Origin: Alphaproteobacteria bacterium | Lineage (GTDB): Bacteria > Pseudomonadota > Alphaproteobacteria > Sphingomonadales > Sphingomonadaceae | DNA length: 44,883 nt | Assembly: GCA_003241875.1 (NCBI GenBank) | Contig: QBLU01000026.1 | Span: forward strand, 1 to 44,883 | Reading direction: 5' to 3' | In this document: in pieces, positions 1 to 44,883 of the stretch | Numbering within the stretch: the first letter of the stretch is position 1 | How the letters are laid out: each line of letters begins with the position of its first letter | Translations under genes and position numbers: made by a program | Notes under the pieces: model-generated | Seen by the model: only the letters and a program-made list of their open reading frames with translations | Databases searched by the model: none | Told to the model about the DNA's origin: nothing

Positions 1-246
1 GTGGGCGGGGTCGCCGGGGCGGATGAAATAGCTGTGCAGCGAATGGCAGAGCCGGCCGTCGTTGACGGTCTTCGACGCCGCCATCAGCGCCTGGGCGACG
101 ACCTGGCCGCCATAGACGCGCATCCAGCCGGCGTTGGTCGACTGGCCGCGGAACAGATTGTCCTCCAGGCGTTCGACATCGAGGAGGTCGAGCAGGCGGC
201 CGACGCTGCCGGCGTGATCGGGGGTCGTGGTGGGGGCCGTGTTCAT
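1..246 (-). CDS. tesB: Acyl-CoA thioesterase II (TesB-like), N-terminal fragment
   Basis: The start of a leftward gene cut by the window edge: 82 codons from the ATG at 246. The visible residues contain GGQVVAQAL near residues 47-55 and [12 protein letters not shown] near 68-79, both hallmarks of the first hot-dog domain of TesB-type acyl-CoA thioesterases. These enzymes hydrolyse acyl-CoA to free fatty acid and CoA in the cytoplasm. The catalytic residues in the second hot-dog domain lie outside the window, so activity cannot be judged. It is transcribed away from the tRNA-Asp gene. Family identification is firm from the motifs; the exact substrate range is unknown. Confidence 0.85.
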
Positions 247-298
247 GGTTGCGTGCCTAGCCGCACGCGTTCCGGCTGTCATCTGGCTTGAAAGCTGC

Positions 299-327
299 TT
301 GACAGGCCGGGGGCCCGCACCTATCCC
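299..327 (+). promoter_or_regulatory. Sigma70-type promoter of tRNA-Asp
   Basis: TTGACA at 299-304 and TATCCC at 322-327 are separated by exactly 17 bases. The predicted start of transcription near 334 is about 10 bases ahead of the tRNA. The perfect -35 box and ideal spacing fit a strong stable-RNA promoter; the -10 box is a weak match, as is common in alphaproteobacteria. Confidence 0.7.
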
Positions 328-343
328 GCCGCTTCCGCTTCAA

Positions 344-420
<77 letters not shown>

Positions 421-538
421 CCCCTTTTCGTCTTGTGGGGCAGGTTCGGCGGGAATTCAGCTTCGGTGGCCACGACCGTGGTTCTGTAATCCCGGCGAAG
501 GCCGGGACCCATGAACCACGAATTTCGTCGCGAAAGCG

Positions 539-835
539 CTACCGCCGCGCCCGATCCCAGGCGCTTAGCTCATAGGCGATCGACGCCTCGACCAGCGTTT
601 CCCACAGCGCCGCCGCCACCCCGGCGGGAATCCCGCCGGCGACCGCCGCCGCCTCGGCATTGCCGATCACCTGGGCCTTGCGGGCTTCGTCGCGCACCGC
701 CGTGCGCTCGGTCTTGATACGCGCCGCCGCGTCCATGTGGGCAAAGCGGCGCACCAGCAGCGCCACCAGCTCGCGGTCGAGCGCGTCGACGCCGGCGCGG
801 ACCTCGGCCATCGTCGTGCAGTCGGCGGGGTTCAT
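539..835 (-). CDS. Chorismate mutase (AroQ class)
   Basis: A 98-aa all-helical protein. The first half carries the AroQ pattern of a long helix with a basic residue (VDALDRELVALLVRRF, about residues 14-29) followed by RIKTERTAVRDEARKAQV, giving the Arg and Lys residues that bind chorismate. It should convert chorismate to prephenate for phenylalanine and tyrosine synthesis in the cytoplasm. Its length is usual for the monofunctional enzyme. The ATG overlaps the stop of the upstream DUF2842 gene as ATGA, so the two are probably translationally coupled. It could also act as an isochorismate-pyruvate lyase-like homologue, but nothing nearby suggests a siderophore pathway. Confidence 0.88.
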   Translation of the reverse strand: MNPADCTTMAEVRAGVDALDRELVALLVRRFAHMDAAARIKTERTAVRDEARKAQVIGNAEAAAVAGGIPAGVAAALWETLVEASIAYELSAWDRARR

Positions 836-1044
836 TTGCTGCTCCAGCGTCCGGTGTTCATCCAGACGAACAGCGGTTTCAGCGGCAGCACCCAGGCGAG
901 GCCGGCGGCGAGATAGGCGACGACCTTGAGCGCCGTCGGCAGCGTTTCGAGCGTCGCGCCGAACGACGAGACGATCATCGCATAGACGATGAGATAGACG
1001 AGGAGGGCGAGCACGCCCACGGGTTTGCGCCAGCTGGGTTCCAT
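832..1044 (-). CDS. DUF2842 family small membrane protein
   Basis: A 70-aa protein starting MEPSWRKPVGVL with two hydrophobic segments (about residues 8-28 and 38-58) and ending with PLKPLFVWMNTGRW, the conserved tail of the alphaproteobacterial DUF2842 family. Function is unknown; it is predicted to be an inner-membrane protein. I chose the ATG at 1044 because it gives the family N-terminus; an upstream start would overlap fau. Its stop overlaps the chorismate mutase start (ATGA), which places it in the leftward fau - DUF2842 - chorismate mutase unit. Confidence 0.85.
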   Translation of the reverse strand: MEPSWRKPVGVLALLVYLIVYAMIVSSFGATLETLPTALKVVAYLAAGLAWVLPLKPLFVWMNTGRWSSK

Positions 1045-1055
1045 GGTGGCGCCTG

Positions 1056-1685
1056 TTAGCGTTGCTTTGCGCAATCCACCAGCCGCGTCGGTGTCGCGAC
1101 CCAGTCGAGCAGCTCGTCCCAGGGGTCACGGGGCAGGGCGTCGGCGATCTGCACGTCCCAGGCGAGGCCGATGGCGGTGACGCGGCCCGCCGCGCGGAGC
1201 GAACGTAACGTGCGGTCGTAATAGCCGCCGCCCTGGCCGAGGCGGACGCCGGCGGTGGTGACGGCGAGCAGCGGCACGAGGAGCACGCCTGGCGTGACAC
1301 GCGGCGCGGTGGCGGCGGGTTCGGGGATGCCGAGGACGCCGGGCCTGAGATCGACCCAGTCGGCGATGTGGAAGCTGAGGTCGCGGCCGGTGACGAGGGG
1401 GAAGGCGGTTTTCGGGGCAGGCCTGGATGCCGCGAGCAACGCCTCGATCGGGCCGGGGTCGAGCTCCGGGCCGACGGCGGCGTAACTGGCGATGACCGGG
1501 GCGCTGCGCAGCAGCGGCAGCACCCGGGCGGCGAGTTCGCCCTCCAGCCGCGTGCGGGCGGCGGGCGACAGCGCGGCGACAAAGGCGGCGCGATCGCTGC
1601 GGAACATGCGCCGCAGCGCGGGCTTGGGGTCTTCGGTCGGGTCGGGCATATGGTCGTTCGGCGGGACCACCATGGGTCGTTGCAT
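1056..1685 (-). CDS. fau: 5-formyltetrahydrofolate cyclo-ligase
   Basis: A 209-aa protein of the 5-FTHF cyclo-ligase (YgfA/MTHFS) family, which uses ATP to convert 5-formyl-THF to 5,10-methenyl-THF. The conserved ATP/folate loop GQGGGYYDRTL is at about residues 149-159, and a basic helix typical of the N-terminus (ALRRMFRSDRAAF) is at about 24-36. Two starts are possible. The ATG at 1685 has AGAGG about 8 bases upstream; the internal ATG at 1649 (MPDP) gives a length closer to most homologues but has no clear ribosome site. It lies directly downstream of 6S RNA on the same strand, the arrangement seen in many proteobacteria. Confidence 0.9.
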   Translation of the reverse strand: MQRPMVVPPNDHMPDPTEDPKPALRRMFRSDRAAFVAALSPAARTRLEGELAARVLPLLRSAPVIASYAAVGPELDPGPIEALLAASRPAPKTAFPLVTGRDLSFHIADWVDLRPGVLGIPEPAATAPRVTPGVLLVPLLAVTTAGVRLGQGGGYYDRTLRSLRAAGRVTAIGLAWDVQIADALPRDPWDELLDWVATPTRLVDCAKQR

Positions 1686-1689
1686 GAGA

Positions 1690-1818
1690 GATCCTCTGAC
1701 GCCAGTTACGTCAGGTGGGAGCCAGATAGAACGGACCAGGATCCGCCCAGGGCCAGCCCCCTAGGATAGTGAATCGCCTCAGGGATGCTCGGTGCTCGTG
1801 CCGGGCAGTACCCGCCTG
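1690..1818 (-). ncRNA. ssrS: 6S RNA (ssrS)
   Basis: Read on the minus strand, the segment CCCTGAGGCGATTCACTATCC closely follows the Escherichia coli 6S segment around CCCTGAGCCGATATTTCATACC. The later CCTGGTCCGTTC also matches the E. coli GGTCCGTCC strand on the other side of the central bubble. It sits between zapA and fau, the classic ssrS position, and has its own promoter. 6S RNA binds the sigma70 holoenzyme and damps housekeeping transcription. The 5' end is taken as about 7 bases after the -10 box. The 3' end is uncertain: a perfect hairpin CTGACG...CGTCAG (1696-1714) lies near it, and processing may extend into the fau start region. Confidence 0.8.
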
Positions 1819-1824
1819 TCGTTG

Positions 1825-1853
1825 AATATAGGCGCTCGGCGTCGCCGGCTCAA
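1825..1853 (-). promoter_or_regulatory. Promoter of 6S RNA
   Basis: On the minus strand TTGAGC (1853-1848) and TATATT (1830-1825) are separated by 17 bases. This near-consensus sigma70 promoter would start transcription at about 1818, at the 5' end of the 6S RNA, just downstream of the zapA stop codon. Confidence 0.75.
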
Positions 1854-1869
1854 CCGGCGCCGCAAAGAA

Positions 1870-2190
1870 TCACGCAGGCGCGGATTCGAGCGTGTCGGCA
1901 AGCTTTTCGGCGCGCTCCGCCAGCCCGAGCAGCCGCTCGGCGAGTTCGCGATCGAGGCCGGGAGCGCCCGGAGCCAGCGGGGCACCGCGGCGCATGTCGT
2001 TAAGTTCGTCGGCGACCATCAGCGCCGCCATCAGCAGCAGCCGCGATTCGCTCATGGCGCCGAGCGAGCGGGTCAGGCCATCGGCCTTGGTCGCGATGCC
2101 GGCAGCGAGTTCGGCGAGGTGCGCCTCGTCGCCGTCACGGCACGACAGCGGATAGCTGCGGCCGCCGATATCGACTATGACCTGGCCCAT
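1870..2190 (-). CDS. zapA: Cell division protein ZapA
   Basis: A 106-aa protein beginning MGQVIVDIGGRSYPLSC, the beta-strand head of ZapA. It is followed by DEAHLAELAAGIATKAD and a long helical region with a leucine-rich coiled-coil C-terminus (about 70-100). ZapA binds and bundles FtsZ at the division ring in the cytoplasm. Its ATG overlaps the stop of the upstream 60-aa gene as TGATG, so the pair is likely co-translated. The zapA / 6S RNA / fau order is widespread in proteobacteria and supports the call. Confidence 0.92.
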   Translation of the reverse strand: MGQVIVDIGGRSYPLSCRDGDEAHLAELAAGIATKADGLTRSLGAMSESRLLLMAALMVADELNDMRRGAPLAPGAPGLDRELAERLLGLAERAEKLADTLESAPA

Positions 2191-2372
2191 CAGCCGTATT
2201 TCCGCTTGGCAGCCTGGCCATCGATGAAGGCATCGAGATCGGCAAGCGCCGCTGCGGCAGCATCCTCGACGCGGCGCAGGCGCGCAATTTCAGCGTCACG
2301 GCGCGCCATCCCGGCCTCGATCCTGGCAATCGCGTCTTGCAGACGGTCGGCAATGGCGGTGGGATCGGGAAT
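2190..2372 (-). CDS. Small helical protein upstream of zapA, apparent ATT start
   Basis: A 60-aa frame ending in a TGA that overlaps the zapA ATG (TGATG). The protein is a charged helix (DRLQDAIARIEAGMARRD, then AEIARLRRVEDAAAAALADL) ending in QAAKRKYG, and is likely a coiled coil. The frame has an in-frame TAA only four codons before the ATT at 2372. Between that stop and the conserved-looking helix no ATG, GTG or TTG exists. ATT, preceded at about 7 bases by AAGG, is the best start; the first ATG would leave about 40 residues. Small coiled-coil genes ahead of zapA are common in sphingomonads. The function is unknown; a partner of ZapA in division is an inference from coupling alone. Confidence 0.6.
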   Translation of the reverse strand: MPDPTAIADRLQDAIARIEAGMARRDAEIARLRRVEDAAAAALADLDAFIDGQAAKRKYG

Positions 2373-2599
2373 GGCCGTGCCTTATAGTTCAGTGGGTTCC
2401 GCGGGCCTTGTAAGACCGATTCTGAGCATGCGTCAATTGGTACGTTCGTATTAGGACTTCTTGCAGGCCCGGTCGTTACGGCCGCGACGCGGTTGACGCT
2501 CCGCCTGCGCTCTGGCCAATGTCCGGCGCGATTCGCGCCGATGTGCCAACTACGGCGCCGGCGTTCGGTTTTTGCTCGAAATCACAGGCTTTTTTGACG

Positions 2600-4567
2600 A
2601 TGACCCAGTTTCGACCGATGGCCAATGCCATTCGCGCCCTGGCCATGGACGCCGTCGAGGCGGCAAATTCGGGCCATCCCGGCATGCCGATGGGCATGGC
2701 CGACGCCGCCACGGCGCTGTTCGCCAACCATCTGAAGTTCGATGCCAGCCGGCCGCACTGGCCCGACCGCGACCGATTCGTGTTGTCCGCCGGCCATGGC
2801 TCCATGCTGATCTATGCGCTGCTGCACCTGACCGGCTATGATCGCCCGACGCTCGACGACATTCGCAACTTTCGCCAGCTCGGCAGCCCGTGCGCCGGCC
2901 ACCCTGAGAATTTCGAACTGGCCGGCATCGAGACGACCACCGGCCCGCTGGGGCAGGGGCTGGCGACCGCGGTCGGCATGGCGATGGCGGAGCGGCACCT
3001 GAATGCCGAATATGGCGACGACCTCGTCGACCATCGCACCTGGGTGATCGCCGGCGACGGCTGCCTGATGGAGGGCATCAGCCATGAAGCCATCGGCCTT
3101 GCCGGGCATCTGAAGCTGGGCCGGCTCAACGTGCTGTGGGACGACAATCGCATTTCGATCGACGGCCCGACCTCGCTGTCGACGTCGGAGGATATCGGCG
3201 GGCGCTTCACCGCCGCCGGCTGGCATGTCGTCGCCTGCGACGGCCAGGATTTCGACAGCGTCGATGCGGCGCTCGCCGAAGCCGCCGCCGACCCGCGGCC
3301 GTCGCTGATCGCCTGCCGCACCACCATCGGCTTCGGCGCGCCAACCAAGGCCGGGACCAGCGGCTCGCACGGCTCGCCGCTCGGCGCCAAGGAGATCGAG
3401 GGGGCGCGTGCGGCGCTCGGCTGGGACCATCCGGCCTTCGTCATCCCCGACGACATCCGCGCCGATTGGCTGGCCGTGGGCCGCAAGGGCGCCGACGCGC
3501 GCACGGCCTGGGAAGCCCGGCTGGCGGCGGCACCGGCGGGAAGCGATTTCACCGCGCGCATGGCGGGTGATGTGCCCGCCGCCGCGGTGGCCGCGCTCGA
3601 CGCCCATATCGCCGGGCTGATCGCGGCGCCGCAGAAGATCGCGACGCGCAAGGCGAGCGAGCTGGCGCTGGGCGCGATCAATCCGCAGGCGCCGGCGATG
3701 TTCGGCGGCTCGGCCGACCTGACCGGGTCCAACAACACGAAAACCAAGGATCAACACGCGTTTACGGCTGATTCCTACGGTGGCCGCTACATCTATTACG
3801 GCATTCGCGAGTTCGGCATGGCGGCGGCGATGAACGGCATCGCGCTGCACGGCGGGCTGATCCCCTATGGCGGCACGTTCCTGGTTTTCTCCGATTACAT
3901 GCGCAACGCCATCCGCATGTCGGCGCTGCAGCAGGTGCGCGCCATCTATGTGCTGACCCATGATTCGATCGGGCTGGGCGAGGATGGCCCGACCCACCAG
4001 CCGGTCGAGCATCTGCTCAGCTTGCGCGCGATTCCCAACCTCGCCGTCTATCGCCCTTGCGATGCGGTGGAGACGGCGGAGGCCTGGGCGCTGGCGCTCG
4101 CCGATACGACTCGGCCATCGGTGCTGGCGCTGAGCCGGCAGAACCTCGCGCAGCTGCGGCTGGCGGCGGGCGAGAATCTGACGGCAAAGGGCGGCTATCG
4201 GCTGCGCAGCGCCGCCGCGCCCCGCAAGGTCGTGTTTGTCGCCACCGGCTCCGAAGTCGAGATCGCCATCGCCGCGGCGGCGCTGCTGGAGGCCGAGGGC
4301 ACCGGCTGCGATGTCGTGTCGATGCCGTGCTGGGAACAGTTCGACGCCCAGCCCCAGACCTGGCGCGCCGACGTGCTGCCGGCCGATGCGCTGATCGTTT
4401 CCGTCGAAGCCGGGGTGACTTTGGGCTGGGAGCGTTATACCGGGACGCGCGGGCTCAACATCGGTGTCGACAGCTTTGGGGCGTCGGCGCCGATCGAGGC
4501 CCTGTACGACCATTTCGGGCTGACGGCGGACAAGATCGCAGCGCGGGTACGGGCGAAGCTCGCCTGA
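2600..4567 (+). CDS. tkt: Transketolase
   Basis: A 655-aa protein, the usual length for transketolase, which moves two-carbon ketol units between sugar phosphates using thiamine diphosphate and Mg2+. Visible motifs are [11 protein letters not shown] near the N-terminus, the ThDP motif from [13 protein letters not shown] (about 152) to the DDN of [15 protein letters not shown], and the [17 protein letters not shown] segment with the catalytic Glu near 403. I chose the ATG at 2600 because [20 protein letters not shown] matches the family start. An in-frame start at 2519 would add 27 residues unlike the family. It heads the tkt-gap-pgk cluster of the pentose phosphate and glycolytic pathways. 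Confidence 0.96.
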
Positions 4568-4577
4568 AGAAACTGGG

Positions 4578-4596
4578 CCCCGGGTCAAGCCCGGGG
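4578..4596. repeat. Short palindromic element between tkt and gap
   Basis: CCCCGGG and CCCGGGG arms flank the loop TCAAG; the surrounding GGGcCCCGGGTCAAGCCCGG phrase is the kind of short palindromic element scattered through sphingomonad genomes. There is no T-run, so a terminator is unproven. It could partly separate tkt from gap transcription. Confidence 0.6.
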
Positions 4597-4618
4597 TGAC
4601 AATTGGGAGTAGATTATC

Positions 4619-5626
4619 ATGGCTATCAAGGTCGCCATCAACGGGTTCGGTCGCATCGGGCGCAACGTGCTGCGCGCCATCCACGAAGCCAAACGCGACG
4701 ATATCGTCGTCGTCGCCATCAACGATCTCGCCGACACCGCCGCCAATGCCCGGTTGCTGAAGCGCGATTCGGTCCATGGCGTCTATCCGGGGACCATCGA
4801 GGTCGACGGCGACTATATGGTCGTCGACGGCCATCGCATCCGCGTCACCGCCGAGCGTGACCCGGCCAAGCTGCCGCACGCCGAAATGGGTGTCGACATC
4901 GCGCTCGAATGCACCGGCTTCTTCACTGCCGCCGACAAGGCCGGCGCGCACCTGACCGCGGGCGCCAAGCGCGTGCTGATCTCGGCGCCGGGCAAGGGCG
5001 TCGACCTGACCGTCGTCTACGGCGTCAATCACGACAAGCTGACCGCCGATCACAAGATCGTTTCCAACGCCAGCTGCACGACCAATTGCCTGGCGCCGTT
5101 CGCCATGGTGCTCGATCGCGAGTTCGGCATCGTCAAGGGCCTGATGACGACGATCCACGCCTATACCAACGACCAGAAGATCCTCGACCAGATCCACGAG
5201 GATCCGCGCCGCGCCCGCGCCGCCGGGCTGTCGATGATCCCGACGACGACCGGCGCCGCCCGCGCCGTCGGCGAGGTGCTGCCGCAGCTGAAGGGCAAGC
5301 TCGACGGCTCCGCCGTGCGCGTGCCGACGCCGAACGTCAGCCTGGTCGACCTGACTTTCCAGGCCGGTCGCGACACGACGAAGGAAGCGGTCAACGCCGC
5401 ATTGAAGGCAGCGGCCGACGGCGAGCTGAAGGGCATCCTCGATTTCACCGACGAGCCGCTGGTCTCGATCGACCTCAACCACAATGCCGCATCGTCGACG
5501 ATCGATTCGCTGGAGACGACGGTAATCGGCGGCAATTTGGTGCGTGTCGTCAGCTGGTACGACAATGAATGGGGTTTCTCCAATCGCATGGCCGACACCG
5601 CCGTTGCGATGGGCAAGCTGCTGTAA
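4619..5626 (+). CDS. gap: Glyceraldehyde-3-phosphate dehydrogenase, type I
   Basis: A 335-aa GAPDH. It has the NAD-binding start [10 protein letters not shown] (7-16), the active-site [12 protein letters not shown] with the nucleophile Cys at 153, the general-base His in [10 protein letters not shown] near 180, and the C-terminal [12 protein letters not shown]. It oxidises glyceraldehyde 3-phosphate to 1,3-bisphosphoglycerate in the cytoplasm. A GGGAG ribosome site lies about 12 bases before the ATG. pgk follows after only two bases, so the pair is certainly co-transcribed. Confidence 0.97.
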
Positions 5627-5628
5627 TC

Positions 5629-6822
5629 ATGGCGTTCCGCACCATCGACGACATGCCCGACATCGCCGGCAAGCGCGTGCTGGTGCGGGCCGACCTCAAC
5701 GTGCCGATGGCCGATGGCGTCGTCGGCGATGCGACGCGATTGAGCGCGGCGGTGCCGACGCTGGCGACGCTGGCCGACCGCGGCGCCATCGTGCTGGTGC
5801 TGTCGCATTTCGGCCGGCCCAAGGGCGGCGACCGCTCGGCGACGCTGCGGCCGGTGGCGGCGGCGCTGTCCGACGTGCTGGGGCGGCCGGTGGCGTTCAT
5901 CGACGATTGCGTCGGACCGGCGGCGGCGGCCGGAATTGCGGCTCTGCAACCGGGCGATGTCGCGGTGCTGGAAAACACACGCTTCCATGATGGCGAGAAG
6001 GCCAACGACCCGGGCTTTGTCGCGGCGCTGGCGGCGAACGGCGATTTCTACGTCAACGATGCTTTCTCCGCCGCGCATCGCGCCCATGCCTCCACCGAGG
6101 GGCTGGCGCACGTGCTGCCGGCCTTTGCCGGGCGGTCGATGCAGGCGGAGCTGGTGGCGCTCGAGCGCGCGCTCGGCAAGCCCGAGCATCCGGTGGCGGC
6201 GGTCGTCGGCGGTGCCAAGGTGTCGTCGAAGCTCGATGTGCTGACGCATCTGGTGACGCGCGTCGATCACCTGATGATCGGCGGCGGCATGGCCAATACC
6301 TTTTTGGCGGCGCGGGGCATCGATGTCGGCAAGTCGCTGTGCGAGCACGACCTGGGCGACACGGTTCGCGACATCCTGGCCCGGGCCGAGGCCGCCGGCT
6401 GCACCGTCCATCTGCCCTATGACGTTGTCGTGGCAACCGAATTTCGCGCCCATGCGCCCAGCCGGACCTGCAATGTCCACGAGGTCGGCGCCGACGAGAT
6501 GATCCTCGACCTGGGCACGTCGGCGGTGGAGGCGCTTGGCGACGCGCTGAAGACCTGCCGCACCGTTGTCTGGAACGGGCCGCTCGGCGCCTTCGAGATT
6601 CCGCCCTTCGACACGGCGACGGTGGCGCTGGCGCGCATCGCCGCGGCGTTGACGCAGAGCGGCGGGCTGGTTTCGGTCGCCGGTGGCGGCGATACGGTTG
6701 CCGCGCTCAACCATGCCGGTGTCGGCGACGATTTCAGCTATGTCTCGACCGCCGGGGGCGCCTTCCTCGAATGGATGGAAGGCAAGGCGTTGCCGGGCGT
6801 GGAAGCATTGCAGCGGGGGTGA
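5629..6822 (+). CDS. pgk: Phosphoglycerate kinase
   Basis: A 397-aa protein of standard length with [12 protein letters not shown] (about 16-27), [37 protein letters not shown] and the C-terminal nucleotide region GPLGAFE and [13 protein letters not shown]. It transfers phosphate from 1,3-bisphosphoglycerate to ADP. The ATG at 5629 follows the gap stop by two bases; an earlier in-frame start would lie inside gap. It forms one unit with gap and the small gene that follows. Confidence 0.97.
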
Positions 6823-6824
6823 AT

Positions 6825-7157
6825 ATGCCAGTCGATACCGATCGTCTTTGGGAGAAACTTTATCCGGCGGCGTGGAAGCTGGCGCGCTCGGCCGATCCGA
6901 TCCACGCCCGCATCGGCGACGCCTTCCGCGCCTTCCGCGACTTGAAGGGCGAGGAATTCGGCCCCGAGGAACGCATCATCTACAACGAAATCACCGATCG
7001 CATGACCAAGGCCGGTCCGATCGTCGAGAACGGCGCTGTGAAGACCGGGGCGGTCGCCAACACGCTGGCGTCGATGCCCGAGGCCGAAGCCAGCGAAATC
7101 GCGGAGAGCGTTTTCGAGCTGTTCGTCCAGGTCGCGGAGCAGCACTTCGGGCGTTAG
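6825..7157 (+). CDS. Hypothetical protein downstream of pgk
   Basis: A 110-aa acidic, mostly helical soluble protein with no signal peptide or membrane segment. It starts MPVDTDRLWEKLYPAAWKLA, two bases after the pgk stop, with GGGGTG as ribosome site. The middle (GDAFRAFRDLKGEEFGPEER) and the C-terminus (ASEIAESVFELFVQVAEQHF) look amphipathic. I do not recognise a family. Tight spacing behind pgk says it is co-expressed with glycolytic genes, but gives no function. Confidence 0.7.
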   Translation: MPVDTDRLWEKLYPAAWKLARSADPIHARIGDAFRAFRDLKGEEFGPEERIIYNEITDRMTKAGPIVENGAVKTGAVANTLASMPEAEASEIAESVFELFVQVAEQHFGR

Positions 7158-7188
7158 ACTTGCTTCCAGCTTGGCTGAACCACAGGAT

Positions 7189-7264
7189 CCGCTCAGGCTG
7201 AGCTTGTCGAAGCCGTGTCGCCGGATGGTGCTCGCCAGGGCTTCGACAAGCTCAGCCTGAGCGG
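7189..7264. repeat. 26-bp perfect inverted repeat between convergent genes
   Basis: The arm CCGCTCAGGCTGAGCTTGTC followed by GAAGCC (7189-7214) is repeated exactly as its reverse complement at 7239-7264, around a 24-base spacer. The arm is the core of a dispersed intergenic element found in many GC-rich proteobacteria. A truncated version (CCGCTCAGGCTGAGCGG) sits at about 33869-33885. It lies between the convergent 110-aa gene and the TlpA-like gene and may end transcription from both sides, though it lacks T-runs. Confidence 0.8.
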
Positions 7265-7286
7265 GTCAATTTGAGACTAAGCGACT

Positions 7287-7802
7287 TTAAGGGGCTGCGG
7301 CGGGTGCCGGCGGGACCGGTTCGTTAAGCATTGGCACCAGCAGATCGTTGAGACTGTTGAGCGTGAAGGCGCCCGCCTTGGCATGGCGGATGTGGCCGCT
7401 GCGATCGATGATGTAATTGGTCGGCATGCCTTCGAGCACCGGATAGCGACCCTCGATCTTGCGCACCGATGGCATTTTCATCGAAGCGAACAGTTTCTTC
7501 AGCCGGCCCAGTGGCACCGAGTCCTGGCTGGTAATCGCAAAAACCCTGAGGCCATGCGGCTGGTTGATTGCGTAATAGGCATCGAGCAGCGGCAGTTCCT
7601 CGCGGCACGGTGCGCACCAGGTCGCCCAGAAATTGAGGACGATGACCTGGCCGCGGAGCTCGTCGGACGACACCTTGGTGCCGTCGACCAGCGTCAGGTT
7701 GAACGGCGGCGCGACATCGCCGACCTTGGGCGCGTCGGTCCTTGGCCGGGCAACCGCCGGCAGGGCCACGGCCAGCAGCAGCGCGACGACCAGACTTCGC
7801 AT
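7287..7802 (-). CDS. TlpA-like periplasmic thiol-disulfide oxidoreductase
   Basis: A 171-aa protein with a signal peptide ([18 protein letters not shown], cleavage near 18-20) and a thioredoxin fold of the redoxin/TlpA type. The active site WATWCAPC has Cys63 and Cys66, and the cis-Pro segment is [17 protein letters not shown]. It should reduce or exchange disulfides in the periplasm; TlpA-family proteins often serve cytochrome c maturation. The start at 7802 gives a clean signal peptide; the longer frame adds eight residues ahead of it. It ends in a Pro/Ala-rich tail ([10 protein letters not shown]). No ccm genes are nearby, so the partner is unknown. Confidence 0.88.
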
Positions 7803-7920
7803 GACAACCCCCATTTGCCCCGCCACCGTGATACGCTCGCTGTCGGCATCGTCAACGGCGATTGCTCCGGGCGGCTCTGCTCGCTAACAGGAGCGCGCCC
7901 CCTGCAGACGCAAAAGGTCC

Positions 7921-8856
7921 ATGATGACAGCCCCCCAGACGACCTCGATCACCCCCGCCGTTCGCGCCATCCTCGCCAACTATGAAAGCGACAATCCGGG
8001 TACCAAGGCCAACCTCGCCCGCATCCTGATGCAGGGCCGGCTCGGCGGCACCGGCAAGCTGGTGATCCTGCCGGTCGACCAGGGTTTCGAACATGGCCCG
8101 GCGCGCAGCTTTTCGTTGAACCCACCGGCCTATGATCCGCACTACCATTTCCAGCTGGCGATCGACGCCGGCCTGTCGGCCTATGCGGCGCCGCTCGGCA
8201 TGATCGAGGCGGGGGCCGATACCTTTGCCGGGCAGATTCCGACGATCCTCAAGGTCAACAGCAGCAACAGCTGGTCGACGAGCATCAACCAGGCGGTGAC
8301 CGGCACGGTCGAGGATGCGCTGCGCCTCGGCTGCTCGGCGATCGGCTTCACCATCTATCCGGGCTCGGACGATATTTTTGAACTGATGGAGGAAATCCGC
8401 GAACTGAGCCAGGAGGCCAAGGCCGTCGGCATCGCCACGGTGATCTGGTCGTATCCGCGCGGCGGGGAGATTTCCAAGGCCGGCGAACTGGCATTGGATG
8501 TCGGCGCCTATGCCGCGCACATGGCGGCACTGGCCGGTGCGCACATCATCAAGGTCAAGCTGCCGACCGACCATATCGAGCAGAAGGACGCCAAAAAGTC
8601 CTATGAGGACGGCGACTGGAGCACCCAGGCCAAGCGCGTCGCGCATGTGCGCCAGGCGTGTTTCAACGGGCGCCGGCTGGTGGTGTTCTCGGGCGGTGCG
8701 TCCAAGGGCGCCGATGCCGTGTTCCAGGATGCCCGCGACATCCGCGACGGTGGCGGCAACGGCTCGATCATCGGCCGCAACACCTTCCAGCGGCCCCGCG
8801 CCGACGCGCTGGCGATGCTCGACAAGATCGTCGACATCTATCTCGGCAAGGATTGA
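7921..8856 (+). CDS. Class I fructose-bisphosphate aldolase (FbaB/DhnA type)
   Basis: A 311-aa TIM-barrel aldolase of the archaeal/FbaB type. Motifs are VILPVDQGFEHGPARSF (about 51-67), KVNSSNSW, GFTIYPGSDD and VIWSYPRGGEISKAGE, with the Schiff-base Lys expected in HIIKVKLPTD, and a C-terminal phosphate site (VFSGGASKG, NGSIIGRNTFQR). It cleaves fructose 1,6-bisphosphate without a metal. AAAGG precedes the ATG pair at 7921/7924. With tkt, gap and pgk nearby it completes the lower glycolysis / gluconeogenesis cluster, although the TlpA-like gene lies between on the other strand. Confidence 0.92.
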   Translation: MMTAPQTTSITPAVRAILANYESDNPGTKANLARILMQGRLGGTGKLVILPVDQGFEHGPARSFSLNPPAYDPHYHFQLAIDAGLSAYAAPLGMIEAGADTFAGQIPTILKVNSSNSWSTSINQAVTGTVEDALRLGCSAIGFTIYPGSDDIFELMEEIRELSQEAKAVGIATVIWSYPRGGEISKAGELALDVGAYAAHMAALAGAHIIKVKLPTDHIEQKDAKKSYEDGDWSTQAKRVAHVRQACFNGRRLVVFSGGASKGADAVFQDARDIRDGGGNGSIIGRNTFQRPRADALAMLDKIVDIYLGKD

Positions 8857-8879
8857 TTTGCCGTATCGGCGCCGACTGA

Positions 8880-9467
8880 TCAGCCGCGCAGCAGGGCGAT
8901 CAGCATCGCCAGCAGGACGAGGCCGGCCAGCGCCAGCCAGCTGAAATCGCGGCGGTCGCGCGTCGGGCTGGTGGCGTAGAGGCCGGCGAGGCCCGGCAGG
9001 CGGCCGATCGAGCGGCGCAGCGCCTCGGGCATCGCCGCCACCGCCGCCGGCTGGTTGCCGGCGAGCAACAGCAGTGCCGCCTCGCGGGTCCGTGGCCCGT
9101 CGCCAGCCGCCAGCGTCGCGGTGAGGGCGTTGCCGAGCAGCGGCGTGGTGACGGCCAGCGCCCGGGTGGCGGCGCTGATGTTCGACCCGGTGGCGCCGGC
9201 GAGCGCCCGCGCCATCAATTCGACCTTTGGCCCGAACAGGCCGGCCAGCAGCGCCAGCGCCGATTCCATGCTGGCGGAATCAGCCTGCCTGGCGGCAATC
9301 AACGCCGCGACGCCCGCTGCCGAGGTGCCGCGATTGCCGACCAGCAACGGCACGGCGCCGGCGAGCAGCGCCGTCGTGGTGGCGGCGTCGGCCCCGACGA
9401 TGCCGGCGATGCGATCGATGCTGTCGGGGGTCAGTTGCTGGCGCGTCAGGCTGATCAGGTCGGTCAT
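8880..9467 (-). CDS. DUF937 family protein with C-terminal membrane segment
   Basis: A 195-aa protein beginning MTDLISLTRQQLTPDSIDRI. The Ala/Gly/Leu-rich helical repeats (TTALLAGAVPLLVG, ALALLAGLFGP, TPLLGNALTATL) are typical of DUF937. One C-terminal hydrophobic segment (FSWLALAGLVLLAMLIALL, about 175-193) probably anchors it. Function is unknown. The longer upstream frame (to 9632) overlaps the thiE start region and is poor in family features, so the ATG at 9467 was chosen. It is divergent from thiE, leaving a shared upstream region of about 145 bases. Confidence 0.75.
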   Translation of the reverse strand: MTDLISLTRQQLTPDSIDRIAGIVGADAATTTALLAGAVPLLVGNRGTSAAGVAALIAARQADSASMESALALLAGLFGPKVELMARALAGATGSNISAATRALAVTTPLLGNALTATLAAGDGPRTREAALLLLAGNQPAAVAAMPEALRRSIGRLPGLAGLYATSPTRDRRDFSWLALAGLVLLAMLIALLRG

Positions 9468-9612
9468 GCTGTTGCCGATTGTCCCCTTGTCGCCGCGCTG
9501 CCGGGTTTGCGTTAACGGTATGCGCCGGCGACGGCAACCGGCGGCGGTGCCGCGCTTGCGCGTACCTGCCCGGCTGGTTAGGTCGGGCCCACAGGGATTG
9601 AAGGCGAGCGAA

Positions 9613-10305
9613 ATGACAGGCGATGACGACAAGGTACCGCTCGACCCCGGCTTTGGTGACCGCTTCGACCGGCAGCCGCGGCCGGCGTGCCAGCTTTACA
9701 TCGTATCGCCGCCGCAGATCGACATTCCGGCCTTTGCCGACACGCTGAAGGCGGCGCTCGATGGCGGCCCGGTGGCGGCGTTCCAGCTGCGGCTGAAGGA
9801 CGTCGACGAGGCGACGGTGCTGCGCGCCTGCGCGGCGCTGGTGCCGGTGTGCAACGCCGCCAACGTGGCGTTCATCCTCAACGATTCGGCGGCGCTGGCC
9901 AAGGCGGTCGGCGCCGATGGCGTCCATCTCGGCCAGTCCGACGGCAGCATCGCCGAGGCGCGGGCGCTGCTGGGGCTGGATGCCCAGATCGGCCGCACCT
10001 GCCACGACAGCCGCCACCTGGCGATGGAGGCCGGCGAGCAGGGCGCCGATTATGTCGCGTTCGGCGCCTTTTACGACACTACGACCAAGCCCAGCCATTA
10101 TCGCCCCGACCCGTCGATCCTCGGCTGGTGGACGACGATCAGCCAGTTGCCCTGCGTCGCCATCGGCGGGATCTTTCCCGACAATGCGGCGCCGCTGGTC
10201 GCGGCGGGGGCCGATTTCATCGCCGTGGTGCGGGCGGTGTGGGACCATGCCGACGGGGCAGGGGCCGGGGTGGCGGCGTTCGGGGACGTGCTCGGCTGGG
10301 ATTGA
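9613..10305 (+). CDS. thiE: Thiamine-phosphate synthase (ThiE-like)
   Basis: A 230-aa TIM-barrel protein. It shows LYIVSPPQID at the first strand, AFQLRLKDVDE (pyrophosphate side), FILNDSAALAKAVGADGVHLGQSD (about 88-111), the DYVAFGAFYDTTTK loop and CVAIGGIFPDNAAPLVAAGADFIAVVRAVW. These are the canonical ThiE blocks for joining hydroxymethylpyrimidine pyrophosphate and thiazole phosphate. The N-terminal 20 residues before the barrel are longer than usual. It supplies thiamine, whose pyrophosphate form is the transketolase cofactor, but there is no sign of a TPP riboswitch upstream. It could be the TenI-like sister family, but the pyrophosphate loop favours ThiE. Confidence 0.85.
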   Translation: MTGDDDKVPLDPGFGDRFDRQPRPACQLYIVSPPQIDIPAFADTLKAALDGGPVAAFQLRLKDVDEATVLRACAALVPVCNAANVAFILNDSAALAKAVGADGVHLGQSDGSIAEARALLGLDAQIGRTCHDSRHLAMEAGEQGADYVAFGAFYDTTTKPSHYRPDPSILGWWTTISQLPCVAIGGIFPDNAAPLVAAGADFIAVVRAVWDHADGAGAGVAAFGDVLGWD

Positions 10306-10360
10306 CGCGCGGGGCGTCGGCCGTCAGTGTATTGTATCGGCAATACGCAAAGGATGTTCG

Positions 10361-11170
10361 ATGAAGCTTGCGCTGGCCGCGGTGGTCCTGGCTCTTTCGG
10401 CGCCGTCGCTCGCGGCACCGGTGGAGGTGATGGTGCTGGGCTCCTATCACTTCGCCAATCCGGGCCGGGATATCAACAATCTCAGGGTCGACACGGTGCT
10501 GACGCCCGATCGCCAGCGGCAGCTCGACAGCGTCGCCCGGGCAATCGCACGGTTCAAGCCGACGCGGGTGATGGTCGAGATGCAGGGCAAGGGGTCGGAC
10601 CTCGCCATCGCCGAATATGGCCGGTTCGACGACGCGATGCTGGCCCGGGAGGCTAGCGAGATTGTCCAGCTCGGTTATCGCACGGCCCGGATGGCGGGGG
10701 TGAAGACCGTGCACGGCATCGACGAACAGCCCAAAGATGGGGAGCCCGACTATTTCCCGTTTGACAAGGTTCAGGCAGCGGCAAAGCAGTTCGGCCAGAC
10801 ATCAGTGCTGGACGCCAGCAATGCGGGCATCGCCGACTGGCTGAAGGACTTCGGCACCAGGCAGAAAAGCCTGACGGTGACAGAGGCGTTGATTGCTTTT
10901 AACGCGCCCGGTCCCGCCACCGGCATGGACGCTTATTACGGGGTGCTGGGGATCGGCGACCATGACAACCAGGCCGGCGCTGACCTCAACGCCATGTGGT
11001 ACCTGCGCAACGCCAAGATCTTTGCCAAGCTGATGTCGGTCGCGAAACCTGGAGATCGCGTGCTGGTCGTCTATGGCAGCGGGCACAATTTCTGGCTGCG
11101 CCACTTCGCCGGCCTGACGCCCGGCTATCGCAACGTCGATCCGCTGCCCTTTCTGAAGGCTGCAAAGTGA
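10361..11170 (+). CDS. DUF5694 family secreted protein (TraB/ChaN-like fold)
   Basis: A 269-aa protein with a signal peptide (MKLALAAVVLALSAPSLAAP). The mature part begins VEVMVLGSYHFANPGRDINN, then has KPTRVMVEMQGKGSD, GIDEQPKDGEPDYFPFD and a C-terminal VVYGSGHNFWLRHF. The pattern of GSYHF near the start and a late GSGH motif fits DUF5694, a group related to the TraB/ChaN putative metal-dependent hydrolases. The actual substrate is unknown. AAAGGA lies about 9 bases before the ATG. It stands alone between thiE and the suhB-type gene. Confidence 0.8.
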   Translation: MKLALAAVVLALSAPSLAAPVEVMVLGSYHFANPGRDINNLRVDTVLTPDRQRQLDSVARAIARFKPTRVMVEMQGKGSDLAIAEYGRFDDAMLAREASEIVQLGYRTARMAGVKTVHGIDEQPKDGEPDYFPFDKVQAAAKQFGQTSVLDASNAGIADWLKDFGTRQKSLTVTEALIAFNAPGPATGMDAYYGVLGIGDHDNQAGADLNAMWYLRNAKIFAKLMSVAKPGDRVLVVYGSGHNFWLRHFAGLTPGYRNVDPLPFLKAAK

Positions 11171-11337
11171 TCCGGTACAAAACCCTGTCCTACATGAACC
11201 GATATGGTTATTGAGTGAGTCGTGCCGCTCTTTGACATCGTGAATACCGGGACCCGGTCGCTGCGGCGGGCGGTTGGCAGGCGGGGCGATACCCGTTAAG
11301 GGCTGCCGCTTCGCCTTGTCGGGTCAGCCTCGTCGGG

Positions 11338-11406
11338 CGCGCATTTTCCGTTGCGCTTGTCGCGCATTTCCCGCCGCGCTTGTCGCGCATTTCCCGTTGC
11401 GCTTGC
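11338..11406. repeat. Three tandem copies of a 23-bp unit
   Basis: Units at 11338-11360, 11361-11383 and 11384-11406 all start CGCGCATTT and end GCGCTTG(T/C), differing at a few positions, with a partial fourth CGCGCATGG after them. The unit is not a CRISPR repeat because there are no spacers. It sits in the leader of the suhB-type gene, 50-120 bases upstream of its start. Confidence 0.85.
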
Positions 11407-11458
11407 CGCGCATGGCCCGGACCCGCAAGGGTCGCCGGGCAGAACGAAAGAGACAGCC

Positions 11459-12256
11459 TTGGTTGCCCATTCCGCCCTGATCACCGTCATGGAAAAGGCC
11501 GCGCGCAAGGCGGCGCCGCGGCTGCGTCGTGACTTCAACGAGGTCGATGCGCTGCAGGTCAGCCGCAAGGGGCCGGCCGATTTCGTGTCGAACGCCGACC
11601 GCGCCGCCGAACAGGCGATCGCCGAGGTGCTGACCCATGCGCGGCCCGACTGGGGGCTGCTGATGGAGGAATCGGGCGAGACCGAGGGGGCCGAGAAGCA
11701 GGCGCGCTGGATCGTCGATCCGCTCGACGGCACGACGAACTTCCTCCACGGTATGCCGCATTTCGCCATCTCGATCGCCGCCGAGGTCCAGGGCGAGGTC
11801 GTCGCCGGCCTCGTCCACCAGCCGCTGACCGGTGAAAGCTTCTGGGCCGAAAAGGGCCGCGGCGCCTGGCTCAGCGATCGCCGGCTGCGGGTGTCGGCGC
11901 GGCGCGACATGCTCGATTGCGTCATTGCCACCGGCATTCCCTATCATGGCCATGGCAAGCCGACCGAGTTCACCAACGTGCTGTCGGCAGTGATGCCCGA
12001 GGTTGCCGGCGTGCGGCGTTTCGGGTCGGCGGCGCTCGACCTGGCCTGGGTGGCGGCGGGGCGGTTCGACGGCTTCTGGGAACAGGGGCTGCAATATTGG
12101 GACGTCGCGGCGGGTATCCTGCTGGTGCGCGAGGCCGGCGGCTTCGTTACCGATTATCGCGGCCAGGACAATATGGTGGCGAGGGCGGAGATCGTCGCCG
12201 CCAACGGCAATATCCAGTCGAAGCTGCACCGGCTGGTCGCGGGCGCGGTCCGCTAG
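11459..12256 (+). CDS. suhB: Inositol monophosphatase family protein (SuhB-type)
   Basis: A 265-aa protein, the usual IMPase length. Motifs are KGPADFVSNADRAAE, the metal ligand region EESGETEG, WIVDPLDGTTNFLHGMPHF (motif A, about residues 83-101) and WDVAAGILLVREAGG (motif B, near 219). It dephosphorylates inositol phosphates or related sugar phosphates with Mg2+. SuhB-type homologues also act in rRNA transcription antitermination. The start is best placed at the TTG at 11459, giving VAHSALITVMEKAARKAAPR, the conserved family head. The open frame extends further upstream, but only through the 23-bp tandem repeats. Confidence 0.9.
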   Translation: MVAHSALITVMEKAARKAAPRLRRDFNEVDALQVSRKGPADFVSNADRAAEQAIAEVLTHARPDWGLLMEESGETEGAEKQARWIVDPLDGTTNFLHGMPHFAISIAAEVQGEVVAGLVHQPLTGESFWAEKGRGAWLSDRRLRVSARRDMLDCVIATGIPYHGHGKPTEFTNVLSAVMPEVAGVRRFGSAALDLAWVAAGRFDGFWEQGLQYWDVAAGILLVREAGGFVTDYRGQDNMVARAEIVAANGNIQSKLHRLVAGAVR

Positions 12257-12321
12257 GGCGGCCGTTCGGAACGCCGCGGCGGCGTTCGATCGCCCGGACA
12301 CAAAGTTGCTCTAATGCGGAT

Positions 12322-12455
12322 CGTCATGCCGGCGCACGCCGGCATCCACCGTCTTGCAAAGTGCCGTGTTGGTCGCTGCTGCACCGGACGGCGTGCCAGG
12401 CGTCGAGGGCCGGGTCTTGGCGCCGCGGTGGATGCCGGCGTTCGCCGGCATGACG
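12322..12455. repeat. Inverted pair of 30-bp palindromic elements
   Basis: The left copy (12322-12351, beginning CGTCATGCCGGCGCACGCCG) and right copy (12426-12455, beginning CGGTGGATGCCGGCGTTCGC) are reverse complements with one mismatch in 30. Each copy also contains its own small palindrome GCCGGCG...CGCCGGC. They flank 74 bases and occupy most of the 312-base gap between the suhB-type gene and the M28 peptidase. Nothing else recognisable is in this gap. Confidence 0.8.
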
Positions 12456-12568
12456 GTTGGGTTGACGCCAGTGCAGGCGCCGCCGGCGCGGGGATGACGG
12501 GTTGCCTCTTGCCGCGGCCGGTGGCCGGCTTTAGCCTACGGCGCTTGCGAATTTGCGGGGACATCTTC

Positions 12569-14170
12569 ATGCGTCTGACCTTCTGCGCCATCGCGGCGCT
12601 CGCCTTTGCCATGCCTGCCGTCGCCGCCGACAACAGCGTGATGACGGCGCGGATCATCGATGCCGGCATGAACCATGGCGAGGTCGTCGAGACGATCGGC
12701 TATCTGACCGATCGCATCGGTGGCCGCATGACCAATTCGCCGCAGATGCGCGCCGCCGAAGCTTGGACGCAGTCGAAATTCCGCGGCTGGGGCCTGTCCA
12801 ACGTTCATGCCGAGCCGTTCGAGTTCGGCCGCGGCTGGTCGATCGACAGCGTCGCCGTGCGCATGACGACGCCGCGCGTGCTGCCGCTGCACGCCATTCC
12901 GGTGGCGTGGACGCCCGGCACCGGCGCGGCGGTATCGGCACCGATCGTCGTCGCGCCGATGAAGAAGGACAGCGATTTCGCCACCTGGCGCGGCAAGCTG
13001 GGCGGCAAGATCGTGCTGGTGTCGCAGCCGACAGACGGTTCCGAGCCCGACAAGCCGGCGTTCCGCCGCTATGGCGATGACGAACTGCGCAAGCTCGATA
13101 CCTTCGACCAGCCGAATTTCGACCCGGCCGCCATCGCCAGGCGCATGAAGCGCCAGGGTTTCGAAGCCCGGCTCGATGCCTTTCTCAGCGCCGAGGGCGC
13201 CAGGGCCTGGGTCAGCCAGTCGTATCGCGACGGCGGGCTGGTTTCGGGGGAGGGTAATGGCTATCGCACCGACGACAAGCGCAAGGTGCCCGGCATCCAG
13301 ATGGCCGCCGAGGATTATCGGCGGCTGGCGCGCCTCGCCAAGACGGGGCCGGTGACGCTCGATATCGACACGCGGGTGAGCTTCCACGAGGCCGACACCC
13401 GCGCCAACAACATCATCGCCGAAATCCCGGGCAGCGACGCCAGGGCCGGCTATGTGATGGCCGGCGCGCATCTCGACAGCTGGGTGGCGGCCGATGGCGC
13501 GGCGGACAATGGCGCCGGATCTGCGGTCGTCATGGAGGCGGCGCGCATCCTCGCCAGCCTGGGGGCCAGGCCCCGCCGGACGATCCGTTTCGCGCTTTGG
13601 AACGCCGAGGAACAAGGGCTGCTCGGCAGCCTCGCCTATGTCGAGCAGCATCTCGCCAGCCGCCCGCCCGAGACCGACCCCGAAAAGCTGAAGCTCGGCC
13701 CCTATGCGACCTGGCCGCGCAGTTTCCCGATCACGCCGAAGCCGGGCTATGGCGCGCTCGCCGCCTATTTCAATCTCGACAACGGCAGCGGCAAGATCCG
13801 CGGCATCTATACCGAGGGCAACCAGGGCGTCGCGCCGATCTTTCGCGAATGGCTGGCGCCGTTCGCCAGCATGGGCGCGACCGCCGTCGTCAGCAGCAAG
13901 ACCGGGGGCACCGACCATGTCTTTTTGCAGAGCGTCGGCCTGCCGGGCTACCAGTTCATCCAGGATCCGCTCGACTATATGAGCCGGACGCACCATTCGG
14001 ACATCGACACCTTCGATCACCTGAAGCCGGCGGACCTGCGCCAGGCGGCGGTGATCATGGCGAGTTTCCTGTGGAACGCCGCCAACAGCGAGGCGCCATT
14101 GCCCAGGGGCGTGCTGCCGACTCAGCCGAAGCCGACGGATCCGTTCAGCTATGCGGAGGACGACCAGTAG
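12569..14170 (+). CDS. M28 family metallopeptidase, secreted
   Basis: A 533-aa zinc aminopeptidase-like protein with a signal peptide (MRLTFCAIAALAFAMPAVAA). A protease-associated-like insert in the middle (about 110-270) precedes the M28 core: AGAHLDSWVAADGAADNGAG, then WNAEEQGLLGS with the catalytic Glu pair, and THHSDIDTFDHL with the last zinc His. It should trim peptides in the periplasm or outside the cell. The ATG at 12569 is preferred because it yields the signal peptide and has GGGGA upstream; the longer frame runs through the palindromic repeats. Specific substrate unknown. Confidence 0.9.
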   Translation: MRLTFCAIAALAFAMPAVAADNSVMTARIIDAGMNHGEVVETIGYLTDRIGGRMTNSPQMRAAEAWTQSKFRGWGLSNVHAEPFEFGRGWSIDSVAVRMTTPRVLPLHAIPVAWTPGTGAAVSAPIVVAPMKKDSDFATWRGKLGGKIVLVSQPTDGSEPDKPAFRRYGDDELRKLDTFDQPNFDPAAIARRMKRQGFEARLDAFLSAEGARAWVSQSYRDGGLVSGEGNGYRTDDKRKVPGIQMAAEDYRRLARLAKTGPVTLDIDTRVSFHEADTRANNIIAEIPGSDARAGYVMAGAHLDSWVAADGAADNGAGSAVVMEAARILASLGARPRRTIRFALWNAEEQGLLGSLAYVEQHLASRPPETDPEKLKLGPYATWPRSFPITPKPGYGALAAYFNLDNGSGKIRGIYTEGNQGVAPIFREWLAPFASMGATAVVSSKTGGTDHVFLQSVGLPGYQFIQDPLDYMSRTHHSDIDTFDHLKPADLRQAAVIMASFLWNAANSEAPLPRGVLPTQPKPTDPFSYAEDDQ

Positions 14171-14179
14171 TTTTGTCTT

Positions 14180-14205
14180 GTCACCCCGGCCTGCGCCGGG
14201 GTGAC
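14180..14205. repeat. Palindromic element after the M28 gene
   Basis: GTCACCCCGGC (14180-14190) and GCCGGGGTGAC (14195-14205) form an 11-bp perfect stem with a 4-base loop, ten bases after the M28 stop. It is related in sequence to the element after tkt. It may act as a transcript end, but no T-run follows. Confidence 0.65.
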
Positions 14206-14319
14206 AATGTCATCGTGGGCGTTTGGCCGCACGATCACACCCTTGGCCTTGCCCTCGCGCACCGCGGGGCATAGAAGGCGCGCGACGCAACTCCAGCATC
14301 GAAAGCCCGTTTTGCGGCC

Positions 14320-14697
14320 ATGTCCGAAATTGCCAACCAGTATCTGCCGATCCTGCTGTTCCTGACGGTTGGAATCGTGTTCGCCCTGATCTTTGTCGGG
14401 GCGCCGATCGCGGTGTCGAAGCTGACCGGCACGTCGCAGCCCGACACCATCAAGCTCAGCGAATATGAAAGCGGCTTTCCGGCGTTTTCGGACAGCCGGG
14501 CGCAGTTCGACGTGCGCTTCTACCTCGTTGCCATCCTGTTCATCGTCTTCGACCTGGAGGCGGCGTTCCTGTTTCCCTGGGCGGTGTCGCTGCACTGGGG
14601 CGGGCAGGCGGCGTGGTGGGCGATGATGGAATTCCTCGGCGAACTCGCCATCGGGCTCGCCTATGCCTGGCATGTCGGAGCGCTGGAATGGGAATGA
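14320..14697 (+). CDS. nuoA: NADH-quinone oxidoreductase subunit A
   Basis: A 125-aa membrane protein with three hydrophobic segments (about 8-30, 65-85, 95-115). The conserved NuoA loop [41 protein letters not shown] contains the Glu/Asp-rich FDLE. It is the membrane-arm subunit near the quinone site of complex I. It opens the operon; about 150 bases separate it from the M28 gene. Its TGA overlaps the nuoB start region. Confidence 0.96.
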
Positions 14698-15257
14698 TTC
14701 AAGTGCCGCCGGCACTGACCGAGGAGCAGCAGGCGCGCGGCCTGACGCTGCGTGCCGACAACAAGGACATGTTCCTTGCCGACATGAGCCAGGAGGTCGC
14801 CGACAAGGGCTTCCTCGTCGCGTCGACCGAGGACCTGTTCCACTGGGCGCGCACCGGCTCGCTGTGGTGGATGACGTTCGGGCTCGCCTGCTGCGCGGTC
14901 GAGATGATGCACACCAACATGCCGCGCTATGATCTTGAGCGGTTCGGCGTCGCGCCGCGCGCCTCGCCGCGCCAGTCCGACGTGATGATCGTCGCCGGCA
15001 CGCTGTGCAACAAGATGGCGCCGGCGCTGCGCCGGGTTTACGACCAGATGTCGGAACCGCGCTATGTCATCTCCATGGGCAGCTGCGCCAATGGCGGCGG
15101 CTATTACCACTACAGCTATTCGGTGGTCCGCGGTTGCGATCGCATCGTTCCGGTCGACATCTATGTGCCGGGCTGCCCGCCGACCGCCGAGGCGCTGCTC
15201 TATGGCATCCTCGCCCTGCAGCGGAAGATCCGCCGCGTCGGGAGTTTCGAACGGTGA
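14688..15257 (+). CDS. nuoB: NADH-quinone oxidoreductase subunit B
   Basis: A 189-aa iron-sulfur subunit carrying the N2 cluster, which passes electrons to quinone. The ligands are visible: tandem Cys in [11 protein letters not shown], Cys in [16 protein letters not shown], and Cys in [17 protein letters not shown]. The ATG at 14688 (MGMIQVPP) overlaps the nuoA stop; an alternative ATG is six bases later. Its TGA overlaps the nuoC GTG. Confidence 0.96.
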
Positions 15258-15901
15258 ACGCCATCACGCCCGAACTGGGGCGGCACAGCTGGCCGGTGAT
15301 GGGCACCATGCCCGACCTGGGTGAACAGCTGCGTTCGCTGCTGGGCGATGCGATCGTCGAGATCGTCGAACACGCCCATGAGACCGGCGTGACCGTTAAG
15401 CGCGAGGCGCTGGTCGCGGTGATGACGACGTTGCGTGACGATCCTGACCTGCGGCTGAACCAGCTGATCGACATCTGCGGCGTCGACTACCCCGATCGCG
15501 CCGAGCGGTTCGATGTCGTCTACCAGCTGCTGTCGATGGCGAAGAACCTGCGCCTGCGTGTCAAGGTCACCACCGACCACCGCATGCCGGTGCCGTCGCT
15601 GACCGGGCTGTGGCCGGTCGCCGGCTGGTACGAGCGCGAGACCTGGGATTGCTATGGCGTGCTGTTCGACAGCAACCCCGACCTGCGCCGCATCCTGACC
15701 GATTATGGTTTCGAAGGGCATCCGTTCCGCAAGGATTTCCCGCTGACCGGCCATGTCGAGCTGCGTTATTCCGAAGAGCACAAGCGCGTCGTCTATGAGC
15801 CGGTGAAGCTGGCGCAGGATTTCCGCAGCTTCGATTTCCTGTCGCCGTGGGAAGGCACCGATTACATGCTGCCGGGCGATGAAAAGGCGGAGGCGAAGTA
15901 A
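15254..15901 (+). CDS. nuoC: NADH-quinone oxidoreductase subunit C
   Basis: A 215-aa 30-kDa subunit of the peripheral arm of complex I. It has [24 protein letters not shown], the W-x-ERE block [21 protein letters not shown] and the signature [21 protein letters not shown]. The start is a GTG overlapping the nuoB TGA as GTGA (15254); the first ATG would drop about 19 residues. The gene ends on a TAATG overlap with nuoD. Confidence 0.95.
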
Positions 15902-17148
15902 TGGCCGACCTGTCACCCGCCGGGGCGGCCTGGACCGCCGAGGACACGCAGGACCTGCTGCCGCCGCTGAAGGACGGCAACAGCATCCAGAACTACATGA
16001 TCAATTTCGGGCCCCAGCATCCGGCGGCGCACGGTGTGCTGCGGCTGGTGATGGAGCTCGATGGCGAGATCATCGAGCGTTGCGACCCGCATATCGGCCT
16101 GCTGCATCGCGGGACCGAAAAACTGTGCGAGTACAAGACCTACCTGCAGGCGCTGCCGTACATGGACCGGCTCGATTACGTCAGCCCGATGTGCATGGAG
16201 CACAGCTATGTGCTCGCCATCGAAAAGCTGGGCGGCATCGAGGTGCCGCTGCGGGCGAAGTATATCCGCACGATGTTCGCGGAGATCACCCGCATCCTCA
16301 ACCACATCCTCAACACCACGACGCATGCGATGGACGTCGGCGCGATGACGCCGATCCTGTGGCTGTTCGAGGAGCGCGAAAAGCTGATGGAATTCTACGA
16401 GCGGGTGTCGGGGGCGCGCTTCCATGCCGCCTATTTCCGGCCCGGCGGCGTCCACCAGGATCTGCCCGACGGGCTGCTCGGCGACATCAAGGACTGGTGC
16501 GACGGCTATCTGAAGGTGCTCGACGAGATGCAGTCGCTGGTCGCCGACAACCGCATCTTCAAGCAGCGCAACGTCGATATCGGGGTGATTTCGCGGGATG
16601 ACGCGATCGCCTGGGGATTTACCGGCCCGTGCATTCGCGCCTCGGGCGTGCCCTGGGACCTGCGCAAGTCGCAGCCCTATGACGTCTACGACCGCATGGA
16701 TTTCAACGTCATCGTGTCGAACGACGGCGACTGCTATGCGCGCTTCATGGTCCGCATGGACGAAATGCGCGAAAGCCTGAAGATCATCCGCCAGTGCCTC
16801 GCCGAAATGCCGGCCGGCCGCCACGCGACGCTCGATCGCAAGGTATCGCCGCCCTCACGCGGCGAGATGAAGCGGTCGATGGAAGCGCTCATCCACCACT
16901 TCAAGCTGTACACCGAGGGCATGCACGTGCCGGCCGGCGAGGTCTATGTCGCGACCGAAAGCCCCAAGGGCGAATTCGGTATCTTCATGGTCGCCGATGG
17001 CACCAACAAGCCGTGGCGCGTCCATGTCCGCGCGACCGGCATGGCGCATCTGCAGGCGATGGATTTCCTGTGCAAGGGCCACATGCTCGCCGACGCGCCG
17101 GCGATCCTGGGGTCGCTCGACATCGTGTTCGGCGAAGTCGACCGGTAG
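15901..17148 (+). CDS. nuoD: NADH-quinone oxidoreductase subunit D
   Basis: A 415-aa 49-kDa subunit that forms the quinone pocket with NuoB. Signatures include [22 protein letters not shown] (about 36-57), [30 protein letters not shown], the [12 protein letters not shown] block and the C-terminal [14 protein letters not shown]. Full length and intact. Translation is coupled to nuoC through TAATG. A cupin gene follows after 10 bases. Confidence 0.96.
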
Positions 17149-17158
17149 GGGTGCTGCG

Positions 17159-17527
17159 ATGGGCGCGCCGCCGGTCCTCGCCATTGCCGACAAGCTCGCC
17201 GGCTTCAGCGACCATTGGAACCCGCGCATCATCGGCAAGTACAACGGCAACGAACTGCGCCTGGCCAAGCTGCTCGGTGAATTCACCTGGCACAGCCATG
17301 CCGACACCGACGAGCTGTTCCTGGTCATTTCCGGCACGTTGCGCATCGAGTTTCGCGACGGCGCCCGCAGCCTTGGTCCGGGCGAGATGATCGTCGTGCC
17401 GCGCGGCACCGAACACCGGCCGGTTGCCGACGCCGAATGCGCGGTGTTGATGATCGATCGCGAGGGCGAGCCCAACACCGGCGAAAATCCGTCGCAGTTG
17501 ACCCGCGCCGCGCTGGAAAGCATCTGA
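17159..17527 (+). CDS. Cupin domain-containing protein
   Basis: A 122-aa single cupin. Metal-site motif 1 is visible as GEFTWHSHADTDELFLVISGTLRIEF (His, His, Glu at about 44-52) and motif 2 as PGEMIVVPRGTEHRPVA (His near 87). Such small cupins are mannose-6-phosphate isomerase-like or bind small ligands; the reaction here is unknown. It sits 10 bases after nuoD and in the same direction, so it is co-transcribed with complex I genes. That location is not standard for nuo operons. Confidence 0.85.
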   Translation: MGAPPVLAIADKLAGFSDHWNPRIIGKYNGNELRLAKLLGEFTWHSHADTDELFLVISGTLRIEFRDGARSLGPGEMIVVPRGTEHRPVADAECAVLMIDREGEPNTGENPSQLTRAALESI

Positions 17528-17608
17528 AAACGGGCAGGGCTTGGCGTAGCCGCGCAAGCCGCATAGTGTGACATCGCGCCGCAGGAAAGGCGGTGGTGAA
17601 GGGGATGG

Positions 17609-17791
17609 ATGATGGACGACAAGTCGAACAGCGGCCGCGACGAGGCGGTATGGTTTTCGTTCCTGTGTGCGGCCGTCGCGTTGATCGGCGTGTTTCGCTA
17701 TCCTTCGGTCGGCATGAACCTGATTTTCATTCTGATCCTGGGCTGGTTCCTGTGGACGCTGTGGCAGATGAGCGCCGATCGCTTCGAATAA
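17609..17791 (+). CDS. Small membrane protein 1 in the nuo operon
   Basis: A 60-aa protein with a charged N-terminus (MMDDKSNSGRDEA) and one or two hydrophobic segments from about 14 to 52 (VWFSFLCAAVALIGVF and MNLIFILILGWFLWTLW), ending MSADRFE. AAGGGGATGG lies upstream of the ATG pair (17609/17612). No family is recognised. Its place between the cupin and nuoE suggests co-transcription with complex I genes. Confidence 0.65.
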   Translation: MMDDKSNSGRDEAVWFSFLCAAVALIGVFRYPSVGMNLIFILILGWFLWTLWQMSADRFE

Positions 17792-17911
17792 GCGCGGTGA
17801 TCTGGCCGCCGCGGCCGGTTGCATCGGGCGGCAACCTGCTGTTTACACCGGGGTTGCCGTTACCGGACCGGCGGGGTGGCGCCGAATGGATATGATTGGG
17901 GAGCACGACCG

Positions 17912-18076
17912 ATGCAGTTTCTGATGCGAGAATCCGTCACCATATCGTTGCTGTTCACCTCCTTTGCGTTGTATCTGGCGGCGTCGTCGCCTTCGGTGTT
18001 CGCCAATGTGCTCGTCGTCGTCGGGCTGGTGCATGTCTGGGCGGCGATCCTGGTGATGACCACCGACAGGTTGTAG
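17912..18076 (+). CDS. Small membrane protein 2 in the nuo operon
   Basis: A 54-aa protein starting MQFLMRESVTISLLFTSFAL with two hydrophobic stretches (about 9-24 and 29-48) and a short polar end (MTTDRL). GGGGAGCACGACCG upstream supplies a ribosome site. No family recognised. It lies 120 bases after small protein 1 and 37 before nuoE. Both small proteins end in a similar polar tail (SADRFE and TTDRL), possibly a coincidence. Confidence 0.6.
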   Translation: MQFLMRESVTISLLFTSFALYLAASSPSVFANVLVVVGLVHVWAAILVMTTDRL

Positions 18077-18113
18077 TCCGGCGCCGCGGCGCCGGTGTGG
18101 AGTGAGATTGCTG

Positions 18114-18734
18114 ATGGCTGATATCGCACCGGGGCCGGTGGCGCCGTTCGAGGGGCCGTTCGGCTGGACGCCCGACAATGCCGCCGAGGCGGACCGTATC
18201 ATCGCGCTGTATCCCGAGGGTCGCCAGGCGTCGGCGGTGATGCCGCTGTTGTGGCTGGCGCAAGGCCAGATGGCCGATGCGACGGGCTCGGCCTGGCTGC
18301 CGGTGCCGGTGATCGAGTTCGTCGCCAACCAGGTCGGCATGCCCTATATCCGCGTCTATGAAGTCGCCAGCTTCTACACGATGTACAATCTGGCGCCGGT
18401 CGGCCGCTATCACGTCCAGGTCTGCGGCACGACGCCGTGCCAGTTGCGCGGGTCCGACGACATCATGCGCGCCTGCAAGGACAAGGGCCTGAAAAAGGGT
18501 GCTAATACACCCGACGGGCTGTTCACGTTGAGCGAGGTCGAGTGCCTGGGCGCCTGCGCCAATGCACCGATGGTGCAGATCAACGCCGACAATTACGAAG
18601 ACCTGACCTATGAGACCATGACGGCGATCATCGATGCGCTGGCGCGGGGCGAGACGCCGGCGGCGGGCAGCCAGATCGGCCGCACCGCGAGCTGCCCCGA
18701 GGGCGGCCCGACGACGCTGGTCGAGTTCGCCTGA
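18114..18734 (+). CDS. nuoE: NADH-quinone oxidoreductase subunit E
   Basis: A 206-aa thioredoxin-like [2Fe-2S] subunit of the NADH-dehydrogenase module. Cluster ligands are visible as CGTTPCQLRG (Cys-x4-Cys) and CLGACANAPM (Cys-x3-Cys), preceded by the helix-rich N-terminal domain with VYEVASFYTMYN. The ATG at 18114 follows GGAGTGAG; a GTG four codons earlier is in frame but less well placed. Its TGA overlaps the next small gene as TGATG. Confidence 0.94.
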   Translation: MADIAPGPVAPFEGPFGWTPDNAAEADRIIALYPEGRQASAVMPLLWLAQGQMADATGSAWLPVPVIEFVANQVGMPYIRVYEVASFYTMYNLAPVGRYHVQVCGTTPCQLRGSDDIMRACKDKGLKKGANTPDGLFTLSEVECLGACANAPMVQINADNYEDLTYETMTAIIDALARGETPAAGSQIGRTASCPEGGPTTLVEFA

Positions 18735-18916
18735 TGCATCCCGTCGTCGTCCGCAGCCTCGGCCTGGCGATGATGGGGCTGGCCGTGGCGCTGCTCGGCT
18801 TTGCGGTGTTCTTCGGGATGAAGTTCGGCAACCCGCTCGGCATCATCGTCACCGCGGTCTTCGTCGCCATCGGCGGCTATGCGCTGGTCAACGCCGCCGA
18901 CAAGCTCGCCAAGTGA
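18734..18916 (+). CDS. Small membrane protein 3, coupled to nuoE
   Basis: A 60-aa protein, MHPVVVRSLGLAMMGLAVAL onward, with two transmembrane stretches (about 6-28 and 33-53) and the end NAADKLAK. Its ATG overlaps the nuoE stop (TGATG) and its TGA overlaps the next GTG. Such overlaps strongly support real translation. No family recognised; an accessory or assembly role in complex I is inferred from position only. Confidence 0.7.
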   Translation: MHPVVVRSLGLAMMGLAVALLGFAVFFGMKFGNPLGIIVTAVFVAIGGYALVNAADKLAK

Positions 18917-19119
18917 GCAGCAATCGCGAATTCCTGCGCCGCTTCAGCCTGGCGGCGATGCTGACGGCGATCGTCACCGGCCTGATTTCGCTGGTGCAGC
19001 TATTTACCGCGTCGGGTGCCGACGCGACCCTGCTAGGGATCAGCGCCGGGGCGTTCCTGCTCGGGATCGTCATGGACCGGCGCGCACGCAAGATGGATGA
19101 CAGCAATGCTGGCCGATAA
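18913..19119 (+). CDS. Small membrane protein 4, before nuoF
   Basis: A 68-aa protein starting at a GTG (18913) that overlaps the stop of small protein 3. It has a basic N-terminus ([10 protein letters not shown]), two hydrophobic segments (about 12-34 and 38-54) and a basic end ([12 protein letters not shown]). Its last 23 bases overlap the nuoF start. No family recognised. The overlap on both sides argues that the gene is translated with nuoE and nuoF. Confidence 0.6.
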
Positions 19120-20410
19120 GGACCGGATCTTCACCAACCTCTACGGCTTCCAGCCGTGGAACCTCGAGGCGGCGCGCAAGCGCGGCGATTGGGAGGATAC
19201 CAAATCGCTCCTCGCCGGCGGTCCCGACGCGATCATCGACGCCATCAAGGCCTCGGGGCTGCGCGGCCGCGGCGGCGCCGGATTCCCAACCGGCATGAAA
19301 TGGTCGTTCATGCCGAAAACGCCCAATCCGGCGCGGCCGAGCTATCTCGTCATCAATGCCGATGAATCCGAACCCGGCAGCTGCAAGGATCGCGAGATCA
19401 TCCGCCACGATCCGCACAAGCTGATCGAAGGCGCTCTGGTCGCCGGCTTCGCGATGCGCGCCACGGCAGCCTACATCTACATCCGCGGCGAATATATCCG
19501 CGAGGCCGAAACGCTGTTCGCCGCCGTCCGTGAGGCCTATGCCGCCGGCTTGATCGGCAAGAACGCCTGCGGGTCAGGCTATGATTTCGACGTCGTCGTC
19601 CACCGCGGCGCCGGGGCGTACATCTGCGGCGAAGAAACCGCGATGCTCGAAAGCCTGGAGGGCAAGAAGGGCCAGCCGCGGCTGAAGCCGCCGTTCCCCG
19701 CCGGTGCCGGGCTGTACGGCAACCCGACGACGGTCAACAATGTCGAGAGCATCGCCGTCGCGCCGACCATCCTGCGTCGCGGCCCGGCCTGGTTCGCCGC
19801 CATCGGCCGGCCCAAGAACGAAGGCACCAAGCTGTTCCAGATCAGCGGCCATGTGAACAAGCCCTGTGTCGTCGAGGAGGCGATGGGCCTGCCGTTCCGC
19901 GAGTTGATCGACACGCACTGCGGCGGCATCCGCGGCGGCTGGGACAATCTGCTCGCTGTCATCCCCGGCGGGTCGTCGGTGCCGCTGGTGCCGGCCGACC
20001 AGATTGCCGATGCGCCAATGGATTTCGACGGGCTGAAGGACCTGAAGTCCGGCCTCGGCACCGCCGCGGTCATCGTGATGGACAAGTCCACCGACATCGT
20101 CCGCGCCATCGCCCGGCTATCGTATTTCTACAAGCACGAAAGCTGCGGCCAGTGCACGCCGTGCCGCGAAGGCACCGGTTGGATGTGGCGGGTCATGGAG
20201 CGGCTGGTCACCGGCGACGCCGAACCGCACGAGATCGACCTGCTGCTCGAGGTCACCACCGAGATCGAGGGGCACACCATCTGTGCGCTCGGCGATGCCG
20301 CGGCCTGGCCGATCCAGGGCCTGATCCGGCATTTCCGCCCTGAGATCGAGGGCCGCATCGCGCGCCGCAAGGGCTTCATCCAGGTGCCGGAGATGATCGC
20401 CGCCGAATAG
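19097..20410 (+). CDS. nuoF: NADH-quinone oxidoreductase subunit F
   Basis: A 437-aa flavoprotein subunit, full length. It carries the NADH/FMN site [20 protein letters not shown] (about 55-74), the [14 protein letters not shown] loop, the FMN segment [15 protein letters not shown], and the N3 cluster ligands [14 protein letters not shown] plus [12 protein letters not shown] near the C-terminus. It oxidises NADH. A second ATG three codons in is an alternative start. It is the last nuo gene in the window: the next gene begins four bases after its stop on the opposite strand. Confidence 0.96.
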
Positions 20411-20413
20411 GCG

Positions 20414-20728
20414 TCAGGCCGGCCACGACCAGGGGTTGTGGCGCAGGCGGGGCGGAGGGCCTGCCGGCTTCGGCGGCGGCGGCGCGCCGCTGCCCAGCAC
20501 CATCTCGACCATTTCCGCCAGCAGGGCCTCGCGCTCCGCCCGCAGATAGGCCAGGCGGCGCCGCACGCCTGTGCGCTGCGCTTCCGCCGCCAGCGCCTCG
20601 ATCATCGTGTCGAGCTGCGCACACCGCGCCGCCCGCGCCAGCAGGAACGGGTTGTCCTCCTGCAACAGCCGCAGCGCATCGGCGTCGGCATCGCAGGCGG
20701 CCATCAGGGCATTCGGCGGCTCGATCAT
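20414..20728 (-). CDS. Hypothetical helical protein, convergent with nuoF
   Basis: A 104-aa protein with a mainly helical charged middle (LLQEDNPFLLARAARCAQLD, YLRAEREALLAEMVEMVLGS) and a proline-rich C-terminus (PPPPKPAGPPPRLRHNPWSW). GGAG lies close before the ATG. No family recognised. It is the last gene of a leftward group with the DksA-like and DUF465 genes, 33 bases downstream of the former, and ends three bases from nuoF, which runs toward it. Confidence 0.6.
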   Translation of the reverse strand: MIEPPNALMAACDADADALRLLQEDNPFLLARAARCAQLDTMIEALAAEAQRTGVRRRLAYLRAEREALLAEMVEMVLGSGAPPPPKPAGPPPRLRHNPWSWPA

Positions 20729-20761
20729 CGTCTCCGGTTCACGGCCGCCGGGCCCCGGCGG

Positions 20762-21079
20762 TTAAGCCGCGCAGGCGATACAGGTCGATGCCGTCGGCAG
20801 CGCCACCAGCCGCGCCGGGGCGATGTCCTTGCCGCAGACCCGGCACTGGCCATAGCTGCCGGCCTCGATGCGGGCGAGGGCGGCATGGATGGCGTCGATT
20901 TCGCCGAGCTGCACGGCCTCCACGGATTTCAGCGCGTCCTGACCCTCCAGCTCGTTGGCCTGTTCCGAAAAATCGGCGTCGAGCGGCGTCGACAGCTCCG
21001 CTCCGATGGCGTCAACTTCGCCGGTAAGGGCCGACAGGCGCTGCTTCAGGGCCGTCTCGATCGCGGCATGGTCGGTCAT
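20762..21079 (-). CDS. TraR/DksA family zinc-finger protein
   Basis: A 105-aa short DksA-like protein. A helical N-terminal coiled coil (ETALKQRLSALTGEVDAIGA and the QANELEGQDALKSVEAVQLG segment) leads to the C4 zinc finger GQCRVCGKDIAPARLVALPTASTCIACA. Family members bind the RNA polymerase secondary channel and modulate initiation. It is much shorter than canonical DksA and closer to TraR-sized paralogues. Its ATG overlaps the stop of the DUF465 gene as ATGA, so the two are coupled. Confidence 0.88.
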   Translation of the reverse strand: MTDHAAIETALKQRLSALTGEVDAIGAELSTPLDADFSEQANELEGQDALKSVEAVQLGEIDAIHAALARIEAGSYGQCRVCGKDIAPARLVALPTASTCIACAA

Positions 21080-21327
21080 TTCACATCTCCGGCGCCGGCC
21101 AGATAGGCGGCGATTTCGTCGAGCAGCGCCAGGCGCCGCTTTTTCATCGCTTCCAGCCGCTCGTCGGAGGCCGGGTCGTCACCGCCCTCGGCCGCGGCGA
21201 CCTCGGCGTCGATCGCTTCGAACCGCGCCGCCATGTCCTGGAAGTGCGCATCGTCGGCCTTCAGCCGGCTGATGGTGTCCGCGTCGTTGGGAAAGGCGTC
21301 GTGGAGGTGCCGGGAAACATGCGTCAT
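21076..21327 (-). CDS. DUF465 (YdcH-like) small protein
   Basis: An 83-aa protein with the DUF465 pattern: HLHDAFPNDADTISRLKADDAHFQDMAARFEAID, a helical hairpin of about 60 residues, and the C-terminal RLEAMKKRRLALLDEIAAYL. AAAGGA precedes the ATG. Function is unknown. It is the first gene of the leftward DUF465 - DksA-like - 104-aa unit. Confidence 0.85.
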   Translation of the reverse strand: MTHVSRHLHDAFPNDADTISRLKADDAHFQDMAARFEAIDAEVAAAEGGDDPASDERLEAMKKRRLALLDEIAAYLAGAGDVK

Positions 21328-21393
21328 GTATATATCCTTTGGCTGGGATAACGCATTGTTGCGCCTGCAGGACGCAACTCGCCTTGATATGGG

Positions 21394-21987
21394 TCAAACC
21401 CGGGCGACATGGAGCGTCCCCGCCGGCGTCGGCGCGATCAACTCGCCCGCCGGCACCGTGCCGCCCAGCCAGTCGGCCCAGTACTCGCGCGGCATCAGCA
21501 CGATCTGGCGGGAATGATAGGGCGCAATGTCGGGGCCGGGCTCGCAGGTCAGCATGGTAAAGGCCTCCCCGACCCTGGGGTCCGCCCGCCACAGGCCGGC
21601 GACGCAGAAGAACGGCGCGTCCGGCATGGTGAACAGCCATTTGTCCTTGCGCTTTGCCCTGGGGTCCGCGGCGGTGGTGAATTCGTAGAAACCGTCGATC
21701 GGGATCAGGCAGCGGCCCCCCCTGGCCGAATTGCCGAGCTCCCGCCCTTCGGAGCGGTAGTTGTACACGGGCTTGCCATTGGGAGAGGGCCAGGACCAGC
21801 GCCGCTGCACCATGTCGGCTTCGTTGTCCGGCGCCGCCCGGATGATCGCCGTGGTGTCGGTGATGCGGATCGAATCGATGGCGGCGAGGTTGGGCAGGCC
21901 TTCGGAGAAGCGCAGGACGATTTTCAGCTGGCTGAAATCCTCCCGGATGATGCCGAGGGCGATACGACGGGCGACTTCGTTGCACAC
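21394..21987 (-). CDS. SOS response-associated peptidase (YedK/HMCES-type SRAP)
   Basis: A 197-aa SRAP protein, which forms a covalent DNA-protein link with abasic sites in single-stranded DNA. All key residues are at YedK-like positions: Cys2 (from GTG-TGC, exposed after Met removal), Asn76 in YNYRSEG, Glu102 in DGFYEF and His158 in PYHSRQIVLM. The GTG at 21987 is fixed by the need for Cys2; the open frame continues 86 codons further upstream, through a repeat, and is rejected. A 10-bp palindrome lies just ahead. A damaged relative lies at 23205-23348. Confidence 0.9.
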   Translation of the reverse strand: MCNEVARRIALGIIREDFSQLKIVLRFSEGLPNLAAIDSIRITDTTAIIRAAPDNEADMVQRRWSWPSPNGKPVYNYRSEGRELGNSARGGRCLIPIDGFYEFTTAADPRAKRKDKWLFTMPDAPFFCVAGLWRADPRVGEAFTMLTCEPGPDIAPYHSRQIVLMPREYWADWLGGTVPAGELIAPTPAGTLHVARV

Positions 21988-21998
21988 CGCCGAGGCGC

Positions 21999-22022
21999 TG
22001 CCAGATAGACTCCTATCTGGCA
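21999..22022. promoter_or_regulatory. Palindrome in front of the SRAP gene
   Basis: TGCCAGATAG (21999-22008) and CTATCTGGCA (22013-22022) form a perfect 10-bp inverted repeat with a 4-base centre, only 11 bases before the GTG start. It could be an operator or an mRNA hairpin that hides the ribosome site. It does not match the alphaproteobacterial LexA box. Confidence 0.5.
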
Positions 22023-22026
22023 AGAC

Positions 22027-22095
22027 GCCGCAGGCGCGGCCGGCGGGGCGTCGGGCCCCGCCCGACCAACCCGTCCGACGACGCGGCCATGCCGC
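22027..22095. repeat. Dispersed repeat, copy 1
   Basis: About 70 bases running from CGCCGCAGGCGCGGCCGGCG to CGTCCGACGACGCGGCCATG. By eye it is roughly 85 percent identical to 23097-23165, and weaker similarity continues to about 22150. Both copies point the same way and flank the helix-turn-helix gene. Confidence 0.65.
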
Positions 22096-22181
22096 GCCCT
22101 TCCTCCCTGCCTTCACGCCCCTTGCGGACTCGGCGGCTCCGCCGACGGCCGCGCCGCAAAATCCAACGAAAGTCGCAAAAG

Positions 22182-23024
22182 TCACCGACATTGCGTTTCC
22201 GCGGCTTTGGCCGCCGCCCGTTCCTCTGCCGCATAATCTTCCCACCGCGGCCGATTCGCGAAGTTCCAGGCGACGGTCGCCGGGTCGGGTTCGCGCCCGC
22301 CGTCATCGGCTGCCGGTGCCTCGTCCTCAAGGTAGGGCTCCCGGGGCATTGTTTCAGCGCAGGCGTCGCCCGGCCCCTGCCAGCCGGTCGGCAGCGAATT
22401 GGCCGCCACCAGGGCATTATGCGCGATCATCGCCTCATCGAGTTCCGGCCAGTGTTCAAAGGCCTCGGCATGGCCATGGAAGGCCTGCAGCGCGGCGGTC
22501 GCGGCGGCGGCATCGTCGGGCAACAGGGGGAGCGGCGGCGGCGCGGCCGCGCCCTTGCGCCGGCGCGCGGGGGCATCGGCGCCGGCCTGGATGGCGGCCA
22601 GCTTCGCCTCCGCCAGTGCGAGCTTGTGCGCCGCGGCGCGATCGGCCCGCGCCGCCGCCTGCGTCCGTTCGTGCGCGGCGAGGAGGTGGATGAGCAGCCG
22701 GTCCGAACACGGCTTGCGCCGCTCGGCGACCAGAAAGCCGTCGCGCTCGATGGTCTCCCGCTCACCATTGACGGCGCGATCGAGCGCGACCTGTTCGAGC
22801 AGCCCCCAGGCCTGGCCCAGCGCCGCATCCCAGGCGGCGCGAAACGCCCCGGCGTCAGGATGCTGCCGCAGCCGATACGCCGACCGCGCGCTCATCCGCA
22901 CGGCGCGCACCGCCTGGGTGAGCGAGGCGGTCTGCGCCAGCGCCTCCACGAACTTCCATTGCTTTTCGGGAGTCCAGCCATCGGCGCGATTCTGGACGGG
23001 GACGGGGAGGAAAGGTTGAGCCAT
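22182..23024 (-). CDS. Hypothetical protein with N-terminal helix-turn-helix
   Basis: A 280-aa protein. The first 60 residues (DGWTPEKQWKFVEALAQTAS, then LTQAVRAVRMSARSAYRLRQ) look like a homeodomain-like helix-turn-helix of the kind found in terminase small subunits and related DNA-binding proteins. The middle is Ala-rich and helical (about 105-150), and the C-terminus is acidic (YLEDEAPAADDGGREPDP, WNFANRPRWEDYAAEERAAA). I recall similar proteins in other sphingomonads with no assigned function. No phage genes are adjacent. The ribosome site before the ATG at 23024 is weak. It is flanked by two direct copies of a 70-base repeat. Confidence 0.7.
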   Translation of the reverse strand: MAQPFLPVPVQNRADGWTPEKQWKFVEALAQTASLTQAVRAVRMSARSAYRLRQHPDAGAFRAAWDAALGQAWGLLEQVALDRAVNGERETIERDGFLVAERRKPCSDRLLIHLLAAHERTQAAARADRAAAHKLALAEAKLAAIQAGADAPARRRKGAAAPPPLPLLPDDAAAATAALQAFHGHAEAFEHWPELDEAMIAHNALVAANSLPTGWQGPGDACAETMPREPYLEDEAPAADDGGREPDPATVAWNFANRPRWEDYAAEERAAAKAAETQCR

Positions 23025-23096
23025 GCGACTCGGTGTAGCCTATTTGGTTCGTGTAGGACAGCCGAGGCGGCGAGGGCCGTGCCGGCCCCGACTCGC

Positions 23097-23165
23097 CGCA
23101 GGCTCGGCCGGCGGGGCGGGCGGGCAACCCGACCGAACCCGTCCGACGGCGCGGCTTTGCCGCGT
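23097..23165. repeat. Dispersed repeat, copy 2
   Basis: Second copy of the element at 22027-22095, from CGCCGCAGGCTCGGCCGGCG to CGTCCGACGGCGCGGCTTTG, in the same orientation. It ends before the SRAP remnant. Similar text continues in weaker form to about 23220. Confidence 0.65.
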
Positions 23166-23204
23166 TCTTCTTTTGTCTTGGCCTGCATCGTAACAGACTC
23201 GGCG

Positions 23205-23348
23205 GCCAAGCCGCCGGCCGTTCTTTGCCAGATAGTTGAGAGGGATGGAACAGAGCCACCGTGGCTCGTCAACCAAGCGCTCTCCGTCGGTATCCGAAGG
23301 CGTCCGCATCATTGCCGTCGTGTCTGTGATGCGGACGCGGTTGGCGAT
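23205..23348 (-). pseudogene. Fragment of an SRAP (YedK/HMCES-type) gene
   Basis: The translated fragment IANRVRITDTTAMMRTPSDT, then DEPRWLCSIPLNYLAKNG, lines up with the intact SRAP residues SIRITDTTAIIRAAPDNE, QRRWSWPSP and NYRSEGRELG. No start with Cys2, no DGFYE and no His motif are present, so the copy is a remnant of about 48 residues. It lies between the second dispersed repeat and the AT-rich ATPase gene. Confidence 0.55.
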
Positions 23349-23506
23349 CGTACGGTGGGTAACTCTCCCGAAAGCTGTAGGACCGTTGTCTGTCCCAATG
23401 TTCACGAATGAAACCAAGGGCGACGTGACGGGGCAAGCCGCAATATCTAAACTCCGGTTAGCGGAGTGGACCTCGCCCAAGAAAGCCCTTACCGCTCAGG
23501 CAAACC

Positions 23507-25210
23507 TTATACTCTCAAAGCCGTTATTGCGGATATGACAGCCTTCATTCCGTCCGGCTTCCTACCTGCTCTCAACATTTGATCTATAGCAACATTGCGA
23601 AGAGCTTCGTAACCGCCGGATATCGCGTTCACATGTGCATAGCGCTTTAGTATCTCACGTCCTGGTATGTTTATCCGCGATGAACCATCGAGAAACCAGC
23701 CTTCAACTTCACTAGATATACGTGTTCGTTCATGCTCAAGCGAAACGGCTGAAAGCTCGGCGCCAGCCAACGCCTGTATGCGGTCTATAGATCTCTGTGC
23801 AGCTTGAACGACACCATGTGCAGCGCTATCGTCAGCGGGGTTAGATTTGAGATCAATTGCACCTACGAGCCTACTATTCACGTGCTCTCTTAGTCGGTGT
23901 GCAATCAGCTTTGGCGTCGCCCATCGCGCCGCTGCCATTAAGTCTTCTTCTACATCTCTCTCGGTCCTGTTTCGAGAAAACTTCAATGCAACCTCGGACG
24001 ATGCTATAATATCTGTTTCTATTATGTAGTTCTCAATATGGTAACGATCCCATGCGAAGCAGTCCATCCCTGTTGGTCGACCCAACTTGCTTGGCGTATC
24101 ACGGTCTGTGACCGCAAAAAACTTTGTTCTAATATGTCCCGATTGATAAGCGTTCTCCAAAACCTCGTGAAGTGCCCTTACCTTCGTATTGTTACTGCCA
24201 GAAATAAGATTAAATCCACGGAGTTCGTCCTCAAAGAGCTTTCCTACTAAATCGCGATCAAAATCTGCATCCCCGCCGCCCTCGAAGATAATTGCATGAC
24301 CGCCAGGCCGATAGGCAGCAAGGTCCCCAATCAAGTCCGCAAGGGCGAGGTCAAGCCCAGCAGCAGTGAGTGTTTTCAACTGATTCGTGCCGGCCGCTTC
24401 GATACCAGCTGGCGACATATGATAAACACTAAAACCAGGCTTTCCAATAGCATCTCTGATCAAGGCATCGGAATGTGTAATAAGCCACATCTGATTATCA
24501 AGAGCCTCACTAAGATTTCTCCTGTAGAACTCAGGAAGACCTCTGATTAGCCGTGGATTCAAATGAAGCTCTGGCTCGTCCAGCAATATGATGGAGGCTC
24601 GCGGCGCAGAATTGCGCATTCGCAAGTATCCGTACAATATCTCTTTCTCACCCGAGCTTAGCTCATCAAGATCATGAGATTGGCCGCTCCGCATAAATAC
24701 GGGGAATGAAAGCACTCCTTCCGAAGATGCCTGAGGGCCGAGAAACTTCTTATCTGGAAAGAACGTCTCGAAGAGATCCGTCAGCGAGGCTGCTAGTTTG
24801 ACAGGATTGGTCGATACTTCTGGGAACGCATGTTTTGCGATGATGTCCCGTACATACTGTCCGGCCATCTCGCTTTTTATGTTGGCATACTTGTTTGCGG
24901 AATTGTAGAGAGCGTGATGACTTCTGTCAGAAGGACTTGCAGTTAGATTAAGACTGACGCCTTGAATCTGTTCCCTGCCATAGTTTCGATGTGCGCCATG
25001 ATAATCAACGATTCCCAGATCGCCCGGACGATAGTTGGTGAATGCGAGTTTCAGGAGGTAAGAATTGTCCACTTTAATGTTCTTTTGTGTGTCGATCGTG
25101 ACCGAAGCAGGGAGGAAAGCACTTTCTAAGGCGCCTAAAACCTGCGGTGTGTACAATTCTACTTGCCGATCAACCTCTGGCTTACGAGCCCTGTATTCTG
25201 GTAAAAACAA
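23507..25210 (-). CDS. C-terminal part: ABC signature, Walker B and TOPRIM/DUF4435-like domain
   Basis: The 567-aa open part of the interrupted gene if translated separately, from a TTG at 25210 seven codons after the TAA. It holds the rest of the ATPase head (signature near residue 180, Walker B near 207) and the TOPRIM-like C-terminal half with acidic FEGGGDAD and TDRD motifs. It lacks Walker A, so alone it cannot form a normal ATP site. The TTG has AGGGA about 6 bases upstream, so re-initiation is possible. Confidence 0.55.
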   Translation of the reverse strand: MFLPEYRARKPEVDRQVELYTPQVLGALESAFLPASVTIDTQKNIKVDNSYLLKLAFTNYRPGDLGIVDYHGAHRNYGREQIQGVSLNLTASPSDRSHHALYNSANKYANIKSEMAGQYVRDIIAKHAFPEVSTNPVKLAASLTDLFETFFPDKKFLGPQASSEGVLSFPVFMRSGQSHDLDELSSGEKEILYGYLRMRNSAPRASIILLDEPELHLNPRLIRGLPEFYRRNLSEALDNQMWLITHSDALIRDAIGKPGFSVYHMSPAGIEAAGTNQLKTLTAAGLDLALADLIGDLAAYRPGGHAIIFEGGGDADFDRDLVGKLFEDELRGFNLISGSNNTKVRALHEVLENAYQSGHIRTKFFAVTDRDTPSKLGRPTGMDCFAWDRYHIENYIIETDIIASSEVALKFSRNRTERDVEEDLMAAARWATPKLIAHRLREHVNSRLVGAIDLKSNPADDSAAHGVVQAAQRSIDRIQALAGAELSAVSLEHERTRISSEVEGWFLDGSSRINIPGREILKRYAHVNAISGGYEALRNVAIDQMLRAGRKPDGMKAVISAITALRV

Positions 25211-25228
25211 ACAGTCCCTGTAATTAAT

Positions 25229-25606
25229 TTACGGCATTTCGTCCCGGAAAAGAGTTTTAGCAATGGTGTCCTCTAGCAATTCAACAAGATTGTCGCTTAT
25301 ATAACTCTTCTCGTGAGCTCTTAAAACAAAGTCGCACTTTACCGAAACGTCTTCCGCCTTGTCATAGAAGAGGTTTTCCAAATTGCCCTTTTTTCCGCTG
25401 AGAGTTATCTGCAGTTCGCCGAAGAAGCTGCTAACCTCATTAGCGTTATAGCCAGCAATCGAAGACTTTAGCAGTTTTATTGCATCAAAGATGCAACTTT
25501 TGCCCGATCCATTTTGTCCGGCTATCACAACAGTGTCGGTGAGTTCGATTGCAGTCAAAGAATCTATGCCACGAAAGTTGTCGATTGAGATATTGAGTAT
25601 CTTCAT
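25229..25606 (-). CDS. N-terminal part: Walker A half of the interrupted ATPase
   Basis: A 125-aa frame starting MKILNISIDNFRGIDSLTAI, the typical head of SMC/RecF-like AAA ATPases. It contains VVIAGQNGSGKSCIFDAIKLL and ends at DEMP before the TAA. It has no Walker B or signature, so it can only work with the downstream part. Confidence 0.55.
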   Translation of the reverse strand: MKILNISIDNFRGIDSLTAIELTDTVVIAGQNGSGKSCIFDAIKLLKSSIAGYNANEVSSFFGELQITLSGKKGNLENLFYDKAEDVSVKCDFVLRAHEKSYISDNLVELLEDTIAKTLFRDEMP

Positions 25607-25795
25607 TGCTATCTCAGTTCCAAAGCCGCGACCAAGATGATGGCTGGCATCGTTAAGACGCTACCGCATTTTCTTGACCCTGTGTTTTTTTTGTATCGTT
25701 GCTGTTCTCGTTGGCACGGTTTCGCAAACGTGACGAACAGAGGCGTGATGAACCGGCAGCGCCTTACGGCGGTGGCTTTTGGCTCTCCACGCGGT

Positions 25796-25850
25796 ACACC
25801 TTCACCCGCCGCGCTGGCGCGCGAGTCGCCTCTCCCGCAGGCGGGAGAGG
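25796..25850. repeat. 55-bp dispersed repeat, copy 1
   Basis: This segment (ACACCTTCACCCGCCGCGCT onward to GCGGGAGAGG) matches 44138-44192 at about 48 of 55 positions by eye and in the same orientation. It ends in the palindrome CCTCTCCCGC-AG-GCGGGAGAGG. It lies downstream of uvrA. Confidence 0.7.
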
Positions 25851-25861
25851 AAGGAAGGGCT

Positions 25862-25879
25862 CCGGGGCCAAGGCCCCGG
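25862..25879 (-). terminator. Possible terminator hairpin of uvrA
   Basis: CCGGGGCC-AA-GGCCCCGG is a perfect 8-bp inverted repeat 14 bases past the uvrA stop. On the uvrA strand it is followed by AGCCCTTCCTTCC, pyrimidine-rich but without a clear U-run, so intrinsic termination is only possible. Confidence 0.4.
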
Positions 25880-25893
25880 CCGCCTGAGGCGCT

Positions 25894-28806
<2,913 letters not shown>

Positions 28807-28816
28807 GTCGGCGTTT

Positions 28817-28831
28817 GTTCCAGATTTGTTC
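28817..28831. promoter_or_regulatory. LexA (SOS) box of uvrA
   Basis: GTTC-CAGATTT-GTTC is an exact match to the alphaproteobacterial LexA operator GTTC-N7-GTTC (GAAC-N7-GAAC on the uvrA strand). It sits 11 bases before the uvrA ATG, where repressor would block transcription. A possible -35 TTGCGT lies upstream on the minus strand. Confidence 0.88.
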
Positions 28832-29349
28832 ACGGCACGCAAGAGGCGGCGGCCTCGACAGATAGGGTCTGCCGGCCGGTGTCGCAATGCGGCGCGATGT
28901 GCCGCGGGGCGCCGGGAGCGTAACGCCGGCGGGCGCCCTGGGCGCAATGCAGGGCAGCGCTGTCGTCCCCGGCGGAAGGAGCCGGATCCGACAGCGCTGC
29001 ATCCGACGGCGGGCTGGTGGTCAACCAGCCATCGAAGGACGATCGAACATGGTCAGCCGGCCGGCGGCACGGCGGTTGCCGGGCGACGGAGGCGGGGCAT
29101 GCCCGTTATCGATGGGCCCGGGCGTGGCGGCGTGGCGGGTCTGGCCAGGCCGGGTCACGCGGGGTCCTGTCGCTGCGACATGGCGGGTCTGGCCAGGTCG
29201 GTGGCGGCGGGACGCCGGGTCGGTCGTTCGGCCCTGGGAGCATGGTGGCGGCGGGTCTGGCCACGCCCATGCAATCCGGGCCGTGCTTGCGGGTCGCGGC
29301 GGCGGTGCGGGGTCATGGGTCTGATGACCCCGCACCGCGCGCGGCGACC
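28832..29349. other. Repeat-rich, structured region upstream of uvrA
   Basis: No convincing gene. It holds a nested hairpin (GCAGCGCTGTCG at 28954-28965 pairing with CGACAGCGCTGC at 28989-29000, with an inner CCGGC/GCCGG), then GGCTGGT/ACCAGCC (29012-29030). Three exact copies of GGCGGGTCTGGCCA start at 29134, 29182 and 29250. A plus-strand frame from an ATG at 29049 (91 aa, AAGGA upstream) encodes a Trp/Arg/Gly-rich peptide containing WRVWPGR twice; it is probably a by-product of the repeats. Confidence 0.6.
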
Positions 29350-29757
29350 CTAGTTATTCCGACGGAATCTCCCCTCGAGCCAGGTGCCTGCGGCGAGCGC
29401 GATGAACACCGGATAGGTCCAGAAAATCAGAGCTACGAAATAGGCCCAGGCAAAGTTGCCGGCCTGAGGGATACTGGCGAAATGCACCATCGTGCCGACC
29501 ATCTGGAAGGCAGCGGCCCACATCGGCCAGAACCGGTCGCTGCGCAGCGCCAGAAACAGCAGCCCGCAGAAGACCGCGATATCGACGAACAGCACGCCGG
29601 CCTCGGTATGCGCATAGCTGCCGTCGGCGACAACGTTCGAAACCAACACCGCCAGGGCGATGCCGGCTGCGGCAAACCGTTCTTCATTGCCGCCCCAGTG
29701 CCATGCAATGCCGCAGCAGAGCAGCATGAAGCCGCTTGATAAAATCGCAAAAAACAT
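29350..29757 (-). CDS. Hypothetical membrane protein
   Basis: A 135-aa protein with about four transmembrane segments (MFFAILSSGFMLLCCGIAWH; AGIALAVLVSNVV; VLFVDIAVFCGLLFLAL; FAWAYFVALIFWTYPVFIAL) and a basic tail (LEGRFRRNN). AGGGAGA lies about 6 bases before the ATG at 29757; the longer frame has no support. It resembles small uncharacterised membrane proteins of sphingomonads, with no known function. It follows the 136-aa helical gene in the same direction after 80 bases. Confidence 0.75.
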   Translation of the reverse strand: MFFAILSSGFMLLCCGIAWHWGGNEERFAAAGIALAVLVSNVVADGSYAHTEAGVLFVDIAVFCGLLFLALRSDRFWPMWAAAFQMVGTMVHFASIPQAGNFAWAYFVALIFWTYPVFIALAAGTWLEGRFRRNN

Positions 29758-29837
29758 ACTGGTCTCCCTTCCCCTAAAATCCAGTCGAGCCAAAGACTTG
29801 CCGTCATTGCTGACGACAAGCCCTGGTTCGTATGGGA

Positions 29838-30248
29838 TCAGGCGACCGCGGACAGGCCCTGGAAGGCGACCTCGGGGCTGGAGAATTCCGACTTCAGGCA
29901 ATAGCTCATGTCACCGAGGGCGACTTCGCCCATGCCCATGTCGACCTGGGCGGCGCGCATCGCCTTGTGGGTGCGCAGGATGTTGGTGCGGGCCTTCACC
30001 AGCTGCTGGCAGGTTTCCATGACGTGCATCAGCGATTCCTGCATCACGTGCGTGCCGACCTTGGCCTGCTGGGTGACGGTCGGCATCGTCGCGGTCAGGG
30101 TCGCCACGGCGGCGACGGCGGCGTCGATGGCACGTTCCGCTGCGATCAGCTGCTCGGCAAGCTGGTTGCCGGCGATGCGCATTGCAGCGCCGCTGTTGTC
30201 GAGGGTCTGGACGTTCGAGGCAGCGATCGAGGAGAGCTGTGCAGTCAT
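29838..30248 (-). CDS. Hypothetical helical protein downstream of the LuxR-type regulator
   Basis: A 136-aa soluble, Ala-rich helical protein (MTAQLSSIAASNVQTLDNSG, then AERAIDAAVAAVATLTATMP, then TCQQLVKARTNILRTHKAMR). The heptad-like pattern suggests a coiled-coil bundle, reminiscent of phasin-like or chemotaxis-helper proteins, but no family motif is seen. AAGGAT precedes the ATG. A leader of about 75 bases with two hairpins separates it from the LuxR-type gene on the same strand, so it may be the regulator's target or partner. Confidence 0.7.
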   Translation of the reverse strand: MTAQLSSIAASNVQTLDNSGAAMRIAGNQLAEQLIAAERAIDAAVAAVATLTATMPTVTQQAKVGTHVMQESLMHVMETCQQLVKARTNILRTHKAMRAAQVDMGMGEVALGDMSYCLKSEFSSPEVAFQGLSAVA

Positions 30249-30295
30249 GGGCAATATCCTTCCGTACACGCCGCAAGGCGTGGTGTGGGCGCGTC

Positions 30296-30320
30296 CTTCC
30301 GGACGACCACCGTCCGGAAG
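30296..30320 (-). promoter_or_regulatory. Hairpin between the LuxR-type gene and the helical gene
   Basis: CTTCCGGACG and CGTCCGGAAG make a perfect 10-bp stem with loop ACCAC, two bases after the LuxR-type stop. A second small hairpin (CACGCC-GCAA-GGCGTG, about 30268-30283) follows. No U-run is present. They may be a weak terminator or stabilise the downstream mRNA. Confidence 0.5.
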
Positions 30321-30322
30321 CG

Positions 30323-31033
30323 CTAGTGCAGGGTCTTCAAGGCAGCGATGGCACCAAGAATGGAGCCGAACGCCAGTGAGGAACCGATGGCGATTAACAC
30401 AATCCAACCAAGGCGAGCCCCGATCGAAAGATCATTCTTCTTCCCCCAAGGAACCGAGCCAGCCATTGGGCGGGCGCCGACGCCAGGGTCTGTGGCCAAG
30501 GCACCCGCCCAGATGGTCGAATGCTCGGTATCGAGGGAACCCGATGCGAAAGAACTGCGGGGAGGGCCGCCATCAATCGGATCGACAACCGGACTGAACC
30601 GGGCTTGGTGATCATGGTGGGCCAGATCACCGGCACCGCTTGAGGCCGATGACCCCAAGATCGCCGAATCGGGCTGCAGTTCAATCTCCGGTGGGTGATA
30701 TATCAACGGTTGATATGCATCCGGCATGACCTCACCGCCGGCTTCGTCCTGCACCAGCAGGCGGGCGGCCTCGATACGGCTGCCGACGGCCAGGGTTTTC
30801 ATCGCCGTGCGCAGGCGCATGTCGACCGTATGCGGCGATACGCCGAGCACCCGGGCGATGTCCTTGGACGTCATGTGGTTGTAAACAAGGCGTAAACAGT
30901 CGCGCTGACCATCTGTCAGCAACGCCAGTTCCGCTGGGGGTACGGGCCTGTGTATTGTCACAGCAACACGGCACCTTGGTGGCGCGGCAATGTCAAGTGT
31001 TTCAGCCACGTCATCGTAAAATTCGACACGCAT
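30323..31033 (-). CDS. LuxR-type transcriptional regulator with C-terminal membrane anchor
   Basis: A 236-aa protein. A GerE/LuxR-type helix-turn-helix lies at about residues 38-90 (LLTDGQRDCLRLVYNHMTSK, DIARVLGVSPHTVDMRLRTA). A long low-complexity linker follows (about 100-200), and one transmembrane helix ends the protein (LGWIVLIAIGSSLAFGSILG). No receiver or ligand domain precedes the DNA-binding domain, the reverse of usual LuxR order. Such regulators may sense at the membrane through the C-terminus. The ATG at 31033 with AAGGTGGG upstream is preferred over a GTG four codons earlier. Confidence 0.82.
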   Translation of the reverse strand: MRVEFYDDVAETLDIAAPPRCRVAVTIHRPVPPAELALLTDGQRDCLRLVYNHMTSKDIARVLGVSPHTVDMRLRTAMKTLAVGSRIEAARLLVQDEAGGEVMPDAYQPLIYHPPEIELQPDSAILGSSASSGAGDLAHHDHQARFSPVVDPIDGGPPRSSFASGSLDTEHSTIWAGALATDPGVGARPMAGSVPWGKKNDLSIGARLGWIVLIAIGSSLAFGSILGAIAALKTLH

Positions 31034-31750
31034 AAGTCGACCCACCTTCGCTCTCTGCCCAGACCCGGCACGAACTCACTACGCATTTTTGACCCAGATG
31101 CTGCCTTTTGGCAACCTTTCGTTCTGATTCGTTGACGGCGGCCGCGTTGCTCACCTGGGATCGATCCGAAACGAAGAGTTAATGACAGAGCTTTTCGCTG
31201 CATTGCCCACCGTCCGCAAGGGGTTGAAATGACGCTGGCGGGGCGAAGCGTGCGAAGGGCACGGCAGCCGGCAGGCATCGGGCAATCAAATATGGTGTCG
31301 CAGCTGGGCCGGAACGGCGCTGTGACACGCTGAACCAGGGCGCTTTCGGGCGGGAATCAAGCCCAATTGCCTCCGCTGGCCGCCTGGACGGTCTGCCCGC
31401 ATGACCAACTGCCCAGAACGGCACGTTGGATGTAATCTGTTGATTTATATGAACTAACATGATTGATACACGCTATCAGTCGCTGGTATCAGCGGCTGTA
31501 ACGGGCAACAGTGCGCCGATCCAGTTCGGATTCCGGTCGTTTTCGGCAGGATGAGCCACCGGAGCCGGGGCCAATGCTTGGATACCACAAGTCCATGCCA
31601 GCTTTTGGCAGTACAGTGACATTTGTTGCTGAAAAGCAACAACAGCGCGCAACTTTTCGTCAATCGTTTCGGTAGCGCCGCATCGGGGCGTTTTCGAGCC
31701 TGGCAAGCCGCGGCGTTTGCATCAAGCCGGTCACATCCTAAGCTGGCGGC
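31034..31750. other. Gap of about 700 bases with no secure gene
   Basis: Less GC-rich than the flanks in parts (for example 31430-31480). Two leftward frames are open: 93 codons from 31460 and 76 codons from a TTG at 31706 (with TIDEKLRAVVAFQQQMSLYC). Neither has a good ribosome site or a recognised family. The region probably contains the promoters of the divergent LuxR-type and carboxyltransferase genes, which cannot be placed securely. Confidence 0.55.
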
Positions 31751-33298
31751 ATGAGCTGGACCCCCGAGATCGACGAACTTGCCCGCCGCAAGGCCGCGGC
31801 GCTGCTGATGGGCGGCGAGGCGAAACTCGCCAAGCAGGCGGCGATGGGCCGACTGAATGCCCGGCAACGCCTGGCGGCCGTCGCCGACGAAGGCTCGTTC
31901 CGCGAGATCGGTGCCCTCGCGGGCTTTGCCGCCTATGCCGACGACGGCGAGATGCTGAGCTTCCAGCCGGCGAACTTTCTGTTCGGCCGTGCCACCGTCG
32001 ACGGCCGGCCAGTGGTGCTTACCGCCGACGACTTCACCGTGCGCGGCGGCGCCGCCGATGCCAGCCTGCACAGGAAGCTCGCCGATGCCGAGCGGCTCGC
32101 CGGGGAATACCGGATGCCGCTGATCCGCATGATCGAGGGCACCGGCGGCGGCGGTTCGGTCCGCACGCTCGAAACCAGCGGCTATACCTATATCCCCGAG
32201 ATCCCGGGTTGGGAGGTCATGGTCGACAATATGGCCAATGTGCCGGTGGTGGCGCTCGGGCTTGGCCCCGTTGCCGGGCTCGGCGCCGGGCGCCAGGTGA
32301 TGGCGCATTATTCGCTGCTGGTGGAGGGCGTGTCGCAGATGTTCGTCGCCGGACCGCCGGTGGTGGCGGCGGCGGGCGAGGTGCGGACCAAGGAGGAACT
32401 GGGCGGCGCCGGCATCCATGCGCGCAACGGCGCCATCGACGACCGGGTCGACAGCGAGGCCGAGGCGTTCGTGCGGCTGCGGCGGTTCCTGTCGTATCTG
32501 CCAAGCTCGGTCGATGAAGTGCCGGCGCGAGGCGCGGTCAAGGACAAGCGCCGCAAGGGCGAGGACTGGCTGGCATCGGCAGTACCGCGCGACGGCCGCA
32601 AGCTCTACCCCATCCGCCCGATCATCGAGGCGGTGGTGGACCGCGACAGCTGGTTCGAGATCGGCCGCGAATGGGGGCTGGGCATCGTCACCGGCTTTGC
32701 CCGCATCAACGGCTGGCCGGTGGCGATCCTGGCGTCGAACCCGGAGGCGCTGGGCGGGCTGTGGACCGCGGCGACGGCGCGCAAGGTCGAGCGGCACGTC
32801 GATCTGGCCGATACCTTCCATCTGCCGATCGTCCATCTCGTCGACAATCCCGGCTTCCTGATCGGCCGGCGGGCCGAGGACGAGGCGACAATCCGCTGGG
32901 GTTCCAGGGCCTTGGCAGCCATATATCAAGTGTCGGTACCCTGGTGTGCGGTGGTCTTGCGCAAGGCCTATGGCATGGCGGGCAGCGGCCATGCGCCGGC
33001 CGACCGCTTCCGCTGGCGGCTGGCCTGGCCGTCGGGCGACTGGGGCAGCCTGCCGATCTCGGGCGGGCTGGAGGCGGCGTATCGCGCCGAGCTGGAGGCG
33101 TGCGACGACCCCGCGGCACGGCTGGCGGAGATCAAGGCGCGGCTGGAGCGGGTGCGGTCGCCGTTCCGCACCGCCGAACATTATGGCGTCGAGGCGATCA
33201 TCGACCCGCGCGATACGCGCAGCGAGCTGTGCGAGTTCGCCAACCTGGCGCAGCGGGCGCTCAAGTCGGGACGCAAGGGTCGCGGGCTGCGGTGCTGA
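31751..33298 (+). CDS. Acyl-CoA carboxyltransferase subunit (PccB/MccB-like)
   Basis: A 515-aa carboxyltransferase with two crotonase-like halves. The N-half has AAMGRLNARQRLAAVADEGS, then LTADDFTVRGGAAD and MIEGTGGGGSVRTLE. The C-half has ARINGWPVAILASNPEALGG, then VHLVDNPGFLIGRRAED. It would move CO2 from carboxybiotin to propionyl-, acetyl- or another acyl-CoA. No biotin carboxylase or biotin carrier gene is adjacent, so it is an orphan subunit here. The length fits the family. A motif normally rich in Gly (GGAYG) appears as RKAYGMAGSG. Substrate is undecided. Confidence 0.85.
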   Translation: MSWTPEIDELARRKAAALLMGGEAKLAKQAAMGRLNARQRLAAVADEGSFREIGALAGFAAYADDGEMLSFQPANFLFGRATVDGRPVVLTADDFTVRGGAADASLHRKLADAERLAGEYRMPLIRMIEGTGGGGSVRTLETSGYTYIPEIPGWEVMVDNMANVPVVALGLGPVAGLGAGRQVMAHYSLLVEGVSQMFVAGPPVVAAAGEVRTKEELGGAGIHARNGAIDDRVDSEAEAFVRLRRFLSYLPSSVDEVPARGAVKDKRRKGEDWLASAVPRDGRKLYPIRPIIEAVVDRDSWFEIGREWGLGIVTGFARINGWPVAILASNPEALGGLWTAATARKVERHVDLADTFHLPIVHLVDNPGFLIGRRAEDEATIRWGSRALAAIYQVSVPWCAVVLRKAYGMAGSGHAPADRFRWRLAWPSGDWGSLPISGGLEAAYRAELEACDDPAARLAEIKARLERVRSPFRTAEHYGVEAIIDPRDTRSELCEFANLAQRALKSGRKGRGLRC

Positions 33299-33341
33299 TC
33301 CGGGGTTAGCGCGTTAGGGTCGGCAATCGAAAGGTTCGACG

Positions 33342-33839
33342 ATGCCGATGACCCTGGAAGGCGCGTGTCGCTGCGGCGCCGTGCGGTTTCGCTGCGAGAG
33401 CCACACCCCGCAGCCGTACCAGCGCTGCTATTGTTCGATCTGCCGCAAGACGGCGGGCGGTGGCGGCTATGCGATCAACCTGGCGGCGCGTGCTGAGACG
33501 CTCCGGGTCGAGGCCGCCGATGATGCGATCGGGGTGTATCGCGCCGAAATCCGCGATGATGACGGGGCGTGCAAGACGTCGACGGGCGAACGCAGCTTCT
33601 GCTCGCGCTGTGCCACGGCGCTGTGGCTGTTTTCACCGGATTGGCCGGAGCTGGTGCATCCGTTCGCGTCGGCGATCGACAGTGACCTGCCGGCGCCGGC
33701 GGCTTCGGTGCACCTGATGCTGGATTTCAAGCCGGCCTGGGTGGTGCCTCAGGTCGGGCCGGACGATGACTGCTTCGACCGTTATCCGGCGGAATCGATC
33801 GCGGATTGGCATCGGCGCCGCGCTGTCTGGGTGGATTGA
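33342..33839 (+). CDS. GFA (glutathione-dependent formaldehyde-activating) family protein
   Basis: A 165-aa protein with the zinc-binding Cys pattern of the GFA/Mss4-like fold: EGACRCGAVRFRCES near the N-terminus, CYCSICRKTAGG (about 30-41) and RSFCSRCATALWLFSP (about 84-99). Family members bind zinc; true glutathione-formaldehyde activity is established for few of them. It follows the carboxyltransferase by 43 bases in the same direction but with no obvious functional link. Confidence 0.88.
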   Translation: MPMTLEGACRCGAVRFRCESHTPQPYQRCYCSICRKTAGGGGYAINLAARAETLRVEAADDAIGVYRAEIRDDDGACKTSTGERSFCSRCATALWLFSPDWPELVHPFASAIDSDLPAPAASVHLMLDFKPAWVVPQVGPDDDCFDRYPAESIADWHRRRAVWVD

Positions 33840-33909
33840 AGGGAAACGTCGGGGGGGCGCGTGCACCGCCGCTCAGGCTGAGCGGGTCTTTGCGGGATGG
33901 ATATCCGGT

Positions 33910-34575
33910 TCAGACAAGCAGCCCGCGCAGGATGGTTCGCGTCTCGGCGTCGATGACGCCGTCGATGTTGGCGGGGCGCCAGCGGCGCTGGAAGGCGATG
34001 ACGGCGGCTAGCGGCTCGGCGATGTCATAGCCATAGCGCTGCATGGAGGCGAGGGTGCCCGCGTCGGTCCAGTTGGGATCGGCGCCGCCGACAGGTATCG
34101 GCGTGGCGAGGCCGGCGCGGGCGAGGCGGGGCCAGTCGAACAGCTCGCCGGGATCCTGCTTGCGCGCCGGGGCGATGTCGCTGTGGCCGACGACGTTCGA
34201 CGGATCGACGCCCCAGCGGGCGATGGCGGCGGCGACGAGCTGCTCGACGGCGGCCATCTGTTCGTCGGGGAAGGGGCAATAGCCGAATTCATGCCCGGGG
34301 TTGACGATCTCGATGCCGATCGAGGCGCTGTTGACGTCGGCGATGCCGCGCCACCAGCTTTTGCCGGCATGCCAGGCGCGGGCGGTTTCGTCGACGAGTT
34401 GCACGGCCTGGCCGTCTTCGGCGACGACCCAGTGCGAGGAGACTTTCGCGGCGGGACTGGTCAGCGCGTCGAGCGCCGCCGCTGCGGTCGGCATCCCCGT
34501 ATAGTGGAGCACGATGATCGAGACGGGCAGGCTGCGGACATCCTGGTTCGGGCTGGGGCGCTGGATGGGGATCAT
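33910..34575 (-). CDS. N-acetylmuramoyl-L-alanine amidase (Amidase_2) with peptidoglycan-binding end
   Basis: A 221-aa protein of the AmiD/AmpD type. Zinc ligands appear in IIVLHYTGMPTAAAAL (His near 24), the substrate region SSHWVVAEDGQAVQLVDE, and the catalytic VVGHSDIAPARKQDPG (His near 130). A short C-terminal peptidoglycan-binding-like segment ends the protein (VIAFQRRWRPANIDGVIDAE). No signal peptide is visible, so it may act in cytoplasmic muropeptide recycling like AmpD. Its ATG overlaps the stop of the EamA gene (ATGA). Confidence 0.88.
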   Translation of the reverse strand: MIPIQRPSPNQDVRSLPVSIIVLHYTGMPTAAAALDALTSPAAKVSSHWVVAEDGQAVQLVDETARAWHAGKSWWRGIADVNSASIGIEIVNPGHEFGYCPFPDEQMAAVEQLVAAAIARWGVDPSNVVGHSDIAPARKQDPGELFDWPRLARAGLATPIPVGGADPNWTDAGTLASMQRYGYDIAEPLAAVIAFQRRWRPANIDGVIDAETRTILRGLLV

Positions 34576-35444
34576 TGCGATTCAAGGTCGCGTTTTTGGG
34601 CCGTGCGCAGCGTGATGATGGCGACGCCGACCAGCGTCAGCGCACCGCCGATGATCATCTGGATGGTGACCGGCGTGCCGAAGACGATGACGGCGATGAT
34701 CACCGACAGCAGCGGCGTCGGCAGGGTGAGCGGCGACACCGTGCTGACCGGATAGCGCTGGAACAGCCAGCTCATGCCGCCATGACCGAGCAGTGAGGCG
34801 CCGAGCGCCGAATAGGCCAGCCAGCCCCAGGTCGATGCCGGCAGGGCGGGGACGCGGGCGAGGGCGCCGGGCTCGAAGACCAGGCTGGCGACGACGAGCA
34901 CCGGCACGCTGACCAGGGCCAGCCAGGCGTGGATGGTGAGGACGGGGACTCCCTGGAGCTTGCGGAACAGCAGATTGCCGCTGGCCCAGGCGAGCGAAGC
35001 GCCGACGGTGAGCCACAGTGCGACGCTTTCATGGGCGATGGCGGGGTCGAAGCCCATGACCGCGACGCCGGCGAAGCACAGCACGACCGCGGTGATGCGC
35101 GGCCAGCGGATCGTCTCCTTGTATATAAGGACAGCGAGCAGCAGCGAGAACGGCACACCGAGTTGCCCGGCGATGGCCAGCGCCGAGATATTGTCGGCGA
35201 GCGCGAAGCTGAGACCGCCCAGCCCCATGAACAGCGCGCCGGCGACGAAACCGGTGGAGATGACGGTCGGCATCCGCCCCGGCAGCCAGCGCAGCCAGGG
35301 CAGGGTGGCGAGCAGCACGATGCCATAGCGCAATGCCACGGCGGTGATCGGCTCGGCCGAGGTCACCGCCTCCTTCACCGCGACGATGTTGAAGGCCCAG
35401 ATGACGTCGATGAAGAGGATGAGCGCGAGGTGGCGGGGCTTCAT
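34572..35444 (-). CDS. DMT superfamily transporter (EamA)
   Basis: A 290-aa inner-membrane protein with about ten transmembrane segments in two EamA repeats. The N-half begins PRHLALILFIDVIWAFNIVA with the usual RY/F segment TAVALRYGIVLLATLPWL; the C-half carries SLAWASGNLLFRKLQGVP and SPLTLPTPLLSVIIAVIVFG. It likely exports small metabolites such as amino acids; the substrate is unknown. Start and stop overlap both neighbours (ATGA), making an obligate unit with the TerB/DnaJ and amidase genes. Confidence 0.88.
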   Translation of the reverse strand: MKPRHLALILFIDVIWAFNIVAVKEAVTSAEPITAVALRYGIVLLATLPWLRWLPGRMPTVISTGFVAGALFMGLGGLSFALADNISALAIAGQLGVPFSLLLAVLIYKETIRWPRITAVVLCFAGVAVMGFDPAIAHESVALWLTVGASLAWASGNLLFRKLQGVPVLTIHAWLALVSVPVLVVASLVFEPGALARVPALPASTWGWLAYSALGASLLGHGGMSWLFQRYPVSTVSPLTLPTPLLSVIIAVIVFGTPVTIQMIIGGALTLVGVAIITLRTAQKRDLESQ

Positions 35445-36175
35445 CGGCCACTGGCTGCGTCGTTGGCGTGACCCGCCTTGGCGGTGACGCGTGCATAGGC
35501 GCTGTTGATGGCGGCCATGCGCGCCTCGGTCACGCGGATGAATTCGGCCGGCACGCCTTCGGCAAGGTGGCGATCGGGGTGATATTCGCGGACGAGCGCG
35601 TGATAGGCGCGGCGCAGCGTGGCGGCATCGGCGCCGGGTTCGACGCCGAGCACCGCCCAGGGGTCGTCCTCGGCGGGGCCGATGTGGCGGGCGCGGACCC
35701 GGGCGGCGGCGGCGGGGTCGAAGCCGAGGCGGGCCGCAACGGCATCGAGATAGGCGATCTCGGCCGGGTGGAAGCCATCGGCGGCGGCGATCAGCCACAG
35801 CGCGTCGAGCAGGTCCTCGAGCAGCGGCGAGCCGGGACCGAGCAGCGTGGCGGCCTGGTCGGCATAGGCCTCGAACCCGGCCATCGACTGCTTGGCGAGA
35901 TCGTAGAAACGCTTGGCATTGGCCGCTTCCGGCGCGTCGACGTGGAACAGGCGCTGGAAGGTGGCGAATTCGGCCGCCGACGCCTCGCCATCGGCGCGCG
36001 CCATCTTGGCCGCCAGCGCGATGGCGGCGACGGTGAAGGCGACGCGGCGGCGTTCGGGGCTGGCGGTCAGCCGCAGATCGATGGCGCCGCCCGCCGCAGC
36101 GCCGGCCAGTGCGCCCAGCGGCCCGCCGAGCAGCGCACCGACCGCGGCACCGGTGATGGTCGCCCAGACGCTCAT
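35441..36175 (-). CDS. TerB/DnaJ-domain protein (DjlA-like)
   Basis: A 244-aa protein. A short Gly/Ala-rich hydrophobic N-terminus (ITGAAVGALLGGPLGALAGA, about 7-30) suggests a membrane anchor. A TerB-like helical domain follows (AIALAAKMARADGEASAAEF, LLDALWLIAAADGFHPAEIA). The protein ends in a J domain with VLGVEPGADAATLRRAYHAL and the HPD motif in YHPDRHL. This is the DjlA architecture: a co-chaperone that stimulates DnaK at the membrane. Its stop overlaps the EamA start. Confidence 0.88.
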   Translation of the reverse strand: MSVWATITGAAVGALLGGPLGALAGAAAGGAIDLRLTASPERRRVAFTVAAIALAAKMARADGEASAAEFATFQRLFHVDAPEAANAKRFYDLAKQSMAGFEAYADQAATLLGPGSPLLEDLLDALWLIAAADGFHPAEIAYLDAVAARLGFDPAAAARVRARHIGPAEDDPWAVLGVEPGADAATLRRAYHALVREYHPDRHLAEGVPAEFIRVTEARMAAINSAYARVTAKAGHANDAASGR

Positions 36176-36253
36176 GAGGGGGGAAGTCCGGTCACATCCG
36201 GGTCTTAGAGGCTTTGGACGGCGCGGGGCAATCGCGACGCCCGCAAAATCCGC

Positions 36254-36297
36254 GGTGTTACCGCCCGATCCAGGCGGTGTTACCGCCCAATCCAGGC
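36254..36297. repeat. 22-bp tandem duplication at the end of the DUF1275 gene
   Basis: Units 36254-36275 and 36276-36297 (GGTGTTACCGCCC(G/A)ATCCAGGC) differ at one base. On the minus strand the unit carries the last codons of the DUF1275 gene including TAA, so the stop and its context are repeated just downstream. Confidence 0.85.
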
Positions 36298-36915
36298 GGC
36301 GGTGCCGGTCAGGACCAGCGCCACGCCGGCGGCGATCCACAGCGCCGCCAGCCCCAGTGCCGCGCTGACCACGGCGCCGGCCACCGCGCCGCCGATCATT
36401 GCGCACCACAGGATCAGATAGGGAAACCAGCCCCAGCGATCAAAGCCGCGCAGCGCCGTCGCCAGCCGCTGCCCGACCTTGACGAGGTTCCCGGTCATAT
36501 AGGTCAGGCTGATGCGGACATCGCCATCGGCCTCGAACACCGTGTTTTCGGCGCCCATCGCCAGCGCGGTGAGCAGCAGGGCCGGGAATACATGGTGCAA
36601 CCCGGCAAGCGTCGCAGCGCTGGCCAAGGTGACCGTGAGCAGCGCCAGCAGCACGGTGGCGCGGTGTGCGGCACCCGCTGCCCGGCCAACGAGCGTGCCG
36701 ACGGTGACGCCGATGACAAAGGCGAGGATCAGGCTGCCAGCCATTGCTGCCTGTTCGCCGGCGCTGGCGAGGCCGATGCCGAGCCGGGTCGAATTGCCGC
36801 TCATGAACGACAGGAAAAAGCCGCCGCTGGCGATGAAGCCGGTGGCATCGACGAAACCGGCCAGTCCGGTCAACCCGGCCGCCAGCGCGCGCAGCCGCCA
36901 GTCATAGCGGGTCAC
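36280..36915 (-). CDS. DUF1275 (YoaK-like) membrane protein
   Basis: A 211-aa membrane protein with about six transmembrane segments. The family signature is clear: AGFVDATGFIASGGFFLSFM, SGNSTRLGIGLA (about 20-50) and the second half NTVFEADGDVRISLTYMTGN LVKVG. Function is unknown, with a transport role often guessed. It ends inside a 22-bp tandem duplication. The gene upstream on the same strand is chpT, only 7 bases away. Confidence 0.88.
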   Translation of the reverse strand: MTRYDWRLRALAAGLTGLAGFVDATGFIASGGFFLSFMSGNSTRLGIGLASAGEQAAMAGSLILAFVIGVTVGTLVGRAAGAAHRATVLLALLTVTLASAATLAGLHHVFPALLLTALAMGAENTVFEADGDVRISLTYMTGNLVKVGQRLATALRGFDRWGWFPYLILWCAMIGGAVAGAVVSAALGLAALWIAAGVALVLTGTAAWIGR

Positions 36916-36922
36916 CGGTGCA

Positions 36923-37462
36923 TCAGGCCCAGGTGATGCCGGTGTCGCCGACCACCAGTTCCAGCCCGGCGCGCGCCGCCGCGGCAGCCAGCATCGCGGC
37001 GAGCGCCGACTTGCCGTCGACGGCGCCGCCGCCGGCCAATGCCGCCGCGACGGTGGGGGGCAGCGGGTGGGGCGCCGGCCAGTGCACGCCGTCGGCGTTG
37101 ACGGTCAGCGGCTGGCCGCGGCGGATGTCGGCGAGCAGCATGGCGGCGCCGGCGATGACCGCGCATTGGGCGCCGTCGAGGTCACCGGTGGGGCGGTTCC
37201 AGGTGACCGGCGTGCCGGTGACGCCTTCGCGCACCAGTCGTTCGAGCGCGGCCCCGCCGACCGGCGCGTCGCCCGGTGCCAGCGCGGCGCGAACCAGCCG
37301 CAGCCGGGCGCCGAGGCCCTTGGCGGCATCCTGCACCAGGCCGTTGATCTCGGCGTCGGCTTCGCCCGAGAGCAGCTCGCTCGCCGTCATCACCGTGGCG
37401 ATCGGGCTGGCGAAGTCATGCGTCAGCCACTTGACGATCAGCGGCGCGATGGTGTCGGTCAT
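36923..37462 (-). CDS. chpT: Histidine phosphotransferase (ChpT-like)
   Basis: A 179-aa protein with a DHp-like helical hairpin. The phospho-acceptor His is probably His15 in VKWLTHDFASPIATVMTASE, followed by the second helix LGARLRLVRAALAPGDAP, and a degenerate ATPase-like C-terminal domain. In Caulobacter ChpT relays phosphate from CckA to CtrA and CpdR; the same role is likely here but the HDxxxP core reads HDFASP, and the rest is diverged. The ATG overlaps the stop of the cold-shock gene (ATGA). Confidence 0.75.
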   Translation of the reverse strand: MTDTIAPLIVKWLTHDFASPIATVMTASELLSGEADAEINGLVQDAAKGLGARLRLVRAALAPGDAPVGGAALERLVREGVTGTPVTWNRPTGDLDGAQCAVIAGAAMLLADIRRGQPLTVNADGVHWPAPHPLPPTVAAALAGGGAVDGKSALAAMLAAAAARAGLELVVGDTGITWA

Positions 37463-37692
37463 GGCTGGGCGTCCGGTATCGGCAGCGGCTTGCGGCGCAG
37501 GCCGAGCGCCAGCAGCCGGCCATCGCCGCCCTGCGCCAGCTCGAATTCCAGCCGGTCGCCGGGGTCGAGGCTGTCGAGGCCGGCCGCCGTCAGCGCAGAG
37601 GCGTGGACGAAGACGTCGCGCGGCCCGAGATCGGGCGTGATGAAGCCAAAGCCCTTCTTGGCGTCGAACCATTTCACGGCACCGCTGGCCAT
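37459..37692 (-). CDS. Cold-shock domain protein (CspA-like)
   Basis: A 77-aa single cold-shock domain: GAVKWFDAKKGFGFITPDLG contains RNP1 (KGFGFI) and DVFVHASAL is RNP2. The C-terminal extension LGLRRKPLPIPDAQP is longer than in CspA. It binds single-stranded RNA or DNA. The gene is fused into a tight leftward unit, overlapping chpT downstream (ATGA) and the JAMM gene upstream (TGATG), so it is unlikely to have its own cold-induced leader. Confidence 0.92.
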   Translation of the reverse strand: MASGAVKWFDAKKGFGFITPDLGPRDVFVHASALTAAGLDSLDPGDRLEFELAQGGDGRLLALGLRRKPLPIPDAQP

Positions 37693-38099
37693 CAGGCGGC
37701 GACCAAGGTCAGCGGACGGAAACGCCCTTCCCCCTGCGGGGAGGGGGGAGGGAGGTGCCAGGCGGTCACGGTGCCGCCGGCGATGATGACCCAGAGCTGC
37801 CCGTCAACCACCGCGCGCGCCGCATCGCGTTTCGACGGTTCCGCAACCCCGTTGGGATGGCTGTGATAATGGCCGACGACCTGCTGCCCCGACCCGCGCG
37901 CCTCGCGATGGACGCGGAGCAGCGTCGCCGGGTCGATCTCGAAACTGCGCGCCGGATCGGCAGCGACATTGCGCGCCGGCACCACCGCCGCGACATGGCA
38001 CGGCCGCCCCAGCAGCAGCCCGCAGCACTCGTGCGGCGCCGCCGCCGCGGCCGCGGCCAAAAGGGTTTCGGTGACCCCGCTTGCAATTCCAACAATCAT
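37692..38099 (-). CDS. JAMM/Mov34 (M67) metallopeptidase family protein
   Basis: A 135-aa protein with a complete JAMM site: Glu24 in APHECCGLLLG, then His79-x-His81-x7-Ser89-x2-Asp92 in GHYHSHPNGVAEPSKRD. Bacterial members cleave isopeptide-like or small-protein C-termini, or act in sulfur-carrier pathways; no sulfur-carrier gene is next to it. Its C-terminal LPPPSPQGEGRFRPL is encoded by a palindromic element (37725-37746), so the tail is repeat-derived. The ATG at 38099 matches the family start and lies 18 bases from the divergent rluD-like gene. Confidence 0.85.
   Translation of the reverse strand: MIVGIASGVTETLLAAAAAAAPHECCGLLLGRPCHVAAVVPARNVAADPARSFEIDPATLLRVHREARGSGQQVVGHYHSHPNGVAEPSKRDAARAVVDGQLWVIIAGGTVTAWHLPPPSPQGEGRFRPLTLVAA
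37725..37746. repeat. Palindromic element inside the JAMM gene 3' end
   Basis: CCCTTCCCC and GGGGAGGGG form a 9-bp stem with one G-T pair and loop CTGC, lying in frame. The translated tail PPPSPQGEGRF is what such elements give when inserted into coding sequence. Confidence 0.65.
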
Positions 38100-38117
38100 G
38101 CCGACATCGGCTAGGCG

Positions 38118-39080
38118 ATGGGGGCCGAAAAGTCGATTGATGTTGTGTTGCCGGCCGCCGCGGCGGGGCTGCGGCTCGACCGTGCGCTGGCGATTGCGCT
38201 GCCCCAGCATAGCCGCGAGCGACTAAAGGCGTTGATCGGCGGCGGCCGTGTGTCCGGGGCCGCGGGCGTGCTCTGGGACGCAAAGCTCAAGGTCAAGGGC
38301 GGCGAGGCGCTGACCCTCGTCATCCCCGAGCCGACGCCGTCCGAAACCATCGCCCAGGATATTCCGCTTACCATCATTTATGAAGACGACGCGCTGCTCG
38401 TCGTCGACAAGCCGGCGGGGCTGGTCGTCCATCCCGCCGCCGGCAATTACGACGGCACCATGGTCAACGCGCTGCTGCACCATTGCGCCGGGCGGCTGTC
38501 GGGCATCGGCGGCGTCGCGCGGCCGGGGATCGTGCATCGCATCGACAAGGATACGTCGGGGCTGCTGGTCGTCGCCAAGACCGATCCCGCGCATGAGGCG
38601 CTGTCGCGCCAGTTCGCCGCGCACACGGTCGAGCGCCGCTATACCGCCATCGTTGGCGGGCGGCCGGTGCCGCCGGTCGGGCGTATCGAAGGGGCGCTCG
38701 CCCGCTCCACCGCTAACCGCCAGAAGATGGCGATCGTCGGAGAGGGCCGCGGCAAGCATGCCGTGACGCATTACCGCACCATCGCGCCCCTGCGACACTC
38801 TGCCCATGTCGAATGTCGGCTCGAAACGGGCCGAACCCATCAGATCCGCGTTCACATGGCATCAATTGGCCATGCCCTATTGGGAGATGCTGTTTACGGG
38901 CGCACCCCGGGCAGTCTTGCCGGCGATCTCCAGGCGCTGAATTTTCGGCGCCAGGCGCTGCACGCGGCGACACTGGGGTTTGTCCATCCGGTCACACAAG
39001 AAAAACTGTCTTTTGAATCGGCGCTGCCGGCGGATATAGTGGAGTTAATCGGTCGCCTTTCGGGCGCCGAAGACATTTAA
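38118..39080 (+). CDS. RluA-family 23S rRNA pseudouridine synthase (RluD-like)
   Basis: A 320-aa protein. An S4 RNA-binding domain (about 14-80) precedes the catalytic domain. IIYEDDALLVVDKPAGLVVHP opens it, and the catalytic Asp lies in GIVHRIDKDTSGLLVVAKT, followed by RRYTAIVGG and ETGRTHQIRVHMASIGHALL. The architecture and length fit RluD, which modifies helix 69 of 23S rRNA; RluC-like specificity cannot be excluded. It is followed by rpoH after ten bases, the arrangement seen in many alphaproteobacteria, so they are probably co-transcribed. Confidence 0.92.
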   Translation: MGAEKSIDVVLPAAAAGLRLDRALAIALPQHSRERLKALIGGGRVSGAAGVLWDAKLKVKGGEALTLVIPEPTPSETIAQDIPLTIIYEDDALLVVDKPAGLVVHPAAGNYDGTMVNALLHHCAGRLSGIGGVARPGIVHRIDKDTSGLLVVAKTDPAHEALSRQFAAHTVERRYTAIVGGRPVPPVGRIEGALARSTANRQKMAIVGEGRGKHAVTHYRTIAPLRHSAHVECRLETGRTHQIRVHMASIGHALLGDAVYGRTPGSLAGDLQALNFRRQALHAATLGFVHPVTQEKLSFESALPADIVELIGRLSGAEDI

Positions 39081-39090
39081 GGGAGTTCTC

Positions 39091-39999
39091 ATGGCCAATG
39101 TTCCCGCGGTAAAGACGAGCATCCCGGCGCTGGGTGGCGAAGCCGGCCTCAACCGCTACCTGTCCGAAATCCGCAAGTTTCCGCTGCTCGCCCCCGAGCA
39201 GGAATACATGCTCGCCAAGCGCTGGGAGGAGCATCAGGACCCGGAGGCGGCCGCCAAGCTGGTGACCAGCCACCTGCGCCTCGTCGCCAAGATTGCCATG
39301 GGCTATCGCGGCTATGGCCTGCCCGTCGCCGAGCTGATCTCCGAAGGCAACATCGGGCTGATCCAGGGCGTCAAGAAGTTCGACGCCGAAAAGGGTTTCC
39401 GCCTCGCCACCTATGCGATGTGGTGGATCCGCGCCTCCATCCAGGAATATATCCTGCGCTCGTGGAGCCTGGTGAAGATCGGCACGACGGCGGCGCAGAA
39501 AAAGCTGTTCTTCAACCTGCGCCGGCTGAAGGGCAAACTCAACGCCATGGAAGACGGCGACCTGCGCGGTGCCGATGTCGAGAAGATCGCGACGACGCTG
39601 GGCGTGACGCACGACGAGGTCATCTCGATGAACCGCCGCATGTCGATGGGCGGCGACACCAGCCTCAATGCGCCGCTGCGCGAGGAAGGCGAGGGCGAAT
39701 GGCAGGATTGGCTCGCCGACACCGGACCGCTGCAGGACGAGATGGTCGCCGACGAGCAGGAACGCGACCAGCGCCACGAATTGCTGGGCGCCGCGATGCA
39801 GGCGCTCAACGATCGCGAGAAGCATATCCTGACGCAGCGCCGGCTGGTCGATGAGCCGGAGACGCTGGAGGAACTGTCGCAGCATTACGGCATCAGCCGC
39901 GAACGCGTGCGCCAGATCGAGGTGCGGGCGTTCGAAAAGCTGACCAAGGCGATGCATGGGCTGGCGACCGAGCGCAACCTGCTGCCGGAGCCGGCCTGA
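39091..39999 (+). CDS. rpoH: RNA polymerase sigma-32 factor RpoH
   Basis: A 302-aa sigma factor. Region 2 is seen in LVTSHLRLVAKIAMGYRGYG, then LISEGNIGLIQGVKKFDAEKG and FRLATYAMWWIRASIQEYILRSW. The RpoH box QKKLFFNLRR (about 141-150) is specific for heat-shock sigma factors. Region 4 ends with LEELSQHYGISRERVRQIEVRAFEKL. It directs heat-shock gene transcription. GGGAG lies eight bases before the ATG. A perfect 14-bp hairpin follows the gene. No ROSE-type RNA thermometer is evident upstream, since the gene starts ten bases after the pseudouridine synthase. Confidence 0.97.
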   Translation: MANVPAVKTSIPALGGEAGLNRYLSEIRKFPLLAPEQEYMLAKRWEEHQDPEAAAKLVTSHLRLVAKIAMGYRGYGLPVAELISEGNIGLIQGVKKFDAEKGFRLATYAMWWIRASIQEYILRSWSLVKIGTTAAQKKLFFNLRRLKGKLNAMEDGDLRGADVEKIATTLGVTHDEVISMNRRMSMGGDTSLNAPLREEGEGEWQDWLADTGPLQDEMVADEQERDQRHELLGAAMQALNDREKHILTQRRLVDEPETLEELSQHYGISRERVRQIEVRAFEKLTKAMHGLATERNLLPEPA

Positions 40000-40034
40000 G
40001 CCGCCGCGAATATTGTATGCTTGCGTACAAGAAC

Positions 40035-40065
40035 GACACAGCGCGACAGCATGTCGCGCTGTGTC
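40035..40065. terminator. Perfect 14-bp inverted repeat after rpoH
   Basis: GACACAGCGCGACA and TGTCGCGCTGTGTC flank the loop GCA, 35 bases past the rpoH stop. The stem is strong but followed by CCAAGTAATC without a T-run, so it is a possible rather than typical terminator; it could also shield the mRNA end. Confidence 0.45.
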
Positions 40066-40182
40066 CCAAGTAATCGACAAGCGAATGTCATGAAAGTGTC
40101 GCATTACCGTTAGGATTTGTTTACCGAAATCTCGCATCTTGTCGCGGGGGTATGGTCCCCTAATGATAAGATGGAGTTCGCA

Positions 40183-40833
40183 ATGCGACATCTTGTAAAG
40201 ACGTTGCTTGGTTTTGCCGTACTGCTCGTGCCGACGATGGCGCCCGCGGCCACGGTTGTCGGCGGCGATACGCGGGTGGCGTTCGGCGCCGCGATCGCCG
40301 GCCTGGAGGCGCAGCTGCTCGGCACGGCCAGCCTCGTCGGCGGCGCGCCCGGCCTCACGGTCAATTTCCCGATCACCGGCGGCACGCTCGACGAGGCGCT
40401 GTCGGGTGCCATCCGCCACGATGGCTCGGGCGTTTCGCTCAGCAACGGTACCTACACGCTGGCGCTCAGCAATTTCGTCATCGACACCAGCGCCGGCATC
40501 CTGTTCGGCGATGCGGCGCTGAACGGCGCGGTCGTCGGGACGGCGCTCGACCTGTTCAATTTCGACCTGTCGACGGTAACGGTGCCGCAGTTGACCGATC
40601 TCGGCAATCCGCTGCTGGCGCTTGTCATCAGGCCGACCGCCTCGGGCGCGCTGACCGCAGCGTTCGGCCTCGGCGATACCGCCGGCGTGACGCTCGGCCT
40701 GGCGGCAACCGCGCCGCAGATCGCCGCGATCCCCGAACCCGGCAGCTGGGCGATGCTCATCGTCGGCTTCGGCCTGGTCGGCGGCAGCATCCGCATCCGG
40801 CAGGCGCGCACGCCCGGCAGCGTTCCCGCCTGA
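40183..40833 (+). CDS. PEPxxWA-CTERM sorting-domain protein
   Basis: A 216-aa exported protein. A signal peptide (MRHLVKTLLGFAVLLVPTMA, then PAAT) precedes a beta-rich mature domain (LTVNFPITGGTLDEALSGAI and so on). The C-terminus carries the sorting signal IPEPGSWAMLIVGFGLVGGS plus a basic tail IRIRQAR. In bacteria with exosortase/EpsH-type systems such proteins are processed at the cell envelope. No exosortase gene is in the window. Of several in-frame starts the ATG at 40183 has GGAG six bases upstream and gives the best signal peptide. Function of the mature domain is unknown. Confidence 0.88.
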   Translation: MRHLVKTLLGFAVLLVPTMAPAATVVGGDTRVAFGAAIAGLEAQLLGTASLVGGAPGLTVNFPITGGTLDEALSGAIRHDGSGVSLSNGTYTLALSNFVIDTSAGILFGDAALNGAVVGTALDLFNFDLSTVTVPQLTDLGNPLLALVIRPTASGALTAAFGLGDTAGVTLGLAATAPQIAAIPEPGSWAMLIVGFGLVGGSIRIRQARTPGSVPA

Positions 40834-40924
40834 TCGACGTCGGCGCCCGTCGTCTCCCAGGCGGCGGGCGCCGGCTGTTGACCTTTTGCACTGCCGGCTG
40901 GCAGATGGTGGTTCCTCACAGGGA

Positions 40925-41626
40925 ATGATCTTGGCCCGCACCCGCAGCCTGCCCATACGCTTGACACTCGGCGCCCTGAAGATCGCCGCCGTGCTGGTGG
41001 TGCTCAGCATTGTCTGGGTCGCCGTCTATCGGCTGGTGCCGGTGCCGATGACCTGGCCGATGGCGCGCGACGCGATTGCCGGCAAGCATATCGAACGCCA
41101 TTGGGTGCCGCTGTCGGCCATTGCGCCGACGGTATCGCGCGCCGCGATCGCGGCGGAAGACGCGCGTTTCTGCATGCACAACGGTTTCGATTTCGAGGCG
41201 ATGGAGGCGGCGGCGGCACGCAATGCCGCCGGGAAAAAGCTGCGCGGCGGCTCGACGATATCGCAGCAGACTGCCAAGAATGCCTTTTTGTGGCCGGGTC
41301 GATCCTATCTTCGCAAGGGGTTGGAGGCGTATTTTACCATCCTGATCGAAGCGATCTGGGGCAAGAAGCGCATCATGGAGGTTTACCTCAACATCGCCGA
41401 GATGGGGCCCGGCGTATATGGCGTCGACGCCGCTGCCCGGCATTATTTCGGTGTGTCGGCGGCGGGGTTGAGCCCGCGGCAGGCCTCCCGCATCGCCGCC
41501 ATCCTGCCGCAGCCGATCAAGCGCGACGCCGCGGCGCCAGGACGTTTCGTCAAGCGCTATGCCCGGCGCATCGAGCGGTGGGCGCGGGTGGTCGGCAACG
41601 AGGGCATCGACCGCTGCCTGCGCTGA
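40925..41626 (+). CDS. mtgA: Monofunctional biosynthetic peptidoglycan transglycosylase
   Basis: A 233-aa GT51 protein with one N-terminal transmembrane anchor (LGALKIAAVLVVLSIVWVAV, about 16-35). The catalytic motif is AAIAAEDARFCMHNGFD (Glu79), then KKLRGGSTISQQTAKNAFLW, and KKRIMEVYLNIAEMGPGVYG. It polymerises lipid II glycan strands in the periplasm without a transpeptidase domain. The ATG at 40925 has AGGGA nearby; the longer frame adds 13 unrelated residues. Confidence 0.94.
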   Translation: MILARTRSLPIRLTLGALKIAAVLVVLSIVWVAVYRLVPVPMTWPMARDAIAGKHIERHWVPLSAIAPTVSRAAIAAEDARFCMHNGFDFEAMEAAAARNAAGKKLRGGSTISQQTAKNAFLWPGRSYLRKGLEAYFTILIEAIWGKKRIMEVYLNIAEMGPGVYGVDAAARHYFGVSAAGLSPRQASRIAAILPQPIKRDAAAPGRFVKRYARRIERWARVVGNEGIDRCLR

Positions 41627-41687
41627 AACATGGTTAAGGCCGTGCGCCCGCGACCGTAGTTAACGGCATGACTGCCGGAGACACGCC

Positions 41688-41897
41688 ATGCAGAAGATCG
41701 TTATCGCCGCCGAGGACCGCCGCGCCGGCCACGCTGCCTTTGCCGCCCTCTCGCACGTGGCACTGCCCGACCCGTGGCGGCGCGCGGGGCGACGGCGATC
41801 GTGGCGCGATCGGCTGGCGGGCGGCATTGCCGCGTTGGTCGGGGCTGGCGCCGCCGCGTTCGTTGCTTGGGCCAGTCTATTCCCGATCGCGCTGTAG
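41688..41897 (+). CDS. Hypothetical small protein with C-terminal membrane segment
   Basis: A 69-aa protein: MQKIVIAAEDRRAGHAAFAA, a basic middle (RRAGRRRSWRDR) and a hydrophobic end (AGGIAALVGAGAAAFVAWAS LFPIAL). GGAGACACGCC before the ATG is a good ribosome site. No family recognised. It lies 61 bases after mtgA in the same direction. A basic patch followed by a C-terminal helix suggests a tail-anchored protein. Confidence 0.55.
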   Translation: MQKIVIAAEDRRAGHAAFAALSHVALPDPWRRAGRRRSWRDRLAGGIAALVGAGAAAFVAWASLFPIAL

Positions 41898-42160
41898 CAA
41901 CCCCCCGGATGCTGGCGCCGGGTGCTGGCGCCGCGAGCAGACCAGGCGCCCCGACCAGCCTTTCATAGAAAGGCCGCTCTCCTGGTTGCTCGCGGCGGAG
42001 CGCTCCTACACGGTGACGATCGTGGAGCCCGATGACCCGCGTGGGCGATGATCACTGCCGACGCTGTCCTCGTCCAACCCTTATAGCGCGCCCGAAGCGG
42101 CAGGTCTGTAACGTCGGGCACATAGGGCTGCAGCATGCTACAAAAAGCTTTGCTGTACAG

Positions 42161-42916
42161 ATGCTTGCAAAGGCGGATGCAAGTCGGGTGACCGATTTTC
42201 AACCTGCCAATGCGCTGCTGCGCTCACTGTCTCCGTCCGACCTGGCACGACTGGCACCCGACCTCACCCTCATCGACCTGGTGACGAGCGACATCCTCTA
42301 CGAGATGGAGGATCGGGTCGACTGGGTCTATCTGCCCGAGGACGGGCTGTTGTCGCTGATCACCGTGATGGCTTCGGGAACGTCGCTGGAAACGTCGATC
42401 GTCGGGCGCGAAGGCGGCTTCGGCTTTGTCGAGGCGCTCGGCAGCGGCGTCGCCTACACGCGTGTCATTGTCCAGATCCCGGGCAAGGCCTATCGCCTGA
42501 GCAGGGCCGCATGGACCACGGCGTTCGAGACCAGCGCCGCGATGCGCAAGGCCGTGCACCGACAGGTCGAGTTGCTGCAGGCCGAAAGTCGCCAGGCGAT
42601 TGCGTGCCATGGCCTGCATACTGTCCGACAACGCTTCAATCGCTGGATGCTCGAATGTGACGAGCTGTCGGGCCGGCCGACGACCATGCCGCTGAAGCAG
42701 GAGTTCCTTGCCGTCGTGCTCGGGGTTTCGCGGCCGGCCGTCACGCGGATTGCGCTTGATGCGCAAAAGCATGGCTTCATTCGCTATTCGCGCGGCGTGG
42801 TGACGATCGTCGATCATCCGGCGCTGGAGCGCGCATCTTGCGAGTGCCGCGCCTCGCTGCAATATCTGCGGCGTGTGCTGGTGCCCAACGCCGAACTGAA
42901 CGAAGCCGGGCGCTGA
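42161..42916 (+). CDS. Crp/Fnr family transcriptional regulator
   Basis: A 251-aa protein. An N-terminal cyclic-nucleotide-binding-like beta barrel (TLIDLVTSDILYEMEDRVDW, VYLPEDGLLSLITVMASGTS, VGREGGFGFVEALGSG) leads through a long helix to a winged helix-turn-helix (MPLKQEFLAVVLGVSRPAVT, then RYSRGVVTIVDHPALERASC). No N-terminal Cys set for an Fe-S cluster is visible, so it is not an Fnr oxygen sensor. The ligand is unknown. The start is uncertain: the ATG at 42161 lacks a strong ribosome site, a GTG at 42188 is possible, and the frame is open up to 42032. Confidence 0.85.
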   Translation: MLAKADASRVTDFQPANALLRSLSPSDLARLAPDLTLIDLVTSDILYEMEDRVDWVYLPEDGLLSLITVMASGTSLETSIVGREGGFGFVEALGSGVAYTRVIVQIPGKAYRLSRAAWTTAFETSAAMRKAVHRQVELLQAESRQAIACHGLHTVRQRFNRWMLECDELSGRPTTMPLKQEFLAVVLGVSRPAVTRIALDAQKHGFIRYSRGVVTIVDHPALERASCECRASLQYLRRVLVPNAELNEAGR

Positions 42917-42931
42917 GGCCCGGCCCGTCGG

Positions 42932-44044
42932 TTAGCCGGCGTTCGGCACGATCAGGTACTTTTCCCCTGTTGCGCGCTTGTTGTAGCCGGCGATGGCCTC
43001 GAGGCTCAACGCTTCGGCGAGCGAGACGCGGTGGCTGTAGTGGCTGGCAAAGGTCGTCGTCAGCTCGGCGGCGACGCGGTCGCGAAGCTTCTGGGCATCG
43101 GCGGCACCGATCTTCTGCAGGAACGGGAACAGCAGCCAGCCGCCCATGCTCCAAGCCATGCCGAAGCCGCGGTTGAACTCGGTCGGCGCCATGTTGAGCC
43201 CGCCGTAGATATAAACCTGTTTGTGAACCGCCGAGCCGTAGCGGCTGTATTCCTTGGCGGTCTTGTTGATGGCGATTTCCATCGCCGTGAGGATCTGCCC
43301 GGCCAGCTTGCCGCCGCCGATCGCGTCAAAGGCGATGGTCGCGCCGGTGTCCACCAGCGCGGCGACCACGTCTTCCATGAAGCCGGCGTTGGTCGAATCG
43401 ACGATATGCGTCGCGCCGAGCGCCCGCAGCGTTTCGGCCTGTTCGGCGCTGCGCACGATGTTGACCAGCGCGATGCCGTCCTTGATGCAGATGCGGTTGA
43501 GCATCTGGCCGAGGTTCGACGCGGCGGCGGTGTGGACCAGGGCGGTATGCCCCTCGCGGCGCATCGTCTCGGTCATGCCCAGTGCCGTCAGCGGGTTGAC
43601 GAAGCAGCTGGCGCCATCCTCCGCCGTCGCGCCGTCGGGCAGCACGATGGCTTCCTTGGCGCGGACAACGCGATATTCGGCGTACATGGCGCCGCCGATG
43701 ATGCCGACCTTCTTGCCGACCAGATGCTCGGCGCCTTCGCCGGCGGCGGTGACGGTGCCGCCGCCTTCATTGCCGGCGGGCATCGAATCGTCGACCCTCG
43801 CCGCCATGGCGCGCATGTACGCCGGCGCGATGCTGGCGGTGACGACCGGGCGATCGGGGGTCCCCGAGGCGACGGCGGTGCTCATATCGGCGGCGCCGAA
43901 CAACAGCCCGATGTCGCTGGGATTGATCGGCGTCGCCTCGATACGAACGAGGATTTCGCCGGGACCGGGGGCAGGGGTCTCGACCTCGGCAAGCGAAAGT
44001 TCGAGCGTACCGGTGGATTTCACGAGGGTGCGGAGCTGAAGCAT
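42932..44044 (-). CDS. MDR-family zinc-type alcohol dehydrogenase / quinone oxidoreductase-like protein
   Basis: A 370-aa two-domain protein of the medium-chain reductase superfamily. The GroES-like N-half has GEILVRIEATPINPSDIGLL and the glycine-rich DDSMPAGNEGGGTVTAAGEG; the Rossmann half has LVHTAAASNLGQMLNRICIK (binding NAD(P)H) and TIAFDAIGGGKLAGQILTAM. The usual structural-zinc Cys set is absent, pointing to the zinc-free quinone oxidoreductase branch. Substrate unknown. It is convergent with the Crp/Fnr gene (15-base gap). Confidence 0.87.
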   Translation of the reverse strand: MLQLRTLVKSTGTLELSLAEVETPAPGPGEILVRIEATPINPSDIGLLFGAADMSTAVASGTPDRPVVTASIAPAYMRAMAARVDDSMPAGNEGGGTVTAAGEGAEHLVGKKVGIIGGAMYAEYRVVRAKEAIVLPDGATAEDGASCFVNPLTALGMTETMRREGHTALVHTAAASNLGQMLNRICIKDGIALVNIVRSAEQAETLRALGATHIVDSTNAGFMEDVVAALVDTGATIAFDAIGGGKLAGQILTAMEIAINKTAKEYSRYGSAVHKQVYIYGGLNMAPTEFNRGFGMAWSMGGWLLFPFLQKIGAADAQKLRDRVAAELTTTFASHYSHRVSLAEALSLEAIAGYNKRATGEKYLIVPNAG

Positions 44045-44137
44045 GGATCTGTCCTTTTCCCTCTCCCGCGTGCGGGAGAGGCGAGAGGCGGCCTAACCGC
44101 CCCGGGTGGGGGTGTATTCTTGTCCGGAAACGCGGGC

Positions 44138-44192
44138 ACACCCTGACCCGCCGCGCGGTTGCGCGTGTCGCCTCTCCCGCAAGCGGGAGAGG
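44138..44192. repeat. 55-bp dispersed repeat, copy 2
   Basis: Counterpart of 25796-25850, ending in CCTCTCCCGC-AA-GCGGGAGAGG. Another palindrome of the same family (CTCTCCCGCGTGCGGGAGAG, about 44060-44079) lies just upstream. Together they fill the gap between ybaB and the MDR gene. Confidence 0.7.
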
Positions 44193-44198
44193 GACGTC

Positions 44199-44525
44199 CT
44201 ACAGCCCGGGCAGCTTGAAGCCCGGGGGCAGCGGCATGCCGGCGGTCAGCTTGTTCATTTCAGCGCTGCCGGCCTGGTCGGCCTTGGCCTTGGCATCGTT
44301 GAACGCTGCAACCACAAGGTCTTCCAGCATTTCCTTCGAATCGGCTGTCAACAGCGACGGATCGATGACGATGCCCAGAATGCGACCGCGGGCGGTGGCG
44401 CGGACCTTGACGAGGCCGCCGCCGCTGCCGCCTTCGACCTCGATATTGTCGAGCTCGGCCTGAGCCTTGGCCATCTGTTCCTGGACGCTCTGCGCGGCCT
44501 TCATCAGTTCATCGAGACTGGGCAT
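44199..44525 (-). CDS. YbaB/EbfC family nucleoid-associated protein
   Basis: A 108-aa protein of standard size: [38 protein letters not shown] contains the helix and first strands of YbaB, with [20 protein letters not shown] and [10 protein letters not shown] in the second half. It binds DNA as a dimer. The ATG at 44525 has AAAGGAG five bases upstream and overlaps the dnaX 3' end by 17 bases, the conserved dnaX-ybaB operon (usually followed by recR, which is absent here). Confidence 0.93.
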
Positions 44526-44883
44526 TGGCACTCCTTTGCGGTTCGGGGGTGACGCCGATCAGCTCGGCATCGGGGAATTCTGCCATCAACGCGGCGACCA
44601 GCGGGTCGCTGCGCGCGGTATCGAGCCGGGCGGCTTCGGCCGCCAGCGACGCCTCGTGCAGCGTCGGCGCGCCGCCTTCGGTGGTAAAGGTCACCTGCCA
44701 GTCCTGGCCGGTCCATTCCGACAGGCGGCGGCCGATGGCGGCAAGCTGGTCCTTCGACTGGCGCTTGTCGTGGGCCAGGACGAGCGAGGGCGGCGCGCAT
44801 TCGACGAGGCGAAGTTCATCGCTGAGGATATGGGCGAGCCGCGGCTCGGTGCGTTCGCGGAAGAGCGCGACGATGGCTTCGAA
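44509..44883 (-). CDS. dnaX: DNA polymerase III subunit gamma/tau, C-terminal part
   Basis: The last 124 codons of a gene entering from the right edge. They show the C-terminal tau-like domain: [20 protein letters not shown], then [40 protein letters not shown] and the final [20 protein letters not shown]. The ATPase region is outside the window. Identification rests on this C-terminal pattern and the overlap with ybaB. Confidence 0.8.

What the first reader, a model, noticed from the sequence alone, without database searches (positions are those of the whole stretch)
23507..25606. PARIS-like ATPase-TOPRIM fusion split by one in-frame TAA in an AT-rich island
Seen: one reading frame with Walker A before and signature, Walker B and TOPRIM-like acidic motifs after a single TAA at 25229-25231; no frameshift; composition unlike its neighbours. 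Established: AriA (ATPase) and AriB (DUF4435, TOPRIM-like) of PARIS occur as separate or fused proteins, and OLD-family nucleases have a related plan. Inference: an acquired defence gene that is newly inactivated, or a naturally split or stop-regulated form, since 18 bases later an in-frame TTG with AGGGA could restart translation. Either case would be unusual.
Basis: partly seen in the sequence, partly recalled or inferred. Interest (0 to 1): 0.75.

Follow-up and report, generated by a model that had tools for sequence, protein, structure and literature searches.

The report
Recently broken fused PARIS defence gene
A bacterium picked up a one-gene version of a known anti-phage suicide system (PARIS) beside a DNA-repair gene, and a single stop mutation has since most likely switched it off; broken copies of this gene turn out to be common, so the find is tidy rather than startling.

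Summary
One minus-strand frame (25606-23507) encodes an ABC ATPase plus a TOPRIM/DUF4435-type domain, interrupted only by TAA at 25231-25229, on an AT-rich island. Read across the stop, it matches PADLOC's fused-PARIS model AriAB from end to end (566.9 bits, positions 1-691 of 694). Of 31 relatives whose frame covers this codon, none has a stop there. The catalytic motifs survive, and 109 of 119 positions invariant in 23 intact relatives are kept. In simulated neutral decay, more than about 10% protein divergence nearly always leaves two or more stops. So the lesion is recent, or both halves are still made. Nine of 28 decidable relatives from one genome scan are broken elsewhere by frameshift, stop, insertion, deletion or truncation. 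Recurrent loss explains this better than a programmed split. The gene sits between uvrA and a small hypothetical gene. One congener has this site empty; others carry a retron, a reverse transcriptase or an HNH nuclease there, so it is a small variable-cargo site. Verdict: a new, probably recently inactivated member of a known kind, of low-to-moderate interest.

The parts
23507..25606 (-). ariAB gene (fused AriA ABC ATPase + AriB-like TOPRIM/DUF4435), broken by one in-frame stop
   Evidence: single frame, 566.9 bits to PDLC02981 over model 1-691/694
25232..25606 (-). N-terminal part, 125 codons, ATPase N-lobe with Walker A
   Evidence: AriAB model 1-116, 99.7 bits
25229..25231 (-). premature TAA (codon 126), in a predicted loop (residues 121-128) of the ATPase
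   Evidence: no stop here in 31 relatives whose frame covers this codon
23507..25210 (-). ORF from the in-frame TTG after the stop (567 aa), possible but unproven restart
   Evidence: AGGGA at 25215-25219, 4 bases before TTG
25496..25519 (-). Walker A, GQNGSGKS (residues 30-37)
24647..24661 (-). ABC signature LSSGE (residues 316-320)
24575..24592 (-). Walker B, IILLDE (residues 339-344)
24257..24283 (-). TOPRIM-type motif E442...D450 (EGGGDADFD)
24098..24106 (-). acidic motif D501-x-D503 (DRD)
24029..24040 (-). HIEN motif (residues 523-526), IEN shared with a DUF4435/AriB protein
23155..25796 (.). inserted AT-rich island (approximate ends); ariAB is its only recognised gene
   Evidence: comparison with the empty site of congener G402 (L064); four short ORFs on or at the edge of the island have no Pfam match
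25894..28806 (-). uvrA, one border of the variable site
   Evidence: named UvrA from its sequence; recalled
22182..23024 (-). conserved hypothetical gene (P0003), other border of the variable site
   Evidence: no Pfam match

Best explanation
The locus is a horizontally acquired, single-gene (fused) PARIS anti-phage gene, ariAB, inserted as a roughly 2.6 kb cargo between uvrA and a small conserved hypothetical gene. When intact, such a protein would by analogy work as follows: the N-terminal ABC ATPase senses a phage protein and then unleashes the C-terminal TOPRIM nuclease, which cuts host tRNAs and stops growth (known for E. coli PARIS; inferred here). In this genome a lone nonsense codon at position 126 stops translation after the Walker A lobe. 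No complete ATPase or sensor-effector protein is then made, and the system is most likely off. The change is recent relative to the gene's age, because the rest of the frame and the catalytic motifs are intact. Shown: family, fusion, the stop, its absence in relatives, the island, the empty site. Inferred: loss of function, recency, mechanism.
For: AriAB model over the full length with the stop read through (566.9 bits) and for the two halves apart (99.7 and 459.2 bits at complementary model positions). 23 intact relatives have letters, not gaps, in the stop column; 20 of 23 need no gap within five columns of it. Seven broken relatives and one cut by a contig end also have no stop there. The window keeps 109 of 119 columns invariant in 23 intact rows, catalytic motifs included. 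Simulated neutral decay leaves two or more stops in 53 of 60 runs at 90% identity and 60 of 60 at 80%. Relative to clade-mates, the half after the stop is no more diverged than the half before it (N/C identity ratio 0.99; nine others 1.03-1.13). 9 of 28 decidable relatives are broken in other ways. Empty site in one congener and other cargo at the same site in four. Published: deleting ariA or ariB is non-toxic and abolishes defence (PMC9122126, passages).
Against: The window row has a long end branch (1.47 against a median of 0.34) and loses 13 of 159 columns invariant among 18 close intact rows, the most of any row in that leave-one-out count (others 0 to 12), so it diverged fast before or after the stop. 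A single stop cannot tell a recent loss from a maintained split with both halves translated. A restart codon with a weak Shine-Dalgarno-like AGGGA lies 18 bases on. No strain-level data or reads. DUF4435 itself is not detected by Pfam in the window protein. The high break rate rests on one scan: in the whole-genome samples, the two other ariAB copies found were both intact (G130; G589).
Confidence: 0.83

Rival explanations
1. Naturally split or stop-regulated PARIS: the 125-residue Walker A fragment and a 567-residue fragment restarted at TTG (25210) are both made and assemble, or rare read-through gives a little full-length protein, so the stop tunes a dangerous effector.
For: Both halves keep their motifs and no further stop has appeared. 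The stop falls in a predicted loop between helices (residues 121-128, low confidence). In-frame TTG preceded by AGGGA.
Against: 0 of 31 relatives whose frame covers the codon share the stop. The break separates Walker A from signature and Walker B, and no such split ABC ATPase is known to me (recalled). SD-like spacing is short (4 bases). The segment is variable in an intact relative too (L096).
Confidence: 0.06
2. Sequencing or assembly error: the gene is intact in the organism.
For: Draft assembly of 111 contigs; one base call would suffice; no reads are held.
Against: Genome 99.99% complete and 0.32% contaminated, which does not bear on single bases. Breaks recur in this family, including one in a complete chromosome (L106) and an insertion with transposase-like ORFs (L110), so a real lesion is the likelier prior.
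Confidence: 0.07
3. An OLD-family or Gabija-type (GajA) ATPase-TOPRIM nuclease rather than PARIS.
For: Best fold matches in the PDB are the retron Eco8 effector and GajA, with OLD and PtuA also among the 50 rows shown; AriA and AriB are not among those 50.
Against: AriAB model 566.9 bits against GajA 39.0 and Old 44.7 bits, both best over about the first 48 residues. DUF4435 is found in 18 of 24 members and OLD-like TOPRIM in 1 of 24 at E 0.031. Profile match to a DUF4435/AriB protein at the EG..D, NK, D.D and IEN motifs.
Confidence: 0.04

Closest known systems
PARIS, fused form (PADLOC AriAB, PDLC02981)
   Same: Full-length match of the read-through protein, 1-695 to model 1-691 of 694, 566.9 bits; 24 of 24 members of the alignment match. 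ATPase then TOPRIM/DUF4435 on one polypeptide; the fusion is described in PMC9122126 and PMC12409363 (passages).
   Different: One in-frame stop; a lysine in the GNK motif of the nuclease domain, present in 23 of 23 intact rows, is asparagine here (residue 473).
Two-gene PARIS (AriA 8ux9/8v45 + AriB)
   Same: Same two domains. Weak profile match of the family to AriA in the PDB (E 0.005). Profile match of the C-terminal part to a stand-alone DUF4435 protein from Lichenicola that hits PADLOC AriB (E 1.5e-4, probability 51.5%; 43.9 bits).
   Different: Single gene; no sequence match to AriB in the PDB.
OLD family / Gabija GajA / retron Eco8 effector
   Same: ABC ATPase + TOPRIM plan; top Foldseek hits with E down to 7.6e-13.
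   Different: Low TM-scores (0.23-0.33 by query length in the 50 rows shown), 11-16% identity; best profile stretches limited to the Walker A region.

Membership tests
PARIS (fused AriAB) | AriA-type ABC ATPase with Walker A, LSSGE signature and Walker B | tested here: met
   AAA_15 60.6 bits and AAA_21 59.7 bits, above cut-offs; AriA PDLC02979 74.9 bits over model 1-373; motifs
PARIS (fused AriAB) | AriB-type DUF4435/TOPRIM effector domain | tested here: inconclusive
   Window protein: no DUF4435 hit. Family: 18 of 24 members hit DUF4435 at E <= 1; of five intact members scanned singly, two are above the cut-off and three below. hhalign to a DUF4435 protein E 1.5e-4 with shared acidic motifs. 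No AriB hit in the PDB
PARIS (fused AriAB) | full-length match to the curated fused model | tested here: met
   PDLC02981 1-691/694, 566.9 bits; halves apart 99.7 and 459.2 bits
PARIS (fused AriAB) | one uninterrupted reading frame | tested here: not met
   TAA at codon 126; intact in 23 relatives
PARIS (fused AriAB) | phage-triggered growth arrest by tRNA cleavage | not testable with these tools
   known for E. coli PARIS (PMC9122126, PMC12409363, passages)
OLD / Gabija GajA | full-length match to OLD or GajA models and OLD-like TOPRIM | tested here: not met
   Old 44.7 and GajA 39.0 bits, best stretch about 48 residues; OLD-like TOPRIM in 1 of 24 members at E 0.031
Naturally split gene | homologues split at the same codon | tested here: not met
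   0 of 31 relatives whose frame covers the codon (23 intact, 7 broken, 1 contig-cut); L109 is frameshifted near residue 121

The most novel reading that the evidence does not exclude
The stop is a kept feature: the Walker A fragment and the restarted signature/Walker B/TOPRIM fragment are both produced and reassemble, giving a split PARIS whose assembly, not only its sensing, gates the tRNase. Evidence not excluding it: no decay after the stop and a loop position for the break.
Probability: 0.05. Interest if true: 0.75.

Novelty: new member of a known kind. Interest (0 to 1): 0.32.

Why it matters
It documents a fused PARIS gene apparently caught soon after inactivation. More usefully, it shows that this gene is often broken: 9 of 28 decidable copies in one scan, by five kinds of lesion. 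That fits a costly growth-arrest gene that is gained and lost repeatedly, and it warns against counting detected AriAB genes as working defence. The uvrA-side site, which swaps PARIS, retron, reverse transcriptase and HNH cargo among congeners, is a small hotspot worth mining for defence genes. Two term searches of the held library for such a site (10 of 33 papers listed, no paper) showed no title or abstract start describing it; I opened none of those papers.

Tried and rejected
Single-sequence scans of genome contigs and viral contigs with the C-terminal half found nothing; an alignment of three intact relatives found the family. The phage collection had no match. Local divergence around the stop first looked like a junction freed by a split, but an intact relative (L096) is as divergent there, so I dropped it. 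A pair of compensating frameshifts was considered by eye only, from the bases; I ran no test of it. PDB search with the nuclease part alone gave only chance-level hits. Rfam: no match in 22900-26100. Promoter- and terminator-like sites: 5 against 2.2 and 4 against 3.2 expected in shuffles, none of the promoter-like sites upstream of the ATG; not used. Control for break rate: GajA gave only 3 matches in 397 genomes, none with stops; retron reverse transcriptases gave 18 matches in 397 genomes, none with stops. Fisher test of 9/28 against 0/18 gives p = 0.007; isolates only (5/16, sorted by record title, L114 left out as 'uncultured') against 0/18, p = 0.016. That control is a shorter gene from one bacterial order found by another search, which flags stops but not frameshifts, so the contrast is only suggestive; and in such whole-genome samples the two other ariAB copies were intact. 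Rows left out before the count: L098 and L115 (cut by contig ends), L116-L139 (not counted as family members: weak or partial matches). Papers: PMC12409363, PMC9122126 and PMC9252829 were read as search passages only; other papers were seen only in listings. Searches were further listings.

Full report
What is there. On the minus strand a frame starts with ATG at 25606, runs 125 codons to TAA at 25231-25229, and continues in the same frame for 573 codons to the stop at 23509-23507. Shuffles and the other five frames show that this openness is not chance. The gene lies on an AT-rich island: kilobase GC is 0.48-0.56 over 23001-26000 and 0.60-0.73 elsewhere; third-position GC is 0.50 and 0.45 in the two parts against 0.90 in uvrA.

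What family. The halves hit PADLOC's fused-PARIS model AriAB at complementary positions (1-116 and 138-691 of 694). Read across the stop, the match is 566.9 bits over 1-691; the next models are far lower (AriA 74.9, PtuA 74.4, Old 44.7, GajA 39.0). All 24 members of an alignment of the window and 23 intact relatives match AriAB. Pfam DUF4435, the AriB domain, is hit in 18 of 24 members at E <= 1 but not in the window; of five intact members scanned singly, two exceed its cut-off. A profile of the C-terminal part aligns with a stand-alone DUF4435 protein from a Lichenicola plasmid at the EG..D, NK, D.D and IEN motifs (E 1.5e-4, probability 51.5%). Against the PDB by sequence, the family profile finds AriA only weakly (E 0.005) and the nuclease part finds no AriB. 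The AlphaFold model (22 sequences, mean pLDDT 79.8, pTM 0.58) matches ATPase-TOPRIM and related ABC proteins: retron Eco8 effector, GajA, PtuA, SMC, OLD; AriA/AriB are not among the 50 rows shown. TM-scores are low, and I use this only for the two-domain plan. The stop lies in a predicted loop, residues 121-128, of low confidence (block 121-130 mean pLDDT 62).

Relatives and the stop. An alignment-based scan of genome contigs returned 54 loci, of which I count L086-L115 as the family (30 loci). Of these, 19 are intact, 9 broken and 2 cut by contig ends. The 23 intact copies used are those 19 plus G130, two plasmid copies (Kovacikia, Lichenicola) and one viral contig. They are intact by choice, so the test is wider: of 31 relatives whose frame covers the window's stop codon (23 intact, 7 broken, and L098, cut by a contig end) none has a stop there. 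All 23 intact rows have a letter in that column; three (L093, L096, L097) have small gaps within five columns. A further whole-genome hit, G589, proved identical to L105 over 5082 bases and is not counted again; it puts the window's family with Erythrobacter donghaensis. The nine broken copies: frameshifts in L100 Shinella granuli (near residue 60, at a run of seven T), L106 Mesorhizobium sp. AR07 (near 484, complete chromosome), L107 Mesorhizobium sp. WSM3859 (near 649) and L109, a Solirubrobacterales MAG (near 121); an in-frame stop plus loss of the rest in L101, a Methylococcaceae MAG (codon 346; match ends near 509), and L111, a Bacillota MAG (near residue 61; match ends at 173); a 1.3 kb insertion in L110 Tianweitania populi whose ORFs look like an IS3-type transposase (recalled); an internal in-frame deletion in L112, a Betaproteobacteria MAG; truncation near residue 77 in L113 Sphingobium sp. 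15-1. Five of the nine are isolates, four MAGs. On the tree the label 'broken' (8 rows, the window included; L112 and L113 left out as too short) needs 7 changes, shuffled mean 7.2, so the losses are scattered.

Age of the lesion. The window row has a long end branch (1.47, median 0.34; its place is therefore unsure). It loses 13 of 159 columns invariant in 18 close intact rows, more than any of those rows in a leave-one-out count (0 to 12). Yet it carries one stop and keeps 109 of 119 columns invariant in all 23 intact rows; of the ten changes six are conservative and none touches a catalytic motif residue. One deserves notice: lysine 473 of the nuclease GNK motif, present in 23 of 23 intact rows, is asparagine here. 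In E. coli AriB the double change of two lysines, K60 and K64, abolishes defence (PMC12409363, passages); equivalence is my inference. Simulated neutral decay leaves two or more stops in 53 of 60 runs by 90% identity. The sequence was therefore under selection as protein for nearly all of its divergence. The part after the stop is not more diverged than the part before it, relative to clade-mates. This means a recent stop or continued translation of both parts; recurrent independent loss in the family and the absence of this stop elsewhere favour the first.

Surroundings. The gene sits between uvrA (28806-25894) and a hypothetical gene P0003 (23024-22182). Of 24 genomes searched in the genus (own included), I fetched the uvrA downstream side of 21 of the 23 relatives; four of these run out within 2.3 kb. 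In 6 of the remaining 17 a P0003 homologue follows within about 6 kb; in the other 11 none was seen in the stretch fetched. G402 has uvrA and P0003 adjacent, giving the empty site and island ends near 23155 and 25796; G399 has about 1.4 kb there without a convincing gene. Four carry other cargo: G401 a type II-A retron reverse transcriptase and its partner, G252 another reverse transcriptase, G398 an HNH nuclease plus a protein with a weak TIR-effector hit, G317 two proteins without a match. In G130, of another genus, an intact but only 43% identical ariAB lies between uvrA and a P0003-like gene as well. The same site has thus received ariAB at least twice, by inference from that distance. Four short ORFs on or at the edge of the window's island have no Pfam match, so no mobility gene is recognised there. 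Both edges are dispersed repeats: 33 and 38 matches in the genome, own copies included, with 40 candidates scored in each search, so lower bounds.

How it would work. PARIS in E. coli halts growth when its ATPase senses a phage anti-restriction protein and the TOPRIM subunit cuts tRNA; deleting either gene abolishes defence and is not toxic (PMC9122126 and PMC12409363, passages). A stop that ends the protein after the Walker A lobe should therefore be silent for the cell and remove defence. The fusion is described in both papers. PADLOC's authors note that many defence genes are annotated as pseudogenes (PMC9252829, passages). So kind and fate are both known; the measured share of broken fused copies and the uvrA site are what is added here.

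Limits. No reads, no strain set and no expression data. The break-rate count comes from one motif-seeded scan that requires an intact N-terminal stretch and includes MAGs. Its control is rough (0 of 18 retron reverse transcriptases with stops), and the two other ariAB copies met in whole-genome samples were intact.

Noticed in passing
window 22182-28806; L064, L065, L066, L067, L070, L072, L085: The uvrA-P0003 interval is a variable-cargo site: empty or nearly so in G402 and G399, other cargo (retron II-A, reverse transcriptase, HNH nuclease, unknowns) in G401, G252, G398, G317, and ariAB in the window and in another genus (G130).
   Followed up: partly
window 23090-23174 and 25793-25854: Both edges of the island are copies of dispersed repeats with at least 33 and 38 matches in the genome; they may take part in cargo exchange.
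   Followed up: partly
L033 1947-4109 and L177 113-1968 (NZ_CP053715.1): One 28.8 kb Lichenicola cladoniae plasmid carries both a fused ariAB and, about 2.6 kb away, a two-gene AriA/AriB-like pair, with an annotated MazEF-type pair between them.
   Followed up: partly
L105 4748-5083 and 6001-8082 (Erythrobacter donghaensis): An intact ariAB here also lies within 1 kb of a P0003-like gene, without uvrA in the fetched stretch; the P0003-like gene may itself mark cargo sites.
   Followed up: no
L079 (G167), about 1213-1407 after reverse complement: Near a 580-aa protein without a family match downstream of uvrA, a second partial copy of the uvrA 3' end is present, as if cargo had duplicated its target.
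   Followed up: no
L112 6001-6717: An in-frame deletion leaves a 240-codon open mini-AriAB lacking Walker B and the TOPRIM motifs.
   Followed up: no
window 24188-24190 (residue 473): A lysine kept in 23 of 23 intact relatives is asparagine in the window copy, perhaps a second weakening change.
   Followed up: partly
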